In this document: piece after piece, positions 1 to 64,000 of the stretch | Position numbering within the stretch: the stretch's first letter is position 1 | How the letters are laid out: every line of letters starts with the position of its first letter | Source of the DNA: Hypericibacter terrae | GTDB lineage: Bacteria; Pseudomonadota; Alphaproteobacteria; Dongiales; Dongiaceae | Direction: 5' to 3' | DNA length: 64,000 nucleotides | Assembly: GCF_008728855.1 (NCBI RefSeq) | Contig: NZ_CP042906.1 | Location: 2,232,001-2,296,000 of the forward strand | Translations under genes and position numbers: made by a program | Notes under the pieces: generated by a model | Told to the model about the DNA's origin: nothing | Database searches by the model: none | Seen by the model: only the letters and a program-made list of their open reading frames with translations

Positions 1-512
1 TTTCCAGGACGATCCGCGTCGAGCGCATCGGCCGGGAAGAAATCGAGCGCCGCATCGAGGCCAAGCCGGACGAGCGGGCAGCCCTGGCGGAGCGGTTGGG
101 GCTGGCGAGTCTCGACCTGCTGCAGGCCGACCTTCGGCTGAAGCGCCTGTCGCGCGGCCGGATCGCGGTCGAGGGGCGGTTCGAGGCCAAGCTGACCCAG
201 CTTTGCGTGGTCAGCCTGGAGCCGGTGGCGGCCCAGATCGAGGGCGAGTTCGCCGTGGAGTTCGTGGAGGCGGGGCCTGGCCCCGAGACCGAAGCAGTCG
301 TCGCGATCGATTCGGTCGATCCGCCGGAGCCGATCGAGGATGGGCTGATCGATCTCGGCGAGGCCGTGGTGCAGCAGCTGGCGGAGCGGATCGATCTTTA
401 TCCGCGTGCACCGGGTGCCGACCTGACCTGGCAGGATGAAAAACCTGCCATCTCGGAGCCCAAGCGACCCTTTGCCGCGCTGTCGGCGCTGCAGAAGGGA
501 AAGAAGGGCTGA
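1..512 (+). CDS. DUF177 (YceD-family) protein, 5' end cut by window
   Basis: The reading frame is open from the first bases, so the gene begins before the window. The visible part runs about 169 codons. It shows the family's acidic, valine-rich core and ends in a lysine-rich tail (LQKGKKG). DUF177 proteins sit immediately before rpmF in most alphaproteobacteria and are linked to 23S rRNA maturation and L32 production in bacteria and plastids (family knowledge). Here rpmF follows 123 bp downstream, as expected. A TTG at 96 could be read as a start, but codons before it still encode family-like sequence (ERAALAERLGL), so I regard the gene as truncated by the window and not as starting there. 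Confidence 0.85.
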   Translation, partial: SRTIRVERIGREEIERRIEAKPDERAALAERLGLASLDLLQADLRLKRLSRGRIAVEGRFEAKLTQLCVVSLEPVAAQIEGEFAVEFVEAGPGPETEAVVAIDSVDPPEPIEDGLIDLGEAVVQQLAERIDLYPRAPGADLTWQDEKPAISEPKRPFAALSALQKGKKG

Positions 513-635
513 ACGGCCCGAGACGAAGGCCCGTATCATCGGGCGGTCCGCGTGGGCTTTAGCTTGCCGGAACAATGGTTTTTGGATAGAAAACGGGCGC
601 GCCGGCCGGTGGGCCCCTGCGGAGAACGTAAGACA

Positions 636-818
636 ATGGCTGTTCCTAAGAAAAAGACCTCGAAGTCGCGCCGCAATATGCGCCGCTCGCATCATGCCCT
701 GACGCCGAATGCGCATGCCGAGTGCCCCAACTGCGGCGAGCTCAAGCGGCCTCACCATGTGTGCGGCGCCTGTGGGCATTACGACGGCCGAAGCGTTTCC
801 GAGTCCAAGGCCGCCTGA
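636..818 (+). CDS. rpmF: 50S ribosomal protein L32
   Basis: This 60-residue protein has the typical L32 N-terminus [13 protein letters not shown] and a zinc ribbon formed by Cys30, Cys33, Cys43 and Cys46 (CPNC, CGAC). It binds 23S rRNA in the large subunit. ATG at 636 is chosen because homologues start with MAVPK; an upstream in-frame extension to 552 has no family similarity. It lies between DUF177 and plsX, a conserved order that couples ribosome and membrane-lipid synthesis in many bacteria. Confidence 0.97.
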
Positions 819-850
819 TCTCGCCGGCTGATCTCCCGAGAGGAGACCGC

Positions 851-1894
851 GTGACCGGGCAATTTGCCATCGCTCTCGACGCCATGGGCGGCGATCGTGC
901 TCCCGAGATGGTGGTGAAGGGCGCGAACATCGCGCGCCAACGCTTCCCCGAGGTGCACTTCCTGTTCTTCGGCGACGAGAAGCGGTTGAAGCCGCTCGTC
1001 GACAAATACCGCGCCTTGGCGAAGGTCTCGACCATCCATCACACCGACCAGGTGGTGAAGGGTGAGGACAAGCCCTCGACCGCCCTGCGCGCCGGCCGCA
1101 GCTCGAGCATGCGGCTCGCGATCGACGCGGTGCAGAGCGGCGACGCAGCCGGCGTCGTCTCGGCCGGCAATACCGGCGCGCTCATGGCCATGGCGAAAGT
1201 GGTGCTGAAGACCCTGCCGGGAATCACCCGGCCGGCGATCGCCTCCTTCTTTCCGACTCTCAAGGGCGAGAGCGTGATGCTCGACCTCGGCGCCAATGTG
1301 CAATGCGACGCCGACAACCTCGTGCAGTTCGCCGTCATGGGAAACGTCTTCGCCCGTACCGTGCTGGGCGTCGTCAGCCCGACCATGGGTCTGCTCAATG
1401 TCGGCTCCGAGGACATGAAGGGCCATGAGGCCCTGCGCGAAGCGAGCGCCATGCTGCGCGAGTTCAAGCTGCCCGGCAGCTTCCACGGCTTCGTCGAAGG
1501 CGACGACATCGCCAAGGGCACCGTCGACGTGGTCGTGACCGACGGCTTCACAGGCAATATCGCGCTCAAATCGATCGAAGGCACCGCCAAGCTCTATGCC
1601 GAGTTCATGCGCGCGACCTTCAAGAGCTCCTTCCTGTCGAAGCTGGGCTATCTGCTGGCGCGGCCGGCCTTGAATGCGTTGCGCCTGCGCACCGACCCGC
1701 GCCGCTACAACGGCGCGATCTTCATGGGGCTCAACGGCATCGCCATCAAGAGCCATGGCGGGACCGACGCGCTCGGTTTCTCCAACGCCATCGGTGTCGC
1801 GGCCGACATGATCACGCATCGGGCGCTCGCCCGTATCACCGAGGATTTCGGCAACACCGCGGCGGTCTCGCGTCCGCAGGCGGCCGAGCTGTGA
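851..1894 (+). CDS. plsX: Phosphate acyltransferase PlsX
   Basis: PlsX converts acyl-ACP to acyl-phosphate, the donor for glycerol-3-phosphate acylation by PlsY; it is a peripheral membrane enzyme. The GTG start at 851 follows an AGGAGA ribosome-binding site and gives 347 residues, the usual length. The N-terminal motif DAMGGD is at residues 10-15, and the glycine-rich stretches ([22 protein letters not shown]) fit the family. The stop overlaps the fabH start by 4 bp (GTGA), so the two are translationally coupled. Confidence 0.95.
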
Positions 1895-2868
1895 GCGTGA
1901 TCCGGTCCGTCGTCGCCGGCTGCGGCGCCTATCTCCCGAAGCAGGTGGTGACCAACGCGGATCTCGCTCGGAAGATCGAGACCTCGGACGAATGGATCCG
2001 CCAGCGCACCGGCATCGGCCAGCGCCACGTGGCGGCCGAAGGCGAGCTGACTTCGCATCTGGCGATCAAGGCCTCCGAGGCGGCGTTGAAGGATGCCGGG
2101 ATCAAGGCCGACGAGCTCGACCTGATCGTCCTGGCCACCACGACCCCGGACGAGACCTTCCCGGCGACCGCGACCCGGGTGCAGGCCGCCCTCGGCATGA
2201 CCCGCGGCATGGCTTTCGACGTGCAGGCGGTCTGCTCGGGCTTCGTCTATGCACTGGCCGTGGCGGATAATTTCCTGCGCGTCGGGCAGGCGAAGACGGC
2301 GCTCGTGATCGGCGCCGAGACCTTCACCCGTCTTCTCGACTGGAACGATCGCGGCACCTCGGTGCTGTTCGGCGACGGCGCGGGGGCTGTCGTCCTCAAG
2401 GCCGCGCCGGGCAAGGGTGACAAGAGCGACCGCGGCATTCTCTCGACCCATCTCTTTTCCGACGGCCGCTATCACGACATGCTCTATGTCGATGGCGGGC
2501 CCTCCAGCACCGGCACCACCGGCGTGGTCCGCATGGAAGGCCGCGAAGTGTTTCGCCACGCCGTCACCAAGCTGGCCCAGGCCGTCGACGAGGCGATCGC
2601 GAGCAACGGCGTCTCGGAAGCCGAGATCGACTGGCTGGTCCCGCACCAGGCCAACCGGCGCATCATCGACAGCATGGGGCAGCGCTTGAAGCTGGCGCCC
2701 GAAAAGGTCGTGGTCACGATCGATCGCCATGCCAACACCTCGGCGGCCTCGATCCCGCTGGCCCTGGCCGAGGCTCATGCCGACGGGCGCATCAAGCGGG
2801 GTCAGCTCGTGCTGATTGAAGCCATGGGCGGCGGCTTCACCTGGGGTTCGGCGCTGATCCGCTGGTAG
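1891..2868 (+). CDS. fabH: 3-oxoacyl-ACP synthase III (KAS III)
   Basis: FabH condenses acetyl-CoA with malonyl-ACP to start fatty-acid synthesis. The 325-residue protein carries the catalytic triad Cys115 (QAVCSGF), His252 (PHQANRR) and Asn282 (HANTS). The C-terminus ([13 protein letters not shown]) is typical. The GTG start at 1891 overlaps the plsX stop; a second GTG two codons later is possible. Its place behind plsX matches the conserved fatty-acid and phospholipid cluster. Confidence 0.97.
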
Positions 2869-2873
2869 GCGGG

Positions 2874-2893
2874 AAGGGGCCTTCGGGCTCCTT
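2874..2893 (+). terminator. Hairpin terminator after fabH
   Basis: An 8-bp stem (AAGGGGCC / GGCTCCTT, one G-T pair) closes a TTCG tetraloop just 6 bp after the fabH stop. The UUCG loop on a C-G pair is exceptionally stable. The trailing T run is short, so termination may be partial. Confidence 0.6.
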
Positions 2894-3130
2894 TGCCGGG
2901 TGCCCCCGGCCGGCCGATTGAGAGTTTTCCCGCCTTTTATCCACTTACTTGGCGAAACGGGTCCGTTCCCCCGAGTCGTCACCGGACTGCCCCGGTGATG
3001 ACACAGAGTCGCATCGGATGAGGATTAGACCGTCCGAACAAGCCCATGCATCATGGTTAACGCGATTCGCTCGTGGGTTGGATTCGTCATCGCCCACGCA
3101 GGTTCAAGATTAGGGCCGATCCTGCTGTAA

Positions 3131-3159
3131 TTGACTGATTTCCCGCCGCGCGCTAGCGT
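3131..3159 (+). promoter_or_regulatory. Possible sigma-70 promoter of ihfA
   Basis: TTGACT (3131-3136) is followed after 17 bp by TAGCGT (3154-3159), about 25 bp before the ihfA start. The -35 is good and the -10 is weak (3 of 6). The gap from 2894 to 3130 shows no gene. Confidence 0.35.
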
Positions 3160-3184
3160 TTTGGATGAAGAACGGGGGAATGCC

Positions 3185-3505
3185 ATGAGCAACACGGTCA
3201 CCCGAGCCCAACTCAGCGAAGCCGTCTATCAAGAGGTCGGCCTGTCGCGCAATGAGTCGGCTGATCTGGTGGAGACGGTGCTGAAGGAGATCGCTGACAC
3301 GCTGGCCAAGGGCGAGACTGTGAAAATTTCGTCATTTGGCACCTTCATGGTTCGCCAGAAGGGCCAGCGGATCGGGCGGAACCCGAAGACCGGTGAGGAA
3401 GTTCCGATCAAGCCGCGCAAGGTGCTGGTGTTCCGCGCCTCGCATGTCTTGAAGCATCGCGTCAATGGCGGCAGCCCTGAGACGGCGCCGAAAGAGGTCG
3501 ACTGA
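3185..3505 (+). CDS. ihfA: Integration host factor subunit alpha
   Basis: This 106-residue HU/IHF-family DNA-bending protein has the beta-arm motif [10 protein letters not shown] at residues 64-73, with the intercalating proline at 67. It would dimerise with IHF beta, not encoded here, to bend DNA at promoters and recombination sites. ATG at 3185 is preceded by GGGGGA; the frame extends back to 3131, but that stretch overlaps the likely promoter and lacks similarity. The merR-like gene starts on its stop codon (TGATG). Confidence 0.95.
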
Positions 3506-4059
3506 TGCCGCTGCCCCAACCGCAGCGCCGCAATGAAGCGGAGAGCGCCGTTCCGGCCGAAAGCCGGGATGCCGCGGGCCGCCGTCATGAAAAATCGGCG
3601 AGCGCCTTTCGCACGATCAGCGAAGTGGCGACCGAACTTGATGTGCCGCAGCATGTGTTGCGGTTTTGGGAAACCAAGTTCTCGCAGGTCCGGCCGCTGA
3701 AGCGCGGCGGCGGCCGCCGCTATTACCGGCCCGAGGATGTCGAGCTGCTGCGGGCGATCCGCAAGCTGCTCTATGAAGAAGGCTACACGATCAAAGGGGT
3801 GCAGCGACTGATGCGCGAGGGCGTGTTCCGCATCCGCGCCCAGGAGACGGCGGCGCCCGAAACCGGCGACGCGGCGGAGTTGTCCACCGGCGAGCTGGAT
3901 CTCGGCGCGGAACCGGTGCCCGAGGCGGCGACCGCCGACCAGCCGGTCGAGGCCGCCGCCGAAACGGCGGACCCAGCCAGCCATCGCCGGGAGCTCATCG
4001 AGAACGCGATCGAGGAGCTGACCGAGCTCCGTAACCGCTTGGCGCGTCTGCTGGGCTGA
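3505..4059 (+). CDS. MerR-family transcriptional regulator
   Basis: Residues 35-106 form a MerR winged helix-turn-helix ([20 protein letters not shown], then a [15 protein letters not shown] wing and second HTH). The last 50 residues are a predicted helix ending in a leucine-rich segment ([18 protein letters not shown]), suited to dimerisation. There are no metal-binding cysteines, so it is not a metal sensor of the MerR/CueR kind. This regulator follows ihfA in nearly all alphaproteobacteria; its ligand is unknown to me. The start overlaps the ihfA stop, implying coupling. Confidence 0.9.
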
Positions 4060-4164
4060 ACCGAGAGTTTTGCTGTCTTGGCTGCGATCCTTGCGGGTCT
4101 CGGGCCCGCAGGAGGCGGCGGTTGCCTGGACCGGAGCGGGCCGCTATAAGGACCGCCCTAAGGC

Positions 4165-4241
4165 CGGAGCGTGGCGCAGCCTGGTAGCGCACCAGACTGG
4201 GGGTCTGGGGGTCGCAGGTTCAAATCCTGTCGCTCCGACCA
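4165..4241 (+). tRNA. tRNA-Pro (anticodon GGG)
   Basis: A complete cloverleaf is visible. The acceptor stem is CGGAGCG / CGCTCCG, the D arm is GGCGCAGCCTGGTAGCGC, and the anticodon stem is CCAGA / TCTGG with a 7-base loop. Anticodon GGG lies at 4199-4201. The T arm contains GGTTCAAATCC, and the 3' CCA is encoded (4239-4241). It reads CCC and CCU codons. Its place after the merR-like gene is the usual one in this order. Confidence 0.97.
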
Positions 4242-4560
4242 TTCTTCCCCCGATTTCGACGATCCTCATCGGCCTCCACGGCAGGCGGCACTGCCCGCGG
4301 TTCGATCGAATCTGCATTCGCGAGCGCGTCGTCGTTTCGTGCGCGCCACCGCCGCGGCCTCGAATCTCTCGCCGTCGACATGTTGCGGTTTCTACTCACG
4401 TCGGTGGCCGCGACGCCTCTAGGAAAGATTCCCTCGGCCCCGCGAGGTCGATCGTTTCCGATCGGATCTCGGCTATCGCCTATCCTGGCAACTCGTTAGC
4501 ATTAACTTCGATCCAGGTTCGTCCTGGAAATGTCGGACGAAGCGACCAGCTGGGGTGATC
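4242..4560. other. Intergenic region between tRNA-Pro and binding-protein gene
   Basis: I find no credible gene in these 319 bp. The region should contain the promoter of the downstream binding protein, but no clear -35/-10 pair stands out. Confidence 0.5.
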
Positions 4561-5802
4561 ATGGACTCTAGGGCAATTCATCGTCGCGCGGCGTGCGGGG
4601 TGCTGACCCTCGGCGCGCTGGCGCTCGGACTGATGCTATCGGGGCCCGCAAATGCCGAGGACATCAAGATCGGCATCCTGTTCGATGTGACCGGTCCGGT
4701 CGCGGATATGGTGCCGCCGCTCCTCGATGCCACCAAGCTGGCGGTCGATGAGGTCAACGCCAATGGCGGGCTTCTCAAGGGGCAGAACCTCCAGACGGTT
4801 CTCGCCGACTCGAAGGGCACCGAGGATGACGCGGTTGCTGCGGCCAGCGCGCTCGTGCGCGATGACAAGGTCGTCGCCATCGTCGGGTCCATCACCAGCG
4901 TCGCCACGCTCGCCGCCGCCCACAAGGTCACCATTCCCAACAGCATTCCGATGATCTCGCCGGCCTCGACCGCGGTCGAACTGACCGACCTGGAGGACAA
5001 GGACTTCGTGTTCCGCGTGGTGCCGAGCGACGCCGACCAGGGCTGGGTCCTGGCGGGCCTGGTCCACAACAAGGGATTCACGAAGGTCGCGGTGACCTAT
5101 ATCGACAGCGACTATGGCAGCGGCCTCAATGACACCTTCCGCGACAACTTTCAGAACTACAAAGGCGTCGTGACGACGGCCCTGGGCCACGAAGCCAACA
5201 AGGCCAGCTATGCCGACGAGGTGAAGCAGCTCGAGCCGTTCGATCCGGAAGCGCTCGTGCTGATCGACTTCGCGACGGCCGGCGGCATCACCCTCATCAA
5301 GGACGCATTGGCCGGCGGCCATTTCAAACAATTCATCGGAACCGATGCGCTGATGGACCCGGCCTTGATCGCGGAAATCGGCGCCGACAATCTCAAGGGG
5401 ATGTTCTTCACGGCGCCCACGACCGACGATTCGACCTCGGCCGCGAAAAAGTTCGATGCGCTGTACAAGGCCGCCTTCAACCGGACCGGGGATGAAGAAT
5501 TCGCGGCGCAGACCTACGACGCCACGATGCTGATCGCGCTCGCCATCGAGAAGGCCAGTGCGACCGACGGCAAGAAGATCCGGGATGCCCTTCGCGAGGT
5601 GTGCTGCTCCGCCGGCGGCGAGGTGATCGAACCCGGGGAGTGGGCCAAGGCCAAGGCCGCGATCGCCGCCGGCAAGAAGATCAATTATGAGGGCGCGAGC
5701 GGGAACTGCGATTTCGACGAGAATGGCAATATCGAGGGCGTCTACGGCCATTTTGAGATCGAGAACGGCGTCTTCAAGCAGGTAGAGTTGCTCAAGCCCT
5801 GA
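4561..5802 (+). CDS. Periplasmic ABC-transporter substrate-binding protein, LivK-like
   Basis: A 413-residue periplasmic-binding-protein type 1 fold of the branched-chain amino-acid/amide family. Residues 1-32 form a signal peptide (RR at 8-9, hydrophobic core, cleavage after ANA). The mature protein begins EDIKIGILFDVTGPV, typical for the family. A GTG two codons earlier is an alternative start. No LivHMGF permease or ATPase genes are near, so it is an orphan that must work with distant components or as a sensor. Unusual features are a CC pair and a third cysteine in the C-terminal lobe (EVCCSAGGE; SGNCDFDENG). A GC-rich imperfect hairpin at 5821-5859 follows the stop and may terminate transcription. 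The substrate cannot be read from sequence. Confidence 0.85.
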   Translation: MDSRAIHRRAACGVLTLGALALGLMLSGPANAEDIKIGILFDVTGPVADMVPPLLDATKLAVDEVNANGGLLKGQNLQTVLADSKGTEDDAVAAASALVRDDKVVAIVGSITSVATLAAAHKVTIPNSIPMISPASTAVELTDLEDKDFVFRVVPSDADQGWVLAGLVHNKGFTKVAVTYIDSDYGSGLNDTFRDNFQNYKGVVTTALGHEANKASYADEVKQLEPFDPEALVLIDFATAGGITLIKDALAGGHFKQFIGTDALMDPALIAEIGADNLKGMFFTAPTTDDSTSAAKKFDALYKAAFNRTGDEEFAAQTYDATMLIALAIEKASATDGKKIRDALREVCCSAGGEVIEPGEWAKAKAAIAAGKKINYEGASGNCDFDENGNIEGVYGHFEIENGVFKQVELLKP

Positions 5803-5814
5803 GGGAATCCGCTG

Positions 5815-6180
5815 CTATCGAACGGGCGAGCGCGCGGCGGGCCGCGGGGCGCGCCCGTTTCCGGCGTGGACGGGTCGGGTCGGCGCCGGTGCAGGCGCCG
5901 ACGGAACGCCGGCCCGCAACTGCTCTGCCAGTCCATCCAGCTGCGCGGCGATTTCGCTGATCGCCGGCGCTCCCAGCGCCGGGCTGTCATATTGCTGCAA
6001 TCGGATCTGCGCATCGATCGCCATGCGATCGATCATTCTTGCGGTCAGCACCCCTTCTTCGCGCAAGGCGCTCACCGCCGCCTGGAACATGATCAGATCC
6101 GCGGTGATGGTGCAGAACATGGCCTGCAATGTGGATTCGGCGTCGTCGATGCGCTGCTCGAGCTCTTCGATCTTTGCCAT
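5815..6180 (-). CDS. Hypothetical coiled-coil protein
   Basis: A 121-residue protein not recognised. The first 75 residues look helical, starting with a heptad-rich segment (MAKIEELEQRIDDAESTLQA) and one cysteine. The last 30 residues are proline/arginine-rich and disordered. ATG at 6180 is preceded on the minus strand by GAGAGACG at good spacing; upstream in-frame codons look non-coding. It converges on the binding-protein gene. Function unknown. Confidence 0.6.
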   Translation of the reverse strand: MAKIEELEQRIDDAESTLQAMFCTITADLIMFQAAVSALREEGVLTARMIDRMAIDAQIRLQQYDSPALGAPAISEIAAQLDGLAEQLRAGVPSAPAPAPTRPVHAGNGRAPRPAARSPVR

Positions 6181-6335
6181 TGTCGTCTCTCGGCAATGAT
6201 AGGGAAGCGGTGCTGTCGTCATCTTGAATCGGCTCTATGACTTTTCAACGCATCGCGAGCGATTTCCGGCCTCGGCCACAAATTTGCTCGCGCCGCGAGC
6301 AGCAGCGGCATCCGCCTGCTATCTCTGTGAAAACT

Positions 6336-6653
6336 TCAATCCAGCCATGAACGCAGAATGGGCCAGGCCGCGATCGCGCTGAAGATCGCGGCGGCGACCG
6401 CCAGCCACACCACCCAGCGGAATCTTGCGCGCTCGAGCGCCTCGGCCGCGCGGGCCTTCTCGGCCAGCCAACTTTCCACGAAGCTGCGCGAAGGATGCGG
6501 ATCGCTGTCGACGATGCCCCTGACATCGGCGCCGCGGCCGTAACTGGTGCCGGGCCCCTGGAGCTTGCCGGCCACGACCTGAGGGCCCAGCGCCTCCATG
6601 GCGGCCAGCCATCGCCGTTCCGAAGACGCGCTCGGATTCTCTTTTGACAGCAT
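6336..6653 (-). CDS. Small C-terminally anchored membrane protein
   Basis: This 105-residue protein has a soluble N-terminal part with a GPGTSYGRGADV stretch (residues 33-44), a basic amphipathic region (AEKARAAEALERARFRW) and one hydrophobic helix at about 80-100, so it is probably tail-anchored with the N-terminus in the cytoplasm. It starts 61 bp after the stop of the pentapeptide-repeat gene on the same strand and is likely co-transcribed with it. The ribosome-binding site is weak. I do not recognise the family; the pairing with a pentapeptide protein is the main clue. Confidence 0.65.
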   Translation of the reverse strand: MLSKENPSASSERRWLAAMEALGPQVVAGKLQGPGTSYGRGADVRGIVDSDPHPSRSFVESWLAEKARAAEALERARFRWVVWLAVAAAIFSAIAAWPILRSWLD

Positions 6654-6714
6654 GCGTGGAGAGCGTGGCGTCGCGGGATTCAGTTCCGCCGCTCGAGCCG
6701 CGGTCCGGGCCGGT

Positions 6715-7932
6715 TCAGCCGCGGAAGGGAAAGCCGGTTCCTGCCAGCGCCGTTTCGCTGAAATCGCCGGCCAGCACGTCGGCCCCGGCGAAGACACTGC
6801 GCGAGAGCCGGGCGCTGCGAAAACTGGTGGCGATCTGTCCGCCGCCTCCGGCAAGCGGCAAGGGCGCGATGCGGCAGCCCGCCAGATCGGCGCCGGTGAG
6901 ATCCGCCCCGTCGAAACGTCCGCCGCTGACCTTGGCGCCGCGGAACCGCACCTGGCGGAGGTCGGAGCCGCTGAAATCCACCGCGAAGATCCGGGCGTCG
7001 CCGAAATCGGCACCGCTGAGGCTGCAGCGGCGGAACACGACGAGCCGCAGCAGCTTGCCGGAAAAATCGAGGCCCGACAGATCGGCCCGTTCGAAGACCG
7101 CCTGCCTTCCTTCCCGCCCGTCCGATTGCAGCCATTTCTCGTGGGCCGCGATCACGGCCGGGAAATTGTCGCGGTTGTTGACCGGCGGCGGATCGAACTT
7201 CGCGTCGCGGGCCCAGCCTTTGACCTGGTTCAGGTCCTCCGGCATCAGACCGGTGAGATCGGCACCGGTGAAGACCGTCTTGTCGATCGAGACGCCGACC
7301 ATCTTGGCGCCGGTCAACCGCGCGCTGGTGAAGTTGGTGCGCGAGAGGTTGGCGCCGCGCAGATCGACGCCGGTCATGTCGCAGCCGGTGAAATCGGCAT
7401 CGACCATGGTCGCGTTGGCCATGATGGCGCCGGCAAGCTTGGCGCCCTTGAAGACCGAGCCCGACAGCTTGGCGTTGCTGAGGTCGGCGCGGAAGAAATT
7501 GGTCATCTCGCCTTCGGCCGCCCCGTCGGTCTCGATCTCGCCCGGCCGGCGCGGGCCGCGATGGCGATAGAGCACGCCTTCGCGCAGATCGGCCTCGTGC
7601 AGGTCCGCCCCTTCGAGATCGGTGCCGGCGAGGCGTGCGCCGCGCAGGACCGCGCGGGTCAGCTTCGCGCCGCGCAAATGCGCACCGGAGAGGTTGGCGC
7701 CGAAGAAGTCGCATTCCGCGAGATTGCAGCCATCGAACCGCGCGCCGCCCAGATCGGCGCCGGTGAAGACCATGCCGTGAAGATCGAGGCCCGAGAGGTC
7801 GATGCCGGGCAGCGCGCAATAGGAGAGCTCGCCCCGCTTCCCCTTGGCCGGTGTCTTGGTCCAGAGGAGATGCGTTCCGACGATCGCCTTCAGTTCTTCG
7901 GGCGAGGGGATCTTGAGATCGGCTTTGGTCAT
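6715..7932 (-). CDS. Pentapeptide-repeat protein (405 aa)
   Basis: The protein is built of A(D/N)LXX-type pentapeptides across nearly its whole length (LSGLDLHGMVFTGADLGG and onward), interrupted near the middle by a non-repetitive segment (roughly residues 200-250). Such repeats fold as a right-handed quadrilateral beta helix. Family members range from DNA-mimicking gyrase protectors (Qnr, MfpA) to scaffold proteins, so function cannot be assigned. It has no signal peptide. It is followed by the small membrane protein at 6336. A second, shorter pentapeptide protein lies at 24967. Confidence 0.9.
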   Translation of the reverse strand: MTKADLKIPSPEELKAIVGTHLLWTKTPAKGKRGELSYCALPGIDLSGLDLHGMVFTGADLGGARFDGCNLAECDFFGANLSGAHLRGAKLTRAVLRGARLAGTDLEGADLHEADLREGVLYRHRGPRRPGEIETDGAAEGEMTNFFRADLSNAKLSGSVFKGAKLAGAIMANATMVDADFTGCDMTGVDLRGANLSRTNFTSARLTGAKMVGVSIDKTVFTGADLTGLMPEDLNQVKGWARDAKFDPPPVNNRDNFPAVIAAHEKWLQSDGREGRQAVFERADLSGLDFSGKLLRLVVFRRCSLSGADFGDARIFAVDFSGSDLRQVRFRGAKVSGGRFDGADLTGADLAGCRIAPLPLAGGGGQIATSFRSARLSRSVFAGADVLAGDFSETALAGTGFPFRG

Positions 7933-8262
7933 GTCAGGTCTGGGTCAAGGGTCGCAGGCTTATCAGAGCTTCGCTGCCGGTAACGGCGGTCGAGTAGGTG
8001 GCTATGCAGCCGTCGGCTGCCTGGGGCCGCAAACGGATGCCATTGCAGCCAGCATAAAGGGGGAGCGTTAACCGTTCCTTCTCCGATGGGGGCTGGGCCC
8101 AGACCCTTGCCATCGGCCTTTCTGAGGGCCGCAAGAAAGTGCCCGCGAAGCGCAGCCGGAAGAAATGAGATGGATTGCTTGTGGTCTTCCTGTGGCCGGG
8201 ATTGTCGCAAGCGGCCGGCGGCACTGCAGCCTTTGCAGGGGCGCGACTTCATCTGGGATGGC
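7933..8262. other. Intergenic region upstream of stress locus
   Basis: No credible gene is seen in this 330-bp stretch. It must contain the promoter of the minus-strand pentapeptide operon. Short frames here lack ribosome-binding sites and protein-like composition. Confidence 0.5.
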
Positions 8263-8288
8263 GGAACCCCGTCCGGGACCCTCGCGTT
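8263..8288 (+). promoter_or_regulatory. EcfG-type (general stress response) promoter
   Basis: GGAAC at 8263-8267 and CGTT at 8285-8288 are separated by exactly 17 bp, matching the alphaproteobacterial EcfG (sigma-EcfG/RpoE-like) consensus GGAAC-N16/17-CGTT without a mismatch. The predicted transcript would start near 8295, giving a leader of about 33 nt before the gene at 8329. Confidence 0.75.
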
Positions 8289-8328
8289 GTACCTGATATC
8301 GACAACCCGAATATGAAGGGACTAGATC

Positions 8329-8592
8329 ATGGGTAACCCAATGGACAAGCCGGCCCACCAGAATCAGAACCCGCAGAATCCGCAGCAGGCGCAGCGGAAT
8401 CCGGGGCAGGGCCAGGGTCAGAAGCCGAGCGATCCCAGCCAGCATGATCCGAGCCAGCGGGACAAGACGGGCACTCCGCAGGACCGCTACGCGTCGGGCA
8501 CGGACCGTGCTCGCGACGTGCCGGTCGACCGCAAGGGCGACCAGACGAAGCCCGGCGCCGGCCGCGACAACGATCGCGGCAACAAGAACTAA
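8329..8592 (+). CDS. Small hydrophilic disordered protein
   Basis: An 87-residue protein dominated by Q, N, P, D, K and G, with no hydrophobic core (MGNPMDKPAHQNQNPQNPQ at the start; the end is rich in D, R and N). It is intrinsically disordered in composition, like hydrophilin or desiccation-type stress proteins (inference). A GAAGGGA ribosome-binding site precedes the ATG, and a consensus EcfG promoter lies 40 bp upstream, supporting expression in the general stress response. I do not recognise a named family. Confidence 0.75.
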   Translation: MGNPMDKPAHQNQNPQNPQQAQRNPGQGQGQKPSDPSQHDPSQRDKTGTPQDRYASGTDRARDVPVDRKGDQTKPGAGRDNDRGNKN

Positions 8593-8658
8593 GCTTTCGC
8601 CGAGAGCGAAGACGCGGGCGGCTGGACCACCACGGTTTCGCCGAACGCGTCTGAGCGA

Positions 8659-8690
8659 AGGCCCGGCGCTGCCCACGCAACGCCGGGCCT
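8659..8690 (+). terminator. Hairpin after 8329 gene
   Basis: A perfect 10-bp stem (AGGCCCGGCG / CGCCGGGCCT) with a 12-nt loop lies 67 bp after the stop at 8592. There is no T run, so it could act as an RNA-stabilising or Rho-assisted terminator. Confidence 0.5.
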
Positions 8691-8727
8691 GTCCGCTTCA
8701 GAGCCCGGAAAGCCTCAAGAGGTTTCG

Positions 8728-9027
8728 ATGACGATGCCATTCATGACCGACATGCCGGTCCGGCCGGACTTCGTCCGCCGCCGCCTCCTGTCGCGGGCAC
8801 GCTATGCGGCGATCATTCCCGGGCGGCCGGATCCCGATCCGCCCACACCGCTGCCGCCCGGCCCGCCGATGCCGGGCGATCCCGTGCCGGGCGACCCGGG
8901 CCCGACCGATCCGCCGCTGCCGTCGCCGGGAAAGCGCAGTCCCGAACTGCCGCCGGATCAACCGCCCGATCAGCCGCCGGGGTCAACCCCGCGCAGGCCG
9001 CCGCTCAAGCTGCGCTTCCCCGGCTAG
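8728..9027 (+). CDS. Proline-rich small protein
   Basis: A 99-residue frame with a short basic N-terminal part (VRRRLLSRARYAAIIPG) and then about 55 residues of proline-rich sequence in PGD/PPD/PGP units, ending KLRFPG. An AGAGG stands 6 bp before the ATG. Low-complexity, high-GC frames can be spurious, but the position between two stress genes in the same direction, the regular P-G-D spacing and the start context make it plausible. Function unknown. Confidence 0.5.
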   Translation: MTMPFMTDMPVRPDFVRRRLLSRARYAAIIPGRPDPDPPTPLPPGPPMPGDPVPGDPGPTDPPLPSPGKRSPELPPDQPPDQPPGSTPRRPPLKLRFPG

Positions 9028-9052
9028 GGAACGGATCCGGTCCGCGGCAGTT
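9028..9052 (+). promoter_or_regulatory. Probable EcfG-type promoter of PRC-barrel gene
   Basis: GGAAC (9028-9032), 16 bp, then AGTT (9049-9052): one mismatch from the EcfG consensus GGAAC-N16/17-CGTT. It sits directly after the stop of the proline-rich gene and would give a leader of about 50 nt before 9109. Confidence 0.5.
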
Positions 9053-9108
9053 ACCTGAACATCGCCGGGGCACTCTCACCAGATACCGGATCATCAAGGA
9101 GACGACAA

Positions 9109-9498
9109 ATGGCATCGCCACTTCCGAAGACGCAAAGCACGCTCGAGCAGCGTGAGACCTACAGCCTCATCGGCGCCAACAAGGTCAACGGCACCCACAT
9201 CTACAATCCCAAGGGCGATCATCTCGGCGAAGTGGACGAGATCATGATCGACAAGCTCTCGGGCAAGGTGGCCTACGCGGTCGCGACATTCGGCGGCTTT
9301 CTGGGCCTCGGCCAGTCCCGCTATGCGCTGCCCTGGTCGGTCCTGAGCTACGACACCGGCAAGAGCGGCTATGTCGTGGCCCTCGACGCCGAGAAGCTCA
9401 AGAAGGCGCCCCGCTTTGAGAACGAATCCACGCTTGCCGATCGCGAATGGGGCAAGAGTCTTCATGACTATTACGGCATCCCGCCCTATTGGCTCTAA
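9109..9498 (+). CDS. PRC-barrel domain protein
   Basis: This 129-residue protein has a PRC-barrel at about residues 18-95 (SLIGANKVNGTHIYNPKGD, then LGEVDEIMIDKLSGKVAYAV). The family fold is shared with RimM and photosynthetic reaction centre H subunit; small stand-alone members in alphaproteobacteria are common in stress regulons. AAGGAG stands 8 bp before the ATG. An EcfG-like promoter lies upstream. The C-terminal HDYYGIPPYW tail is typical of this subgroup. Confidence 0.9.
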   Translation: MASPLPKTQSTLEQRETYSLIGANKVNGTHIYNPKGDHLGEVDEIMIDKLSGKVAYAVATFGGFLGLGQSRYALPWSVLSYDTGKSGYVVALDAEKLKKAPRFENESTLADREWGKSLHDYYGIPPYWL

Positions 9499-9631
9499 AC
9501 GGGCCCAAACCGGGAAACCGGGTCCGGCCGGGGCGGCGCTCACGCCGCGCCGGCCGGCCCGGCCGCGATCGTTGACGATGCCAGGTCCGGGCTTGGCGCG
9601 CTCGGGTTGGCCCATCTCGAAGGAGAGGAAC

Positions 9632-9934
9632 ATGCCGCGCGGCGACAAGTCCAAATATTCACCCAAGCAGAAGCGCCAGGTGGCGCATATTGAAGAGAGC
9701 TTCGAGAAGCGCGGTGTCGCACCCAAGGAAGCGGCGGCGCGGGCTTGGGCGGTCGAGAACAAGATCTCCGGCGGCGGCCGGCTTGGCGGGTCGGGCGAAG
9801 GCAAGCCCGAGAACAAGGCGCCCTATAAGAAGGGCGGCAAACGAGGCGGGCGGGCAGCGGCGGCGCGCCCCGCCGCGGCACGTTCGGCTTCCGCCAAGAA
9901 GGCGGCCCGAACGCGAGCCCGCCGCGGAAAGTAG
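9632..9934 (+). CDS. Basic plasmid-stabilisation-like small protein
   Basis: A 100-residue protein whose first 55 residues (MPRGDKSKYSPKQKRQVAHI, then RGVAPKEAAARAWAVENKIS) match the small family commonly annotated as plasmid stabilisation protein. The last 40 residues are lysine/alanine/arginine-rich like histone H1 tails and probably bind DNA. AAGGAG is 8 bp before the ATG. It has no recognised antitoxin partner, so the historical name should not be read literally. It belongs to the stress locus with Ku/LigD. Confidence 0.75.
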   Translation: MPRGDKSKYSPKQKRQVAHIEESFEKRGVAPKEAAARAWAVENKISGGGRLGGSGEGKPENKAPYKKGGKRGGRAAAARPAAARSASAKKAARTRARRGK

Positions 9935-9942
9935 AGCGGGTG

Positions 9943-10194
9943 ATGAGTGACGAACGCCTGGTGAAGGACGACGGCATGATGAGTCAGGATTCGACGGAGC
10001 CCTTCATGACCGACGGTGAACAAGGCGAGGAGTTGCGCGCCATGCCTCAGGACACGCAGAAGACCACGCTGAGCACGCAGAAGGCCCGATCGGGCGAAAC
10101 CTCCGGCCATCTGCGGATCATTCTCGGGACCTCGCTCGTCCTCGTCATCGTGGCGCTGGGCGCGCTGCTGATCTTCTATACCTCCCATGGCTGA
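9943..10194 (+). CDS. Small single-pass membrane protein
   Basis: An 83-residue protein with a hydrophilic, acidic first 55 residues and one transmembrane helix at about 59-78 (LRIILGTSLVLVIVALGALL). It begins 9 bp after the previous gene and overlaps the ku start by 8 bp, so it is part of the same operon. A GTG one codon earlier and an ATG pair near 9976 are alternative starts. Function unknown; possibly a membrane anchor or stress sensor (inference). Confidence 0.65.
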   Translation: MSDERLVKDDGMMSQDSTEPFMTDGEQGEELRAMPQDTQKTTLSTQKARSGETSGHLRIILGTSLVLVIVALGALLIFYTSHG

Positions 10195-11089
10195 GGCGGT
10201 TACGGCGCGACCTTACTGGACGGGCGCCATCCGGCTCTCGCTCGTGGTGCTGCCGGTGCGGCTCTATCATGCCGTCGACACGCGCAGCGAAGTCCACTTC
10301 CATCAGATCCACAAGGCTTCGGGGAAGCGCGTCCGCCATCAGAATGTGGTGCCGGGGCGCGGTGCCGTGGAGCGCGACGAGATCGTCAAGGGCTATGAGT
10401 ATGCCAAGGACCAGTATGTGCTGCTCGAGCCGGAGGAGCTGAAGGCGGTCCGCCTGGAATCCGCCGACAATTTCTCCATCGTCCAATTCGTCGACCGCAA
10501 CGAGATCGATGCGATCTATTTCGACGAACCCTATTTCGTCGTGCCGGATGGCGATGCCGGTCTCGACGCCTTTGCCGTCGTGCGCGATGCGCTGCGCGCC
10601 GAGAAGAAGGTCGGCTTGGGCCAGATCGTGCTGTCGGGTCGGGAGCGGATCGCGGCCCTACAGCCCTGCGGCAAGGGCATGCTGCTCGAAACCTTGCGCT
10701 ACGCCGAGGACCTCAAGAAGGCCGGTAAATATTTCGACGGCATGAAGAAGGTCGCGGTCGACAAGGATCAGCTTGGTCTCGCCAAGAAACTCATCGAGCA
10801 AAAGGCCGCGCCCTTCGATCCGGAGCGCTTCAAGGACCATTACGAAAACGCGCTCCGCGAGCTGATCGAGCGGAAGCTGAAATCGAAGGGCCGCCGGATC
10901 CGGACCGAGGAGCCGGAACGCAGAGGGGCGGAGGTCATCGATCTGATGGAAGCGCTGCGCCAGAGCGTCGGGCGCAAGAGCGGCGCCGTGGGTAAGGCGA
11001 GCGCGCCCGAACCGGCTGATGCACCGGCCCGGAAGGCCGCCGCGCCGCGCCGGCCGGCGGCGCGCGGGAAAACGCGAAAGAGGGCATGA
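10187..11089 (+). CDS. ku: Non-homologous end-joining protein Ku
   Basis: Bacterial Ku forms a homodimeric ring on double-strand ends and recruits LigD. The 300-residue protein contains the whole Ku core (RPYWTGAIRLSLVVLPVRLY near the N-terminus; FVDRNEIDAIYFDEPYFVVP in the middle) and a C-terminal K/R/A/P-rich tail typical for alphaproteobacterial Ku. The start lies inside the preceding gene (8-bp overlap) and the stop overlaps ligD by 4 bp (ATGA), so both repair genes are coupled. Confidence 0.97.
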   Translation: MAEAVTARPYWTGAIRLSLVVLPVRLYHAVDTRSEVHFHQIHKASGKRVRHQNVVPGRGAVERDEIVKGYEYAKDQYVLLEPEELKAVRLESADNFSIVQFVDRNEIDAIYFDEPYFVVPDGDAGLDAFAVVRDALRAEKKVGLGQIVLSGRERIAALQPCGKGMLLETLRYAEDLKKAGKYFDGMKKVAVDKDQLGLAKKLIEQKAAPFDPERFKDHYENALRELIERKLKSKGRRIRTEEPERRGAEVIDLMEALRQSVGRKSGAVGKASAPEPADAPARKAAAPRRPAARGKTRKRA

Positions 11090-13761
11090 CGTCCGAGCCG
11101 ACGCGCGGGTCGACGTCTGCGAGCGGCGACCGGTCGCTGGCGCGCTATCGCGCCAAACGGGACTTCAAGGCGACGCCCGAACCGCGCGGCCTCAAGGCCC
11201 GCTCGCGGGGCCACCGTTACCTGATCCAGAAACATGCGGCGCGCCGCCTTCATTACGATTTCCGGCTGGAACTGGATGGCGTGCTGAAGAGCTGGGCCGT
11301 CACCCGCGGTCCCAGTCTCGATCCCGCCGACAAGCGTCTTGCGGTCCATGTCGAGGACCATCCGCTCGACTATGGCAGCTTCGAGGGAATCATCCCAAAG
11401 CCCCAATATGGCGGGGGCACGGTGATGCTGTGGGACGAAGGCAGCTGGGAGCCGCTCGGCGATGCCCATGCCATGCTCCGGGCCGGCCGGCTCAAGTTTC
11501 GGCTCGACGGAGAACGGCTGAAGGGCGAATGGAATCTGGTCCGGATGCGAAACCGCTCGCCGCGCGAGAAGCGCGAGAATTGGCTCCTGATCAAGGGCCA
11601 TGATAGCGCGGCGCGGCCGGGTGAGGGCGACAGTCTTCTGGAAATGGAAGATAGCAGCGTCGTCTCCGGCCGCAGCATGGAGGAAATCGGCCGCAGCCGA
11701 TCGGTCTGGAACAGCAAGGCGCGGCAAGACGACAAGACAGCGAAACCGGCTGCCGAGCTGAAGGGGCGGCCATCGCCATCGGACAGGCGGGCCGCGCCGA
11801 CGAAAGCGGCCAAGCGCACCGCGCTGCCGGATTTCGTCGAGCCGCAACTGGCCACCCGGGTCGAAGCGCCGCCCGAGGGGGCCGACTGGCTGCATGAGAT
11901 CAAGCTCGACGGTTACCGGATCCAGGCGCGGTTGGAGCGACGCAAGGCACGGCTTCTCACGCGCCGCGGGCTGGACTGGAGCCACCGTTTCGCCAGCATC
12001 GCCGCGGCCATAGAAGCGCTCCCCGCCAAGACCGCCCTGTTCGATGGCGAGATCGTCGCCTTCGCCGAGAACGGGTTGTCCGACTTCGGGCGCCTGCAGG
12101 CGATCCTGGGCGGCGAGGAGGAGGGCGAGCTCGCTTTCGTACTCTTCGATCTCCTCTATCTCGACGGCTATGACCTTCGTCCCCTGCCGCTGCTCGAGCG
12201 CAAGGCGAGGCTGTTGAGGCTGCTGGGCGCGAACGAGCGCGGCCCGCTGCGCTTCAGCCAGCATTTCGACCGCGATGGCGCCGAGATCTATCGCCATGCC
12301 TGCGAGCTCGCCCTCGAAGGCGTGGTGTCGAAACAGGCGCATGCTCCCTACCGGCCGGGCCGAGGGCTCGGTTGGCTCAAATCCAAATGCCGCGAGCGAC
12401 AGGAATTCGTGATCGCCGGTTTCACCAAGCCGGCGAAGGGCTTGCCCGGCATCGGATCGCTGGCCCTGGGCTATGGCAGCGAGGGGGCCTTTCGCTATGC
12501 GGGCCGCGTCGGCACCGGCTTCAGCCAGCAGCAGTCGCTGGCCTTGAGGCGCAGGCTCGAGCGAATCCGTCAGGACAAGCCGCCCTTCGACGCGCTGCCG
12601 GCGGCCGTCCGGCGTGGCGTCACATTCGTCAAACCGACGCTGGTGTGCGAGATTGAGTTCGCCACCTGGACGCGGGATGGTCTCGTTCGCCAGGCCTCGT
12701 TTTTGGGCTTGCGCGAAGACAAGCCCGCCAGCCAGATCACACGCGAGAAAATCATGGCACGCGCGAGCACGCCGTCGTCGAGGACCGAGAAGGAAAAGCC
12801 CGCCCGTCCCACCCGGCGAAAGCCGACCGCAGCCGCGAAGGACGAGGCAGCGCGCTCCTCGAAGGAGGAGAGTTTCCATGGCGTCCGGCTCACCCATCCC
12901 GACAAGCTCCTCTACAAGGAGCAGGGCATCACCAAGCAGGACCTGGCGCAGTATTATGTCGATGTCGCGGACTACATCATGCCGCATGTGCGCCGGCGCC
13001 CGCTGGCGATCGTGCGCTGCCCGGACGGCGCCAGCGGCGCCTGCTTCTACCAGAAGCATCTCTCCGCCGGAATGCCCGACGCCATCAAGCCCTTCAGCGT
13101 CAAGGGCAGGACCGGGCGCGAGACCTATGTCTCGATCGAGGATGTGCGAGGCCTGATCGCGCTGGTGCAGTTCGGTGTGCTGGAGCTGCATCCCTGGGGC
13201 GCTTCGGTCGACGATGTCGACAAGGCGGATCGCATCATCTTCGATCTCGATCCCGATCCCGGCGTCGCGTGGCCGGACGTCGTCAGTGCGGCCGAGGAGG
13301 TGCGCGAGCGGCTGAAGGAACTCAAGCTCGAAAGCTTTCTCAAGACGACGGGCGGGAAGGGGCTGCATGTTGTCGCCCCGTTGAAGCCCGCGATAGCGTG
13401 GGAGCCGGTCAAGCGTTTGACGCAGGTTGTCGCCATGAGCATGGCATCCGACAATCCCGCGCGTTATCTGGCGAAGGCGTCGAAAGCGGCGCGCAAGGGC
13501 AAGATCTTCGTCGATTATCTTCGCAACGACCGCGGCTCGACGGCAGTCGCACCCTATTCGACCCGGGCGCGCGAAGGGGCACCGATATCCGCGCCGCTCG
13601 AGTGGCGCGAGCTCGGACCCCGCGTCAAATCCGATCAATTTTGTCTCGAAAACATCCGGGATCGGCTGGCCCGGTTGAAGCGCGATCCCTGGGAGGGCTT
13701 TTTCAAGCTCCGCCAGAGCCTGAATTCGAAAACGCTGGCGCAACTGGAAGCGTCGCCTTGA
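11086..13761 (+). CDS. ligD: ATP-dependent DNA ligase LigD (PE-ligase-polymerase)
   Basis: Three domains are visible in 891 residues. First is a 3'-phosphoesterase domain (about 45-165; HYDFRLEL at 56-63). Second is an adenylating ligase domain with catalytic Lys273 in KLDG and an OB fold up to about 560. Third is a C-terminal primase-polymerase domain from about 610, with the metal motif FDLDPDP near residue 718. The two linkers are basic and proline-rich. The order PE-ligase-polymerase is as in Pseudomonas. It seals ends held by Ku, whose gene overlaps by 4 bp. Confidence 0.97.
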   Translation: MTSEPTRGSTSASGDRSLARYRAKRDFKATPEPRGLKARSRGHRYLIQKHAARRLHYDFRLELDGVLKSWAVTRGPSLDPADKRLAVHVEDHPLDYGSFEGIIPKPQYGGGTVMLWDEGSWEPLGDAHAMLRAGRLKFRLDGERLKGEWNLVRMRNRSPREKRENWLLIKGHDSAARPGEGDSLLEMEDSSVVSGRSMEEIGRSRSVWNSKARQDDKTAKPAAELKGRPSPSDRRAAPTKAAKRTALPDFVEPQLATRVEAPPEGADWLHEIKLDGYRIQARLERRKARLLTRRGLDWSHRFASIAAAIEALPAKTALFDGEIVAFAENGLSDFGRLQAILGGEEEGELAFVLFDLLYLDGYDLRPLPLLERKARLLRLLGANERGPLRFSQHFDRDGAEIYRHACELALEGVVSKQAHAPYRPGRGLGWLKSKCRERQEFVIAGFTKPAKGLPGIGSLALGYGSEGAFRYAGRVGTGFSQQQSLALRRRLERIRQDKPPFDALPAAVRRGVTFVKPTLVCEIEFATWTRDGLVRQASFLGLREDKPASQITREKIMARASTPSSRTEKEKPARPTRRKPTAAAKDEAARSSKEESFHGVRLTHPDKLLYKEQGITKQDLAQYYVDVADYIMPHVRRRPLAIVRCPDGASGACFYQKHLSAGMPDAIKPFSVKGRTGRETYVSIEDVRGLIALVQFGVLELHPWGASVDDVDKADRIIFDLDPDPGVAWPDVVSAAEEVRERLKELKLESFLKTTGGKGLHVVAPLKPAIAWEPVKRLTQVVAMSMASDNPARYLAKASKAARKGKIFVDYLRNDRGSTAVAPYSTRAREGAPISAPLEWRELGPRVKSDQFCLENIRDRLARLKRDPWEGFFKLRQSLNSKTLAQLEASP

Positions 13762-14025
13762 CCGTTGGATAGCGCCAGCGACGCCAGAATGGTGAGCACC
13801 CTCAACAGCGTGTCGCAGCGCCCTATACGGTCGGATAGTCCCGCCTCCTTAGGTTTAGCTGTCCCTTTGCCGCCTGGATTACCGGTACCGGCTGCCGCAT
13901 AGAAAGCGCACGCAGCGCCGTCGAACTCGGACGGCCTGTCATCGTGGCAACGCCATGCGGCAAGACCTCAGGCCCCGCCCTCAGGTAACGCCGCGCGGCA
14001 ACGCCCCGAAGTGCCGTCCAGGTGA
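13762..14025. other. Non-coding part of the ligD-adc intergenic region
   Basis: The full gap runs to 14218 (457 bp). No credible gene is seen; the converging ends of ligD and adc meet here. The two strong hairpins listed next occupy the right half. Confidence 0.5.
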
Positions 14026-14047
14026 GGCCGGGCCTTCGGGCCCGGCC
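14026..14047. terminator. TTCG-loop hairpin
   Basis: A perfect 9-bp stem GGCCGGGCC / GGCCCGGCC on a TTCG loop. It lies between convergent ligD and adc and could act on either strand. Confidence 0.5.
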
Positions 14048-14137
14048 GAACGGCACGGGCGGCAGCCCTGAGAGTTCGCGGCGTTCCCCCCAACGCCCCG
14101 CGGAAATCCGGCCGCCGACGGCGTGGTCACAGGGATG

Positions 14138-14173
14138 ACCCTCCCACCGGCAGCCCCCCGCCGGTGGGAGGGT
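14138..14173. terminator. Strong hairpin downstream of adc
   Basis: A perfect 14-bp stem (ACCCTCCCACCGGC / GCCGGTGGGAGGGT) with an 8-nt loop, 45 bp beyond the adc stop. It is the longest perfect hairpin in this gap. Only a TTT follows on the plus strand and no T run on the minus strand. Confidence 0.55.
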
Positions 14174-14218
14174 TTCGTCGCTGCTACGCCGATGGCGCGG
14201 CACTTCTGCAGGCGACTC

Positions 14219-14968
14219 CTAAACCGGGCGATTAAAGTCGTACGCCACGCGGCCATAAGGCAGCGTCAGGTCGGCGATGAAGTGATGCGCTCCCAGCACG
14301 CGACGCACCGGAAAATCCGCCACCGGGGCGTTGACATGCGGGATCAGATGGAGCCTGGCAGGACCGGCCCAGGAGCCCTTCACGGTGATCTCGGTCAGGT
14401 TGTAGGCCACGAGCTGGCAGATCTCCGGCCGGCCATCGACGCCGGGAATCAACTTCAGATTGATCTGGGTCTTGGACAGGGTGGCCGTGGTCTTCGTGCC
14501 GTTGCCGGCCATGCTCTCATGCTTGTAGGCCATGGTGCCCATCGCGACCATCTGCCCGGCATAGCTCAATGTGCCGGTCAAGGTATCCTTGACGATCTCG
14601 AGCTTCGGGTGTGCGTACTTCTTCGGGAAGCCCCAGATCTCGCGACCCGCCACCGTCGGCGGGTCGTCATCGAGATACATCTGGCTGCAAAAATTGACGT
14701 CCTCGCCTTTGAATCGGCAGGGGATCACGACCCCGGATTCGGAATAGCTGCCGAAGCCCGAGCTGTCCGGCATATGGATGAACTCGAAGGCCACCAGCGG
14801 CTGCGCCAGCGGTTCGAGGGGTTCGGGCAGCTGCTCGCGAATGACGGCCGGATCGGTCTCGTAGGTGATGATCATGTATTCGCGATTGATGAAGCGATAG
14901 GGCCCCGCCGGATAGCTGGGGCTCGCCAGCGGCATGGAGGGCAGGCGGAGGACGTCTTCCTTGCGCAT
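14219..14968 (-). CDS. adc: Acetoacetate decarboxylase
   Basis: The 249-residue protein has the active-site motif EIWGFPKKYAHPKL, with Lys116 as the predicted Schiff-base lysine and Lys117 as the neighbouring residue that lowers its pKa (equivalent to Lys115-Lys116 of the clostridial enzyme). It converts acetoacetate to acetone and CO2. It lies 30 bp downstream of the 3-hydroxybutyrate dehydrogenase gene on the same strand, so both probably form one ketone-body operon. Confidence 0.93.
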   Translation of the reverse strand: MRKEDVLRLPSMPLASPSYPAGPYRFINREYMIITYETDPAVIREQLPEPLEPLAQPLVAFEFIHMPDSSGFGSYSESGVVIPCRFKGEDVNFCSQMYLDDDPPTVAGREIWGFPKKYAHPKLEIVKDTLTGTLSYAGQMVAMGTMAYKHESMAGNGTKTTATLSKTQINLKLIPGVDGRPEICQLVAYNLTEITVKGSWAGPARLHLIPHVNAPVADFPVRRVLGAHHFIADLTLPYGRVAYDFNRPV

Positions 14969-14998
14969 GATCTTCCGTTTCTCTCTGCGGTCGTGGGT

Positions 14999-15781
14999 TC
15001 AGTGCGCGGTCCAGCCGCCATCGATCGACAGCGCGGCGCCGGTGATCGAAGCGGCGGCGTCGGAGGCGAGGAAGACGGCGAGCGCCCCCACATCCGAGAC
15101 CTCGACGAACTTCTTGGTCGGCTGCGCCTCGAGGATGACGTCACGGATGACGGCCTCCTCCGAGATGCCGCGCGCCTTGGCGGTGTCGGGGATCTGCTTC
15201 TGCACCAGCGGCGTCATCACATAGCCGGGGCAGATCGCGTTGACGGTGATGCCGGCCTCGGCGGTCTCCAGCGCCACGGTCTTGGTGAGGCCGAGCAGTC
15301 CGTGCTTGGCCGCGACATAGGCCGCCTTGAAGGGCGAGGCCACCAGGCCGTGGGCCGACGACATGTTGATGATGCGGCCCCACTTCTTCTTTCTCATATA
15401 GGGCACGACCAGGCGCGTGGCGTAGAAGGCGCCAGAGAGGTTGATGGAGAGGATCGCATCCCATTTCTCGATCGGGAATTCCTCGATCGGCGAGACGAAC
15501 TGGATCCCGGCATTGTTCACGAGAATATCCACGCCGCCGAACTTGCTCTCGGCCAGTGCGATCATCTGCGCCATGTCGGCCGGCTTGCTGATGTCCGCGG
15601 GGCTGTAGATCACCTCGATCTTGTGTTCCTTCGCGAGCCCCGCACGCAGCGTCTCGATCTCCTGGGCGTTGCCGAAGCCGTTCAGGACGAGATTGGTTCC
15701 CTGCTTGGCGAATTCGCGCGCGATCTCGAGGCCGATCCCGCTGGTCGAGCCGGTGATGAGGGCGGTCTTTGGAGCGTTCAT
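14999..15781 (-). CDS. bdhA: 3-hydroxybutyrate dehydrogenase
   Basis: A 260-residue short-chain dehydrogenase. The NAD-binding TGSTSGIG is at 10-17, NNAG at 89-92, and the catalytic residues Ser142, Tyr155 and Lys159 match the numbering of characterised BdhA enzymes. It oxidises (R)-3-hydroxybutyrate, released from PHB, to acetoacetate, the substrate of the adjacent adc product. The ATG is at 15781; the gene is divergent from a patatin-like lipase, a neighbour seen repeatedly in alphaproteobacteria. Confidence 0.93.
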   Translation of the reverse strand: MNAPKTALITGSTSGIGLEIAREFAKQGTNLVLNGFGNAQEIETLRAGLAKEHKIEVIYSPADISKPADMAQMIALAESKFGGVDILVNNAGIQFVSPIEEFPIEKWDAILSINLSGAFYATRLVVPYMRKKKWGRIINMSSAHGLVASPFKAAYVAAKHGLLGLTKTVALETAEAGITVNAICPGYVMTPLVQKQIPDTAKARGISEEAVIRDVILEAQPTKKFVEVSDVGALAVFLASDAAASITGAALSIDGGWTAH

Positions 15782-15909
15782 GAGGATTCATCCATGTAAG
15801 GGGAGGGAGTCTGCGGCCGGAGGGCCGTGAAAAAACCGGGCGAAGGCGGATGTCGGAGCGACCGGGTCCCCTCATATAGGAACAACGGCCACGCCTGTGC
15901 GACGATTGT

Positions 15910-15937
15910 TTGACAGGACCGTGACTCCGAAGATGGT
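15910..15937 (+). promoter_or_regulatory. Possible promoter of patatin-like gene
   Basis: TTGACA at 15910-15915 is a perfect -35; 16 bp later GATGGT is a weak -10. It would give a leader of about 110 nt before the ATG at 16054. Confidence 0.3.
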
Positions 15938-16053
15938 AGGTTATAGGCCGCTTGTCACGTCACCTGCTCGTCATATCGCCGCACTACTGTGCCGGGCGAA
16001 GGCAAGACGCAGCAGATGCGTTCCAGCTGCCCCAATTTTCCGGGAGATTTGCC

Positions 16054-17214
16054 ATGGATGCCGAAACGCCGGTGCTACATAAGTCAAGGACGGGAGGCGG
16101 TTGGCGCCCCGAGCGCTGCGACCGGCTGGCCCTGGTGTTGCAGGGCGGTGGCGCCCTGGGCGCCTACCAGGCCGGGGTCTATCAGGCCCTGCACGAGGCC
16201 GGGATCGAGCCGGACTGGGTAGCGGGCGTATCGATCGGCGCGATCAATGCGGCGATCATCGCCGGCAACCATCCGCCGAAGCGGCTGGACCGGCTCAGGA
16301 CCTTTTGGGAGCGGATCACCGAGCGGAAGATCTGGAACTACACGCCCGACGGCGACATTTACCGCAAGATCCGCAACGCGATCAGCTCTTCGCTGACCAT
16401 CAGCCAGGGACAGCCCGGATTCTTCGAGCCGCGGTTTCCGGGGCCCTGGTTCACGGCCGCCGGCGCCAAGGACGCCACCAGCTACTATGACAGCGCGCCC
16501 TTGCGGGAAACGCTGCGCGAGCTGGTCGATTTCGACCTGATCAACGACCATGGCTGCCGTTTCGCCGTGGGCGCGGTCAATGTGCTGACCGGCAACTTCA
16601 TGTATTTCGACAATCAGAAGGAGATCATCGAGCCGGAGCATATCATGGCGAGTGGCGCCCTGCCGCCGGCGCTGCCGATGATCAAGCTCGGCACCGACTA
16701 TTACTGGGATGGCGGCATCGTCTCGAACACGCCGCTGCAATATCTGCTGGACCAGGAGGATGCGCTCAACACGCTGGCCTTCCAGGTCGACCTCTTCAGT
16801 GCGCGCGGCGACATGCCCCGCGATATTCAGGACGTGATGGCGCGCCAGAAGGACATCATCTATTCGTCCCGCACCCGCTACAACACCGACGTCTATCGGC
16901 GCCTCCACAAATGGAAGATGAAGCTGGGCCAGATCCTGAAGAAGATGCCGGAAGAACTGCTGGACGAGGAGGAGAAGAAGCTGCGGTGCGAGCTGATGGA
17001 TCTGCCGGAGATCGTCATCCTCCAGCTGATCTATCAGCAGAAAGCCTATGAGGGACACGCCAAGGATTACGAGTTCTCCGGCATCTCGATGCGGGAGCAT
17101 TGGCAGAGCGGCTATGAGGACACCAAGGCCACGTTGAAGAAGAAAGCCTGGATGGAGATGCCGCCCGAAGGCGCCGGCTGCATCGTTCACGACGTGCACC
17201 GCCAGGAGGATTGA
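16054..17214 (+). CDS. Patatin-like phospholipase
   Basis: The 386-residue protein shows the oxyanion motif GGGALG (31-36), the nucleophile elbow GVSIG with Ser60, and the dyad aspartate Asp219 in WDGG. The C-terminal half resembles the DUF3734 extension found in this subfamily. It is predicted to be a cytoplasmic or membrane-associated acyl hydrolase. The start at 16054 has GGGAG upstream; a longer frame from 15952 lacks similarity. Its divergent pairing with bdhA-adc suggests a link to PHB or ketone-body metabolism, possibly as a lipase or depolymerase (inference). Confidence 0.88.
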   Translation: MDAETPVLHKSRTGGGWRPERCDRLALVLQGGGALGAYQAGVYQALHEAGIEPDWVAGVSIGAINAAIIAGNHPPKRLDRLRTFWERITERKIWNYTPDGDIYRKIRNAISSSLTISQGQPGFFEPRFPGPWFTAAGAKDATSYYDSAPLRETLRELVDFDLINDHGCRFAVGAVNVLTGNFMYFDNQKEIIEPEHIMASGALPPALPMIKLGTDYYWDGGIVSNTPLQYLLDQEDALNTLAFQVDLFSARGDMPRDIQDVMARQKDIIYSSRTRYNTDVYRRLHKWKMKLGQILKKMPEELLDEEEKKLRCELMDLPEIVILQLIYQQKAYEGHAKDYEFSGISMREHWQSGYEDTKATLKKKAWMEMPPEGAGCIVHDVHRQED

Positions 17215-17226
17215 GAGCTCGCCGGA

Positions 17227-17273
17227 ACCCCTCCCCCTTATCCCCTCCCGAAAAAGGGGTAAGGGGGAGGGGT
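17227..17273. terminator. Long GC-rich hairpin between convergent genes
   Basis: The arms ACCCCTCCCCCTTA(T)CCCC and GGGGTAAGGGGGAGGGGT pair over 18 bp with one bulged T and a 10-nt loop. It lies 12 bp after the patatin stop and 1 bp from the chaC stop, so it can terminate both. It resembles one half of the larger repeats at 49146 and 53206. Confidence 0.65.
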
Positions 17274-17274
17274 C

Positions 17275-18003
17275 CTAGCGCGTCCCCGTGACGATCGGCA
17301 GCGGGGGCTCGATCTCGCCGGCGATCAGCTCGGCCACGCGCGCCTGGAGTTTCCAGAGATAGCGGTCGTGGATGCCGAGGTCCTCGAGATGGGCGACGGT
17401 GTGCATCAGATATTCGGCGCCCGAGCCCCAATGTCCGCAGGCCTTGGCGAGAACGGCCGCGGTTTCTTCCAGCGTGTGGCCGCCCACATAGTTGCCGGCC
17501 TTGCTGTCGACCGTGAAGGCGAGGGCGGGAAGTCGTTTGCCATCGCTCTTGACGGGAACCCAACGCGGAATGTTAGCCGGCGGCTTGACGCTGACCTCCC
17601 GGCGCAGCAGTTGTTCGATGCATTGGGGTGCGGTCGCCGCCGGCAACCGCTGGATCACACCGCGGCAGGAGCCGCCACGATCGAGCGCCATCATCAGGCC
17701 CGGGCAGTCGGGCGTGCCGCGAAACCGCACCAGGCGCAGGCAGAACTTCCGGTGCCAGCCGTGAACGTGGGCCGCGCGCTGCCCGTCGATGTCGCAGGCG
17801 GGCTTCCAGATCAGCGAGCCATAGGCGAAGAGCCAGACATCCTCGCCGGGATCTCGCGCCGCCAACAGGGAGTCGGTCAGGGCGCGGTAATCCCCGTCGG
17901 TCATCGGCTCCTTCTTCATGACCGAATGACCGGGATCCGGCACGTCGCGATGCACCCGCGCCACCAGTTCGGGCGTCAGGGCCATGGCCGCGCGTCCGCT
18001 CAT
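17275..18003 (-). CDS. chaC: ChaC-family gamma-glutamylcyclotransferase
   Basis: ChaC enzymes cleave glutathione to 5-oxoproline and Cys-Gly in the cytosol. The 242-residue protein carries YGSLIW at 61-66, the substrate-loop start, and the catalytic glutamate Glu136 in LLRREVS. The ATG at 18003 is preceded on its strand by AAGGAGG at ideal spacing. An upstream extension of the frame to 18198 runs into the divergent gene's start and is rejected. Confidence 0.9.
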   Translation of the reverse strand: MSGRAAMALTPELVARVHRDVPDPGHSVMKKEPMTDGDYRALTDSLLAARDPGEDVWLFAYGSLIWKPACDIDGQRAAHVHGWHRKFCLRLVRFRGTPDCPGLMMALDRGGSCRGVIQRLPAATAPQCIEQLLRREVSVKPPANIPRWVPVKSDGKRLPALAFTVDSKAGNYVGGHTLEETAAVLAKACGHWGSGAEYLMHTVAHLEDLGIHDRYLWKLQARVAELIAGEIEPPLPIVTGTR

Positions 18004-18100
18004 TGTTCGCGCCTCCTTCGAGTCCGAGCGGCAGAATAGCACTGGTGGCAGGTCGGGCTGGAGGGGCCGGCCGACTGCCCCTATTCTGGCGGCAGGGGGC

Positions 18101-19132
18101 ATGCAGCGCAGCCAGCCGATGGCAGTCAAGAACGCATTTTCGTCGAGAAAACATTGGGCTGGATGGGCCTTCGGCGTGCTGGGGCTGGCCGCCGTCATCC
18201 TGGTCGTTTTTCACCTGGGCGATCTCCAGCATTTCGTGGCGCTGGCGCAGGGTGCGGAACCGGTGTGGCTGCTTCTGGCCGTGGGGCTGCAGCTGCTGAC
18301 CTATGTCTGCGCTGCCGGAGTCTGGTATTGCGCCCTGGCGCGCATCGGCCAGCGCCGGCCGATGACGTCCCTGATGCAACTGGGCATCGCCAAGCTGTTC
18401 ACCGACCAGATCCTCCCGTCGGGCGGAATCAGCGGGACATTGATGGTGGTCCAAGGCTTGGCGCGTCGCCGGGTCCCGTCCGACCTGGCCATGGGTGCCA
18501 TGCTGGTTGGCCTGGTCTCCTTCTACGCGGCCTATGGAGTGGCAGCCTTGGGCGCCCTCGGGGCCTTGTGGCTCCACGACCAGATCAACCGCGTCGTGAT
18601 CGCCATTGGAGCCGTCTTCGCCTTGTTCGTCGTGGGTCTGCCCGTCGCGGTCTTGAGGCTCCGCCGCCTGAACGACGGCCCCTGGCTGCGACGCCTGCAG
18701 CGAATTCCGGGGGTGGCGCGGTTGCTCAAATCGATCGCGGCGGCGCCCTCGAATCTGTTGCGCAGTCCCCGCCTGATGGCCGAAACGACCCTGCTTCAGC
18801 TCGGTGTCTTCTTGTTGGACGGCCTCACGCTCGATGTCATGCTCCTGGCGCTTGGCCAACCGAACTCGCTGCTGAGCGCCTTTGCGGCCTTCATGATCGC
18901 GAACGTGGTCACCACCCTCGGTCCCATACCGTTGGGGTTGGGAACCTTCGAGGCTGCGTCGGTCGCGACGCTGGTGCTTGGCGGCATTTCCGTGGAGGCG
19001 GCGCTGGCGGCGACGCTCTTGCTGCGTGGCTTCACCTTCTGGCTGCCGATGCTGCCGGGGCTCTGGCTGGCCCGCCAGGAACTCGGCGGCCGGCCGATCT
19101 CGGAAGTCGATGCGCCTCCGGATCACGCATAG
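18101..19132 (+). CDS. Lysylphosphatidylglycerol synthase TM region/UPF0104-family membrane protein
   Basis: A 343-residue integral membrane protein with about eight hydrophobic segments and the family signatures LPSGGISGTLMV and GPIPLGLGTFEA. These resemble the flippase-like domain of MprF and the UPF0104/AglD2 group; there is no synthetase domain. The likely role is lipid translocation or export (inference). It is divergent from chaC (97 bp apart) and its last 10 bp overlap the convergent ornithine-cyclodeaminase gene. An ATG at 18119 is an alternative start. Confidence 0.8.
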   Translation: MQRSQPMAVKNAFSSRKHWAGWAFGVLGLAAVILVVFHLGDLQHFVALAQGAEPVWLLLAVGLQLLTYVCAAGVWYCALARIGQRRPMTSLMQLGIAKLFTDQILPSGGISGTLMVVQGLARRRVPSDLAMGAMLVGLVSFYAAYGVAALGALGALWLHDQINRVVIAIGAVFALFVVGLPVAVLRLRRLNDGPWLRRLQRIPGVARLLKSIAAAPSNLLRSPRLMAETTLLQLGVFLLDGLTLDVMLLALGQPNSLLSAFAAFMIANVVTTLGPIPLGLGTFEAASVATLVLGGISVEAALAATLLLRGFTFWLPMLPGLWLARQELGGRPISEVDAPPDHA

Positions 19133-20133
19133 CGCAATTGGCTGCCGATCCCGAGCCGGCGGGCTTTTTCCAGGGCCAGCGCCCCCAGCGCGATGTCGGA
19201 GAGCGACAGGCCGCGGTGCCAGAACAGGATGCGCTCCGTCGGCGTCTCGCGGCCGGGTTTCAGACCGGCCACGATCTGGCCGAGCTCGGCATGCAGGGTC
19301 TCCCGCGTGAGCCGGCCCTCGTCGACATGGCGGCGCAGCGCCCCGAACGGCCCGGCGCCGGCCTGGCCCCAATCGTCCATCACCACCTTGTCCATCGCGT
19401 CGGTGAGGTCGATCTCGACGGCGCTCATGGTGCCGTAAGGGATCGCGAGCGCGCCGGGCCGGACCCATTCGGTCTTGAACAGCGGCTCCGGCTTGTCGAG
19501 GCGCGAGGCCTCGACCAGGATATCGGCGCCCGCGAAGCAGCTTTCCCAATCCTCGGTGACGACGATCTTGCGCTTCAGGTCGCGCTCGAGCGTGGCGGCG
19601 AATGCCTCGCGGCTTTCCTTGCGTTTGGAATGGACCCGGATCTCCGTCAGATCGAACAGGCGGTTCAGGAGCCGCACGTTCCAATAGGCAGTGCCGCGGG
19701 CGCCGACATGGCCGAGCACATGCGAATCCTTGCGGGCGAGATATTTGGCACCGATGGCCGTAACGGCGCCGGTGCGCATCTCGGTGATCGCGGTCGCGTC
19801 GATCAAGGCCTGGGGCATGCCGGTCGCGGGATCGAACAGCAGCAGCATCGCCATTTCGGAGGGCAGATCGCGCTGCCAGTTGTCGATGAAGTCGCCCACG
19901 ATCTTGACGCCGGCGAAACCGCGGCCCTCGCCGGTCGGCAACACGCCGCGCAGCACGTTGAAATGACCGCGCGTGTCGCGGGGCCGCAGATGCATGCGCG
20001 GCTCGATCACGGTCTGGCCGCGCCCCTGCATCGCGAGGCTCGCCTCGATGGCACCGAGGATCTCGTCGTCGGTCAGCGCCAGAGCCGCCATGTCGGGGCC
20101 GTTCAGATAGGTGAAATGGATGGGCGAAGGCAT
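19123..20133 (-). CDS. Ornithine cyclodeaminase/mu-crystallin family protein
   Basis: A 336-residue NAD(P)-binding protein with the family landmarks PTGEGRGFAGVKIVG, FDPATGMPQALIDATAITEMRTGA (seen as consecutive motifs) and a Rossmann segment VLGHVGARGTAYWN. That segment has GHVGARG where many members have GxGxQA. Members include ornithine cyclodeaminase, alanine dehydrogenase and ketimine reductases, so the substrate is open. The quinone-reductase-like gene lies 32 bp upstream on the same strand, suggesting an operon. Confidence 0.85.
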   Translation of the reverse strand: MPSPIHFTYLNGPDMAALALTDDEILGAIEASLAMQGRGQTVIEPRMHLRPRDTRGHFNVLRGVLPTGEGRGFAGVKIVGDFIDNWQRDLPSEMAMLLLFDPATGMPQALIDATAITEMRTGAVTAIGAKYLARKDSHVLGHVGARGTAYWNVRLLNRLFDLTEIRVHSKRKESREAFAATLERDLKRKIVVTEDWESCFAGADILVEASRLDKPEPLFKTEWVRPGALAIPYGTMSAVEIDLTDAMDKVVMDDWGQAGAGPFGALRRHVDEGRLTRETLHAELGQIVAGLKPGRETPTERILFWHRGLSLSDIALGALALEKARRLGIGSQLRYA

Positions 20134-20165
20134 CGCGGCGGTACTCTTGCGGGGAGAACGGAGGA

Positions 20166-21260
20166 TCAGGCGGAGGGGAGCAGCACGATCTTGCCGGTAT
20201 GCTGCTTGGCGAGGAATTCCCGCTGTGCCGCGACGATGGCGCTCAAGGGGTGGATGCTGGCGATCACCGGTTTGATCTCGCCGCGCTCGATGTAGAGAAC
20301 GAGATTGCCGAAGACCTCCGGTTCCAGGACGGTGCAGCCGATGAGGCGGAGATCCTTGAGGTAGAGCGTTCGCAGATCGAGCTCGACCACGGGGCCGGCG
20401 ATGGCGCCGGCGGCGGCGTAACGGCCGCCGCGGCGGAGAAGGTCCAGCAGGTGGGGGAAATGCGCGCCGCCGACCACGTCGATGACGACATCCACCGTCT
20501 CGCGCCCGACCTGCGCCAGGAGGTCGGCGTCACGGGGGATCACGCGGCTGGCGCCGAGCGATAGGACGGCCGCCGCTTTCGCCTCGCCGGCGACGGCGAT
20601 GACGGTGGCGCCGCGACGGCGTGCGAGCTGGACCGCCGCCGACCCGACCCCGCCCGAGGCGCCGGTGATGAGGACCGTTTCGCCGGCGGCGAGGCCGGCG
20701 CGCGCGAGCATGTTCTCGGCGGCGGAATAGGCGCAAGGGAAGGAGGCCAGTTCGGCATCGGAGAGCCGGCTCTCGATGCGGTGGGCGTGCAGCGCGGGCG
20801 CGATCGCGAACTCGGCGAAGGCACCGTCGCGGTCGGAGCCGAAATAGGTGATGCGATAGGGGTCGCCATCGGGTCCGCGAAACACCGGCTCGATTAGAAC
20901 GCGCTCGCCGATCCGCCTGGCATCCACGTCCGCCCCGACCGCGACGATGCGGCCGCAGGCATCGGCGCCCTGGATGCGCGGAAAGGCGAGTGCGGCGCCG
21001 GTCCAACCGGAATCTTCGCTCTTGGCCTCGGTAAAGCCGCCGACGCCGCCGGCCGAAGTCGTTCCGGCGGTAACGGCCTTCGAGTACCAGCCCGTCCGGG
21101 TGTTGATGTCGGTGTTGTTGACGCCGGCGGCGCCGACGCGGATCAGCACCTCGCCGGCCTTCGGCGCCGGCACCGGCACATCGTCGCGATAGTCGAGCCT
21201 GTCGAAGCCACCATTGCCCGTGAGCAGGACCGCTTTCATCGTCCGAGGCGGCGTTGGCAT
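20166..21260 (-). CDS. Zinc-independent MDR oxidoreductase (quinone-oxidoreductase type)
   Basis: A 364-residue medium-chain dehydrogenase/reductase. The GroES-like N-terminal half contains GAAGVNNTDINTRTGWYS; the NADPH-binding motif GASGGVGSAAV is at 200-210. It lacks the structural-zinc cysteine cluster, so it groups with quinone oxidoreductase/acryloyl reductase-like proteins. The start ATG at 21260 has GGAG upstream; a TTG five codons earlier is less likely. It precedes the ornithine-cyclodeaminase-type gene. Confidence 0.85.
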   Translation of the reverse strand: MPTPPRTMKAVLLTGNGGFDRLDYRDDVPVPAPKAGEVLIRVGAAGVNNTDINTRTGWYSKAVTAGTTSAGGVGGFTEAKSEDSGWTGAALAFPRIQGADACGRIVAVGADVDARRIGERVLIEPVFRGPDGDPYRITYFGSDRDGAFAEFAIAPALHAHRIESRLSDAELASFPCAYSAAENMLARAGLAAGETVLITGASGGVGSAAVQLARRRGATVIAVAGEAKAAAVLSLGASRVIPRDADLLAQVGRETVDVVIDVVGGAHFPHLLDLLRRGGRYAAAGAIAGPVVELDLRTLYLKDLRLIGCTVLEPEVFGNLVLYIERGEIKPVIASIHPLSAIVAAQREFLAKQHTGKIVLLPSA

Positions 21261-21291
21261 GGGCGGGTTCTCCAACAGCGAGGCAACGGCG

Positions 21292-21507
21292 TCACGACCG
21301 CGAGCGCCGCGCCGACCGGGCGACGTTCTCGATCAGGATGACGACGCAGCCGACGAACAGGAAGATCGCCCGCCAAACCTCGGGCAGGCCGAGGGCGGGC
21401 AGGAGGAGGGCCACGATCGCGACCCAGACCAGGATGGCGATCGCGAGGCTGCCATCGTCGATGAAGAGACCGACGATCTCGCGGAGGATCTCGACGAGGC
21501 GGCTCAC
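21292..21507 (-). CDS. Small two-helix membrane protein
   Basis: A 71-residue protein with two hydrophobic helices (about 18-38 and 46-62) and a basic end (RSARRSRS). Its start overlaps the stop of the COG4280-like gene by 4 bp, so the two are coupled. It may assemble with that transporter-like protein (inference). Not recognised otherwise. Confidence 0.7.
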   Translation of the reverse strand: MSRLVEILREIVGLFIDDGSLAIAILVWVAIVALLLPALGLPEVWRAIFLFVGCVVILIENVARSARRSRS

Positions 21508-22262
21508 GACCGGCTCTCCTGCCGCGCCAGGGACATCCGGACGAGGGCGATGGCCGACAAGGCGGCGGCGAGGAAGCCGAGGCCGAGGGCGGGGATGGCC
21601 CAGTCGGCGCCGGGCCAGGGTGTCCCCAGGCCCTCGCCGATCCAGAACACGCCGAAGGCGGAGATCATGACGCCGACCACGAGCTTGAGCCCGTTCTCCG
21701 GAACCTTCGTCAACGGCTTGTGAATGAGCAGGCCGAGCAGCAGCACGGCCGCGAGGGCGGCCCCGGCGCCGATGCCGGCGGGAACGAGCTTGCCGCCGGT
21801 GGCGCCGACCGCGATGACGATGAAGACGACCTCGAGCCCCTCGAGTGTCACCGCCTTGAAGGCGGTTGCCGTCGCGACCGCATCGAAACCGCCGAAGCGG
21901 GTGAGTCCGGCACGCCGCAGCTCGGCGGTTTCCTTCTGGTAGATCTTTTCCTCGTCATGGAGGGCGATGATGCCCGCGGCCCGCAATATCGCCTTGCGCA
22001 GCCAGCGGATGCCGAAGAGCAGCAGCAGGACCCCGACCGTCAGCTGCAGCCAGGTGATCGGGATCAGCCCGAGCGTGGGCCCGAGCAACAGGATCAGCGC
22101 GACGAGCAGGGCAGCCCCCAGCCCGGCGCCGAGGAAGGCCGAGCGCCAGCCGCGAACGGTGCCGACCGCCAGCACGATCGTCAGCGCCTCGACGAACTCG
22201 ACCAGAGAGGCCAGGAAGGCGGCAAGGAATGCGGACCCGGAATGGGCATCGGCGAAGATCAT
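21504..22262 (-). CDS. COG4280-like integral membrane protein with internal duplication
   Basis: A 252-residue protein with about seven transmembrane helices. Two halves repeat the same acidic motif with identical spacing: VE22FVE25-x(5)-VLAVG and LE141GLE144-x(5)-VIAVG. Paired ExxE helices of this type recall FTR1 iron permeases (REGLE) and cation exchangers of the GDT1/LysE kind, suggesting a divalent-cation or small-solute transporter (inference). It is followed by the overlapping small membrane protein at 21292. Confidence 0.75.
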   Translation of the reverse strand: MIFADAHSGSAFLAAFLASLVEFVEALTIVLAVGTVRGWRSAFLGAGLGAALLVALILLLGPTLGLIPITWLQLTVGVLLLLFGIRWLRKAILRAAGIIALHDEEKIYQKETAELRRAGLTRFGGFDAVATATAFKAVTLEGLEVVFIVIAVGATGGKLVPAGIGAGAALAAVLLLGLLIHKPLTKVPENGLKLVVGVMISAFGVFWIGEGLGTPWPGADWAIPALGLGFLAAALSAIALVRMSLARQESRS

Positions 22263-22312
22263 GATCTCTTTCTGTCTTGCGGCCCCGACCGGAGGGCGCG
22301 CGGGGACGCAGC

Positions 22313-23260
22313 CTAGCGCGGGCGGAGCTTGCGTTCGACCGCCACCGTTGCCGCGCGCATGCCGACATGGAGGGCCGAGAGCGGCTGGATCTCGAGCAGC
22401 AGGCCCGCCTCGGGCGCCTTGATCGCACCCAGAGGCTCGCCTGTGAGGCTGCGCACCCAGCCGATCCGTTCGCCCGCGCCGACATGATCGCCCGGCCGGC
22501 GCTCGGCCTCGAACAGCCCGCCCCAGTCGCTGCAGATCGCGCGCCGCACCCAGGGTGCTGCGGCCGGCCCTTGCCGCGGCAAGCGGTCGGAGAGGTCGGG
22601 GGCCGCGTTCAGCATGTTGATGATCGCCGTGGCGCCGCGATGGGCGCCGACATGGTCGATCGCATGGAAGCCCGAGAGCTCCATGGTCACGGCCGGCTTG
22701 CCCTGGCGCACGGCCCAGGCCGACCAGCTCCGGTCGAGGCCCTGAAGGTTCGATATTTCGGCCGGCATCTCCGCCACGACGGGGAGGGCGGAGCAGGCGG
22801 CCCAGCGCAGGACGCGCCGCTCGAGCCGACTGTCCGCGAAATGATCGAGCAGGACGAAGGGGACGCTCCAGCCGGCGGTGTGCACGTCGATCAGCGCATC
22901 ATGCTCTTCGAGCAGGCCGGCCAGGGCATGGGCGATCCGGTCCGCGAGCAGCCCGTCCGGCCGGCCGGGGAAGCGCCGGTTGAGGTCGATGTTTTCCAGC
23001 GGCACCTGGCGCTGGCTGGCCCGGACCGCCAGCACATTGACGCAAGGGATGAGGGTGACCGAGCCGGCGGTGATCCAGTCCTCCAGCTGCTCGGCGGTAT
23101 GCCAGAGGGCGGCGCTGGAGGTGACCTCGTCGCCATGGACGGCGCCGGTCACCAGGATCCTGGGACCCCGCTTGCTGGCGCGATAGCGCCATCCCCGGAG
23201 AGCGGTGGAGAGGCCGGGATCGTCGTTCCCGAGGCTGATCTCGAGGGGCTGTCGGCGCAT
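22313..23260 (-). CDS. Succinylglutamate desuccinylase/aspartoacylase-family protein
   Basis: The 315-residue protein shows the M14-type zinc site HGDE (His42, Glu45) and His127 in IDVHTAG, plus the substrate motif NRRFPG (94-99). The C-terminal 100 residues form the beta-rich domain of the family (EAGLLLEIQPLSALHVGM). It should remove an acyl group from a small amide, substrate unknown. ATG at 23260 is chosen because the frame upstream overlaps the next gene and has no similarity. Confidence 0.85.
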   Translation of the reverse strand: MRRQPLEISLGNDDPGLSTALRGWRYRASKRGPRILVTGAVHGDEVTSSAALWHTAEQLEDWITAGSVTLIPCVNVLAVRASQRQVPLENIDLNRRFPGRPDGLLADRIAHALAGLLEEHDALIDVHTAGWSVPFVLLDHFADSRLERRVLRWAACSALPVVAEMPAEISNLQGLDRSWSAWAVRQGKPAVTMELSGFHAIDHVGAHRGATAIINMLNAAPDLSDRLPRQGPAAAPWVRRAICSDWGGLFEAERRPGDHVGAGERIGWVRSLTGEPLGAIKAPEAGLLLEIQPLSALHVGMRAATVAVERKLRPR

Positions 23261-23301
23261 CGGAGAACCCGGTCCCGCGTGTCGCGGGACCGAGCGGTCG
23301 C

Positions 23302-23571
23302 TCAGCGATGGTGAGCGAGGAGGGCGCGACCGGTATCGGTCAGCTTGCAGACCAGCCATTCGGGCTTCAGCGGATTGCTGAACCAGGGCTCGGCCCAGCC
23401 CATATCGATGCAATGGCGGATGGTGCGCTCGTTGATGCGCTGGCCCCACTCGTCGAACAGCGGCAGCTTGCCGCCGGGCTGCTTGAGCCCCTTGCTGAGC
23501 CAGCGCAGCTGCACCGAGGTCGGGCGCAGAGTCGTTGCGTGATGATTGGTCTCTAACATATTGGTTTTCAT
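23302..23571 (-). CDS. Small hypothetical protein, possible winged helix
   Basis: An 89-residue protein. The central part (GLKQPGGKLPLFDEWGQRIN, then RTIRHCIDMGWAEPWFSNP) and the end KLTDTGRALL look like a compact winged-helix/MarR-type fold in which the DTGR turn leads to the wing. This is pattern-based inference. It lies 41 bp upstream of the deacylase gene on the same strand. The start could also be the ATG four codons later. Confidence 0.6.
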   Translation of the reverse strand: MKTNMLETNHHATTLRPTSVQLRWLSKGLKQPGGKLPLFDEWGQRINERTIRHCIDMGWAEPWFSNPLKPEWLVCKLTDTGRALLAHHR

Positions 23572-23739
23572 GACGACCCTCGGCGCACTTGATGTGCCAT
23601 CTTAGGCTAAGCCGGGGATGCGGAAAAGCGACGTGACCTAACTCCTTGATCTCGGAGATAGATCAGAGGGTTGTCGGATAGCGTTAACGCAAAAGGCCGC
23701 GGTTATCCCCGCAACTCACGGAATTCGCCGCGTGCGTCC

Positions 23740-24810
23740 TCAGCTGGCGGCTTCGGTGCTGCCGGTTCGATCCAACAGATCCGCCAGCGCGGAGGCGTCG
23801 GCGATGGCATGGCGCAACGCCGAGGCCGCCTCTCGGGGGGTCGCGTCCATCGGCAGGTCGGACATGACGGCCTCCAGGCGGCCATGTGCGAACCAGGCCT
23901 TGTGTCGCGCGAGCTCGGCTGGAATGCCGGGCTCGCCCCAATTGACGATCGACCCGACATTGGTCGGATCCGCGAAACGCGTGTCCCGCGCGACGAAGCC
24001 CGGCACCATGGTGATGCGTTCGCCCTTCTCCATGAGGCGCGTGGCCCGGTGGAGGACCAGGTTGCCCTGCTGGAACAGCGCATGGCCCGGACCCGGAAAG
24101 GGCATGGATTCGATCCGGTCCGGGGGCAGTTCGACGCTGCTGCCTTTGATCAGCCCGGCGACAGGCGCCGCCAGCAGCCGGGCCGCCTCCTCGCGCGAGC
24201 CGCGGAAGAACTGAAACAGTCCCCCTTTGATGGCCTTGGGATCCGTGACCATGAGGACGATGTCGAAGCCGATGGAATCGGTGTGCCAGGTATCGACATG
24301 GCGCGTGATGTCCTCGGGCGCATAGTTCACATAGAGCTGTTGCGACGGCATCGAATGCGGGGCGAGCGCCGTGCCGGCGACCGACGACAGGAACGCGGCC
24401 AACTCGGGCGAGGTAAAGAGATCGCGCAGGAACCGCGAGCGATAGACGCCGCCAGTCAGGTAGGAGGCCGTCCGGTCGCTCTGCCGGCCGAGTTCCTTGA
24501 GCCGCAGGGCGATGGCGCGGGCTGTTTCTGCGCCTTCCTCCGACAAGACGCGAAAGGGCCCGGCCACGGCCACGGGGCTGGGCGAGGCCGCGATCGTGCC
24601 CTTGTCATAGCCGAAGTCCGCGAGCGTCCAGGTCCGCTCGGGCTGCGTGAACGCGAAATGGCGGCGGGGGTCGAAGCGAGGTTCGTCGTCGAGCGCGACG
24701 TAGCCCGAGGGATTCTGATGCGGAAAGCCCGGAGCATCGGCCAGCCGTGCCGGCTCGTTTCCCTCAGGAGCCGCTGCGCCGGAGCCCTGCGTTGTCACAT
24801 TTCGATTCAT
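23740..24810 (-). CDS. Fe(II)/2-oxoglutarate oxygenase-like protein
   Basis: The 356-residue protein contains HVDTWHTDS, with His176 and Asp178 spaced as the HxD metal pair, and a distal His254 in NLVLHRATRL about 76 residues later. This is a plausible cupin facial triad. GGLFQFFRGS between them fits the jelly-roll. I recognise no named enzyme. It is the last of a same-strand group containing a pentapeptide protein, a TauD-type oxygenase and an adenylation enzyme; 156 bp separate it from the pentapeptide gene. Confidence 0.65.
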   Translation of the reverse strand: MNRNVTTQGSGAAAPEGNEPARLADAPGFPHQNPSGYVALDDEPRFDPRRHFAFTQPERTWTLADFGYDKGTIAASPSPVAVAGPFRVLSEEGAETARAIALRLKELGRQSDRTASYLTGGVYRSRFLRDLFTSPELAAFLSSVAGTALAPHSMPSQQLYVNYAPEDITRHVDTWHTDSIGFDIVLMVTDPKAIKGGLFQFFRGSREEAARLLAAPVAGLIKGSSVELPPDRIESMPFPGPGHALFQQGNLVLHRATRLMEKGERITMVPGFVARDTRFADPTNVGSIVNWGEPGIPAELARHKAWFAHGRLEAVMSDLPMDATPREAASALRHAIADASALADLLDRTGSTEAAS

Positions 24811-24966
24811 CGATACCCCTTCGCGCAGGCAAGCGCCCTATGAAAACCGGTCCAACGCCCCAACGACGACAGCCACGATCATGGGCCGTCGCGAGGCATT
24901 CTCCGATGACCATAATCCGAGCCGCGGCTCAAGATAAGGGAGGGGCAGGTCTTCGACGAGGGAGGC

Positions 24967-25854
24967 TCAGCCTCTCCGGGCGCCCTCGGCGCGAGCCTTG
25001 CTCAGCGCCGTCTCGGTGATGAGGGCCGCCCGCAGGTCGGCGTTGCGCAGGTCGGTCTTGACCAGGCTGGCGCCGCGCAGGTCGCTCGCCACCAGCCGGG
25101 CGCCGGAAAGATCGGCGAAGTCGAGCCGGCAGTTGCGCAGATCGGCGCCCGAGAGATCCAGCCCCGCGATCTCGAACCCCGTGAGGTCCTGGCCGGAGAG
25201 GCTGAGGCGGGCGCCCTCGAGGCCGTAGCTGTCGATCCATTGTCGGTGCTCCTGGACCATCTCCAGGAGGTCGTCGAGTTCGATCCGCTGGGGCAGCTTC
25301 ACCATGCTGGCGGCCCATCCCGGCAGGGTCGCCGCGGCATCCCGGGTCTGCGAGAAGTCGGCCCCATCCAGCCTGGCCTTCTCGAACTCCGAGCCGGCGA
25401 TACTGCATTCCTCGAACAGCGAGCCGCGCAGGTCGGCGCCGCTGAAATTGACGTCGTTCGCTTTCACCCTGGAGAGCGAGACCTTGTGGAGGTTGGCGTT
25501 GGTGAAATCCGACCCCTCGATCGTGGCGCCAGCGAAGGAGACCTGCGGCTCGACATCGTCGAGTCCGGGCGCCTTGTGGGAGGGCAAGGCCGCGCTGCGG
25601 AAGATCGCCTCGCTGGCATTGGTGCGGACGAACTTGGCGTTGCGGAAGTTGCAGTTCTCGAACAGCGCACGCACCAGATGGGCGCCCTCGAAATCGGCCT
25701 TGTCGAAGGAGCAGTCGAAGAACTGGCCGTGGCTGAGATCGCAGCGGCGCAGATCGGCGCCGTCGAACTTGACGCGCTTGACGGTCTTGCCGGCGAAGCT
25801 GACGCCCTGCAGCCACCGGCCGCTGAGATCCTGGTCAGCGATCTCCATGACCAT
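24967..25854 (-). CDS. Pentapeptide-repeat protein (295 aa)
   Basis: Tandem A(D/N)LXX repeats cover most of the protein (VKFDGADLRRCDLSHGQFFD and onward; LSGADLRNCRLDFADLSGARL-type runs at the end). They are interrupted near residues 165-190 by a short non-repetitive loop. ATG at 25854 has GGGAGGAA six bases upstream, deciding the start over a longer frame. It is a paralogue in architecture of the protein at 6715. In natural-product clusters such proteins can protect topoisomerases, and here it lies within an oxygenase/adenylation group, but that function is only a hypothesis. Confidence 0.88.
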   Translation of the reverse strand: MVMEIADQDLSGRWLQGVSFAGKTVKRVKFDGADLRRCDLSHGQFFDCSFDKADFEGAHLVRALFENCNFRNAKFVRTNASEAIFRSAALPSHKAPGLDDVEPQVSFAGATIEGSDFTNANLHKVSLSRVKANDVNFSGADLRGSLFEECSIAGSEFEKARLDGADFSQTRDAAATLPGWAASMVKLPQRIELDDLLEMVQEHRQWIDSYGLEGARLSLSGQDLTGFEIAGLDLSGADLRNCRLDFADLSGARLVASDLRGASLVKTDLRNADLRAALITETALSKARAEGARRG

Positions 25855-26002
25855 GACGGGTTCCTCCCTGGAACCGATCCCGAACTTCCCCTGAAGGAGC
25901 ATGGATTCCCTGCCGTCAAGAACCTCTGAACGTTCGGAACAATTCGATGCAATCGCCAAGGGCCGCTGGCGACGGGAAAACCAAGGATTGAATGATCAGT
26001 CA

Positions 26003-26019
26003 GCCGCTAACGTAGCGGC
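26003..26019. terminator. Short perfect hairpin between TauD-type and pentapeptide genes
   Basis: GCCGCTA-ACG-TAGCGGC, a 7-bp perfect stem with a 3-nt loop, lies 36 bp beyond the stop of the TauD-type gene. No T run follows on the minus strand. The rest of the 200-bp gap shows no gene. Confidence 0.35.
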
Positions 26020-26054
26020 AAAACAACCTGCGGACAGGCCGCCAATCGGTTGAC

Positions 26055-27110
26055 TTAATCTGCCGTTAACGGTGCTTGCAGCCGTGTGCCGCGCACAATG
26101 ATGCCGCCGCGGTCGCCGATGGTTACCGATCCGTAGCGCTGGGCAAAAAGCTCGGGCAGGGGCCGTGCATGTGAGGCGGCAAGCCATAGCCGCAGCAAGT
26201 GCCGGCGTCGCTCGGGCTCCGGCCAATCAACGAAGTCGGTGCGGTCGTGTAGCAGGGTATGGTTATGCACGAGTTGAACGTCGCCGGGCTTGAACTCCAT
26301 GAACAGGTTGAGCGTGGGATCGTCGGCCAGGGCATCGAACAGGTCGAGGGCCTCGATATGGGCCGGCGTAAGTCTTGGGGCATCCGGAAACCGCTGCGCC
26401 GAATTGATGTATTGGCGCTGATAGATCGCGGTCAGGAATCCCTGATGCCAGTTGAAGACGGGAATCTCGAAATAGGGCTTCTGGCCCTCCGGCACCTCGC
26501 CGCGTCGGTCGGTGGCGATCGGCTCGAACAGAAGCTTCAGGAGATCGGGTCGGCGGCGGCGCATCTCGTTGAAGATCGTGGTCGAACTCACGAGGGCAGA
26601 CAGTCCGCCGGAGCGCGCGGTCTTGAGGCAGAGAAGACCCACGACGTCGCAGGAGTCCGTATGGAAGGTCTGCCGCGCATTGGTCTGGTAGATACGGACA
26701 TTGGGATCCTGAACGTCGAGGCCCAGATCCTGCACATGGCCCAGCACATGACCCTTGCCATTCTGGGAGCGGGCGCTGCCGAGATGCGCACCGATCCCGA
26801 AATAGGCCGTTGCCGCCTCGCGGACGCTCCAGCGCTCGACCGGCAGCCCGCGGATCAACAGAAAGCCGCGGCCGTTGAGCACCTCGTCCCTGACACGCGC
26901 TTTGAGCTTCGGGGCCAGCGTTGGAAGGGGAAAATCGCGCGCTGCAATGACCGCAATGTCGGCTTCGCGTGCCGTCAACGCCTTGGTCGCGGATTCGATC
27001 TCGGTGATATCGGTGGCCGCGAGCCGCATCTGCCACTCGTCGCCTCCGGCGAGGGTGGGGCCATACCAGGCGGCGGCGCCGGTCTGCTCGGGCGGCAACG
27101 CGAATGACAA
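26055..27110 (-). CDS. TauD/TfdA-family Fe(II)/2-oxoglutarate dioxygenase
   Basis: The 351-residue protein has the facial triad His150, Asp152 (QTFHTD) and His288 (LLHDRTDF), followed by the 2-oxoglutarate-binding arginine region RRRHLLRLW. The segment NGRGFLLIRGLPVERWS is typical for the family. It is not a clear TauD (taurine) orthologue; members of this subgroup hydroxylate amino acids or tethered substrates. Only 33 bp separate it from the adenylation enzyme upstream, so the two form an operon and the adenylated product may be its substrate or derive from it (inference). Confidence 0.88.
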   Translation of the reverse strand: MSFALPPEQTGAAAWYGPTLAGGDEWQMRLAATDITEIESATKALTAREADIAVIAARDFPLPTLAPKLKARVRDEVLNGRGFLLIRGLPVERWSVREAATAYFGIGAHLGSARSQNGKGHVLGHVQDLGLDVQDPNVRIYQTNARQTFHTDSCDVVGLLCLKTARSGGLSALVSSTTIFNEMRRRRPDLLKLLFEPIATDRRGEVPEGQKPYFEIPVFNWHQGFLTAIYQRQYINSAQRFPDAPRLTPAHIEALDLFDALADDPTLNLFMEFKPGDVQLVHNHTLLHDRTDFVDWPEPERRRHLLRLWLAASHARPLPELFAQRYGSVTIGDRGGIIVRGTRLQAPLTAD

Positions 27111-27143
27111 GGGCTCTGGCTTCCAGCGTTGGGTTCCGAACGA

Positions 27144-28664
27144 TCATCCCGCTTCGCGGAGCTTCGCTTGCAGGGTCATCCGGTCGACTTTGCCCGAGGG
27201 CAGCAGCGGGAACTGTTCGAACGTCAGTAAGCGGGAGGGGCGCGCAAAGGCCGGAAGGCGCTTGGCGCAGGCAAGGCGCACGGCCGTCTTGATCGTCTCG
27301 CTGGGCTCCGCCAGCAGGGCGGCATGGACTTCGGCGTTGCCATCTGCCTTTGCCACGAGCGCGGCGACGGCATCGCGAACACCGGGTTGGCTCCGCAACA
27401 CGGCCTCGATTTCGCCCAAGTCGAATCGATGACCGCGGATCTTGATCATCTGATCCTGGCGGCCAACGAGATGCAGCAGCCCGGCAGCATCCCTATAAGC
27501 AAAATCGCCCGAACGCCAGGAATGAGGACGCCCGGAGAGGCGTCGCCTGGCGGTCAACTCCGGATCCTTCCAATAGCCGAGCATGACCGGCGCTCCTTCG
27601 ACACAGAGCTCGCCGACCGCCCCATTTTCCACTTCCCTATCCGCGTCATCGCGCAGGGAGATGGCATATTCCGGCCTGTCGGGCCCGATCGGCAGTGAAA
27701 CCAGGTCGTCGGGCAGATTCTGCGGAATCTCGAAGGAAGTAATGCGATAGACCTCGGTCGCTCCATAGTTGAACTTGAATCGACAGGTGGGCAGCGCAGC
27801 CATGAGCTGACGCAGCAAAGGAATGGGGAAGGACTCGCCAAAGACACCCAGCATCCTCAGCGAACGCAGATCACGGGATCCCAGTTCGCCGCTCTCGAGC
27901 AAGAGGCGAAGTGCTGTGATCGTGGATCGCCATACCGTCACGCGCTCTCGCTCGACGGCACCCGCGACACCCGCCGGGATCATGGCTTCGCGATCGGAGA
28001 GCAGGAAAATCTGCGCGCCTGCCGCGAAGGGAAAGAACATATCGTAGGCGGCGTAGTGCAGATTGGTGTGGCTCAGCATCCGATCCCGATCGTCGAGGAC
28101 GTCGGATTTGACGACGAGCTCCACGCCGGCCGCGATATTGCCCTGAGACAGCATTACGCCCTTCGGTTCCCCGGTCGAACCGGACGTAAAGTAGATGGCC
28201 GCGAGGCTTTCGGGGCTGAGGGGCAAGGGCTCCGCGTCGGGGGGCATTCCTGAGAGGAGCGTCGCAAGCCCCTGGCCGGCTTCGGCTGCGGTCAGGCGAC
28301 AGACGGGGAAACCGGGCCATCCGCCTTCCGCCGCGAGTTGATCCGCCATTTGCGGCGTCGTCATCAGCAGTTTGGGCTCGGTCGATCTGAGAATGGAATT
28401 GAGGCGTGCGGCAGGGCCCTGAAATTGGAGGGGCACATAAGCCGCGCCGGCCGCGAGAATTCCCAGAATGACTTGGATGGCCTCCAGGCTCTTGGGCAGG
28501 CAGAAGGCGATGCGGTCGCCCGGCAAGACGCCGTGGCGCTCGCGCAAGAATCGGCTGCATCGCAGCATGCCTTCGCGCATCTCCGCGTAAGTGAGATGAC
28601 CCAGGCCGGAGGCCATGGCCCGTCGAGCGGCCCAGGCCGTCGGAAATTCAAGGAGTGGCTTCAC
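27144..28664 (-). CDS. Stand-alone AMP-forming adenylation enzyme (amino-acid/acyl ligase)
   Basis: The 506-residue ANL-superfamily enzyme contains the P-loop-like motif YFTSGSTGEPKG (158-169), NYGATEVYR in the substrate pocket region, the hinge GRQDQMIKIRGHRFDLGEIE and the catalytic lysine in LPSGKVDR near the C-terminus. The last features resemble NRPS A domains and DltA more than fatty acyl-CoA synthetases. No carrier protein, condensation or thioesterase domain is fused or found nearby. It leads an operon with the TauD-type oxygenase. The substrate is unknown. Confidence 0.85.
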   Translation of the reverse strand: MKPLLEFPTAWAARRAMASGLGHLTYAEMREGMLRCSRFLRERHGVLPGDRIAFCLPKSLEAIQVILGILAAGAAYVPLQFQGPAARLNSILRSTEPKLLMTTPQMADQLAAEGGWPGFPVCRLTAAEAGQGLATLLSGMPPDAEPLPLSPESLAAIYFTSGSTGEPKGVMLSQGNIAAGVELVVKSDVLDDRDRMLSHTNLHYAAYDMFFPFAAGAQIFLLSDREAMIPAGVAGAVERERVTVWRSTITALRLLLESGELGSRDLRSLRMLGVFGESFPIPLLRQLMAALPTCRFKFNYGATEVYRITSFEIPQNLPDDLVSLPIGPDRPEYAISLRDDADREVENGAVGELCVEGAPVMLGYWKDPELTARRRLSGRPHSWRSGDFAYRDAAGLLHLVGRQDQMIKIRGHRFDLGEIEAVLRSQPGVRDAVAALVAKADGNAEVHAALLAEPSETIKTAVRLACAKRLPAFARPSRLLTFEQFPLLPSGKVDRMTLQAKLREAG

Positions 28665-28778
28665 GCAACGGCCCCCTGCGATACCCGGTCAGAAGCCATG
28701 AATGAGCATTTCAGGCCTCGGCAAAGCTCGATGTGAACGCTGCCTGCTGCTCTCTGCCGGGCGCCGGCTCTCCGGCGA

Positions 28779-29213
28779 TTATTGCGCGCGCCCGCGCTTG
28801 GCGTCCAGCCGGGGCAGCTCGATTGCGGGGCAATGATCCATGATGACCGTGAGGCCGGCCTTCCCGCCTCGCGCCGCCGCCGCGTCGTCCCGCACACCGA
28901 GCTGTATCCAGACGGTCTTGGCGCCGATGGCGATGGCCTGGTCCACGACCGCGCCGGCCTCCTCGGAGCGGCGGAAGACATCGACCATGTCGATCTTCTC
29001 CGGGATGTCGGCCAGCTTCGCATAGACCGTCTCGCCGTTGATCTTGCCGCCGGCCTGGCCGGGATTGACCGGGATGCAGCGATAGCCCCGCGATTGCAGG
29101 AAACGCATCACCCCATGGCTCGGCCGTTCGGGCTTGGGGCTTGCCCCCACCACGGCGATGGTCTTGGTCTCGGCGAAGATCCTCTCGAACAGCGCGTCGG
29201 GATAATCCGGCAT
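28779..29213 (-). CDS. CoA-binding protein (YccU-like)
   Basis: A 144-residue Rossmann-like CoA_binding protein: TIAVVGASPKPERPSHGV at 18-35, YRCIPVNPG, and KTVWIQLGV are the standard motifs. Proteins of this kind resemble the nucleotide-binding domain of succinyl-CoA synthetase but lack the rest. Cellular role not established. The next gene on its strand is the enoyl-CoA hydratase 57 bp upstream. Confidence 0.88.
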   Translation of the reverse strand: MPDYPDALFERIFAETKTIAVVGASPKPERPSHGVMRFLQSRGYRCIPVNPGQAGGKINGETVYAKLADIPEKIDMVDVFRRSEEAGAVVDQAIAIGAKTVWIQLGVRDDAAAARGGKAGLTVIMDHCPAIELPRLDAKRGRAQ

Positions 29214-29270
29214 GGGACTCTCTGAGGGTTTCGGGCAGTCAGGGATATGTGATGCCGCCGGTGTCTTTCA

Positions 29271-30053
29271 TCAACCGCGCCATTCGGGTTTGCGCTTTCC
29301 CAGGAACGCATCGATACCCTCATCCGCGTCCGCTTCCAGCAGGTTGCGGACCATGACGCCGGACGCGTGGCGGTAGGCTTCTTCGAGGCCAAGCTCGGCC
29401 TGGCGGTAGAAGGCTTCCTTGCCCATGGCGATGACCGCCGAGGATTTCGTGGCGATCTGCCGCGCCAGCGCCATTACCTCCGGCGCGAGGGACGATGGCG
29501 GCACGACGCGATTGATCAATCCGATCCGGCGCGCTTCCTCGGCGTCGATCGGCTCGCCCGTCAGCAGCATCTCCATCGCAGGCTTGCGCCCGACCGCGCG
29601 GCTGAGGGCCACCGCCGGTGTCGAGCAGAAGAGGCCGATATCGACGCCGGGGGTGGCGAAGCGGGCGCCGCTCTCGGCCACCGCCAGATCGCAGCCTGCA
29701 ACCAGCTGACAGCCGGCGGCCGTCGCCACGCCATGGACCTGCGCGATCACCGGCCTGGGGCAGCGCCGGATGGCCAGCATCAGGGCGGTACAGCGGTCGA
29801 AGACTTGTTCATAGCGATGCCGGTCGGGCGCGGCGCGAAACTCCCGCAGATCATGGCCGGAACAGAAGGCCGGCCCGTTGCCCGCGATCACGACGACCCG
29901 GACCGCCGGATCCAGCCGGGCGAAAGCTTCGAGCAACTCGCCCATCAGCGAGAAGGAGAGCGCATTGCGCGCGGCGGGACGGTTGAGCGTCAGGATGGCG
30001 ATGCCGTCTTCGACCCGTGATAGGAGCTCGGGTTCGTTGGCGAGGTTGCTCAT
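29271..30053 (-). CDS. Enoyl-CoA hydratase/isomerase family protein
   Basis: This 260-residue crotonase-fold protein has the oxyanion segment GNGPAFCSGHDLREF and the second oxyanion region HGVATAAGCQLVAGCDLA. Catalytic-glutamate positions of true hydratases are not clearly conserved, so isomerase or other crotonase chemistry is possible. It resembles the ECHDC3 subgroup. ATG at 30053 is chosen; a 48-codon upstream extension overlaps the neighbouring gene. It follows the alpha/beta-hydrolase gene by 29 bp. Confidence 0.85.
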   Translation of the reverse strand: MSNLANEPELLSRVEDGIAILTLNRPAARNALSFSLMGELLEAFARLDPAVRVVVIAGNGPAFCSGHDLREFRAAPDRHRYEQVFDRCTALMLAIRRCPRPVIAQVHGVATAAGCQLVAGCDLAVAESGARFATPGVDIGLFCSTPAVALSRAVGRKPAMEMLLTGEPIDAEEARRIGLINRVVPPSSLAPEVMALARQIATKSSAVIAMGKEAFYRQAELGLEEAYRHASGVMVRNLLEADADEGIDAFLGKRKPEWRG

Positions 30054-30082
30054 GAGCGCTTTCTTCTGGAGTGGTGTGCCGG

Positions 30083-30934
30083 TCAGAGGCCCATCTGCTT
30101 GAGCATCGCCTTGGCCAGGACGCTTTGCGGCCAGCTCAGGCTTTGCGTGATCGAGAAATGATGCGTCTCGGGCAGCTTGATGAATTCGGTCGCGCACCCG
30201 TGCCGGCGCAGAAACGCCTCATAGGCCTCCGACTGCTTGATCCATTCCGGCGTCTCCTTGGCCCCGACCGCGACCAGGACCGGGCAATGCGCGCGCAGAG
30301 GGAGGCTCAGCGGGCTGTTGCGCGCCACCATCTCGGGCTTGAGCCGGATCTCGGCATTGGCCTGGATGCGCAGCACCGGATCGATCTGGTAGATCCCCGT
30401 GATGCAGGCCGCTCCCTTGATGACGTCCGGCGGCACCGGGCTTCGCGTCCAGTCCTCGGCCAGCATCATCGCGACCAGATGCGCGCCCGCCGAACTGCCC
30501 GAGAGAAAGATCCTGTCGGCATTGCCGCCGAGCAGTCCGGCATGGCGATAGATCCAGATCACCGCGTTGCGGGTCTGCTGCACGACGGTGTCGAGCGTGA
30601 CCTTGGGACAGAGATCGTAATTGAGGACGACAGTCGTGGCGCCGCCCGCCACCAGCGGCTCGGCGACATAGCTGAAATCCTTTTTGTCGAGCGCCCGCCA
30701 ATAGCCGCCATGGATATAGACATGGATCGGCGCGCCGGGATTGCCGGCCGGGAAGACATCGAGACGTTCGCCGGGGCTCTCGCCATAGGCGATGTCGGCG
30801 GTGTGGCGAATCTTGCCTCTCGTCTCGGCCGACAGCTTCGCGTCGCGGGCCAGCCATTCTTCGCAATCGGGAACGGCGATACGCGGGCTGAACTGCGCGT
30901 TGATGGTGGCGTCGTCGAGATGGTCGTAGGCCAT
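30083..30934 (-). CDS. Alpha/beta hydrolase, kynurenine-formamidase-like
   Basis: A 283-residue protein with HGGYW at 75-79 (oxyanion HGG), the nucleophile Ser147 in GSSAG, and a C-terminal THHFS carrying the catalytic histidine. The HGGYWRALDKKDF stretch is shared with the esterase/kynurenine formamidase group. It has no signal peptide. The start at 30934 is based on family length; the upstream frame crosses a decayed gene remnant. Confidence 0.83.
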   Translation of the reverse strand: MAYDHLDDATINAQFSPRIAVPDCEEWLARDAKLSAETRGKIRHTADIAYGESPGERLDVFPAGNPGAPIHVYIHGGYWRALDKKDFSYVAEPLVAGGATTVVLNYDLCPKVTLDTVVQQTRNAVIWIYRHAGLLGGNADRIFLSGSSAGAHLVAMMLAEDWTRSPVPPDVIKGAACITGIYQIDPVLRIQANAEIRLKPEMVARNSPLSLPLRAHCPVLVAVGAKETPEWIKQSEAYEAFLRRHGCATEFIKLPETHHFSITQSLSWPQSVLAKAMLKQMGL

Positions 30935-31005
30935 GGAAAGGTCGCCCGAAGTTGGAATGCTGCGCGATCTTGGCCGATGGCGGGCGAGGGGTCCAGGGGC
31001 TGCGC

Positions 31006-31221
31006 CTATTGCGGGCACAGGAAGGTCACGATGAACCGGGCGCCAAAGCCCTCGGGTCCACCCTGGGGCGCATCGGCATAGTAGCAGACGCCACCCCCGA
31101 TAATGACGCGCTGGCTGCCGATCTTCAGCACTTGAGTAACCTGTAAATTGAGCGGCACCGTCCAGTCCTCGGATTTCCAGTTGTATGTCGTTTCCGTGTT
31201 CAGGGAGAAGGTCGTCGCCTG
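31006..31221 (-). pseudogene. C-terminal remnant of an outer-membrane beta-barrel protein
   Basis: Read on the minus strand, this stretch encodes about 70 residues with a clear alternating barrel pattern (TTFSLNTETTYNWKSEDW, then VPLNLQVTQVLKIGSQ and GGGVCYYADAPQGGPEGFG), ending FIVTFLCPQ and a stop. It resembles the end of the porin-like transporters annotated as MetA-pathway/phenol-degradation outer-membrane proteins. The frame is closed by a stop not far upstream and no start or N-terminal part exists, so it is a decayed fragment. A cysteine and CPQ replace the usual aromatic C-terminus. Confidence 0.6.
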
Positions 31222-31292
31222 GCGCCTCGGGATAAGAGGCGGGGCCTGCAGATGGTGTAGCCTCGGGGTTTCTCACTTCCGGGAGGTCCGCC

Positions 31293-32324
31293 GTGAGCGA
31301 TAAACAGAGCCCTTCAGAACTGAGCCGCCGCCAAGCCTTGACGCTGCCGCTCGCCGCGGCCGCCGTCGGCCTCCTGGCACCGTCCCTCGCCAAGGCCGCG
31401 GCCGACGATCCGCTGCCGTCCTGGAATGACAGCCGCTCCAAGACGGCGATCCTGGATTTCGTGGGCCGCGTCACCAAGGAGGGCGGGTCCGATTTCGTGC
31501 CGGTCGAGGATCGCATCGCCGTGTTCGACAATGACGGCACGCTCTGGTCGGAGCAGCCCGCTTATTTCCAGTTCTTCTTCGCGCTGGCCCGGGTCAAGCA
31601 GCTCTATCCGGAGCATCCGGAATGGGAGAATCAGCAGCCTTTCGCCGCGGCGATCTCGGGCGACATGAAAACCCTGGCCGAGAGCGGCGAGAAGGGGATG
31701 GCCACCATTGTCATGGCGACCCATGCCGGCATGACGACGGCGGAGTTCGCGCAGCTCGTGGTCGACTGGGCCACGACGGCGAAACATCCGCGCTTCAACC
31801 GGCTCTTTATCGACCTGGTCTATCAGCCGATGCTGGACACCCTGGCGCTGCTGCGGCAGAACGGCTTCAAGACCTACATCGTCTCCGGCGGTGGCATCGA
31901 GTTCATGCGGCCCTGGACCGAGAAGGTCTACGGCATTCCGCCCGAGCAGGTGGTCGGCAGCTCCATCGTGACCAAATTCGAGATGAAGGATGGCAAGCCG
32001 GTTCTGATGCGCCTGCCGAAGATCGACTTTATCGATGACGGTCCGGGCAAGCCGGTCGGGATCAATCAGTTCATCGGTCGACGGCCGATCTTCGCGGCGG
32101 GCAATTCGGACGGCGATCTCGAGATGCTGCAATGGGTCACGGGTGGGCAGGGGCCGCGCTTCGGCATGCTGGTCCATCACACCGACGAAAAGCGGGAATG
32201 GGCCTATGACCGGCAATCCAAGGTCGGGAGGCTCGACAAGGCGCTCGACGCCGCGGTCGCGGCCAAATGGACCGTGGTCGACATGAAGTGGGACTGGGCC
32301 AAGATCTATCCGTTCGGCGGATGA
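31293..32324 (+). CDS. Secreted HAD-family phosphatase
   Basis: The 343-residue protein begins with a Tat-like signal (SRRQALTL followed by an alanine/leucine-rich core ending AKA). The HAD motifs are FDNDGT (nucleophile Asp79, acid Asp81), VSGGG and GNSDGD, the last being the metal-binding motif IV. It is probably a periplasmic acid phosphatase or phosphoserine-phosphatase-like enzyme. GTG at 31293 follows GGGAGGT. The gene is divergent from the decayed barrel remnant and the hydrolase. Confidence 0.85.
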   Translation: MSDKQSPSELSRRQALTLPLAAAAVGLLAPSLAKAAADDPLPSWNDSRSKTAILDFVGRVTKEGGSDFVPVEDRIAVFDNDGTLWSEQPAYFQFFFALARVKQLYPEHPEWENQQPFAAAISGDMKTLAESGEKGMATIVMATHAGMTTAEFAQLVVDWATTAKHPRFNRLFIDLVYQPMLDTLALLRQNGFKTYIVSGGGIEFMRPWTEKVYGIPPEQVVGSSIVTKFEMKDGKPVLMRLPKIDFIDDGPGKPVGINQFIGRRPIFAAGNSDGDLEMLQWVTGGQGPRFGMLVHHTDEKREWAYDRQSKVGRLDKALDAAVAAKWTVVDMKWDWAKIYPFGG

Positions 32325-32368
32325 GGAATCCAGGGCCGGACTTGTCGCCGCCGCGCCAGAGAGCGGCA

Positions 32369-33415
32369 CTACTGTGCCGCGGCCTCGACGGTGCTCATCA
32401 GCGCGCGGACCCGCTGGGCATCGGGGACCTGGGGCACGTTCAGGCTGCCGTCGATGATCTTGGCGCGGACGGCCATCACCTCGGTCCATACGGATTCCGG
32501 AATGTGGGGCGTCTTCAGCAGCCGGACGGAGTCGTCCGCCAGGCTGAGCCTGAAGCCTCTGGTGCCGAATTTGTCGGCGCGCAGATCCTCGACCATCGCG
32601 CCATAGATCGGCGCCAGGTCCCACACCACCGATGTCAGCAAATGCCCTCTGTCGATGCTGCTCTTGTCGCCAATGACATCGATGAACCAGACCTCGCCGC
32701 CGTCGCGGGCCTTACCGGTCTCGACCGCCTCGATCATGCCGAAGGTCGATCCGTCCCCCTGACCGAACACAATGTCGGCGCCGGCGGCGATCACCAGGTC
32801 GGTCACGCGGCGACCGCCCGCCGCATCCGAGAAGGCGGCCGGGCCGATGACCGCATAGACGACCTTGATATCCGGCTTGGTTGCCTTGGCACCCATGACG
32901 AAGCCGGCCGACTGGGTGTTCCAGGGCACCGGCTCGCCCGAAACCACGATCCCCAACGTGCCCGTGCGCGTCATCCTGGCCGCGAGGACGCCCGCGAGAT
33001 AGGCGCCTTCGTAGCCGTCCACCATGCAATCCGCGATCAGGCCGGGCTTCGCCGCGTCCGGCTTGCCCGCGATCGCGATCGGCACCTTCAATTCCTGCGC
33101 GACTTCGATCCCGCTTTCGGAATATCCGTTGGCATGGAGGATCAGCAGGTCGACGCCATCGCCGGCAAGCTCGCGAAGCGTGGGGCGGATATCGCCATAG
33201 CCGAGGCCTTCCACCGGGATGAATTTGAGATCGTATTTCTTCGCGACCGCCCGGCCGGCTTCGATGCCTTGCTGATTCCAGCCGAAATCCGTGCCTTGCT
33301 CGGGAACGAGCACGGCGATGCTCTTGACCTCGGCGGCCGGCGCTTGCGCGCCTACCGAGGCGAGAAGAATCAACGCCATTCCGGCCAACGCCAGCTTCGA
33401 TCCGACCTTCTTCAT
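32369..33415 (-). CDS. BMP-family ABC-transporter substrate-binding protein
   Basis: A 348-residue periplasmic protein with a signal peptide (KLALAGMALILLASVGAQA) and the BMP/PnrA-type fold (SIAVLVPEQGTDFGWNQQG). Motifs typical of purine-nucleoside binders are seen (DGYEGAYLAGVLAA; VVWDLAPIYG). The cleavage region has no lipobox cysteine, unlike many PnrA lipoproteins. No permease or ATPase genes are adjacent, so it is a second orphan binding protein in the window. Confidence 0.85.
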   Translation of the reverse strand: MKKVGSKLALAGMALILLASVGAQAPAAEVKSIAVLVPEQGTDFGWNQQGIEAGRAVAKKYDLKFIPVEGLGYGDIRPTLRELAGDGVDLLILHANGYSESGIEVAQELKVPIAIAGKPDAAKPGLIADCMVDGYEGAYLAGVLAARMTRTGTLGIVVSGEPVPWNTQSAGFVMGAKATKPDIKVVYAVIGPAAFSDAAGGRRVTDLVIAAGADIVFGQGDGSTFGMIEAVETGKARDGGEVWFIDVIGDKSSIDRGHLLTSVVWDLAPIYGAMVEDLRADKFGTRGFRLSLADDSVRLLKTPHIPESVWTEVMAVRAKIIDGSLNVPQVPDAQRVRALMSTVEAAAQ

Positions 33416-33566
33416 TGCCGCCTCCGGAAGTGGGGCCGCTGCGCCCTTCGGAAGATGCCGCGGTCGCAGCGCGTGGCATGCGAAGCATATCGGGTTACGT
33501 GCCGAAATTACAGATCGGCCAGCGCGTCACGCATCAAGATCGGGCAGGCCACGACGGCGTGCTGTC

Positions 33567-36173
33567 TCATGAGTCAAATCCCGGCGGCGCCGGGCGCGGG
33601 GAGGGGGCCGCCGCCACGCCGGTCGTTTCATCCGCCGCGATCGGCAGCGTGAAGCAGAAGACAGCGCCGTGGGGCTCGTTCGGCGTCGCCCATAGCCGCC
33701 CGCCGTGGGCCTCGACGATCGACCGGCTGATCGCCAGCCCCATGCCCATGCCATTGGGTTTGGTCGTGTAGAAGGACTGGAACAGGCGGGTGAGATTCGC
33801 CGGATCGAATCCCGGGCCGGAATCGCGGACGTCGATGAGCACGTCGTCCGCATCGCTTCGGCCGGAGCGGACGACGATCTCCCTTGTCCTGTCATCGACG
33901 TTGCCCATCGCCTCGACGGCATTGGCCAGGAGATTGAAGATCACCTGCTGCACCTGGACGCGGTCCGCCCGCACCGGAGGCAGGCCGCTCGAAAGATGGG
34001 TTTGCAGCACCACGCGATTCTTCTGCAAATCGCTTCGGGCCAGACGGACAACCTCGAATATCGTTTCGTTGATATCAAGGGCGTCTCTGCTCGGCGGCGT
34101 CTTCTTGACGAGGGAGCGGATGCGGCCAATGACGTCGCCAGCCCGCTTGCCGTTGTTGACGATGCTTTCGAGAGCTTCGCGCGCCTCTTCCAGGTTGGGC
34201 GACGGCGCGCCCAGCCAGAGCAGGCCGGCGCCTGCATTGGCGACCACCGCGGCGATGGGTTGATTCACCTCATGCGCGATCGAGGCGACCATCTCGCCCA
34301 GGAGCATCACGCGATTGACATGCGCGAGCGCCGCCTGGGCTTCGTGGAGGGACTCCGTGGCCACCATATGCTCGGTGAGGTCGCGGGAAATCACGAGGGC
34401 CGCCTCCACCCGGTCGGAACCGAGCCACAAAGGCGAGTAGGACACCGCCATGAAACGCCGGCCGAACTTGTTGCTGAACCATTCTCTGTAGCCCACCTCT
34501 TCGCCGGCGAAACAGCGGTCCAGATGCGGCTTGATCGTTCGCTCGAAGGTCTCCTTGCCGGTGAGGTCGGCCTGGAGCATGCCGATGAATCTTTCGGCCG
34601 GTATTTTCCAGTTTCGCTCGTAGATCGGATTGACCCGCCGATAACGATAGTCCCTGCCGATGATGGCGACACCGTCCGGCGACTTCTCGAATACCTGGCC
34701 GATCAGGATCTCCGCCCGCTTGCGGTCGGTGGTGTCCATATCGGTGCCGACGAATTCGACGAGATTGCCGGCGCCGTCGAAAACGGGATGCGCCGCCGTG
34801 TGGATGTAGCGGACGGTGCCGTCGGGAAGAACGGACCGGTAGTCCAGCTCGCAGTCCGTTGCCTCGCGCACCGCTCTCTCGATGCTGTCGACGAATCCGG
34901 CCCGATCTTCCGGATGAATATGCTGGCGGGCGTCCTCCCATGACGGGACCCCGTTCTTCGGGTCGAGTCCGTGAATGCGGTATTGCTCCTGCGACCAGTG
35001 GGTCAATTCCCTGGTGGTGGCGTTCCATGCCCAGCTGCCGGTGCGGCTCAGCCTCTGCGCTGCGGCCAGATAGGCCTCGCTCCGTCGCAGGGCCTCCTCC
35101 GAACGCTTGCGCGCCGTGATGTCCATCACCGCGCCGGCGAACTCCAGCGCACCGGACTCGGTGGCGACGGCGCGACCGATGACCCTGAGATGCTTGACGG
35201 CGCCATCGGGCATCAATGCTCGATGTTCGATGTCGAAGGCCGTTCCCTCCCGTTGCGCGCGATCGAGCGTCTCCTGGACCAGGGCCCTGTCGTCGGGATG
35301 CGTTCGCTGCAGGACGAGTTCCACCGTGGGAGGGCTCGCACGGTCATGTTCGAGTATCCGGAAGGTCTCTTCCGACCAGTAGATCTCGTTGCTCGACACG
35401 CTCCAGCCGAAGCTGCCGGTGTGGCTGAGCCTCTGTTCGTCGGCCAGATAGGCCTCGCTCCGTCGCAGTCTCTCTTCGGCGCGCTTGCGTTCGGTGATGT
35501 CGTTGCTGGTCGAGAGGATCGCGGCCGGCCGCCCTCGCTTGTCCCGTTGCAGGAGCCAGCGGCTGGTCACGACAATCCGTGTTCCGTCCCGCTTCCCATG
35601 GACGAGTTCGCCCTCCCAGCGGTCCATGCGCTCGAGCTCGGCATTGATCTGGCCAACCGGAACGGGGAAAACCGTCGCCAACAGCTCGTGAGACACCTTG
35701 CCGACGGCTTCTTCCGCTTTCCATCCATAGAGTTCCTCGGCGCCGCGGCTCCAGTAGGAGATTGCATGGTTCATGTCGCACGAAAATATGGCGTCGTGCG
35801 AAAGGTCGAGAAGATCGGCCCGCTCGCGAAGCGCCGCTTGCGCCGATTGGCTTTGCAGGGCGAGGAAGGCCGTTCCTCCGATCGCCAGGATGCTGATGAA
35901 TATGTTGACGATCCCGGTCGATAGCGGGCCTGGTGGCGGCGTTATGGCCGCGCTCAGCAGCGTCAGCGCCGCGCATCCCAGGGCGACCAGCAGGACGCCC
36001 CGTGCCCGGCAGAAGCGGGCGGATAACAGCACGACCGCGACGTAAAGCACGGCAACCGTGATTTCCAACGGGCTGACCGTGTCGGCTATGAAGATGCAGA
36101 GCGCAAACGCGGCAGCCACGATGGGAAGCAGCGTGGAGGTGGCATTCCCCGCGGAGGGCGCTTGATGCTTCAA
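33567..36173 (-). CDS. PAS-domain sensor histidine kinase
   Basis: An 868-residue protein. The N-terminus has three to four transmembrane helices within residues 15-107. Four PAS/PAC units follow (about 120-228, 252-353, 380-483, 495-600), each ending in a DxT/ERKRAE-type linker. The kinase core has an H-box SIAHEVNQPIAAVV with His634 and an HATPase domain with N box (NLLANAVEAMGN), GPGF and MGMGLAIS. PAS fold repeats 2 and 3 are near-duplicates. No receiver domain or adjacent response regulator is seen, so it is an orphan kinase; the NQPIAA H-box places it in the DctB/FixL-like group. Confidence 0.92.
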   Translation of the reverse strand: MKHQAPSAGNATSTLLPIVAAAFALCIFIADTVSPLEITVAVLYVAVVLLSARFCRARGVLLVALGCAALTLLSAAITPPPGPLSTGIVNIFISILAIGGTAFLALQSQSAQAALRERADLLDLSHDAIFSCDMNHAISYWSRGAEELYGWKAEEAVGKVSHELLATVFPVPVGQINAELERMDRWEGELVHGKRDGTRIVVTSRWLLQRDKRGRPAAILSTSNDITERKRAEERLRRSEAYLADEQRLSHTGSFGWSVSSNEIYWSEETFRILEHDRASPPTVELVLQRTHPDDRALVQETLDRAQREGTAFDIEHRALMPDGAVKHLRVIGRAVATESGALEFAGAVMDITARKRSEEALRRSEAYLAAAQRLSRTGSWAWNATTRELTHWSQEQYRIHGLDPKNGVPSWEDARQHIHPEDRAGFVDSIERAVREATDCELDYRSVLPDGTVRYIHTAAHPVFDGAGNLVEFVGTDMDTTDRKRAEILIGQVFEKSPDGVAIIGRDYRYRRVNPIYERNWKIPAERFIGMLQADLTGKETFERTIKPHLDRCFAGEEVGYREWFSNKFGRRFMAVSYSPLWLGSDRVEAALVISRDLTEHMVATESLHEAQAALAHVNRVMLLGEMVASIAHEVNQPIAAVVANAGAGLLWLGAPSPNLEEAREALESIVNNGKRAGDVIGRIRSLVKKTPPSRDALDINETIFEVVRLARSDLQKNRVVLQTHLSSGLPPVRADRVQVQQVIFNLLANAVEAMGNVDDRTREIVVRSGRSDADDVLIDVRDSGPGFDPANLTRLFQSFYTTKPNGMGMGLAISRSIVEAHGGRLWATPNEPHGAVFCFTLPIAADETTGVAAAPSPRPAPPGFDS

Positions 36174-36777
36174 TGAGCCCTGGCTCCGTCTCTGCGCTGG
36201 CTCCTAGCCTAGCCCGGTAGGTAGGAGCTTTTCTTGGGAATCTTTCCCACATTGGCAACCCCTTCCCGTCCGCCTTGGGTGGCCGAGCTGGGGCTGCGCA
36301 TTCTTACGACAGAGGGCTGATCCAGTCGGGAAAAGTCTTGTTGGAAAAGCGCCAGTTGGCTTTCTTCGGGGTTCAAGCCGTCTCACGGTCAAGCGCACGA
36401 AGGACCGATCCCGGTGGGCTGGTACGGGCGCGCACCGGATAAGAAAAAATGACGCGTCCCGGACATGGCAACGTGGCGATGGCATGGCGGGATGGGATTG
36501 TCTGACGCGGCCAGCCGATCCGGGAGCCCCCCTTAATCATTCCCGGCATCCGCGTCAGGGGCGGGTCGTACTCGAAAAATCCTTGCTGGACGGTAAGGTT
36601 AGCGCGGAATTCCTTCCGATCCCATGGACCTATGACCGGTGTGGAGATCCTTCGGTTACAGCCGGGCTTTCCGGAGACTGCCGGTGCCAGGGGGAATTAC
36701 CGATCCGGGGCCTCCGGCTTCGGATGTGGTATTATGATACCGCCCTAAAAAGTCGCAGTTTTCTGCGCCCTTAAAGC
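36174..36777. other. Long intergenic region upstream of rplM
   Basis: No credible gene is seen in 604 bp. A minus-strand frame at 36204-36485 is arginine/proline-rich with no family resemblance. The promoter of the histidine kinase must lie at the left end. Confidence 0.5.
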
Positions 36778-36805
36778 TTGACCCTGGCGCGGAAATCGCG
36801 ATACT
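36778..36805 (+). promoter_or_regulatory. Probable sigma-70 promoter of rplM-rpsI
   Basis: TTGACC (36778-36783), 16 bp, GATACT (36800-36805): 5 of 6 and 4 of 6 matches to the consensus. It is 70 bp before the rplM start, as expected for a ribosomal-protein operon. Confidence 0.55.
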
Positions 36806-36875
36806 CCGCCGCCGAACTGCCGGGCGGGGAGGGTTCCTCCCCGGTCGCCGGCACCAGAGACAACAACGGACCGCC

Positions 36876-37340
36876 ATGAAGACCTACACCGCCCGACCCT
36901 CCGACATCAGCAAGAAATGGATCGTCGTCGATGCCGACGGCGTCGTGCTGGGTCGGCTCGCCTCGATCGTCGCCAACCGCCTGCGCGGGAAGCACAAGAC
37001 CACCTTCACCCCGCATATGGATTGCGGCGACAACGTGATCGTCATCAACGCCGCCAAGGTGCATCTCACGGGCCGCAAGCTCGAGAACCGGCGCTTCTAC
37101 TGGCACACCGGCCATCCCGGCGGCGTCAAGGAACGCACCATGGGCGAGATCCTGGGCGGGCGCTTTCCGGAGCGCGCGGTGGTGAAGGCGGTCGAGCGCA
37201 TGGTGCCGCGCGGTCCCCTGGGCCGTCAGCAGATGAGCAATCTCAAGGTTTATGCGGGCGCCGATCATCCGCATGCCGCGCAGAACCCGGAGCCGCTCGA
37301 CGTCGCGGCGATGAATCCGAAGAACAAGAGGATCGCCTAA
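36876..37340 (+). CDS. rplM: 50S ribosomal protein L13
   Basis: The 154-residue protein is L13 along its whole length: [20 protein letters not shown] at the start, [17 protein letters not shown], the GDNVIVINA motif, and the [18 protein letters not shown] end. It binds domain II of 23S rRNA and is needed early in 50S assembly. rpsI starts 3 bp after its stop, the conserved L13-S9 operon. Confidence 0.98.
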
Positions 37341-37343
37341 GCC

Positions 37344-37829
37344 ATGACGACCGAGACGCAGAAGCTCACCGATCTCAAGGAGCTGCGGGGCAGCTCGATG
37401 GCCCCGGCGGCCTCCGCCGCCGCGGAGCCGAAGATCGACGCGCAAGGCCGCGCCTATGCAACCGGCAAGCGCAAGAACGCGATCGCCCGTGTCTGGATCA
37501 AGCCGGGTTCCGGCCGCGTTTCCGTCAATGGCCGCACCAGCGAGGTCTATTTCGCCCGTCCGGTGCTGCGCATGATGATCGCCCAGCCTTTCGGCGTGAC
37601 CCAGCGGGTCGGCCAGTATGACGTGGTCTGCACGGTCGTCGGCGGGGGCCTCTCCGGCCAGGCCGGCGCGGTGCGCCATGGCATCAGCAAGGCCCTGACT
37701 TACTTCGAGCCGGCCTTGCGGCCCGCGCTCAAGGCCGGCGGCTTCCTCACCCGCGACAGCCGCGTGGTCGAGCGCAAGAAGTACGGCAAGGCGAAGGCCC
37801 GACGCAGCTTCCAGTTCTCGAAGCGCTGA
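37344..37829 (+). CDS. rpsI: 30S ribosomal protein S9
   Basis: The 161-residue protein has an N-terminal extension of about 30 residues common in alphaproteobacteria, then the S9 core ([20 protein letters not shown]) and the basic C-terminus ending SFQFSKR, whose final residues contact P-site tRNA. It is co-transcribed with rplM and closed by a strong terminator. Confidence 0.98.
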
Positions 37830-37873
37830 TCGCGACACCCGCGGTCGGCCCCGACTGGGGCATGCCATCGAAC

Positions 37874-37904
37874 AAAGGGGCGCTCCCGGTCGGAGCGCCC
37901 CTTT
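37874..37904 (+). terminator. Rho-independent terminator of rplM-rpsI
   Basis: AAAGGGGCGCTCC / GGAGCGCCCCTTT forms a 13-bp perfect stem with loop CGGTC, followed by TTGCTTTT. This is the clearest intrinsic terminator in the window. Confidence 0.92.
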
Positions 37905-37931
37905 TGCTTTTCGGGCTTCGTTTCCATATCG

Positions 37932-37945
37932 GATAAGCTCTTATC
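37932..37945. promoter_or_regulatory. Palindrome upstream of argC
   Basis: GATAAG-CT-CTTATC is a perfect 6-bp dyad 20 bp before the argC start. It could be an operator; it does not match the ArgR box well. Confidence 0.3.
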
Positions 37946-37965
37946 GGCGGCAGGAGTCGGACCAC

Positions 37966-38904
37966 ATGGGCAATATCTCGCGGACCAAGACGGTCTTCAT
38001 CGACGGCGAAGCCGGCACCACCGGCCTCGGCATCCGCCAGCGCCTGACCGGGCTGGCCGGCATCGCGCTGAGCTCGATCGCGCCCGAGCGCCGCAAGGAC
38101 CCGGTCGCCAAGCGCGAGATGCTGGAAGCAGCCGACCTGGTGGTGCTCTGCCTGCCCGACGATGCCGCGCGCGAGACCGTGGCGATGATCGACGCGATGG
38201 GCGCTAAAGGTCCGAAGATCGTCGATGCCAGCACCGCCCACCGCGTGGCGGCGGGCTGGGTCTATGGTTTCCCCGAGATGGCCGAGGGGCAGGCGGCCGC
38301 CATCCGCGGCGCCCGGCGCGTTGCCAATCCCGGCTGCTATCCCACCGGCGGCATCGCCCTGATCAAGCCGCTGGTCGAAGCCGGCATCATCCCGGCCGAT
38401 TATCCGCTGACCATCAACGCCGTCAGCGGCTATTCCGGCGGCGGGCGGACCATGATCGAGGCCTATGAAGCGCATCGCGCGCCGGCCTTCGAGCTTTACG
38501 GGCTGGGCCTCGAGCATAAGCATCTGCCCGAGCTGCAGCATTATTCAGGCCTCGCCACGCGGCCGATCTTCGTGCCCTCGGTGGGGAACTTCCGCCAGGG
38601 CATGCTGGTGAGCTTGCCGCTCCATCTCGAGACCCTGACGGGCAAGCCCAAGGGCAAGGATCTGGAGGCCGTGCTGGCGAAGCGCTTCGCCGGGCAGAAA
38701 TTGGTCGAGGTCGTGCCGGTAGGGGCGGGTACGGAAGCGGGCAAACTCGAGCCTGAGGCACTCAACGACACCGACCGGCTGGAGCTGCGCGTCTTCGCCA
38801 ACGAGGCGCGCCGCCAGGCGGTCCTGGTCGCGCGGCTAGACAATCTGGGCAAGGGCGCTTCCGGCGCCGCGGTCCAGAACATCCAGCTCATGCTGGGCGC
38901 CTGA
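37966..38904 (+). CDS. argC: N-acetyl-gamma-glutamyl-phosphate reductase (type 2)
   Basis: ArgC reduces N-acetylglutamyl-5-phosphate in arginine synthesis. The 312-residue protein is of the short type 2 found in alphaproteobacteria. It has the NADP-binding start [16 protein letters not shown], the catalytic cysteine in NPGCYPTG and the motif [16 protein letters not shown] precedes the ATG. A gamma carbonic anhydrase gene follows 7 bp later. Confidence 0.95.
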
Positions 38905-38911
38905 GGCAGCC

Positions 38912-39460
38912 ATGGCCGCGCAGATCCTCACCTTCGACGGCTTCACGCCGCAGATCGATCCGACCGCCTTCATCGCATCGACCGCGGTCATCATCGGCGA
39001 CGTCGTGATCGGACCGAGGGCCAACATCTGGTATGGCTGCATCCTGCGCGGCGACGGCAATCTGCTGCGCGTGGGCGCGGGCACCAACATCCAGGACGGC
39101 ACGATCGTCCATCTCAACACCCAGGACGACCATGGCCGCGGCGCGCCGGGCTATCGCTGCCTCATCGGCGACAACGTCACCATCGGCCATATGGCGCTGA
39201 TCCATGCCTGCACGCTCGAGGACGGCGCCTTCGTCGGCATGAAGGCCTGCGTCATGGACGGCGCGGTGGTGGAGGGCGGCGGCATGGTCGCGGCCGGTGC
39301 GCTGCTCACCCCCAACAAGCGCGTACGCAAGGGCGAGCTCTGGGCCGGGAGCCCTGCCAAGCTGATGCGCCAGCTCAGCCCGAAGGAAATGGAAGACTTC
39401 GCCTCGACCGCGCCCTATTACGCCGAGCTCGGGGCGCTCTACCGCAAGCAGGGGCTCTGA
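38912..39460 (+). CDS. Gamma-carbonic-anhydrase-family protein
   Basis: A 182-residue left-handed beta-helix protein with hexapeptide repeats (AVIIGDVVIGPRANIWYGCI) and the gamma-class zinc histidines in TIVHLN, IGHMALIHAC. It resembles PaaY/YrdA/CaiE. Whether it has carbonic-anhydrase activity cannot be told from sequence. It sits 7 bp after argC and is probably co-transcribed. Confidence 0.9.
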   Translation: MAAQILTFDGFTPQIDPTAFIASTAVIIGDVVIGPRANIWYGCILRGDGNLLRVGAGTNIQDGTIVHLNTQDDHGRGAPGYRCLIGDNVTIGHMALIHACTLEDGAFVGMKACVMDGAVVEGGGMVAAGALLTPNKRVRKGELWAGSPAKLMRQLSPKEMEDFASTAPYYAELGALYRKQGL

Positions 39461-39480
39461 CCAAATCAGGCCGTCAGCGG

Positions 39481-39807
39481 CTATTCCGCGGTCACCGTGA
39501 TCTGACCGGTCGGGTGCGACCGCCGCTTCTTGCGAATCACGATCTCGATATCGAGGTCGAGCGATGTCAGGAATCCCATCAGGCGTTCCAGAGAGAATCC
39601 CTCGAGCTTATAGCGCTGCAAGGCGGAGACCTTCGGTTGAGTGATGCCGAGGAGCGCCGCGCTCGCAGCTTGAGTCAGGCCCCGCCCAGCGAGGGCCTGA
39701 TTGATGGTGTAAGCCAGCCAGAGGCGGGTTTGACGTTCTTCGGCGTCCGGAAAACCCAGATCGGCAAAGAGATTGTTGCTGCCGCGCTTGATGCTGGTAT
39801 CGGCCAT
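39481..39807 (-). CDS. Antitoxin of HigBA-like pair (XRE/MqsA-type HTH)
   Basis: The 108-residue protein contains a helix-turn-helix of the XRE type at about residues 35-70 (NQALAGRGLTQAASAALLGI, TQPKVSALQRYKLEGFSLER), matching the family of XRE antitoxins partnered with phage Gp49-like toxins. The start ATG at 39807 lies 7 bp after the toxin stop with AAGGG upstream. It would neutralise the toxin and repress the shared promoter. The toxin-first order is typical of HigBA. Confidence 0.85.
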   Translation of the reverse strand: MADTSIKRGSNNLFADLGFPDAEERQTRLWLAYTINQALAGRGLTQAASAALLGITQPKVSALQRYKLEGFSLERLMGFLTSLDLDIEIVIRKKRRSHPTGQITVTAE

Positions 39808-39814
39808 CTTGGCG

Positions 39815-40198
39815 TTAGCCCTTCGCTTTGTGGTAGCGCATCTCATGGTCATGTTGTGCAGCCTTCAAGCGCCTGTGGATCAGCTCGATGTCGGTTCTTG
39901 CCGTTCTGATGCCGTGCGGCGATTTCTTTTGAAACGCGTGAAGAACGTAGATCACTTCCACAAATCGGACCGTGTAGAGGGCCCGATAGCTGTTGCCCTT
40001 ATGGTCTTCGACCAACTCGAAGATTCCCGGTCCCTGGCCCTTCCAGGGCTTGGCCGAGGGATGCAGGCCGCCGAACTGCGCCACGCCCAACGCATTCCCC
40101 ATCTCCGCCTTCACGGCATGCGGGAAGGCAAGGAAGTCTTCCTTGGAAGAGCCGACCCAATCGAGCGGTCTCTCGCCAGAAATCAGATGTCGCGCCAC
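39815..40198 (-). CDS. HigB/Gp49-like RelE-superfamily toxin
   Basis: About 127 residues with the family signatures PLDWVGSSKEDFLAFP, LGVAQFGGLHPSAKPWKG, YRALYTVRF and YVLHAFQKKS; members are ribosome-dependent mRNA endonucleases. No ATG is in frame near the expected N-terminus. GTG at 40198 gives the best length, but it lies only 2 bp after a good -10 box, so translation may start at a rarer codon further in or from another transcript. The antitoxin gene follows 7 bp downstream. Confidence 0.8.
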   Translation of the reverse strand: MARHLISGERPLDWVGSSKEDFLAFPHAVKAEMGNALGVAQFGGLHPSAKPWKGQGPGIFELVEDHKGNSYRALYTVRFVEVIYVLHAFQKKSPHGIRTARTDIELIHRRLKAAQHDHEMRYHKAKG

Positions 40199-40200
40199 GG

Positions 40201-40229
40201 AATATACCAAAATTGGAATAAAAAGGCAA
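40201..40229 (-). promoter_or_regulatory. Promoter of toxin-antitoxin operon in AT-rich DNA
   Basis: On the minus strand TTGCCT (40229-40224), 17 bp, TATATT (40206-40201): a near-consensus sigma-70 promoter. The surrounding stretch up to about 40275 is strikingly AT-rich, with repeated TAATAATAGTAATAG-type sequence that may include antitoxin operators. Confidence 0.55.
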
Positions 40230-40401
40230 TCACTTCGGTTTCTCGTAATAATAGTAATAGTTATAGATGATAATCCAAAATGCGAGAAGTGACCATCCTG
40301 CCGATCGGTTGCGGTCCGGAGACTCAGCATGGTCGCAAGACGCACAAGCGAGGTCGCCGGCGGGGTTTCCGGAGCGGCCCTCCTATGATTGACTCCTTTC
40401 C

Positions 40402-42228
40402 ATGACCAGCCTGCCCCTGCCGCCCCATCCGGAAGGTCCCTTCGTGCTGCTCGACGACAATCGGTCGCCGGAGGCGGGGAGCCGTCTCTATGCCGATCCG
40501 GTCGAGATCCTGCGCTGCGACGATCCGGCCGAGGTCGAGGCGACGCTGGCGCGGATCGCCGGCGCGCGCGTGCGCGGGCTTCATGCGGTGGGGTACCTGG
40601 CCTATGAGCTGGGTTATGCGCTAGAGCCGAAGCTGGCACCCCTGATGCCCGCCGGCCGCGACGGACCGCTGATCTGGATGGGCCTCTTCCGCACGCCCGA
40701 GTTGCTGAGCCGCGCACAGACCGCGGCCTTCCTCGATCGCGAGGTGCGGGACGCGCACCGGCTGGGCGAGACCCGCCCGAGCTGGGACCGTGCCACCTAT
40801 GGCAAGGCCTTCCGCCAGGTGCGCGACTACATCGGCGCCGGCGACGTCTATCAGATCAACCTCACCTTCAAGCTTGGCTTCGATGTCGAGGGCGATCCGC
40901 TGTCGCTCTATCGCGAGCTGCGCGGCAAGCAGCATGTCGCCTATGGCGCCGTCATCCGGACCGAGGCCGACTGGATCCTGTCGCTCTCGCCGGAGCTCTT
41001 CGTCCGCATCGACGGCAACCGGGCGGTCGGCAAGCCGATGAAGGGCACGGCGGCCCGCGGTCCCACGCCGGAGGACGACGAAGCCGCGCGGGCCTTCCTG
41101 CGCTCGGACGAGAAGTCGCGCGCCGAGAATCTGATGATCGTCGATCTCATCCGCAACGATCTGGGGCGGATCGCGCGGATCGGCTCGGTCAAGGTGGATG
41201 GGCTGTTCGAGGTCGAGACCTACGAGACCGTGCATCAGATGATCTCGACCGTGTCGGCGCGCCTGTTGCCCGATATCGGCGCCGACGAGGTGATCCGCCG
41301 GCTCTTCCCCTGCGGCTCCATCACCGGCGCGCCCAAGATCCGCGCGATGGAAATCATCCGCGAGCTCGAAGCGGGCCCGCGCGATGTCTATACCGGCGCC
41401 ATCGGCTGGTTCGCGCCGGACGGCGATCTTTGCCTCAACGTGGCGATCCGCACCCTCAAGATCGACCAGGCCGGCCGCGGCGAGATGGGGATCGGCAGCG
41501 GGCTGGTCTATGATTCCGACGAGGCTGCGGAATATGAGGAATGCCTGCTGAAGGCGCGCTTCCTCACCGTGCCGCACCGGCCCTTCGAGCTGATCGAGAC
41601 GATGCTGTGGCAGCGGGAAGCCGGCTGGACCCTGCTGGAGCGCCATCTCGAGCGATTGCATCGCTCGGCCGCCTATTTCGGGTTCCCCTGCGATCCCGAG
41701 ACCGTGCGCGCCCAGCTCGAGGCCGCCTCGCTGGGTTTCGCCGGCGCCTGCTGCCGCGTGCGGCTGCTGCTGGATCGCGAAGGCGCCATCAGGATCGCGG
41801 CGACCGCGATCCCGGTGCCTTCGGCGGCCGGTCTCATGCGCTATGCGATCTCGGACCGCGCGACCGACAGCCGCGACCCGTTCCTGTTCCACAAGACCAC
41901 GCGCCGCGCGCTCTATGACGGCGAGCTCGAACGCCTGAGCCGGGAGACCGGCTGCGACGAGGTGCTGTTCCTCAACGAGCGCGGCGAGCTGACCGAGGGC
42001 AGCCGCACCAACCTCTTCCTCGAGCGGGGCGGGCGGCTGCTGACGCCGCCCTTGAGCAGCGGCCTCCTCGACGGAACGCTGCGCCGCGAGCTGCTGGCGA
42101 CGGGCCGGGCCCAGGAGGCGGTCCTCACGCTCGAGGATCTCGCCCGCGCCGAGCATGTGTTCCTCGGCAACTCGGTGCGCGGGCTGCTGCTGGCCGAACG
42201 CCTGGCGGCGCAGGCGGCGGCCGTCTAG
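40402..42228 (+). CDS. pabB: Fused aminodeoxychorismate synthase component I / lyase
   Basis: A 608-residue fusion. Residues 1-400 are PabB, with chorismate-binding motifs KPMKGTAARG, MIVDLIRNDLGRIA and PCGSITGAPK. Residues 405-608 are a class IV PLP aminotransferase fold like PabC, with the PLP lysine in FHKTTR, the motif NERGELTEGSRTNLFL and SSGLLDGTLRREL. Together they make p-aminobenzoate for folate from chorismate; a glutamine amidotransferase (PabA) must come from elsewhere. Such fusions are common in alphaproteobacteria. Confidence 0.93.
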   Translation: MTSLPLPPHPEGPFVLLDDNRSPEAGSRLYADPVEILRCDDPAEVEATLARIAGARVRGLHAVGYLAYELGYALEPKLAPLMPAGRDGPLIWMGLFRTPELLSRAQTAAFLDREVRDAHRLGETRPSWDRATYGKAFRQVRDYIGAGDVYQINLTFKLGFDVEGDPLSLYRELRGKQHVAYGAVIRTEADWILSLSPELFVRIDGNRAVGKPMKGTAARGPTPEDDEAARAFLRSDEKSRAENLMIVDLIRNDLGRIARIGSVKVDGLFEVETYETVHQMISTVSARLLPDIGADEVIRRLFPCGSITGAPKIRAMEIIRELEAGPRDVYTGAIGWFAPDGDLCLNVAIRTLKIDQAGRGEMGIGSGLVYDSDEAAEYEECLLKARFLTVPHRPFELIETMLWQREAGWTLLERHLERLHRSAAYFGFPCDPETVRAQLEAASLGFAGACCRVRLLLDREGAIRIAATAIPVPSAAGLMRYAISDRATDSRDPFLFHKTTRRALYDGELERLSRETGCDEVLFLNERGELTEGSRTNLFLERGGRLLTPPLSSGLLDGTLRRELLATGRAQEAVLTLEDLARAEHVFLGNSVRGLLLAERLAAQAAAV

Positions 42229-42238
42229 ACCCGCGCGT

Positions 42239-42781
42239 TCATTCCGCCCGCACTCCCGTCGCCTTCTGGATCGCCGCGGCCGAGCCCGTCAGCGGGAACA
42301 GCATCTCGCGCTTGCTGCCGTCGTGGGTCATGACTGAGAGACGGAGCTCCTGGCCGACGAACCAGGGGTGCAGCGTATCGGCCGCTTTCACCACCGGCTT
42401 GTTCGATTCCCAGACCAGCCAGAAGCTGCTGTGGTCGTTGGTCAGGCCCCACATCGCGTTCTGCGCGTCGCCGCGCGCGCGGATGTCGTCGGTGTCGATC
42501 GGCGCGCGATGGTCGATCTGATAGACCGGCATGGCCTTGGCGAGCGTCACGCCCTGCGCGGGGTGCAGCTCGGCGAAGACCTGGATATGGCCGCCGACAT
42601 TGCGCGACCAGAGGATGAGGTTGTCGCCGGCGTCGTTGGTGACCGAGGCGGCCTCGAACGGCTCGTCGTCGGAAGGGGCGGCCACGACCGACCAGCCGTC
42701 GGCGGCCCAGGCGGGCGTCAGGGAAATCGCGAGAAGGAGCGCCAGGGCGCCGGTTCCCGCCGTCAGGATTTTTCGGATCAT
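42239..42781 (-). CDS. Secreted hypothetical protein
   Basis: A 180-residue protein with a signal peptide (GALALLLAISLTPAWA, cleaved before ADGW). The mature part is rich in beta-strand-like segments with many tryptophans (ILWSRNVGG; SSFWLVWESN; LHPWFVGQEL), suggesting a small periplasmic beta-sandwich. I do not recognise a named family. It converges with the pabBC fusion, 10 bp between stops. Confidence 0.7.
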   Translation of the reverse strand: MIRKILTAGTGALALLLAISLTPAWAADGWSVVAAPSDDEPFEAASVTNDAGDNLILWSRNVGGHIQVFAELHPAQGVTLAKAMPVYQIDHRAPIDTDDIRARGDAQNAMWGLTNDHSSFWLVWESNKPVVKAADTLHPWFVGQELRLSVMTHDGSKREMLFPLTGSAAAIQKATGVRAE

Positions 42782-42853
42782 GCCGCGATCCTTAGTTCAT
42801 GATTTCGGCGAGATTGGGGCGAGGGGTCTTGGCGAGGTCTTGCGCCATTTTTA

Positions 42854-42940
42854 CTGTCATCCTCGGGCCGGCCGCAGGCCGGACCCGGGGATCCAGCCCT
42901 TGCCGGCCCTCGATCGCCGGATCAAGTCCGGCGATGACAG
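42854..42940. repeat. REP-like intergenic palindromic element
   Basis: An 87-bp element bounded by the inverted ends CTGTCATC (42854-42861) and GATGACAG (42933-42940). Internal CCGG-rich dyads (GGCCGGCCGCAGGCCGG; GCCGGATCAAGTCCGGC) match the style of alphaproteobacterial intergenic repeats. It fills the gap between two minus-strand genes and may form a large RNA hairpin. Confidence 0.65.
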
Positions 42941-42984
42941 AAGGCAGCAGCAACGACGGAAGGAAGTGGCGAGGGAATCCGTCC

Positions 42985-44793
42985 TCAGCTCCCCGCGCGG
43001 ACCTTCACATACGACCCCGGCGCGTCCTCGATGACCTTCAGCTTGCCGTCGCCGGGCTTGCGCGCCGGGACCTTCTCGCCGCCGAAATCGGCGATCCATT
43101 TCGCCCATTCGGGCCACCAGGAGCCGGGATGCTGGGTCGCGCTGGCAAGCCAGTCTTCCGGGCTCGGCGGATTCTTGTCGTTGACCCAGTGATGATATTT
43201 GTGGCTCTCGGGCGGGTTCACCACGCCGGCGATATGACCGGAGGCGGCCAGCACGAAGCGGATCGGGCCGGTCACGATCTGGGTCAGGGCGTAGGTGGTC
43301 TTCCAGGGCGCGATATGGTCCTCGCGCGTCGAGAGCATGAAGATCGGCGTCTTGATCTTGCGCAGGTCGATCGGCACGCCCGCCAGCGTGATGCCGCCCG
43401 GCTGCACCAGCTTGTTCTCCTGATACATCTTGCGCAGATAGAAGCTGTGCATCGCCGCCGGCATGCGCGTGGAATCGGAATTCCAGTAGAGCAGGTCGAA
43501 CGGGAACGGCTCCTTCCCGAGGAGATAATTGTTGATCACGAAGGACCAGATCAGGTCGTTGGCGCGCAGCATGTTGAAGGTGTTCGCCATGGCGCCGCCT
43601 TCGAGAAAGCCCTTCTCGTTCATGCGCGCTTCGAGCGACTGGAGCTGCTCTTCGTCGATGAAGACGCCGAGATCGCCCGGTTCCTTGAAGTCGGTCAGGG
43701 TCGTGAGGAAGGTGGTGCTGGCGATCCGGTCGGCCTTCTTCTTGGTCGCGAGCCAGGCCAGGGTCGCGGCCACGAGCGTACCGCCGAGGCAATAGCCGAC
43801 GACATTCGCATCGGGTTGCCCCGTCGCCTTTTCCATGGCGTCGAGGGCCGCGAGCGGCCCCTCGATCATGTAGTCCTCGAAACTCTTCTGGGCGAGCTTC
43901 TCGTCGGGATTGACCCAGGAAACCACGAACACGGTATGGCCCTGCGCCACCGCGAAGCGGATGAGCGAATTCTTCTCGCGCAGATCGAGGATGTAGAACT
44001 TGTTGATCCAGGGCGCGATGATCAGCAGCGGCCGGCGATAGACCTGCTCGGTGGTCGGGTTGTACTGGATGAGCTGGATCAGGTCGTTCTGGAACACGAC
44101 CTTGCCGGGGGTGACTGCCACGTTGCGCCCGATCTCGAACGCCTCCTGGTCGGTCATGCTGATCTTGAGCTCGCCCTTGCCGCGCTCGAGATCGCCCAGC
44201 AGGTTCTTCAGGCCGTTGAGCAGGTTCTCGCCCTTGCTCTCGACCGTCGCGCGCAGCACCTCGGGATTGGTCATGAGGAAATTGGTCGGCGCGATCGCAT
44301 CGACGAACTGGCGGGTATAGAACTCGACCTTCCGCGCGGTCTTGTCGTCGAGCCCCTCGACCTCGTTGACGGTCGTCTGCAGCCAACGCGCGGTCAGCAG
44401 GTAGGACTGCTTGACGAAGTCGAACAGCTCGTTGTCCTGCCAGGCGGAGTCCTTGAAGCGCCGGTCGTCGGGCGCCGGCGCGATCACCGCCTCTGCCGGC
44501 CCGCCCATCATGCGCCGGGCGGTGGTTTGCCAAAGATTCATGTAGTCGTTCCAGAGCGACATCTGCGCCTGGACCAGCTTTTCGGGCTGGGCCATCAGGC
44601 GGGCCGTCATCTCGAGGAAGGCCTGGCCGATATTGAGCGGGTCGGACATGCCGAACGCGTCGCCGCTGCCACGGCTCTGCTTCTGCAGGAAATCGGTCAC
44701 GAGACGCTGCGATTGCTCGGCAATCTCCGTCATGGTCCGCGACAATTCCATCGGGTCGGGTAATTTTCTTTCCGCGCCCTGTTGATCGACCAT
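42985..44793 (-). CDS. phaC: Class I poly(3-hydroxyalkanoate) synthase
   Basis: PhaC polymerises (R)-3-hydroxyacyl-CoA on granule surfaces. The 602-residue protein has the lipase-like box GYCLGG with nucleophile Cys335, Asp492 in TREDH and His520 in SGHIAG: the complete catalytic triad. The N-terminal 200 residues form the less conserved PhaC_N domain (WNDYMNLWQTTARRMMG). The ATG at 44793 has AAGGAAGG upstream. phaA, phaB, phaP and phaR are not in the window; bdhA and adc at 14219-15781 would act on the polymer's breakdown products. Confidence 0.96.
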   Translation of the reverse strand: MVDQQGAERKLPDPMELSRTMTEIAEQSQRLVTDFLQKQSRGSGDAFGMSDPLNIGQAFLEMTARLMAQPEKLVQAQMSLWNDYMNLWQTTARRMMGGPAEAVIAPAPDDRRFKDSAWQDNELFDFVKQSYLLTARWLQTTVNEVEGLDDKTARKVEFYTRQFVDAIAPTNFLMTNPEVLRATVESKGENLLNGLKNLLGDLERGKGELKISMTDQEAFEIGRNVAVTPGKVVFQNDLIQLIQYNPTTEQVYRRPLLIIAPWINKFYILDLREKNSLIRFAVAQGHTVFVVSWVNPDEKLAQKSFEDYMIEGPLAALDAMEKATGQPDANVVGYCLGGTLVAATLAWLATKKKADRIASTTFLTTLTDFKEPGDLGVFIDEEQLQSLEARMNEKGFLEGGAMANTFNMLRANDLIWSFVINNYLLGKEPFPFDLLYWNSDSTRMPAAMHSFYLRKMYQENKLVQPGGITLAGVPIDLRKIKTPIFMLSTREDHIAPWKTTYALTQIVTGPIRFVLAASGHIAGVVNPPESHKYHHWVNDKNPPSPEDWLASATQHPGSWWPEWAKWIADFGGEKVPARKPGDGKLKVIEDAPGSYVKVRAGS

Positions 44794-45079
44794 TATGCCT
44801 TCCTTATCATGCCGGCCCGGCTCGCCTCGGGGGAACCCGGGAGGGGCCGAAGACGGCCCCGCATCCCGGATCATGCCAATGATATGACTACACACCCTTT
44901 AGCGCGATTCCGGGGCGCAAGGGACGATAAAAAGGCGCAAAATCGCCGATGCATGGGCCCACGAAAACGGGCATACCGGGCGGCCGGCAGGGACAGGCGG
45001 GGCGGCCCCGAGTCATCAGGCGGATTGGAGCCAGGGTGGTCGGGGCGGCATCTGGGCAACAGGGACAAGCAAGGCACCA

Positions 45080-46621
45080 ATGATCAAGGCGAAGTTGGCC
45101 GCTCAGGGGCGGCGACCGGTATGGCGGAGAGATCGGCGGAAGCGGGGCCCGGGCACGGGGACGGCCGCGGCATTGCTGGCTTTGTTGGTCCTGGCGGCGG
45201 GCTGTTCTTCCTCGAGCGACGCGCCGCCGCCGGCGAGCACGACGGCAACGGCGCCCGCGAGCACGACAGCAACGGCACCCGCAGCCACCAGTTCCAGTAC
45301 CGGCAATGAATCCTTCCCCAATCTCGGGACGGTTCCCGATCAGCCACCGCCGGTCACGACGCCCGAGCAGCGCCAGGCGATCATGGACGGGCTGGTCGCC
45401 GACCGGAAAAACGCGGTCTATAGCGACACGCCGCTGAGCGGCCAACCCACCAGCTCCGTAGCCCCGCCGGCGCCGCCGCCGATCACGCCCGAAGGCGGCG
45501 GGACGACGCTCGGGACCACCACCATCACGCCCTCTGCCGATACGGGCGCGGCCACGGGCGCCGCCACCGATTCGACCCCCGACATGCCGGCGACGCCGCA
45601 GACCCCGGTCTCCTCGCAGCCGCTGCCCGATGCGGCGCCGGCCAATACGCCCGCCGAGCCGCCGCCGACAGGGACCACGGTTCCCTCGACCACCGGCGTG
45701 ACGCAGCCGCAGTCGAACGCGGCGCCCCTGGTGCCGGGCGCCCTGCAATATGCCGAGCTGCGCGGCGGCGAGGGGATGGCGGAGTCCGACGCCGACGATT
45801 TCGCGCCGGTCTCGCCGCGCATGACCCAGCTGGCCGACAGCACACAGCCGGCGACCGCGGCGCCCAACGCGCCGAAGAGCCTCATTCCTCAGGGCCCTTT
45901 CAGCTATTCGCAGGCCACGCCGCGCGCGGCGGCGGCAGCACCCACGGGCAACGCGGCGGTGACCGTCGATCTCAGCGCCATCGGCGGCGCCCCCGAGACG
46001 ACGTTGCCGACGCAGCGCCAATTGCAGCCGGCGCAAGCTCAACTTCAGCCCGCAGGGTCCCGTCCGCCGCTCTATGTCGATCTCGGCGCGCTCGACAGTC
46101 TGTCCGGGCCGGGTCCGCAGACCCAACCGGCCGTCTATCAACAGGCTGTCTATCAGCAGCCCGCCTATCAGCCCGGCAATCCGCAGTGGCAGCCGAACGC
46201 CAATCAGCTGGCGTTCTATGAGGTGCCGCGTGGGACGAACGTGGCGATGGTGGCACCCGGGGCCGTCCCGCTGCCGCCGTCGGGACAGCCCCTGGGCCTG
46301 ATTTTCTTCGCGAACGGCTCCTCCTATCTCAATGCCGCCTCGCGCGAGGTGCTGCGTGAGGTCGCCCAGATCTACCGCGCCCAGGGCAAGGTGATCCGCG
46401 TGGTGGGCCACGCCTCCTGGATTCCGGGTGGCGACAATGGTTTCAACTCGAAGCTTTCCTATGCCCGGGCTCAGGCCGTGGCGAAGGCGCTTGCCGGTTA
46501 TGGCGTTCCCGGCGGCGCGCTCGAGATGCGCGGCGTCGGCATCACCCAGCCGGTCTTCTACGAAACCGCGAGCACCGGGATCGCCGGCAATCGCCGCGCC
46601 GATATTTTCCTGACACCGTAA
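45080..46621 (+). CDS. OmpA-family lipoprotein with long disordered linker
   Basis: A 513-residue protein. A basic N-terminus leads to a lipoprotein signal with lipobox LAAGC (Cys42). About 340 residues of Ala/Pro/Thr/Gln-rich low-complexity sequence follow, ending in YQQAVYQQPAYQPG repeats. A C-terminal OmpA-like peptidoglycan-binding domain is at about 395-513 (LIFFANGSSYLNAASREVL, GHAS, SYARAQAVAKAL, GNRRADIFLTP). It would link the outer membrane to peptidoglycan through a flexible tether. The ribosome-binding site is poor, so the exact start is uncertain; the lipobox spacing supports a start near 45080. Confidence 0.82.
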   Translation: MIKAKLAAQGRRPVWRRDRRKRGPGTGTAAALLALLVLAAGCSSSSDAPPPASTTATAPASTTATAPAATSSSTGNESFPNLGTVPDQPPPVTTPEQRQAIMDGLVADRKNAVYSDTPLSGQPTSSVAPPAPPPITPEGGGTTLGTTTITPSADTGAATGAATDSTPDMPATPQTPVSSQPLPDAAPANTPAEPPPTGTTVPSTTGVTQPQSNAAPLVPGALQYAELRGGEGMAESDADDFAPVSPRMTQLADSTQPATAAPNAPKSLIPQGPFSYSQATPRAAAAAPTGNAAVTVDLSAIGGAPETTLPTQRQLQPAQAQLQPAGSRPPLYVDLGALDSLSGPGPQTQPAVYQQAVYQQPAYQPGNPQWQPNANQLAFYEVPRGTNVAMVAPGAVPLPPSGQPLGLIFFANGSSYLNAASREVLREVAQIYRAQGKVIRVVGHASWIPGGDNGFNSKLSYARAQAVAKALAGYGVPGGALEMRGVGITQPVFYETASTGIAGNRRADIFLTP

Positions 46622-46739
46622 GCGGATCTCTTCCGCCGCGATCGCTGCCATCGGCGATCGCGCGATGGGCCGCCTTTTGGCATCGCCTCATTCCCGACGC
46701 TTCTCCAGTTTTACAGGCGCTAATGAAGGACTTCGCATC

Positions 46740-48041
46740 TTGACGACGAAACCGCTCACTGTCGCGATCGCCGGTCTCGGCACGGTCGGCGCCGGCACCG
46801 TCAAACTCCTGCAGGAACATGCGGGCCTGCTGGCCGAGCGGTCCGGCCGTCCGATCCGCCTGAAGTCGGTATCCGCGCGCGACCGCAAGCGCGACCGCGG
46901 GATCGACCTCTCGCAGGTCCATTGGGTCGACGATCCGCTGGCGCTGGCGGTCGATCCCGAGGTCGACGTGGTGGTCGAGCTCATCGGCGGCTCCGACGGC
47001 GTCGCCAAGGCGCTGGTCGAGAAGTCGCTTCATGACGGCAAGCATGTGGTGACAGCGAACAAGGCGCTGCTCGCCCATCACGGCAACGCGCTGGCGCGGC
47101 TCGCCGAGACCTCGGGGGTCTCGATTTCCTATGAGGCCGCGGTTGCGGGCGGCATCCCGATCATCAAGCTGATGCGCGAGGGCCTGGCGGCCAACCGCAT
47201 CAAGCGCGTCTATGGCATCCTCAACGGCACCTGCAACTACATCCTGACCGAGATGCGCCGCACGGGCCGTGAGTTCGCCGACGTGCTCGAGGACGCGCAG
47301 CGCCTCGGCTATGCCGAGACCGATCCGAGCTTCGACGTCGACGGCATCGATGCCGCGCACAAGCTCTCGATCCTCGCTTCCGTCGCCTTCGGCTGCGAGA
47401 TCAATTTCGCCGGCGTGCATGTCGAAGGCATCCGCCATGTCTCGGCCGTCGACATCGCCTTCGCCCAGGAGCTGGGCTATCGCATCAAGCTGCTCGGCAT
47501 CGCCAGCCTCTCGGACCACGGGATCGAGCAGCGCGTCCACGCCACCATGGTCTCGCTCGACACCGCGATCGCCCATGTCGAGGGCGTGTTCAACGCGGTG
47601 GTGACGATCGGCGATTATGTCGGCCAGAACGTGGCCGAGGGCCGCGGCGCGGGCGCCGGCCCGACCGCATCGGCGGTGGTCGCGGACCTGATCGATCTCG
47701 CCCGCAAGCGCGCGCTGCCGACCTTCGCCATTCCGGCCTCGAAGCTGGCCAGGCTGCCGGTGGCGCCGATGGAGCGTCACTATGGCGCCTATTATGTGCG
47801 GCTGATGGTCAAGGACCGGCCGGGCGTGATCGCCGACGTGGCGGCGGCCCTGCGCGACGAGCGCGTCTCCATGGAGGCGATGCTGCAGCGCGGCCGCGCG
47901 CCGGAGGAGGTGGTGCCGGTCGTGATCACCACCCACGAGACCGAGGAATCCTCGATGCGCCGGGCCCTGGCGCGCATCGCCAAGCTCGACACCGTGGCGG
48001 AACCGCCGCGCATGATCCGCATTGAATCGCTGACGGCCTGA
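46740..48041 (+). CDS. hom: Homoserine dehydrogenase
   Basis: Hom reduces aspartate semialdehyde to homoserine for threonine and methionine. The 433-residue protein has the NAD(P) motif AGLGTVGAG (11-19), the catalytic domain (VAGGIPIIKLMREGL; NGTCNYILTEM; YAETDPSFDVDGIDAAHKL in pieces) and a C-terminal ACT domain from about 350 (VRLMVKDRPGVIADVAAALR) for threonine feedback. TTG at 46740 is preferred because AAGGA stands 9 bp upstream and homologues begin here; a longer frame from ATG 46665 lacks similarity. Confidence 0.93.
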   Translation: MTTKPLTVAIAGLGTVGAGTVKLLQEHAGLLAERSGRPIRLKSVSARDRKRDRGIDLSQVHWVDDPLALAVDPEVDVVVELIGGSDGVAKALVEKSLHDGKHVVTANKALLAHHGNALARLAETSGVSISYEAAVAGGIPIIKLMREGLAANRIKRVYGILNGTCNYILTEMRRTGREFADVLEDAQRLGYAETDPSFDVDGIDAAHKLSILASVAFGCEINFAGVHVEGIRHVSAVDIAFAQELGYRIKLLGIASLSDHGIEQRVHATMVSLDTAIAHVEGVFNAVVTIGDYVGQNVAEGRGAGAGPTASAVVADLIDLARKRALPTFAIPASKLARLPVAPMERHYGAYYVRLMVKDRPGVIADVAAALRDERVSMEAMLQRGRAPEEVVPVVITTHETEESSMRRALARIAKLDTVAEPPRMIRIESLTA

Positions 48042-48129
48042 GCGGAAGGGCCGCACCCAACGGACGATACGGGAACAATCGGCCGCCGAAGGCCGGGCCC
48101 GGACCAGGGATAGGAAAAGGGACAAGACG

Positions 48130-49113
48130 ATGGCCAAGCATGAGATGGATCGCAATCTGGCGCTCGAAGCCGTGCGCGTGACCGAGGCGGCGGCGCTGGC
48201 GGCATCGCGGCTGATGGGACGCGGCGACGAGAAAGCGGCGGACCAGGCGGCGGTCGATGCGATGCGCCAGGCGCTGAACGGGCTCAGCATCGACGGCACG
48301 GTCGTGATCGGCGAGGGCGAGCGCGACGAGGCGCCGATGCTCTATATCGGCGAGAAAGTCGGCGCCGGCGGCCCCAAGATCGACATCGCGCTCGATCCGC
48401 TCGAGGGCACCACCATCACCGCCAAGGGCGGTCCCAACGCGCTGGCGGTCATCGCCATGGCGGAAGCGGGCGGCTTCCTCAACGCGCCCGACGTCTATAT
48501 GGACAAGATCGCGGTCGGCGGCGGCCTGCCCACGGGCGTGGTCGATCTCGACGCGTCGCCCGCCGAGAACCTCAAGAATCTCGCCAAGGCCAAGCAGGTC
48601 GAGGTCTCGGATATCGTCGCCTGCATCCTCGACCGCCCGCGCCATGCCGATCTGATCGGCAAGGTCCGCGCGGCGGGCGCGCGCATCCTGCTGATCACCG
48701 ACGGCGACGTGTCGGGCGTGATCGCGACCTCGCGGCCCGACAGCGGCATCGACATCTATATCGGCTCGGGCGGCGCGCCCGAAGGCGTCCTGGCCGCCGC
48801 GGCCCTGCGCTGCATCGGCGGCCAGATGCAGGGACGCCTGCTGTTCCGCAACGACGACGAGAAGGGCCGCGCCGTCAAGATGGGCGTGACGGACTTCAAC
48901 CGCAAATACGACCTGCAGGATCTGGCCAAGGGCGACGTGATGTTCGCCGCGACCGGCGTCACCGACGGCACCATGCTGCGCGGCGTCCGGCGCTTCCAGG
49001 GCGGTGCCGCGACGCACTCGATGGTGATGCGCTCCAAGACCGCGACCGTGCGCCTCATTGAAGCCAGCCACCATTTCGCCCGCAAGCCGGGCGGTGATCC
49101 GGCGAAGCGGTAG
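48130..49113 (+). CDS. glpX: Class II fructose-1,6-bisphosphatase
   Basis: The 327-residue GlpX enzyme hydrolyses fructose-1,6-bisphosphate in gluconeogenesis. Metal-binding motifs GEGERDEAPMLYIGE and the substrate region DPLEGTT are intact, as are GVTDGTML and the C-terminal helix. It follows hom by 88 bp; hom-glpX-recJ is a frequent alphaproteobacterial order, but here recJ is 2.3 kb away behind two unrelated genes. Confidence 0.95.
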   Translation: MAKHEMDRNLALEAVRVTEAAALAASRLMGRGDEKAADQAAVDAMRQALNGLSIDGTVVIGEGERDEAPMLYIGEKVGAGGPKIDIALDPLEGTTITAKGGPNALAVIAMAEAGGFLNAPDVYMDKIAVGGGLPTGVVDLDASPAENLKNLAKAKQVEVSDIVACILDRPRHADLIGKVRAAGARILLITDGDVSGVIATSRPDSGIDIYIGSGGAPEGVLAAAALRCIGGQMQGRLLFRNDDEKGRAVKMGVTDFNRKYDLQDLAKGDVMFAATGVTDGTMLRGVRRFQGGAATHSMVMRSKTATVRLIEASHHFARKPGGDPAKR

Positions 49114-49145
49114 TCCCGAAGCGCGCGAACAGAGAGAATCACTCT

Positions 49146-49266
49146 AGCCCACCCCCTTGACGGGGGAGGGTAGGGAGGGGGGTGGACGCGCCATCAATCC
49201 GACGCGCAGTTCGTCACTTCGCGCTTCCCCTCCCCCTACCCCCTCCCGCGAGGGGAGGGGGCATGA
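49146..49266. repeat. GC-rich palindromic intergenic repeat, copy A
   Basis: About 120 bp made of two hairpins (CCCCCTTGACGGGGG and CCCCTCCCCCTACCCCCTCC / GGGGAGGGGG) separated by 40 bp of variable sequence. Its reverse complement aligns with copy B at 53206 in both outer blocks, including an adjacent AGGTTTATC/ATAAACCT. It occupies the space between glpX and the next gene and extends an open frame artificially upstream of 49289. Confidence 0.75.
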
Positions 49267-49288
49267 GGTTTATCAGGAGATCGCGCTC

Positions 49289-50104
49289 TTGCAGGCCCCG
49301 ATCGCCCAGGCCGTGGCACTGACCCTCGCCGGCAACCGCTTCCTGCGTGGCGGCGATGTCGGCGCGTTCTGGCCCGAGGCGTCGGTCTTCCGCTATTGCA
49401 AGCGCGTGGCCTTCGTCACGCTGAGCGGACCCGACCCGGCGCCGGTCGCCGAGCCCTATGCGGATCACCCGCTCGCCTGGCTGAAGAAGATCCAGGCCGA
49501 GGGCGTCTCGGCCTTGCGGCTGCTCTACGTCCCGAGCCATGGCACCCAGCGCGACCGCGAGACGGTCGGCCTGGCGGGCGGCGGCGGTCGCCGCTTCGTC
49601 GCGACGGCCAGCGGCGAAAGGGCCGATCTCTGGGAGGCGCGCTGGGCCGTGAGCGACCGGAAAGATCCGGCGCAGAAGATCTGGGCTGTGACCTATGGCC
49701 GGGTGGCGACAGGCTTCGACCTCACCGAGGAGACGCCGCGCGAGGCGCCCGCGGTGCGCGCCGAGCTCGCCGCGACATTGGCCGAGATCGCCAAATTCGC
49801 CGACGCGCAGCAGCTCGACAATTTCGCCGAGAGCTTCCGCACGGCGATGGAACGCCTGGCCAGCCCGACGCCGCTCGCGGGCGGCTGGTTCGAGACGCTC
49901 GACGACAAGGACGGGCTCGGTCTCCCCGCCCGCCAACTCCTCGGCGCCGCCGAAGCCGCCTGGGTCTTCGGTGCGATGGGCTCCTGGAACGACCTCGGCT
50001 TTCAGGGCGAGATCGGCGAGACCTACGACGATCTTTCGAACCGGCTGTTCGCGCTGCTGAACGAAGTCACGGTCGTTGCCGCTAATGCGAGTCTGAAAGC
50101 GTAG
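49289..50104 (+). CDS. Hypothetical conserved-looking protein
   Basis: A 271-residue soluble protein, not recognised. The N-terminal half has beta/alpha character (VFRYCKRVAFVTLSG; VSALRLLYVPSHG), the C-terminal half is helical (ELAATLAEIAKFADAQQLDN). No metal or catalytic signature stands out. TTG at 49289 is preferred because AGGAG lies 9 bp upstream; the frame runs on upstream only through repeat copy A, which is non-coding in character. It is one of two genes separating glpX from recJ. Confidence 0.65.
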   Translation: MQAPIAQAVALTLAGNRFLRGGDVGAFWPEASVFRYCKRVAFVTLSGPDPAPVAEPYADHPLAWLKKIQAEGVSALRLLYVPSHGTQRDRETVGLAGGGGRRFVATASGERADLWEARWAVSDRKDPAQKIWAVTYGRVATGFDLTEETPREAPAVRAELAATLAEIAKFADAQQLDNFAESFRTAMERLASPTPLAGGWFETLDDKDGLGLPARQLLGAAEAAWVFGAMGSWNDLGFQGEIGETYDDLSNRLFALLNEVTVVAANASLKA

Positions 50105-50114
50105 TGAATATCGA

Positions 50115-51218
50115 TCAATGCTTTGCGAGAGATAGCTGCGGGAAACGCTGACGCAGAGCGTCAGCAATCGATCTGAGCGAATGCACAAAGCCGCCGCCAT
50201 ATTCATCTATGGCTTCGAGACGGATCGACTCTCGCGCGAGAATTTCTGGAATGTCGCTGAACCGCCCGATTAGACAGGCGGTGCACAGTAGACGCTCGAC
50301 CTCGAATATGCCCGGCCTGTATCCAGGCAATGTCTTCGCTTCTCCTTCGGAAAATTCGAAGAACTGTTCCAGGTCAGACATTCGCTGAAAGAAGGATTCG
50401 CCGAGACGGGCGATGTCTGCCGCCACTTGTCGTGCGGCATCGGCCGCCGACAGATTCTCACCAATATCCAAATGCTTGAACTCGTCACCTTCAAGAGCGT
50501 AGAGGCTTGTATAGATCGATGACGTATCTAGGCCGAAGGGACATTGGCCGCCGTTAGCGGCCGCATAAACCTCTCTGTAGAGTTCCTCGAGCCTGTTAAA
50601 ACGAACCGAGACATAAACATTGGCGCTGACGCTATAGAAGCCCGCACTGGTGCTTACAGAAAGCCGCACCGATCCTCCCAGCCTGGGCCTTGAGAAGCGG
50701 ACCTCTCGATCGCTCGCCTCTTGAAAGGAAAAATCTAGATCTACAAGCCGCTTTTTCAGCTCTTCGCGAAAATCCTGCTCTGTTGCACGCGATTTCGCCA
50801 GCAGCGCATCAAAGTCGGCGTCGGAGAAACGATACGGCGTCGCTCCGGAAAGGACGTCGGACAGGTGATCGTTGATAAGCCGAATGTAATTTTCCAGATG
50901 CTCTGAGAATGGACGCCGAAATTCCGCAACATTGCGGGCGTTGCCCCGGCCCATCCATTGGCAGATGAAGGCCAGATCGCTGCTGCGATGATCAGATCCG
51001 TGGAGCGAGATGCTCGTGTAGTTCTCGAGTATCTCGTGATACACCTCGACCGACCGAGCGCCGTTCACATAGCGGCGCTTGCAGTAGCGATTGAACCCTT
51101 CGGGCGGTTCGGCTGCCCGGAATCCGAATTGCCGCAGGAGGGGCGCCAATCGCTCGTCGGTCAGCCGGACGAATTCGTCGAACCGTGCCTCATGGAGGTA
51201 CTGACCCCGTGTCGCCAT
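50115..51218 (-). CDS. Hypothetical protein (367 aa), possibly acquired
   Basis: A 367-residue protein not recognised. The first 90 residues (FDEFVRLTDERLAPLLRQFG; RYVNGARSVEVYHEI) have the length and pattern of DUF4304-like domains; the rest is a mix of beta strands and helices with three cysteines. There is no signal peptide or membrane helix. GC content and codon use look lower than those of the neighbouring core genes (TTT, ATA and AGA codons are frequent), hinting at transfer. It is divergent from recJ and converges on the gene at 49289. Confidence 0.7.
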   Translation of the reverse strand: MATRGQYLHEARFDEFVRLTDERLAPLLRQFGFRAAEPPEGFNRYCKRRYVNGARSVEVYHEILENYTSISLHGSDHRSSDLAFICQWMGRGNARNVAEFRRPFSEHLENYIRLINDHLSDVLSGATPYRFSDADFDALLAKSRATEQDFREELKKRLVDLDFSFQEASDREVRFSRPRLGGSVRLSVSTSAGFYSVSANVYVSVRFNRLEELYREVYAAANGGQCPFGLDTSSIYTSLYALEGDEFKHLDIGENLSAADAARQVAADIARLGESFFQRMSDLEQFFEFSEGEAKTLPGYRPGIFEVERLLCTACLIGRFSDIPEILARESIRLEAIDEYGGGFVHSLRSIADALRQRFPQLSLAKH

Positions 51219-51365
51219 TGTCGGCGCGTTCCCTCGGCCAGGTTGCAAGTGGAGAAAACCTACTCGATTGCGCTCATTGCTAGCAATGGGAACCGCTCAG
51301 CCCCCTTATCCCCAACATCTGTCGGTTCGACTCCGGGCCGTTGGTGCTAATCTTTGTGGGCCCTC

Positions 51366-53174
51366 ATGACCGCCACCGCGCCCCTTTCCAGCAGCGTCGC
51401 TCCCTCGGCCGCCTTTCTCGGCGTCGAGCGCTCCTTCTCGGGCAAGCGCTGGCGGGCGCGGCTCGGCGACGAGCGCCAGGGGCTCATGCTGGCGCAGCGC
51501 CACAGCCTGCCGGAGATCGTGGGCCGCGTGCTGGCGGCGCGCGGGATCGGGCCGGACGAGGTGGCGGGCTTCCTCGAGCCTCGGCTGCGCGACCAGCTGC
51601 CGGACCCGTCTCGGCTCAAGGACATGGACCGCGCCGTGGCGCGGCTGGTGCAGGCGCTGGTGCAAGGCCAGCGCATCGCCGTGTTCGGCGATTACGACGT
51701 CGACGGCGCGACTTCCTCGGCGCTGCTCCAGCGTTTCTTCGCCGCGATCGGCCATCCGATCGACCGCTATATTCCCGACCGCCTGACGGAAGGTTACGGG
51801 CCCAACCTGCCGGCGCTGCTGAAGCTCAAGGAGCGCGGCATCGATCTGGTGATCACGGTCGATTGCGGCGTCACCGCCTATGAGCCGCTCGAAGGCGCCG
51901 CCGCGGCCGGGCTCGAGACCATCGTCATCGATCATCACAAGGCCGAGCCGAAACTCCCGGCGGTGGTGGCCGTGGTCGATCCCAACCGGCTCGACGAACC
52001 GGCGGGGCTGGGGCAGCTCGCCGCGGTCGGCGTCGCCTTTCTGCTTGTGGTCGCGCTCAACCGCGCACTCCGGGCCGCGAGCTGGTACGGCGCGAGCCGG
52101 CCTGAGCCCGACCTGCTGCAATGGCTCGACCTGGTGGCGCTCGGCACCGTCGCCGACGTGGTGCCGCTGATCGGGATCAATCGCGCGCTGGTCACGCAGG
52201 GCATCAAGGTGCTGGGCAAGCGCGCCAATGCCGGCCTCGCGGCGCTCTCCGACGTGGCGCGGCTCGACGGGGCGCCGACGGCTTATCATCTGGGGTTCCT
52301 GCTGGGCCCGCGCGTCAATGCAGGCGGGCGCGTGGCCAAGGCCGATCTCGGCGCGCGGCTGCTGGCGACCGAGGACGCCGCGGAGGCGAGATCGCTCGCG
52401 GCCGAGCTCGACGGCTTCAACCGCGAACGCCAGCAGATCGAGGCGATCGTGCTGGAGCAGGCGATCGCGGCGGTCGAGGCGGGCGACGGCCGCAGCGGCG
52501 ATCTGGTCTTCTGCGCCTCCGCCGGCTGGCATGCGGGCGTCATCGGCATCGTCGCGAGCCGGCTCAAGGACCGCTACAACCGGCCGACCTTCGTGATCTC
52601 GCTCGAGGGCGGCATCGGCAAGGGCTCGGGCCGCTCCATCGCCGGCGTCGATCTGGGCTCGGCCGTGCTGGCCGCGCGCCAGGCGGGGCTGCTGATCAAT
52701 GGCGGCGGCCATGCCATGGCGGCGGGACTGACGGTCGAAGAGTCGAAGATCGGGGCGTTGCGCGATTTCATCGCCGGCCGCGTCGCCGATCATGTCCGCG
52801 AGGGCGGGCTGGTGCCGGAGCTGGGGCTCGACGGCGCGCTGCAACCGGGGGCCGCAACGGTCGATCTGATGAACATGCTGGAGCGCCTCGCGCCCTTCGG
52901 CAGCGGCAATGCCGAGCCGCGTTTCGCGCTGCCGGCGGTGCGGGTGGTGAAGGCCGATCCCGTCGGTGAGAACCATCTGCGCTGCATCCTCGCCGGCGGC
53001 GGCAACGGGCGGCTCAAGGGCATTGCCTTTCGCGTGCGCGACAGCGAGCTCGGCCGCGCGCTGGCGCAGACCGGCGGCCCGGCCATGCACATCGCCGGCC
53101 ATCTGCGCCCGGACCGCTGGCAGGGGCGGGACGACGTCCAGTTCGTGATCGAGGACGCAGCACCGGCGCAGTGA
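51366..53174 (+). CDS. recJ: Single-stranded-DNA exonuclease RecJ
   Basis: RecJ degrades 5'-ended single strands in recombination and mismatch repair. The 602-residue protein has the DHH-family motifs: FGDYDVDG (107-114), VDCG (165-168), DHH at 189-191, plus DHHA1 with NGGGHAMAAGL and a C-terminal OB fold (HIAGHLRPDRWQGRDDVQF). The ATG at 51366 is preferred over a GTG four codons earlier. Confidence 0.96.
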   Translation: MTATAPLSSSVAPSAAFLGVERSFSGKRWRARLGDERQGLMLAQRHSLPEIVGRVLAARGIGPDEVAGFLEPRLRDQLPDPSRLKDMDRAVARLVQALVQGQRIAVFGDYDVDGATSSALLQRFFAAIGHPIDRYIPDRLTEGYGPNLPALLKLKERGIDLVITVDCGVTAYEPLEGAAAAGLETIVIDHHKAEPKLPAVVAVVDPNRLDEPAGLGQLAAVGVAFLLVVALNRALRAASWYGASRPEPDLLQWLDLVALGTVADVVPLIGINRALVTQGIKVLGKRANAGLAALSDVARLDGAPTAYHLGFLLGPRVNAGGRVAKADLGARLLATEDAAEARSLAAELDGFNRERQQIEAIVLEQAIAAVEAGDGRSGDLVFCASAGWHAGVIGIVASRLKDRYNRPTFVISLEGGIGKGSGRSIAGVDLGSAVLAARQAGLLINGGGHAMAAGLTVEESKIGALRDFIAGRVADHVREGGLVPELGLDGALQPGAATVDLMNMLERLAPFGSGNAEPRFALPAVRVVKADPVGENHLRCILAGGGNGRLKGIAFRVRDSELGRALAQTGGPAMHIAGHLRPDRWQGRDDVQFVIEDAAPAQ

Positions 53175-53205
53175 CTGCGCAGGTTGAGAGAGCGCAGATG
53201 ATTCA

Positions 53206-53328
53206 AGAAATACTCACCCCCTTCCCTTGCGGGAGGGGGTAGGGGGAGGGGAGCCGCCGCACTCTGCGCTGCAGAGTTCGTCGATCGCCCCCCACCCTAA
53301 CCCTCCCCCTCAAGGGGGGAGGGGATAA
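53206..53328. repeat. GC-rich palindromic intergenic repeat, copy B
   Basis: About 120 bp with two C/G-rich hairpins (CCCTTGCGGGAGGGGG side and CCCCTCAAGGGGGGAGGGG side). Its reverse complement matches copy A in both hairpin blocks; the middle 40 bp differ. It lies between convergent recJ and ridA and could terminate both. Confidence 0.75.
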
Positions 53329-53359
53329 ACCTCAATAGGCGCGGGATTTCTTCCCGGCC

Positions 53360-53710
53360 TTACTTTGCCGCGACCACCATGATCTCGACCAGATATTCGG
53401 GGCCCGCGAGGCGCGCCTCGACGGTGGCGCGGGCGGGCGGGTTGCCCTTGGAGACCCAGCCGTCCCACACCTTGTTCATCTCGTCGTAATAGCGGATGTC
53501 GGAGAGCCAGATGTTGCATTTCAGGATCTTCGACTTGTCCGAGCCGGCCTGCTTCAGCAGCTTGTCGATGCTCTTCAGGATCTGCTGCGTCTGCTTGGCC
53601 GCTGACGGCACCGGCTTGTCGGCGACCTGGCCCGCCAGATAGACCGTGTCGCCATGGACGACCGCATCGCTGAGGCGCGCGCCGACGCCGATCCGCTGAA
53701 TCTTGCTCAT
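53360..53710 (-). CDS. RidA/YjgF-family protein
   Basis: The 116-residue protein has the RidA trimer fold motifs DTVYLAGQVAD and NPPARATVEARLAGPEYLVE; the arginine in PARATVEA is the residue that, in active enamine/imine deaminases, contacts the substrate carboxylate. It has the length of a single RidA domain. It would protect PLP enzymes from 2-aminoacrylate-type damage, although not all subfamilies are deaminases. Confidence 0.9.
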   Translation of the reverse strand: MSKIQRIGVGARLSDAVVHGDTVYLAGQVADKPVPSAAKQTQQILKSIDKLLKQAGSDKSKILKCNIWLSDIRYYDEMNKVWDGWVSKGNPPARATVEARLAGPEYLVEIMVVAAK

Positions 53711-53940
53711 TCTCTGATGTCCCCTCTGGGATGAATTGGGTTGCGAGACAGCGCCCCGCGCGATCCGCGGCGGCGCTCCGCCGGCCGATCCGCCAGGACG
53801 AGGGCGGCGCCCGTAACGGTGCCCGACCCCTGCGAAATCCTAAGGATGCCAACCGGCAAGGCGCGGGATTATGCCGAAGGGCGCGCGCGACGGGTAGCGG
53901 CAAAAGCGCGGGCCACGGGTTCCGTCGCAAGCAAAGCGTC

Positions 53941-54834
53941 TCAGCCCTTCAACTCCACCCAGATCGGCTGATGGTCCGACCCGGTCGCTTCGGCATCGAT
54001 GCGGGCGCCGATCAGGCGGGGCACCCAGGCCAGCGGCAGGAAGCAATAGTCGATGCGCTGGTCCCATTCGGCGAGCTGGGCCGGATTGCGGCGATAGGTG
54101 ATGCCGCGCCGGGCCTGATGGCCGGCGGCGATCCAGCTGTCGACGAAGGCGTGATGGTCGCCGGCGGTATCGGGAAGGGAACGCGCCGTTCTCGTGCCCC
54201 GCGTCACCGCGACATATTCGGCCGAGCCGGGCTCGGCATTGAAATCGCCCAGCAGCATCGCCTCGGCGGGGAGAGGCGGCGGATTCTCGGTCTGCCAGTG
54301 AGCCGGATCGGCCTCGCTGCCGTTCCACACGCCGCCCTCTCGGGAGGAGTGGCGCAGCAATCCCATGAGATGCTCGATCTGCAGCAGCCGCTCCTCGACC
54401 GAGGCGTCGCTCAGATGGATGTTGAAAAGGCGCAGAGGGCCGCCGGGCGCGGCGATGATGGTCTCGAGCGCGCCGGTCACCATGTTGAAGCGCCGCCCGG
54501 TATCGAGCTTCGGCAGGATATGGGCGCGCGCCGCGAGGATGGGCCAGCGGCTCAGCGTCATCTGGCCGAATTGCCGGCGCCGGTTGATCAGCCGGCCGAG
54601 TTCGTCGGTGGCGCTGGCATCGACATCGAACGGGCTGCCATAGGCGGCGTAGCGGTCCGGCAGCAGCTCCTGGATCAGGGCCGGCTGGTCGACCATGCCG
54701 GACCGATGCCAGTTCCGCTCGACCTCCTGGAGACAGATGACGTCCGCGTCGCGCACGGCGCTCAAGACGCGCGCCATGTCGTATCGGCCATCCTGGCCCA
54801 GCGAGTATTGGATGTTGTAGCTGGCGACGCGCAT
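53941..54834 (-). CDS. Endonuclease/exonuclease/phosphatase-family protein
   Basis: The 297-residue protein carries the family's metal and catalytic motifs in order: SYNIQ near the start, CLQEVE, NIHLSD, GDFNAEPGS and GSDHQPIWVE. No signal peptide is seen, so it acts in the cytoplasm. Members cleave phosphodiesters in DNA, lipids or signalling molecules, so the substrate is open. It follows the TetR regulator by 26 bp on the same strand and may be controlled with it. Confidence 0.88.
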   Translation of the reverse strand: MRVASYNIQYSLGQDGRYDMARVLSAVRDADVICLQEVERNWHRSGMVDQPALIQELLPDRYAAYGSPFDVDASATDELGRLINRRRQFGQMTLSRWPILAARAHILPKLDTGRRFNMVTGALETIIAAPGGPLRLFNIHLSDASVEERLLQIEHLMGLLRHSSREGGVWNGSEADPAHWQTENPPPLPAEAMLLGDFNAEPGSAEYVAVTRGTRTARSLPDTAGDHHAFVDSWIAAGHQARRGITYRRNPAQLAEWDQRIDYCFLPLAWVPRLIGARIDAEATGSDHQPIWVELKG

Positions 54835-54860
54835 GGGTCAGGGCTTCCGGTGCGAGGCGT

Positions 54861-55565
54861 TCATCGCGGGCCTTTGGCCGTGAAGTGCTGCGGAAAGACG
54901 AGAGCCAGCTGCGCGCGCGCGGCAAGCCGGGCCTGCTCGACCGTCAGCGGTTTCGGCGCGACAGTCATGTCGATCCACAAGCCGCCCAGCAGCGTGTCGA
55001 TCAGTCGTGCGGCCACGACCGGATCATGGTCCGGATAATGACCCTCCGCGACGATCCGGCGGCAGAGCTCGGTCGTCAGCTCGAGGAAATGAAGGGCCTG
55101 CGGCGCGAACAGCGCGACATAGGCGCGGCGGGCCTCGGTTTCCGTCCAGAAGGTCTTCCAGGCCGCGAAATGGCGCGGCGGGAAGCTCTCGTCGGCGAAC
55201 TCGGCCTCGACCAGGCTCCAGAGCAGGTCCGCAGGGCCGCCGCGGGTGCCGAACTGGCTGGCGTGGAGCGCGCCGTAATAGCTCTGACCGAGCCGCTTCA
55301 GCACTTCCGTCAGCAGCCGTTCCTTGCCCTTGAAATGGACGATGATGAGAGCGGTCGAGACCCCGGCCGCCTGCGCCACCCGGGCCAGGGTGAAGGCCGC
55401 ATAGCCTTGCTCGGCCAGCACGGCGATGCTGGCTTCGACGATCTCCTGTTTCCGGTCGAGCGGGGCTTTGCGCGTGCGGGCCTTGTGCGTCGCCGCCGTC
55501 TGCCGGAGCGGGATGCGGGCCCGCGCTTTGCGTCCAGTACTTTGTCGGGGTCGTGGGGGCGCCAT
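54861..55565 (-). CDS. TetR-family regulator, BetI-like
   Basis: A 234-residue protein with a long basic N-terminal arm, a TetR helix-turn-helix at about 40-85 (FTLARVAQAAGVSTALIIVH) and a C-terminal ligand domain resembling the BetI group (FWTETEARRAYVALFAPQAL). Betaine genes are not adjacent, so choline is not implied. The start is uncertain: ATG 55565 is used, with ATG 55622 possible. A 9-bp inverted repeat at 55586-55608 lies in its leader or immediately inside the longer version. Confidence 0.82.
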   Translation of the reverse strand: MAPPRPRQSTGRKARARIPLRQTAATHKARTRKAPLDRKQEIVEASIAVLAEQGYAAFTLARVAQAAGVSTALIIVHFKGKERLLTEVLKRLGQSYYGALHASQFGTRGGPADLLWSLVEAEFADESFPPRHFAAWKTFWTETEARRAYVALFAPQALHFLELTTELCRRIVAEGHYPDHDPVVAARLIDTLLGGLWIDMTVAPKPLTVEQARLAARAQLALVFPQHFTAKGPR

Positions 55566-55585
55566 CGGCACTCGCTTTTCGTTCG

Positions 55586-55608
55586 GCCGGACCGTTCCTC
55601 GGTCCGGC
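55586..55608. promoter_or_regulatory. Inverted repeat upstream of TetR gene
   Basis: GCCGGACCG-TTCCT-CGGTCCGGC is a perfect 9-bp dyad about 20 bp before the ATG at 55565. Its length and place suit an autoregulatory operator; it could also act as an RNA hairpin. Confidence 0.45.
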
Positions 55609-55622
55609 TCGCCCGATATCAT

Positions 55623-55920
55623 GATCGCTACTAACAGCGCATTTATTAAAGCAACGATCAACGGCTGATGTATCGGATCGTTGATATCGCCATATTGGGG
55701 ATAAATTGCAGCTATGGGCATCCATTTCATCCCACCGCCCATAAGAATGGCGATATTATTAATCGGTATTTTATTAATGATATTTGCAACGGGGTGCCGT
55801 CTCGCTGGGCGGTGCGCTTCGAAAAGGTCGCCTCGAAGCTGTTGAGGGGGCAGTGCCCTCGATGGCATCATCTCGTGGCTGTTCTCCTCGAGATTTTCGC
55901 CTCTACCCCGAGGTGGCCCG
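55623..55920. promoter_or_regulatory. AT-rich divergent regulatory region
   Basis: About 300 bp between the TetR gene and the UPF0158 gene, markedly AT-rich up to about 55790. It holds an inverted repeat CAACGATC (55652-55659) / GATCGTTG (55676-55683) and two direct copies of TTATTAAT (55756-55763, 55771-55778) 15 bp apart. These are candidate regulator-binding sites for the divergent genes. A plus-strand frame crossing it is low in coding character. Confidence 0.45.
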
Positions 55921-56343
55921 ATGGCTGTCAGCTTTTCGGACGTGCAACTCGCCTTCGATTTCGTCAGCTCCGGTGGCATGGGCGAGAATCAAGCCCTTCT
56001 CGACAGGCACTCGGGCAAGATTCATTGGCATCCCGAGGTCTTGGGCGAGGGTGTCCTGGAGGAACTGCCCGACGACATCGACGACGAGAAATATATCGAG
56101 ATACCCCACAGGAACGAGCTCGATCTCGGCAGACCGCTCGTCATGGGTTTCGTTGGGGAGTTCTTGCCCGAAGACTACGACGACGTCCGCCGATTCTTCG
56201 GAAAACGTGGCGCCTACCGCCGCTTCAAGGATCTGGCGGCGCGAAGGGGCGTCATCGATCGTTGGCATGATTTCTCTGCCAAGGCCGAGGAGGTCGCGTT
56301 GCGGGCGTGGTGCGAGGAGAATTCGATCGAGCTCGGCGGCTAA
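55921..56343 (+). CDS. UPF0158-family protein
   Basis: A 140-residue acidic protein whose pattern (SFSDVQLAFDFVSSG, DRHSGKIHWHPE, PDDIDDEKYIEIPHRNELDL, FLPEDYDDVRRFF) matches UPF0158, a family of uncharacterised cytoplasmic proteins common in environmental bacteria. No catalytic residue is established. It is divergent from the TetR gene across an AT-rich region. Confidence 0.8.
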   Translation: MAVSFSDVQLAFDFVSSGGMGENQALLDRHSGKIHWHPEVLGEGVLEELPDDIDDEKYIEIPHRNELDLGRPLVMGFVGEFLPEDYDDVRRFFGKRGAYRRFKDLAARRGVIDRWHDFSAKAEEVALRAWCEENSIELGG

Positions 56344-56523
56344 CACGAGCTCGATCGCTGACCGCCGTGGCGTTCCCATGCCTTTCCCGAGCGGCCTTGC
56401 TCACCCTTCCGTTGCCTGTGGCGATCGGGCAAAATCTCGTCGCATTGTGGATGGGGCAAAGGTCTCGCAGCTTCGCCTCGTGCGATGCTAGACAAGGACA
56501 GGTTGGCCATCGGAGCCTTGCCC

Positions 56524-57474
56524 ATGACCATCGACGATATCATCCGCGACTTCGCGACGACCGGCAGCACGCTGCCGCGTTCCTCCATGCAGTGGGCGTT
56601 GGAGAACTGGGATGACGCCTATCCGCGCTTCGCCGGGTTGCTGGAGGCCTATGTGGGCGGGACTGACCGCTCCGAGGAAGCGGAGCGTGCGCTTCTCTTC
56701 GTGATCTATCTCCTGGCCGAGAAAGACGAGAAACGGGCCTTCCGCGCGCTCTGCTCGCTCATCCGCGAGGCCGAGGCCATCGAGACGATACTGGACGACG
56801 GGATCACGGAGGATATGGAGGCCATTCTCATCTCTATGTTCGATGGGAGCGAGCAGGTCTTGAACGCGGTGATCGAGGATGTCGATGCCGACGAGTTCGT
56901 TCGGGCGGGGGCGCTGCTGGCCAGGGCCTATCTCACCCGAACGGGCCATTTCACCGACGACGAGATGCGCGCCTATCTCCAGCATCTCTTCGACGAGATG
57001 GAACCTCGGGGTCCCTGCTATGTCTGGGCCGGCTGGCTCGATGCTGTTTCGCTCCTGGGCTATGGCGACCTCGCGGCGCGAGCCGAGGAGCTTTGCAGGC
57101 TCGAATTCGTCGAGCCGGGCATCATGAACGTCAACGATTTCCGCGGGAGTTTGCGCCGCACGCTCGGCGACCCTGAGCGGATGGCGGGCTTCGAACATCG
57201 CCGTATCGCGCCATATACCGACGCTATCGGCTCGCTGTCGCGCTGGTACTGTTTCTCCGGCCAGTACAAGGCCGATCAGGCTCGTTATGCACGCGAGGGC
57301 GACGACGATGAGGAGTTCGGGGATATCGATCTCGGCGCCGATCTGCCGCAGCTCGATATCCTGGTGCCTCGGATCAACCCGCTGCGGCATGTCGGCCGTA
57401 ACGACCTTTGCCCTTGCGGCAGTGGCAAGAAATTCAAGAAATGCTGCCTCTCGGGGCCCGGAACGACTCCATGA
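56524..57474 (+). CDS. DUF1186/SEC-C zinc-motif protein
   Basis: The 316-residue protein has an all-helical N-terminal domain of HEAT-like segments matching DUF1186 (EEAERALLFVIYLLAEKDEK, then LISMFDGSEQVLNAVIEDVD). It ends in a SEC-C zinc motif at 292-308 (RNDLCPCGSGKKFKKCC; Cys296, Cys298, Cys307, Cys308), as at the end of SecA. The motif often mediates contact with ribosomes or SecB; here the role is unknown. ATG at 56524 with GGAG upstream is preferred. Confidence 0.85.
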   Translation: MTIDDIIRDFATTGSTLPRSSMQWALENWDDAYPRFAGLLEAYVGGTDRSEEAERALLFVIYLLAEKDEKRAFRALCSLIREAEAIETILDDGITEDMEAILISMFDGSEQVLNAVIEDVDADEFVRAGALLARAYLTRTGHFTDDEMRAYLQHLFDEMEPRGPCYVWAGWLDAVSLLGYGDLAARAEELCRLEFVEPGIMNVNDFRGSLRRTLGDPERMAGFEHRRIAPYTDAIGSLSRWYCFSGQYKADQARYAREGDDDEEFGDIDLGADLPQLDILVPRINPLRHVGRNDLCPCGSGKKFKKCCLSGPGTTP

Positions 57475-57624
57475 AGGGGTGCCCGCGCTGGCACGGGCGG
57501 GCGCGGAGATGGGGGCCTTACCCGGCGGGAATGGTTGATTTTTGAGCCTCAACCCGCTACAGGATCGCGGCGTTCCGCCAGGACACGCGCCCGGGGTCGC
57601 CACGGCCCCCGGCATGGCCGCAAG

Positions 57625-57700
57625 GTCCCCATCGTCTAGAGGCCTAGGACACCGCCCTTTCACGGCGGTAACAGGGGTTCGAATCCCCTTGGGGACGCCA
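57625..57700 (+). tRNA. tRNA-Glu (anticodon UUC)
   Basis: The acceptor stem is GTCCCCA / TGGGGAC and the D arm runs through TCGTCTAGAGGCCTAGGAC. The anticodon stem CCGCC / GGCGG has loop CTTTCAC; anticodon TTC lies at 57659-57661. The T arm is AGGGGTTCGAATCCCCT. GCCA is encoded at the 3' end. The change in gene content to the right suggests it may be an integration site. Confidence 0.97.
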
Positions 57701-57789
57701 GCATCTTAGAAAGCTCACTAACACAAGCAATTCAAGGGCTTCCGGGGAGCTGCGTTTGAGCGTACCACACACGCCAGCCACACACGCCT

Positions 57790-58620
57790 TTAGACCTCCG
57801 AGGGACTTCCTGTTGACTTGGTGCCCGCGGGGGGCTGGGAAGGCGCTTGCGGCTGCTGACCTTGCCTAGCCGTCTCCTTCACGGCAGCCGCCTCGGTGAT
57901 TGCCTTCATACGCTGAGCCCGCTGGTGGCGGCTGACGTACCACTCCGCGAACAGCTGTTCGACTAGCTCGATGAGCAAGTTGGCCTCGTCCTCGTCAACA
58001 TCAATTACCAAGTTGATGTCGCTCTCCATGTGCGCGCCGATGTTGCCGATCTTTCTGACCGCGTCGATTGCCGCCCAAACCTCCGGCGCGACGACGCCAT
58101 GCAATGCCTCAATGGCATCGACCAACCTGCGCTTTTCAATTCCGTGGAAGTCCCGGATCATCCCTTGAAGGCAACGGCGCGCTAAAGTGGCTGCCGCCTT
58201 TGGGCTCAGCGCTGCAATCTTGCACGCCTCCTCATAGTCTTGTCGCAGAGCCAGCGGAATGTACTCCGGCTGTGGGCGCGCTCTAGATGACGGGCGAAGG
58301 CTCCAATGGCCCAGCACGGCTGTTAGCTTTTCTGGATTAACCGTGTTGTCGGCCGTCCACCAATCTGCGGACAGACTCAATTCCTGGCACGCGGGATTGG
58401 AACAAAGATGCTGAGTGATTATCAGTCTTGTCGTGCCGTGGCGGCTCTCAAAGCACGATACATTATCAAAGTGAACGTTAGTGCCGCGGTGCGCCGTGAA
58501 ATGCCCGCAGTAGGGGCACTGGCGTGATAGAGACTGGACCACAGACTGCTCCTGGCTAGTTTGCCAAACGATACCAGCTAGCTCCGTACACTCAAACAAC
58601 TCCTCATTGCTGTGCGTCAC
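57790..58620 (-). CDS. DUF4145-like protein with zinc-ribbon N-terminus
   Basis: About 276 residues. The first half carries CPYCG (Cys35, Cys38) and HLCSNPAC (Cys73, Cys78), a four-cysteine zinc ribbon. The second half has ARRCLQGMIRDFHGIEKRRL and IGNIGAHMESD, the signature of DUF4145, found in proteins linked to restriction and other defence genes. The tail is Q/P/S-rich. GTG at 58620 overlaps the end of the nuclease gene by 17 bp, suggesting coupling; the longer frame upstream is antisense-like basic sequence. Confidence 0.75.
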   Translation of the reverse strand: MTHSNEELFECTELAGIVWQTSQEQSVVQSLSRQCPYCGHFTAHRGTNVHFDNVSCFESRHGTTRLIITQHLCSNPACQELSLSADWWTADNTVNPEKLTAVLGHWSLRPSSRARPQPEYIPLALRQDYEEACKIAALSPKAAATLARRCLQGMIRDFHGIEKRRLVDAIEALHGVVAPEVWAAIDAVRKIGNIGAHMESDINLVIDVDEDEANLLIELVEQLFAEWYVSRHQRAQRMKAITEAAAVKETARQGQQPQAPSQPPAGTKSTGSPSEV

Positions 58621-59239
58621 ACGCGCACCCCGGCGCCTTGTGACACGTCTTCGACCTGCTGATGCACGAGTTACCGCACGCTTTCCCCGTGGTGCAGACC
58701 TTGCGGCACTGCTGAGTTGCATCTTGGGGGATCGGTGTCTGCGGTCCTGAGGTTGTCGTCTCGCCTCGCTCTTGTGCCCGCCAGTCCCACGGCGCGGTGA
58801 ACGTTCCCGCCCATATCCCGAGCCCGGCAGCGTGCGCGGCTTCCTCTTGTGGAACATAGTCTGTCGAGTAGTGGCGGTACGCGAGCGCCCACCCCTGGCT
58901 AACCATCCAGGCGTTTAGGTCTTCGCTGCCGAGATAGCAGACTGCGACCGTGCGGCCGTAGCGGTCGGTGTCTCGCGGGTCGCAGGTGACGGGGCTTGAC
59001 CCGACATGGTCAGCCAGAGCGAAGGCCGCTTTCTGTCCGCAACGGTATTGCTGGCCCTGTGCTTCGCAGAGTTGCCGACTTTCGGGTGCATCAATGCCGA
59101 ATAGGCGGATGCGCGTCCCGTGAATTTCGAGGGTGTCCCCATCGACCACCGAGGAAACGCCGGTGATCCCTCCTCCAGCCAATGATGGAGAAGTCGCCAG
59201 CAAAAACCCGGCGATCAGGACTATAATTGCGCGACTCAT
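58604..59239 (-). CDS. Secreted thermonuclease-family nuclease with Cys-rich tail
   Basis: A 211-residue protein. A signal peptide is at 1-21 (IIVLIAGFLLATSPSLAGG). The staphylococcal-nuclease-like domain is at about 24-150 with VVDGDT (Asp33, Asp35), RLFGIDAPE (Arg45, Asp50, Glu53) and DRYGRTVA (Arg96), all catalytic positions present. The C-terminus (180-211) has six cysteines (CRKVCTTGKACGNSCISRSK, then TCHKAPGCAC), probably disulfide-bonded and found on other secreted nucleases. It is exported to the periplasm or outside. The DUF4145-like gene overlaps its end. Confidence 0.9.
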   Translation of the reverse strand: MSRAIIVLIAGFLLATSPSLAGGGITGVSSVVDGDTLEIHGTRIRLFGIDAPESRQLCEAQGQQYRCGQKAAFALADHVGSSPVTCDPRDTDRYGRTVAVCYLGSEDLNAWMVSQGWALAYRHYSTDYVPQEEAAHAAGLGIWAGTFTAPWDWRAQERGETTTSGPQTPIPQDATQQCRKVCTTGKACGNSCISRSKTCHKAPGCACDAQQ

Positions 59240-59366
59240 ATATGTATATTACAACCAAGAGGGGATCGCGCAACACGTTAATGACTCAACAGTCCGCGCG
59301 GTTGGGAAGGATCACAGAACACAGCGGTTAAGGGGTGTTCTATTTTTACAAGAGGGCAGGTGAAAC

Positions 59367-60392
59367 ATGCCAATTCGCAAATGGAGTGCTGTAGCTCTGT
59401 TGGTAGCGGCTGCCATACTGACACGAGCGACCGAAGCCGACGCGCAAGATATTCCCTGTATGAAAGGGAAAACCATCGTCCTAGACGGCACCTGCTGGAA
59501 CAACCTTTCTCCCGATCAGAGGACCAGCGCCATGTTTGGCATGTTTGCCGGCATAAGCACCCGCTCTTGGGCAGTTCGACTGCAAGGAAATCGTGTAAGT
59601 GACATCCCGCGAGGTTGGACGGTTATGCCGAGCAGCACAACGGTGGGAGATGTAGAGAGCTACTTCGATCAACTCTATAGGACGCCAGCCAATCGCGAGA
59701 TCAAATGGGAGTGGGCTTACATTTTGGCTGGGATGAACGCGCGAGACGACGATAGCAATGACAGTCGCTCTCTATTGAAGTTTCTTCGTGAACACGGCGA
59801 TGTTCCCACATCGGGCAATCTGGTTGGAGCGACAGGCCCAGATACAATTGTGGTGCGCACGGACAAAGGAGACTTTGAAGTCAAATTGGAGGGAGTCACA
59901 GCTGACGGGCTCACTCCTCAACAGAAGGCAACGGCCACGGCCTTTTTGAAAGGCCTGAGCCAGTCAGACTCCTTCATTAACGCGATCTATAAAGGTCGAG
60001 CGGTTTGCAAACCACCGGAAGGGGCCAATGTTACGCTGAATTACGGCACGCAGATATTCTCGGACGACAATCAGCTGTCCGCAACGGTCACGCTGCTTAA
60101 CTTTGATGAGCTTTGCATGGGCAACCAGCCAGTTACATTGGAGTACCTTGCAAAGGCGGGAGGATTTGCTGATCCTTCAACGGAGATATCGCTCAATGCG
60201 CTCGTTTTATCCATCGGTTTGGCTCTTCCTGACACTCAAGCCGATCCAAAATGGCCGGAGGCAATTGTGAGAGATAGAGACCTTTCCAGCGTGTCGGAGA
60301 GAGCAAAGGAAGCGGAGCGGTACATCTTTGGGCCTGGCCGCAATGGCCTGATCGATCAGGTTGTGAATATCGGCCTTAAAGCGACAAACTAG
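59367..60392 (+). CDS. Exported hypothetical protein, low GC
   Basis: A 341-residue protein with a signal peptide (SAVALLVAAAILTRATEADA, cleaved before QDIP). The middle (GPDTIVVRTDKGDFEVKLEG, then TAFLKGLSQ and IYKGRAVC) has the order of a thermonuclease-like beta barrel but lacks clear catalytic arginines, so it may be a degenerate relative (weak inference). Five cysteines are in the mature part. GC and codon use are lower than in the core genes. It is divergent from the secreted nuclease across a 127-bp AT-rich gap. Confidence 0.65.
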   Translation: MPIRKWSAVALLVAAAILTRATEADAQDIPCMKGKTIVLDGTCWNNLSPDQRTSAMFGMFAGISTRSWAVRLQGNRVSDIPRGWTVMPSSTTVGDVESYFDQLYRTPANREIKWEWAYILAGMNARDDDSNDSRSLLKFLREHGDVPTSGNLVGATGPDTIVVRTDKGDFEVKLEGVTADGLTPQQKATATAFLKGLSQSDSFINAIYKGRAVCKPPEGANVTLNYGTQIFSDDNQLSATVTLLNFDELCMGNQPVTLEYLAKAGGFADPSTEISLNALVLSIGLALPDTQADPKWPEAIVRDRDLSSVSERAKEAERYIFGPGRNGLIDQVVNIGLKATN

Positions 60393-60443
60393 TGTAAGCG
60401 TCTCACGCGATGTGATCGGGAAAGATCAGCGTGTAGTCCTCAG

Positions 60444-60562
60444 CTGACCAACGCCCCACCCTCAGGACCCTCCGTCACGATTGTTCTACTGGCTGCACTC
60501 CACAGAGTGCACGCGTTCGAGTCGTGAGGTTGGCCCAGAGAGTGGGGCGCCGCGGTGGTCAG
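60444..60562. repeat. Nested long inverted repeat (structured element)
   Basis: Arms CTGACCA (60444-60450) / TGGTCAG (60556-60562) enclose CGCCCCAC (60452-60459) / GTGGGGCG (60542-60549). Inside these lie TCACGA (60475-60480) / TCGTGA (60522-60527) and an apical hairpin TGCACTC-CACA-GAGTGCA (60494-60511). All pairs are in register, giving one 119-bp extended stem-loop between two convergent genes. It may be a bidirectional terminator, a non-coding RNA or a recombination/attachment structure. Confidence 0.7.
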
Positions 60563-60828
60563 TTATCGAACCCCCTCACTGGAACCCGCAGTCGCCATAT
60601 CGGGTCATGATTGGCGAACCGCAGGTACACAGCCGGTGCTCCCATGTAGGTCGTCTCAATGCGTTCGGTGACGGCGCCCCACTCAGGTGGTGGAACGAAC
60701 GTCATACGGTACGCATCGCCTACAGGCTGGTTCTTGGCTCGGTCATGAGCTGCGCTGGCTTCACGCTGGAATGAGGCGAAGTCCTGCGCGGCCTGAGACG
60801 CGAACCGCGCAAGGTCTCTGTCACTCAC
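60559..60828 (-). CDS. Small protein, last gene of unknown operon
   Basis: An 89-residue protein: a helical N-terminal half (LARFASQAAQDFASFQREAS) and a short beta-rich end (YRMTFVPPPEWGAVTERIE, YMGAPAVYLRFAN). Not recognised. Its start overlaps the preceding gene by 4 bp (ATGA). The right arm of the long inverted repeat ends on its stop codon. Confidence 0.6.
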   Translation of the reverse strand: MSDRDLARFASQAAQDFASFQREASAAHDRAKNQPVGDAYRMTFVPPPEWGAVTERIETTYMGAPAVYLRFANHDPIWRLRVPVRGFDN

Positions 60829-61058
60829 CCTCGCCTCTCTCTGTTGCGCCGCCAGCGTTCCAGCGCAAGGCGGTTCTCCTCATTGGTGACCTTGACGGCA
60901 TTGGCGCCGAAGATGAACCCCTGCCGTTGGCTATAGACCCACGCATCCCTCGACATCGTGACGGATGCCGGGGCCTGAGAGTGCTTGCGCCACTCGGATA
61001 GTAGAGCCTGTTCCCGGTGGCCGGTGGGCGAGAGAACGCCAGGACGTGCAGCGATCAT
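60825..61058 (-). CDS. Small basic protein of unknown operon
   Basis: A 77-residue, arginine-rich protein (WRKHSQAPASVTMSRDAWVY; NRLALERWRRNRERRG). Not recognised. It overlaps its neighbours by 4 bp on each side (ATGA junctions), arguing that it is real despite its size. Nucleic-acid binding is possible from charge alone. Confidence 0.55.
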   Translation of the reverse strand: MIAARPGVLSPTGHREQALLSEWRKHSQAPASVTMSRDAWVYSQRQGFIFGANAVKVTNEENRLALERWRRNRERRG

Positions 61059-62080
61059 CGGCGACCGCGCCGCGAGACGGTGACGAAACCGGACAGGACC
61101 GCAGATTTAAAGTCCACCTCCCCTTGAGGTGTCTTTAGGATGATCCGATCACCCGCCTGGTAGGCACTCACGCCCGGCGGAAATTCCGCGTTGAGCACCA
61201 AGTGGGGCGCGTGGATGGGCAGGGCCGCGATGTAGTCCTGAGCGAGCGCCTTGAAACCGGCTCCCCGGTCGTCAGACGCGATTGCCCACATAGCCTTTTT
61301 CAGGTCGTTGGGCTTGTTGGCCCGAGCCCACTCCGCGACAGCTTGAAGGTCCACTGGCGCGACCTGTGCAACGGCCCTCGCAGCCTGTTCGCCGAACTTG
61401 CCGACGAGCGCCTCGACCATGCCGGCTGCCTTGTCGGGCTCGATGTGCATTGAGCTTGCGATGTGCTCCAGGGTGGCAGGGGTTATGCCGTCGCCTTCGA
61501 TCAATTGGCGCATCGCTGCCAATCGGTCACCCTCGCGCGTGCCGTTGATGATCGTTTGCGCCAGCTTCTGGCCTTCGCTGTCGATATCCTCTCCGGCATC
61601 AACACGCGGGGCGGCCGGCTGCTGCTGTTGCTGTTTGTCGAACTGGTCGAACGCATTCTTCGGCGGTTCGACAATGCGGCCATCCGGGGTCTTGATCAGA
61701 TCCCCCGTGCGCAGAAGCGCCTTGACCTGAAATTCGCCACCTCCTGGCAGCCGAACCACGCTGTTCTCGTCGATTTCGTGGCGACCGAGCGGGCGACCGG
61801 AAGTTGTCCGGGCGTTGTCGAGCCAATGCGAACCTTGAGCGGGCGCGTCAGTGGACTTCGCGACGTTGGCGACCGTCTCCTGAGTCACCTTGCCGTCTTT
61901 CACGGTCACGCGATGAACATCGCCTACCCACTTACCCGAGGCGCCGCCGGACTGCGATTGCTCCGACTGCTCGGGCCGTCTCGCGCCGACTTGGTATCGC
62001 GACACGCCACCGGGCAAAATTTCGATTTGCCCGCTGTCGTCGCTGCTGTTGCTGTTCTGGATTTCCAGGCTGTTACTCAT
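61055..62080 (-). CDS. Unknown modular protein (341 aa)
   Basis: A 341-residue protein with a Ser/Asn/Gln-rich disordered N-terminus, two beta-rich modules (VHRVTVKDGKVTQETVANVA; RLPGGGEFQVKALLRTGDLI, where a GDL-I-TPDGR pattern recurs), a polyglutamine run after FDKQ, a helical middle (residues 150-270) and a final beta-rich module (GVSAYQAGDRIILKTPQGEV). It looks like a virion or conjugation structural protein, but I cannot name it. ATG at 62080 has AAGGA 10 bp upstream and overlaps the preceding stop by 8 bp. Confidence 0.65.
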   Translation of the reverse strand: MSNSLEIQNSNSSDDSGQIEILPGGVSRYQVGARRPEQSEQSQSGGASGKWVGDVHRVTVKDGKVTQETVANVAKSTDAPAQGSHWLDNARTTSGRPLGRHEIDENSVVRLPGGGEFQVKALLRTGDLIKTPDGRIVEPPKNAFDQFDKQQQQQPAAPRVDAGEDIDSEGQKLAQTIINGTREGDRLAAMRQLIEGDGITPATLEHIASSMHIEPDKAAGMVEALVGKFGEQAARAVAQVAPVDLQAVAEWARANKPNDLKKAMWAIASDDRGAGFKALAQDYIAALPIHAPHLVLNAEFPPGVSAYQAGDRIILKTPQGEVDFKSAVLSGFVTVSRRGRR

Positions 62081-62825
62081 TCGTTGGTTTTCCTTCATTG
62101 GTGCCGGCCCCTTGCCCACTGGCGAGGCTGGCAGTGCCGGCGAGGATCATGGTTAGAGCGGTTGGAACGGGGTTGGAGGCGTTGACCTTGGCGACGAGCT
62201 TTCGCGCGACCGAAAGGGCCACGACGCCAACGTGTCTGTTGAGCGCCTCGCTCAGAAGGTCGCGAACGCCAGACGTTATGCGGTCGTGCCTTCGGTACTC
62301 GTGGCATCCACGGTGCATGGTGGTGATACGCTCCGCACGAGCGAGGCGCAGGACGCGGATGGCGAGTTGGTGGTTGAAGTGGCGGTCACTGCGGAAGACC
62401 TGGGGCGACCATTCCCGGTAGGCGCAAATCCCGATAGCAATGGCCAGCATCTCGACCGGGGAGACTTCCTGTCGCCGCAGCTTGACGAGCCAAGTCAACA
62501 GACGGTCGTGGGCGGTTGACTTACGAGTGATCTCGGCCGGTGCGGCGCCACTCGCATAGACAAGCGCCTCTAGCCAACTCAGCGCTTTTGCAATGCGGGG
62601 GTGGTCTTGGTGCCTGTCGAGGTAGCGCCGAGCGCCTTTGACGAACGGCTCAAACTCTCGTCGTCGAATGGTGCGGCCGAGAGGGTGACCGGTCTCCTGT
62701 GCTCTGCGGTCGTGCGCTTCGCACCATTTGCCAAAGTGTTGCCGAGGTAAGTGGCAGCCTGAGACCTCACACGTCCGCGCCTTCGCTGCACATTCCGCCA
62801 ACCGCTGGCGGATGGGCGTCGTCAT
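62073..62825 (-). CDS. Unknown protein with N-terminal CxxxxCH...CxxH metal site
   Basis: A 250-residue protein. The N-terminus has Cys19, Cys24, His25, Cys35 and His38 (TCEVSGCHLPRQHFGKWCEAH), a zinc-binding pattern of the HNH/treble-clef kind seen in phage and plasmid proteins. The rest is helical and basic, with a hydrophobic glycine/alanine segment near the end (TALTMILAGTASLASG). Not recognised. Overlaps both neighbours (4 and 8 bp). Confidence 0.65.
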   Translation of the reverse strand: MTTPIRQRLAECAAKARTCEVSGCHLPRQHFGKWCEAHDRRAQETGHPLGRTIRRREFEPFVKGARRYLDRHQDHPRIAKALSWLEALVYASGAAPAEITRKSTAHDRLLTWLVKLRRQEVSPVEMLAIAIGICAYREWSPQVFRSDRHFNHQLAIRVLRLARAERITTMHRGCHEYRRHDRITSGVRDLLSEALNRHVGVVALSVARKLVAKVNASNPVPTALTMILAGTASLASGQGAGTNEGKPTNE

Positions 62826-63019
62826 CTTTCGAGCTTGGCGACCTTGCAGCGTGTCGCGCCGGGATGTTCAGCCTCGACCGCTGCAATCGCCGCGACGAAC
62901 CGGTCGAGTAGGTGGGGCCGATGTTTCAAGCCCCTCAGCTTCATCAACACCTTTCCGGCCCTGTCGAGTTGGCGGGCGGCTGCTTCGCCCTCGGGAGACA
63001 CGGGCTTGTTGTCGGTCAT
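62822..63019 (-). CDS. Small protein of unknown operon
   Basis: A 65-residue helical protein (GEAAARQLDRAGKVLMKLRG; LLDRFVAAIAAVEAEHPGA). AAAGGAA stands about 8 bp before the ATG at 63019, deciding this start over one two codons earlier. Its stop overlaps the next start by 4 bp. Not recognised. Confidence 0.6.
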   Translation of the reverse strand: MTDNKPVSPEGEAAARQLDRAGKVLMKLRGLKHRPHLLDRFVAAIAAVEAEHPGATRCKVAKLER

Positions 63020-63038
63020 GGTCATTTCCTTTGCATAG

Positions 63039-63455
63039 TTACGGATCGGGGAGAGCGGGCAGGGGATCACCAAAGAGGGGGCGGATGGGTTCCGCTTCAC
63101 TGTCCGCCTCGGGCAGCTGGTTCAGGACCTTTGCAAGGGCGACGTGTTTGCTCTCGCCGATACGGTCGAGGGATTCATTGGTGACCTTGTTGTCGGTGAG
63201 GAACTGGCGAGCCACGTTGATCATGGCCGCCTTGTGGTCTTCCTTTTCGGGAGACTCCAAGGACTGGGCGATGGCTTCGGCTGTGGCCCTCCAGATGCGC
63301 TCTAGGAGTGCCTCTCGGGCAGCCCGGCCAGTTAAAGGGGCGTCGGTACCTTGGCTGTTGCCAAGGCTGGTCCCTTGGCTTTCGCCAAGGCTGGTCCCTT
63401 GGCTTTCGCCAAGGCTGGTCGCGCCCTCCCCAGCCGGGGGTGGCGTTTCGGTCAT
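63039..63455 (-). CDS. First gene of unknown operon, with octapeptide repeats
   Basis: A 138-residue protein. Residues 13-36 are three tandem octapeptides TSLGESQG, TSLGESQG, TSLGNSQG, encoded by 24-bp DNA repeats. The rest is helical (REALLERIWRATAEAIAQSL; DHKAAMINVARQFLTDNKV), a length and pattern reminiscent of small-terminase or scaffold-like proteins, but no family is recognised. The ATG at 63455 is chosen; the upstream frame is proline-rich and crosses the control region. Confidence 0.6.
   Translation of the reverse strand: MTETPPPAGEGATSLGESQGTSLGESQGTSLGNSQGTDAPLTGRAAREALLERIWRATAEAIAQSLESPEKEDHKAAMINVARQFLTDNKVTNESLDRIGESKHVALAKVLNQLPEADSEAEPIRPLFGDPLPALPDP
63349..63414. repeat. Three 24-bp tandem repeats, each a hairpin
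   Basis: Units at 63349, 63373 and 63397, period 24 bp, each contain CCTTGGC-(TTTC or TGTT)-GCCAAGG, a perfect 7-bp stem with a 4-nt loop. They lie inside the gene at 63039 and encode its octapeptide repeats. Confidence 0.85.
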
Positions 63456-63629
63456 GGTGTGTAGGTTTCCTGCTGTTGGGGGACCCGCCGTCACAACGGC
63501 AGGTGCACGGAATGTGACAAGGCGGGGGTAAGGGGCCTGTCGATCGACAGGGCCAGGTGGGGGCGGGGAAGGGGGCGACCCCCGAAGGGTGTATTTTGGG
63601 AGCACCCCCTTTGCTCATCTCCCTGAAAA

Positions 63630-63747
63630 GAACCCCTCCTGGGGATTTCCTATCAGGTGCGGTGCTTTTCCTCAGGTAGAACACCCCCGACATGGGGACG
63701 CTCAAACTGAACCGCTCCTGAGGGATTTCTTATCAGGGACGGTTCAG
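63630..63747. repeat. Two copies of a 34-bp element in the operon control region
   Basis: Copy 1 at 63630-63663 and copy 2 at 63709-63743 share GAACC-CTCCTG-GGGATTTC-TATCAGG with few differences. Copy 2 is enclosed by CTGAACCG (63707-63714) / CGGTTCAG (63740-63747) and can fold into a two-part stem just after the stop of the minus-strand gene at 63755. They lie within the 299-bp gap 63456-63754, which holds no other gene. Confidence 0.65.
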
Positions 63748-63754
63748 TTGCTGG

Positions 63755-64000
63755 TTAGAAGATGCGGACAAGGGAGTTACCCTCTACGCGCCACGGCGAC
63801 AGCTGCAAGGCTGCGTCCCTTGCGCGCCTGAACGACTGGTTCGGGACTCCCTCTAAGCCGGTCGCCTTCTTCAACTGCCGGACGGACACCTTGCTGGTCC
63901 CTTCCGGTAGCCGACCAAGGAACTCCGCGATGGTGGCCGCGGTCGTGTTCTCCTTGGCACCCCGGAAGGTGGCAGTTACCGACCGCCAGGGCTCGACCTT
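63755..64000 (-). CDS. C-terminus of a possible replication/DNA-binding protein, cut by window
   Basis: The minus-strand frame is open from the right edge for 81 codons to a stop at 63755. It reads ENTTAATIAEFLGRLPEGTS, VSVRQLKKATGLEGVP, QSFRRARDAALQLSP and WRVEGNSLVRIF in sequence. A helix-turn-helix-like arrangement ending in a short beta strand (RVEGNSLVRIF) resembles the C-terminal winged domain of phage/plasmid primase-helicases and AAA ATPases. The family is an inference from this short piece. Confidence 0.6.
   Translation of the reverse strand, partial: KVEPWRSVTATFRGAKENTTAATIAEFLGRLPEGTSKVSVRQLKKATGLEGVPNQSFRRARDAALQLSPWRVEGNSLVRIF

Follow-up and report, generated by a model that had tools for sequence, protein, structure and literature searches.

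The window, the whole 64,000-nucleotide stretch that was analyzed, contains a six-gene minus-strand operon lying within a longer element, E1. This element is 14.1 kb in size, extending from 57684 to window-equivalent 71827, and is bounded by 19-bp direct repeats. The locus holding E1 is designated L006, and coordinates beyond 64000 are given as L006 or window-equivalent positions. Its features are:

57625..57700, plus strand: tRNA-Glu (TTC), the integration target (ARAGORN)
57684..57702, no strand: attL, a 19-bp direct repeat derived from the tRNA-Glu 3' end (exact repeat search)
57790..58638, minus strand: DUF4145 protein, PD-T7-4-like by PADLOC, cargo with a possible defense role (Pfam, PHROGs, PADLOC)
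58604..59239, minus strand: staphylococcal-nuclease-like protein, cargo (Pfam SNase, E = 8.2e-17)
59367..60392, plus strand: 341-aa ORF, cargo, with no Pfam or PADLOC family
60559..60828, minus strand: p89, operon gene 6 (ORF list; conserved in E2 and E3)
60825..61058, minus strand: p77, operon gene 5 (ORF list; conserved in E2 and E3)
61055..62080, minus strand: p341, operon gene 4, with polyQ and a putative gp9-like helical region at about residues 155-270 (profile comparisons)
62073..62825, minus strand: p250, operon gene 3, a putative zinc protein (Cys/His at C19, C24, C35 and H38)
62822..63019, minus strand: p65, operon gene 2 (ORF list; order kept in E2 and E3)
63039..63455, minus strand: first operon gene, predicted T7 gp18-type small terminase (DNA_Packaging_2; PF11123, phrog_891, hhalign, phage-only gp18 profile)
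63349..63414, minus strand: three in-frame hairpin-forming repeats, within the small-terminase gene at its 5' end
63631..63750 (approximate limits), minus strand: non-coding stretch with two hairpin-like repeats, between the helicase and small-terminase genes
63755..64000, minus strand, continuing to window-equivalent 65662 (L006:6756-8663): 635-aa P-loop helicase-like gene, its 3' end in the window
L006:12454-13410, outside the window: AbiTii gene, cargo
L006:13439-14728, outside the window, at the far end of E1: tyrosine integrase
L006:14810-14828 (window-equivalent 71809-71827): attR, the second 19-bp copy, 14,125 bp from attL

The original prediction had described six overlapping minus-strand ORFs forming one operon, and their starts, ends and overlaps were as claimed: from gene 1 to gene 6, a 19-bp gap is followed by overlaps of 4, 8, 4 and 4 bp. 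The repeats of gene 1, the Cys/His motif of gene 3 and the polyQ of gene 4 were all present as well. The predicted extent, 60559-63455, holds for the operon, but the unit reaches far past it to the borders of E1. A neighborhood comparison recovered the same six-gene order in two related elements, E2 at tRNA-Gln in the same genome and E3 at tRNA-Gln in the congener G014. E2 has the 19-bp gap and overlaps of 4, 8, 4 and then 4 or 1 bp, with TTG or the next ATG, respectively, as the start of the last gene; E3 has the 19-bp gap and four overlaps of 4 bp.

Purifying selection, which had been suggested as a check on these frames, acts on most of the six genes. The dN/dS values (NG86; E1-E2/E1-E3/E2-E3) were low for p250 (0.09/0.10/0.16), p341 (0.23/0.19/0.16), p89 (0.16/0.14/0.08) and, with few changes, the small terminase (0.20/0.19/0.11). 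Those for p77 were laxer (0.20/0.49/0.42), and those for p65 (0/0.58/0.70) rest on at most 6 synonymous changes.

It had been claimed that none of the six proteins matches a known family, and for gene 1 this does not hold: it matched PF11123 with an E of 5.8e-10 and 39.6 bits, above the curated cut-off of 27.5, and phrog_891 (terminase small subunit) with an E of 1.1e-5. The HMM-HMM comparison that had been proposed links it by hhalign to seven Autographiviridae gp18 proteins (probability 95.7, E = 9.9e-9), and gp18 ranked top among 132 phage families with a score of 40.9 versus 17.6 for the next. A profile built from phage gp18 proteins only found gene 1 of the window (E = 4.7e-8) and had the small terminase as its top match in the loci of E1, E2 and E3 (E = 1.9e-8 to 7.3e-8). 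The comparison with sequences of solved structures gave nothing significant. On these profile matches, gene 1 is firmly predicted to encode a T7 gp18-type small terminase.

A distant element was found on a plasmid of Eleftheria terrae, where it occupies 14.7 kb at tRNA-Ala between 17-bp repeats and has the helicase, p250 and p341 arranged in the order seen in E1. Its gp18-like ORF is weak, with a PF11123 E of 0.005 (under the cut-off), an hhalign probability of 3.6, an E of 0.14 with the phage gp18 profile and no match with the E1-E3 profile. Its p341 homologue was recognized by a profile of E1-E3 and G200 (E = 3.3e-7), and it is mainly through this protein that p341 is linked to phage scaffolds. 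A five-sequence p341 profile that includes it matched phage scaffolds by hhalign (probability 79.5, E = 1.5e-5) and placed scaffold first of the 132 families (36.3 versus 23.2), as did the Eleftheria homologue alone (33.0 versus 19.6). Conversely, a six-phage scaffold profile found the Eleftheria homologue with an E of 6.3e-4, its sole match below E 0.05 in 14 loci.

The signal declines when the Eleftheria sequence is left out. The E1-E3 and G200 profile matched the six scaffolds with a probability of 44.5 and an E of 2.3e-4, and still ranked scaffold first of 132, at only 27.4 versus 22.7 (probability 6.5). With the E1-E3 profile, scaffold fell outside the top four families; p341 of E1 alone gave a probability of 1.9, and G200 p341 alone ranked scaffold second, without significance. 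In the reverse direction, window p341 was outside the top four matches of the phage scaffold profile in L006, while p341 was found with E values of 3.1 in L007, 0.28 in L013 and 0.16 in L024, as the top match in the latter two. No match to p341 was seen in Pfam or NCBIfam, none that was significant among sequences of solved structures, and phrog_3760 (head scaffolding) matched only one of the five members, with an E of 0.14. The single-sequence structure prediction was unusable (mean pLDDT 44.2). Taken together, a scaffold domain like that of T7 gp9 is probable in p341, an assignment we hold with moderate confidence.

The p341 profile also matched small-terminase ORFs (E of about 0.003), which was taken to reflect composition, and a 66-aa ORF of L061 (E = 8.9e-5).

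The E1-E3 profile of p250 identified homologues in Eleftheria and in G407 (E = 1.6e-9 and 2e-7), in both of which p250 comes after the helicase gene. Because the pair co-occurs in the G407 element, in which searches gave no packaging gene, we regard p250 as a probable DNA-binding partner of the helicase; its single-sequence structure prediction was unusable (mean pLDDT 41.9). Among the 132 phage families there was no convincing match for p77 or p89, and in PHROGs p89 approached a nicking family with an E of only 0.34.

The helicase-like gene stands upstream of the operon. Its 635-aa product contains TGMGKT and WDE motifs, belongs to no Pfam family, was unmatched at E 0.01 among 50,697 phage records and had no significant match among sequences of solved structures. 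The DUF4145 protein at the opposite side of E1 was identified by Pfam (E = 5.9e-13), phrog_1305 (E = 1.9e-33) and PADLOC PD-T7-4 (E = 4.7e-14), and the adjacent nuclease-like protein begins with a putative signal peptide. Neither Pfam/PHROGs nor tblastn revealed a large terminase, capsid, portal, tail-tube or RNA polymerase gene of T7 type in E1. These Pfam/PHROGs scans took in the main ORFs of E1 and E2 rather than every small ORF, and among the ORFs scanned there was no capsid family, relaxase, transfer gene, AlpA-type regulator or PICI-type replication gene; nor was a T7-like capsid seen by tblastn. Seven CRP-125 proteins (RNA polymerase, portal, scaffold, capsid, tail tube B, large terminase and DNA polymerase) gave zero matches in five element loci by tblastn at E 1e-3, a single-sequence search that may overlook remote relatives; the same run detected a 60% identical large terminase in the control locus L027. 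At the empty-site check for E1, G014 had a match to the tRNA-Glu side and no counterpart of the right flank.

PF11123 is rare in chromosomes. Matches at E ≤ 0.001 occurred in 4/385 genomes of the class, the genome of E1 included, and matches above the cut-off in 2/385; the count in controls was 0/14. Those in G121 and G316 were under the cut-off. In G324, a T7-type large terminase adjoins the small terminase, and the other six CRP-125 proteins had no match in a 20-kb stretch; this locus is perhaps a prophage. In G200, the helicase and p341 were present and the small terminase was not found, and at six of the 11 helicase loci neither small terminase nor p341 was convincingly seen. The packaging pair is thus not essential to the helicase family. 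Pattern scans, which distant relatives could escape, found no relatives of the helicase, p341 or p250 in the viral contig collection, nor of the helicase in the genome contig collection, and tblastn found none of the three in phages. A search of the genome of E1 for a helper prophage by its T7-type large terminase was negative; the corresponding RNA polymerase search was blank everywhere, controls included, and so uninformative.

We consider it likely that E1 is an integrated phage satellite with a helper among the T7-like phages (Autographiviridae), and that the six genes are its assembly and packaging module. E1 has an integrase, att sites and a length of 14.1 kb, and no complete virion gene set was detected. 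It also carries candidate factors for redirecting helper packaging and assembly, the small terminase firmly and the scaffold moderately assigned, whose action we infer from the genes. The original prediction, that the genes might serve the structure or packaging of a small phage-like element, came close, given a gp18-type terminase and a probable scaffold, but its conjugative option was not supported by the ORFs scanned; a pure defense module is not the best reading either, though defense-type genes ride as cargo. In the mechanism we propose, infection by a T7-like phage would cause E1 to excise and to replicate using its own helicase-like protein. The gp18-like protein would steer the helper large terminase (gp19) onto satellite DNA, and the gp9-like p341 would compete with or replace the helper scaffold, leading helper capsid protein to form smaller shells. 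Such shells would fit a genome about one-third of helper length; the elements measure 14.1-14.9 kb versus 38.9-43.4 kb for four T7-like phages. The cargo may keep other phages out. We see even chances that these elements (found in two congeneric species and, distantly, in a betaproteobacterium) form a satellite family that uses its own gp18-type terminase and gp9-type scaffold to divert T7-like helpers to small satellite-filled capsids.

We explored the possibility that E1 is a decayed T7-like prophage in which the small terminase, possibly along with the scaffold, survives as a relic. The gp18 homologue is phage-like, and integrase genes appear in the records of T7-like phages from Rhizobium, Pelagibacter and a Paracoccaceae strain. 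However, three elements retain the six genes with near-identical overlaps and mostly low dN/dS, no further T7-like gene was found in the element, the helicase-like protein is unmatched in the phage records, and the distant Eleftheria element preserves the order of helicase, p250 and p341. We rejected this explanation, already weakened by the conserved gene set, as very unlikely. We also rejected, with the same low expectation, an integrative element that spreads by conjugation or transformation and just happens to bear phage-derived genes, since the scanned ORFs include no relaxase or transfer gene. It would agree with the plasmid location of the Eleftheria copy and with L025, L034 and L062, where a helicase-like gene and an integrase occur and no packaging gene was found, but the small terminase of E1, E2 and E3 adjoins the helicase in the shared core, outside the variable region.

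It is also unlikely, if slightly less so, that E1 is an interference island that does not travel in particles, its gp18-like and gp9-like proteins acting as dominant-negative decoys against T7-like assembly. The AbiTii and PD-T7-4-like proteins among the cargo are consistent with such a role, and small terminase and scaffold would presumably be the steps where a decoy would bite. Against it, E1 encodes a recombinase, and such elements occupy different tRNA sites in several genomes, which points to transfer of some kind, and known satellites both interfere and travel.

The satellite reading of E1 invites comparison with known systems. SaPIs and PICIs (e.g. SaPI1 with 80alpha) are integrated islands with an integrase and their own small terminase, and PICI hallmarks are an AlpA-type regulator and a PICI-type replication gene. 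E1 resembles them in these first traits and in having a candidate capsid-size or scaffold protein, p341, but its terminase is of the T7 gp18 type, its scaffold candidate is of the gp9 type, its helicase-like protein is different and its scanned ORFs lack an AlpA-type regulator. Unlike cf-PICIs, which have their own capsid gene, E1 had none that was found. P4-like satellites are small, reside at tRNA genes and alter helper capsid size; E1 is also small and tRNA-integrated, and a capsid-size change is proposed for it, but scans of its main ORFs with Pfam/PHROGs gave no P4-type gene and its helper type would differ. Tycheposons and VEIMEs are integrative elements of marine origin, and some of them include a small terminase or capsid gene from a phage. 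To our knowledge a T7-type scaffold is no part of them. The alphaproteobacterial T7-like phages CRP-125, RHEph01 and HTVC011P share with E1 a gp18-type terminase, a gp9-type scaffold candidate and an integrase gene, but they reach about 39-43 kb and encode an RNA polymerase, a large terminase, a capsid and a tail; searches of E1 found none of these genes.

T7-like phages are abundant and serve as a model for phage assembly. We know of no established satellite family tied to T7-like podoviruses, and no described satellite of T7-like phages was found in the open-licence literature searched. If our reading is correct, molecular piracy would extend to T7-like phages, a natural means of altering T7-like capsid size would exist, and a class of unknown-gene islands at tRNA loci would be accounted for; the helicase-like protein, p250 and p341 could serve as marker genes for finding further elements.

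Phage satellites are generally integrated and have an integrase and att sites; published accounts give them a size of 7-20 kb (PMC13376191), the SaPI capsid-size protein CpmA/CpmB acts as a scaffold (PMC5644958), and tycheposons and VEIMEs are named (PMC11389934, PMC10803314). PICMI is described in PMC10803314 as a satellite of virulent phages that has defense genes, is tied to the fis gene, is without identifiable packaging or capsid-remodeling genes and packages several copies into full-size capsids. E1 is similar in its defense-type cargo but differs in its position at tRNA-Glu and in having a small terminase and a probable scaffold.

The non-coding stretch of E2 also has two hairpin-like repeat copies, as in E1, and these are not conserved in E3. 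The hairpin repeats at 63349..63414 comprise three matches with at most two mismatches, versus 0.01 expected.

The six minus-strand ORFs predicted for the operon were recovered with the junctions proposed, namely a 19-bp gap followed by overlaps of 4, 8, 4 and 4 bp. They encode a small terminase (gene 1), p65, p250, the polyglutamine protein p341 (gene 4), p77 and p89. The conserved gene string that the original prediction asked to be searched for was found, since the operon order is identical in two related elements. Here, E1 denotes the element of the window (locus L006), E2 a second one in the same genome of 5.89 Mb and one contig (locus L007), and E3 one in the congeneric genome G014 (locus L013). 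The features are listed here by window position, by locus position or by element.

57625-57700, tRNA-Glu near the operon
57790-58638, DUF4145 protein resembling PD-T7-4 (PADLOC E 4.7e-14), adjoining attL
L006:6756-8663, helicase-like protein upstream of the operon (635 aa; P-loop GLPTGMGKTT, WDE motif)
L006:13439-14728, tyrosine integrase (DUF6538 and Phage_integrase) just inside the far repeat of E1
E1, AbiTii (Pfam E 5.3e-37, PADLOC E 6.4e-38)
E1, SNase cargo (Pfam)
E2, PDDEXK_5-like protein (below cut-off) and a resolvase, both cargo

A 19-bp repeat at 57684-57702 has an exact copy 14,125 bp away at L006:14810 (window-equivalent 71809). In a comparison with G014 for an empty site, the tRNA-Glu side of E1 matched and the right flank had no counterpart. 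The G+C content is 0.57-0.62 in three 2-kb blocks from 58001 on and mostly 0.63-0.70 before (lower around the operon). E2 spans 14,137 bp between 17-bp repeats at a tRNA-Gln, and E3 spans 14,897 bp between 19-bp repeats, likewise at a tRNA-Gln. The operon junctions are a 19-bp gap and overlaps of 4, 8, 4 and either 4 or 1 bp, depending on start choice, in E2, and a 19-bp gap and overlaps of 4, 4, 4 and 4 bp in E3. Purifying selection, which the original prediction had made a point to check, was evident, with dN/dS of 0.08-0.23 in 12 of 12 comparisons of p250, p341, p89 and the small terminase (NG86, E1-E3). By the same measure, the values were 0.11-0.17 for the helicase-like gene, 0.20-0.49 for p77, and 0, 0.58 and 0.70 for p65, which has too few changes to judge by. 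E1 and E2 share segments of 79-97% identity interspersed with unrelated ones. Their synonymous divergence is uneven across genes (small terminase 0.09, helicase 0.15, p250 0.59, p341 0.56), which suggests that DNA may have been exchanged between elements.

The 138-aa product of gene 1 matched Pfam DNA_Packaging_2 (PF11123; 39.6 bits against a cut-off of 27.5, E 5.8e-10) and the small-terminase family phrog_891 (E 1.1e-5); NCBIfam gave no match. Its profile matched seven Autographiviridae gp18/DNA maturase A proteins with a probability of 95.7 (E 9.9e-9), and gp18 ranked top among 132 protein families of four T7-like phages (40.9 versus 17.6 for the next). Conversely, a profile built solely from those seven phage sequences placed gene 1 top in the E1, E2 and E3 loci (E 4.7e-8, 1.9e-8 and 7.3e-8). 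An NVARQFL-DN stretch is common to gene 1 and the alphaproteobacterial T7-like phages CRP-125, RHEph01 and HTVC011P. PF11123 is rare in chromosomes: it occurred at E <= 0.001 in four of 385 genomes of the class, the H. terrae genome counted, and over the cut-off in two of these 385 (H. terrae and G324); none of 14 controls had it. In G324, a gp18-type small terminase adjoins a T7-type large terminase (L027:9609-11610), perhaps in a T7-like prophage.

The small-terminase gene also contains in-frame 24-bp hairpin-forming repeats (core CCTTGGC-GCCAAGG; window 63349-63414). In E2 (L007:11734-11781 and 12992-13049) they occur in this gene and also at the p250 3' end; they may represent mobile palindromes or else a packaging or RNA signal. 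A 33-bp hairpin repeat, CCTGATAAGAAATCCCTCAGG, occurs twice in E2 between the helicase and small-terminase genes (L007:11471-11584), with a similar counterpart in E1 at about 63631-63750 of the window; it is not conserved in E3.

The helicase-like protein matched no Pfam family and no phage protein. Within the order, 17 genomes were searched and two (H. terrae and G014) have its gene; distant relatives occur in G200, G314, G225, G566, G437 and G407 and on Eleftheria terrae and Azospirillum brasilense plasmids. In a profile survey of eleven helicase loci (16-30 kb each), the small terminase was firm in three (E1-E3) and tentative in Eleftheria, where the top ORF by the phage profile (E 0.14) matched PF11123 below cut-off (E 0.005) and the E1-E3 small-terminase profile had no match. 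Homologues of p341 were found in five loci (E1-E3, G200, Eleftheria), and p250 likewise in five (E1-E3, Eleftheria, G407; a G566 match at E 0.031 was set aside). A p250 profile from E1-E3 only found the Eleftheria and G407 homologues at E 1.6e-9 and 2e-7, and the C-x4-C-x10-C-x2-H motif is kept in the former. Given this distribution, the helicase and p250 appear to form a core for replication or control, and the small terminase and p341 a packaging module of some elements only.

The Eleftheria element (plasmid NZ_CP106953; a betaproteobacterium per its database record) is edged by 17-bp repeats 14,676 bp apart and carries, in order, an integrase, an AbiJ_NTD4 protein, a resolvase, the possible gp18-like ORF, the helicase, p250-like and p341-like genes, others and a tRNA-Ala. 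In Azospirillum, a helicase, a resolvase and an integrase lie inside 17-bp repeats 7,190 bp apart. The G200 segment (L024:5976-13794) has serine recombinases, the helicase, an HNH protein and p341; no small terminase was found in it, and its end adjoins an ORF resembling, from its translation, part of a ComM/Mg-chelatase protein. The G407 segment (L062:6017-15397), beside a tRNA-Gly, has ORFs that we read as resolvase-like, antirepressor-like and integrase-like, the helicase and the p250 homologue, with no packaging genes detectable. An iteron-like motif, GTCRARG-N6to8-CTAATC, lies upstream of the helicase gene three times in E1 (L006:9205-9469) and once each in E2 (L007:9006) and E3 (L013:13285), and is a candidate origin or operator.

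No library match (Pfam, NCBIfam) was obtained for p341. Its G200 homologue is 25% identical (blastp E 8.5e-14) and the Eleftheria one 24%, the latter being detected at E 3.3e-7 with a profile built from the four remaining sequences. The five-sequence profile matched six T7-like scaffolding proteins (gp9) with a probability of 79.5 (E 1.5e-5) and ranked scaffold first among the 132 phage families (probability 41.6; 36.3 versus 23.2), as did the Eleftheria protein alone (33.0 versus 19.6). A profile of the six phage scaffolds only found the Eleftheria protein at E 6.3e-4, the sole match below 0.05 in 14 loci. The link is weaker for the window's p341. With the Eleftheria sequence left out, the probability against the six scaffolds fell to 44.5 (E 2.3e-4), and scaffold still led the 132 families, but narrowly (27.4 versus 22.7, probability 6.5). 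The E1-E3 profile gave 37.8 (E 3.4e-4), with scaffold outside the first four of 132; single sequences gave 53.0 (E 1.4e-4) for E3 and 1.9 for E1, and for G200 scaffold came second, not significantly. With the phage scaffold profile, p341 topped the matches of the G200 locus (E 0.16) and of the E3 locus (E 0.28), came fourth in that of E2 (E 3.1) and fell outside the first four in that of E1. PHROGs head scaffolding phrog_3760 matched one of the five members at E 0.14, amid other weak matches. Judged from these comparisons, p341 is a probable, not proven, scaffold relative. A 66-aa ORF in G437 (L061:377-577), some 8 kb away from the gene for the helicase, matched the p341 profile at E 8.9e-5 and was set aside in the survey.

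When CRP-125 RNA polymerase, portal, scaffold, capsid, tail tube B, large terminase and DNA polymerase were used as tblastn queries at E 1e-3, none had a match in the E1, E2, E3, Eleftheria or G200 loci. The same search found the large terminase in G324 (60% identity), the best PF11123 locus, where the other six had no match either; the H. terrae genome had no match to the large terminase. Pfam and PHROGs scans of the main ORFs gave no relaxase, capsid or AlpA families. Since a gp18-like protein occurs with no large terminase gp19 beside it, and the probable gp9 relative with no capsid protein gp10, an integrated satellite with a T7-like helper makes most sense. We infer every step of its course, from helper infection through to transfer. 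The elements, at 14.1-14.9 kb, are about a third as long as four T7-like phages (38.9-43.4 kb), and PMC10803314 states the same ratio for known satellites. CpmA/CpmB of SaPI1 are a precedent for satellite proteins that reportedly compete with the helper scaffold (PMC5644958). Plasmid satellites have been described in vibrios, among them one that encodes capsid protein E as well as a small terminase (PMC13230959), and a review names the families P4-like, PICI, cf-PICI, PLE, PICMI, VEIME, tycheposon and others (PMC11389934). No described satellite of T7-like phages was among the matches listed in the open-licence literature, the tycheposon paper not included.

AbiTii, the DUF4145 protein and the SNase are cargo of E1. 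PD-T7-4 is reportedly a protein from a T7-defence screen, and cargo resembling it would suit a satellite policing T7-like phages. A 351-aa protein (L006:11395-12450) adjoins AbiTii, matches phrog_33379 (unknown function) at E 1.2e-12 and is perhaps a defence partner.
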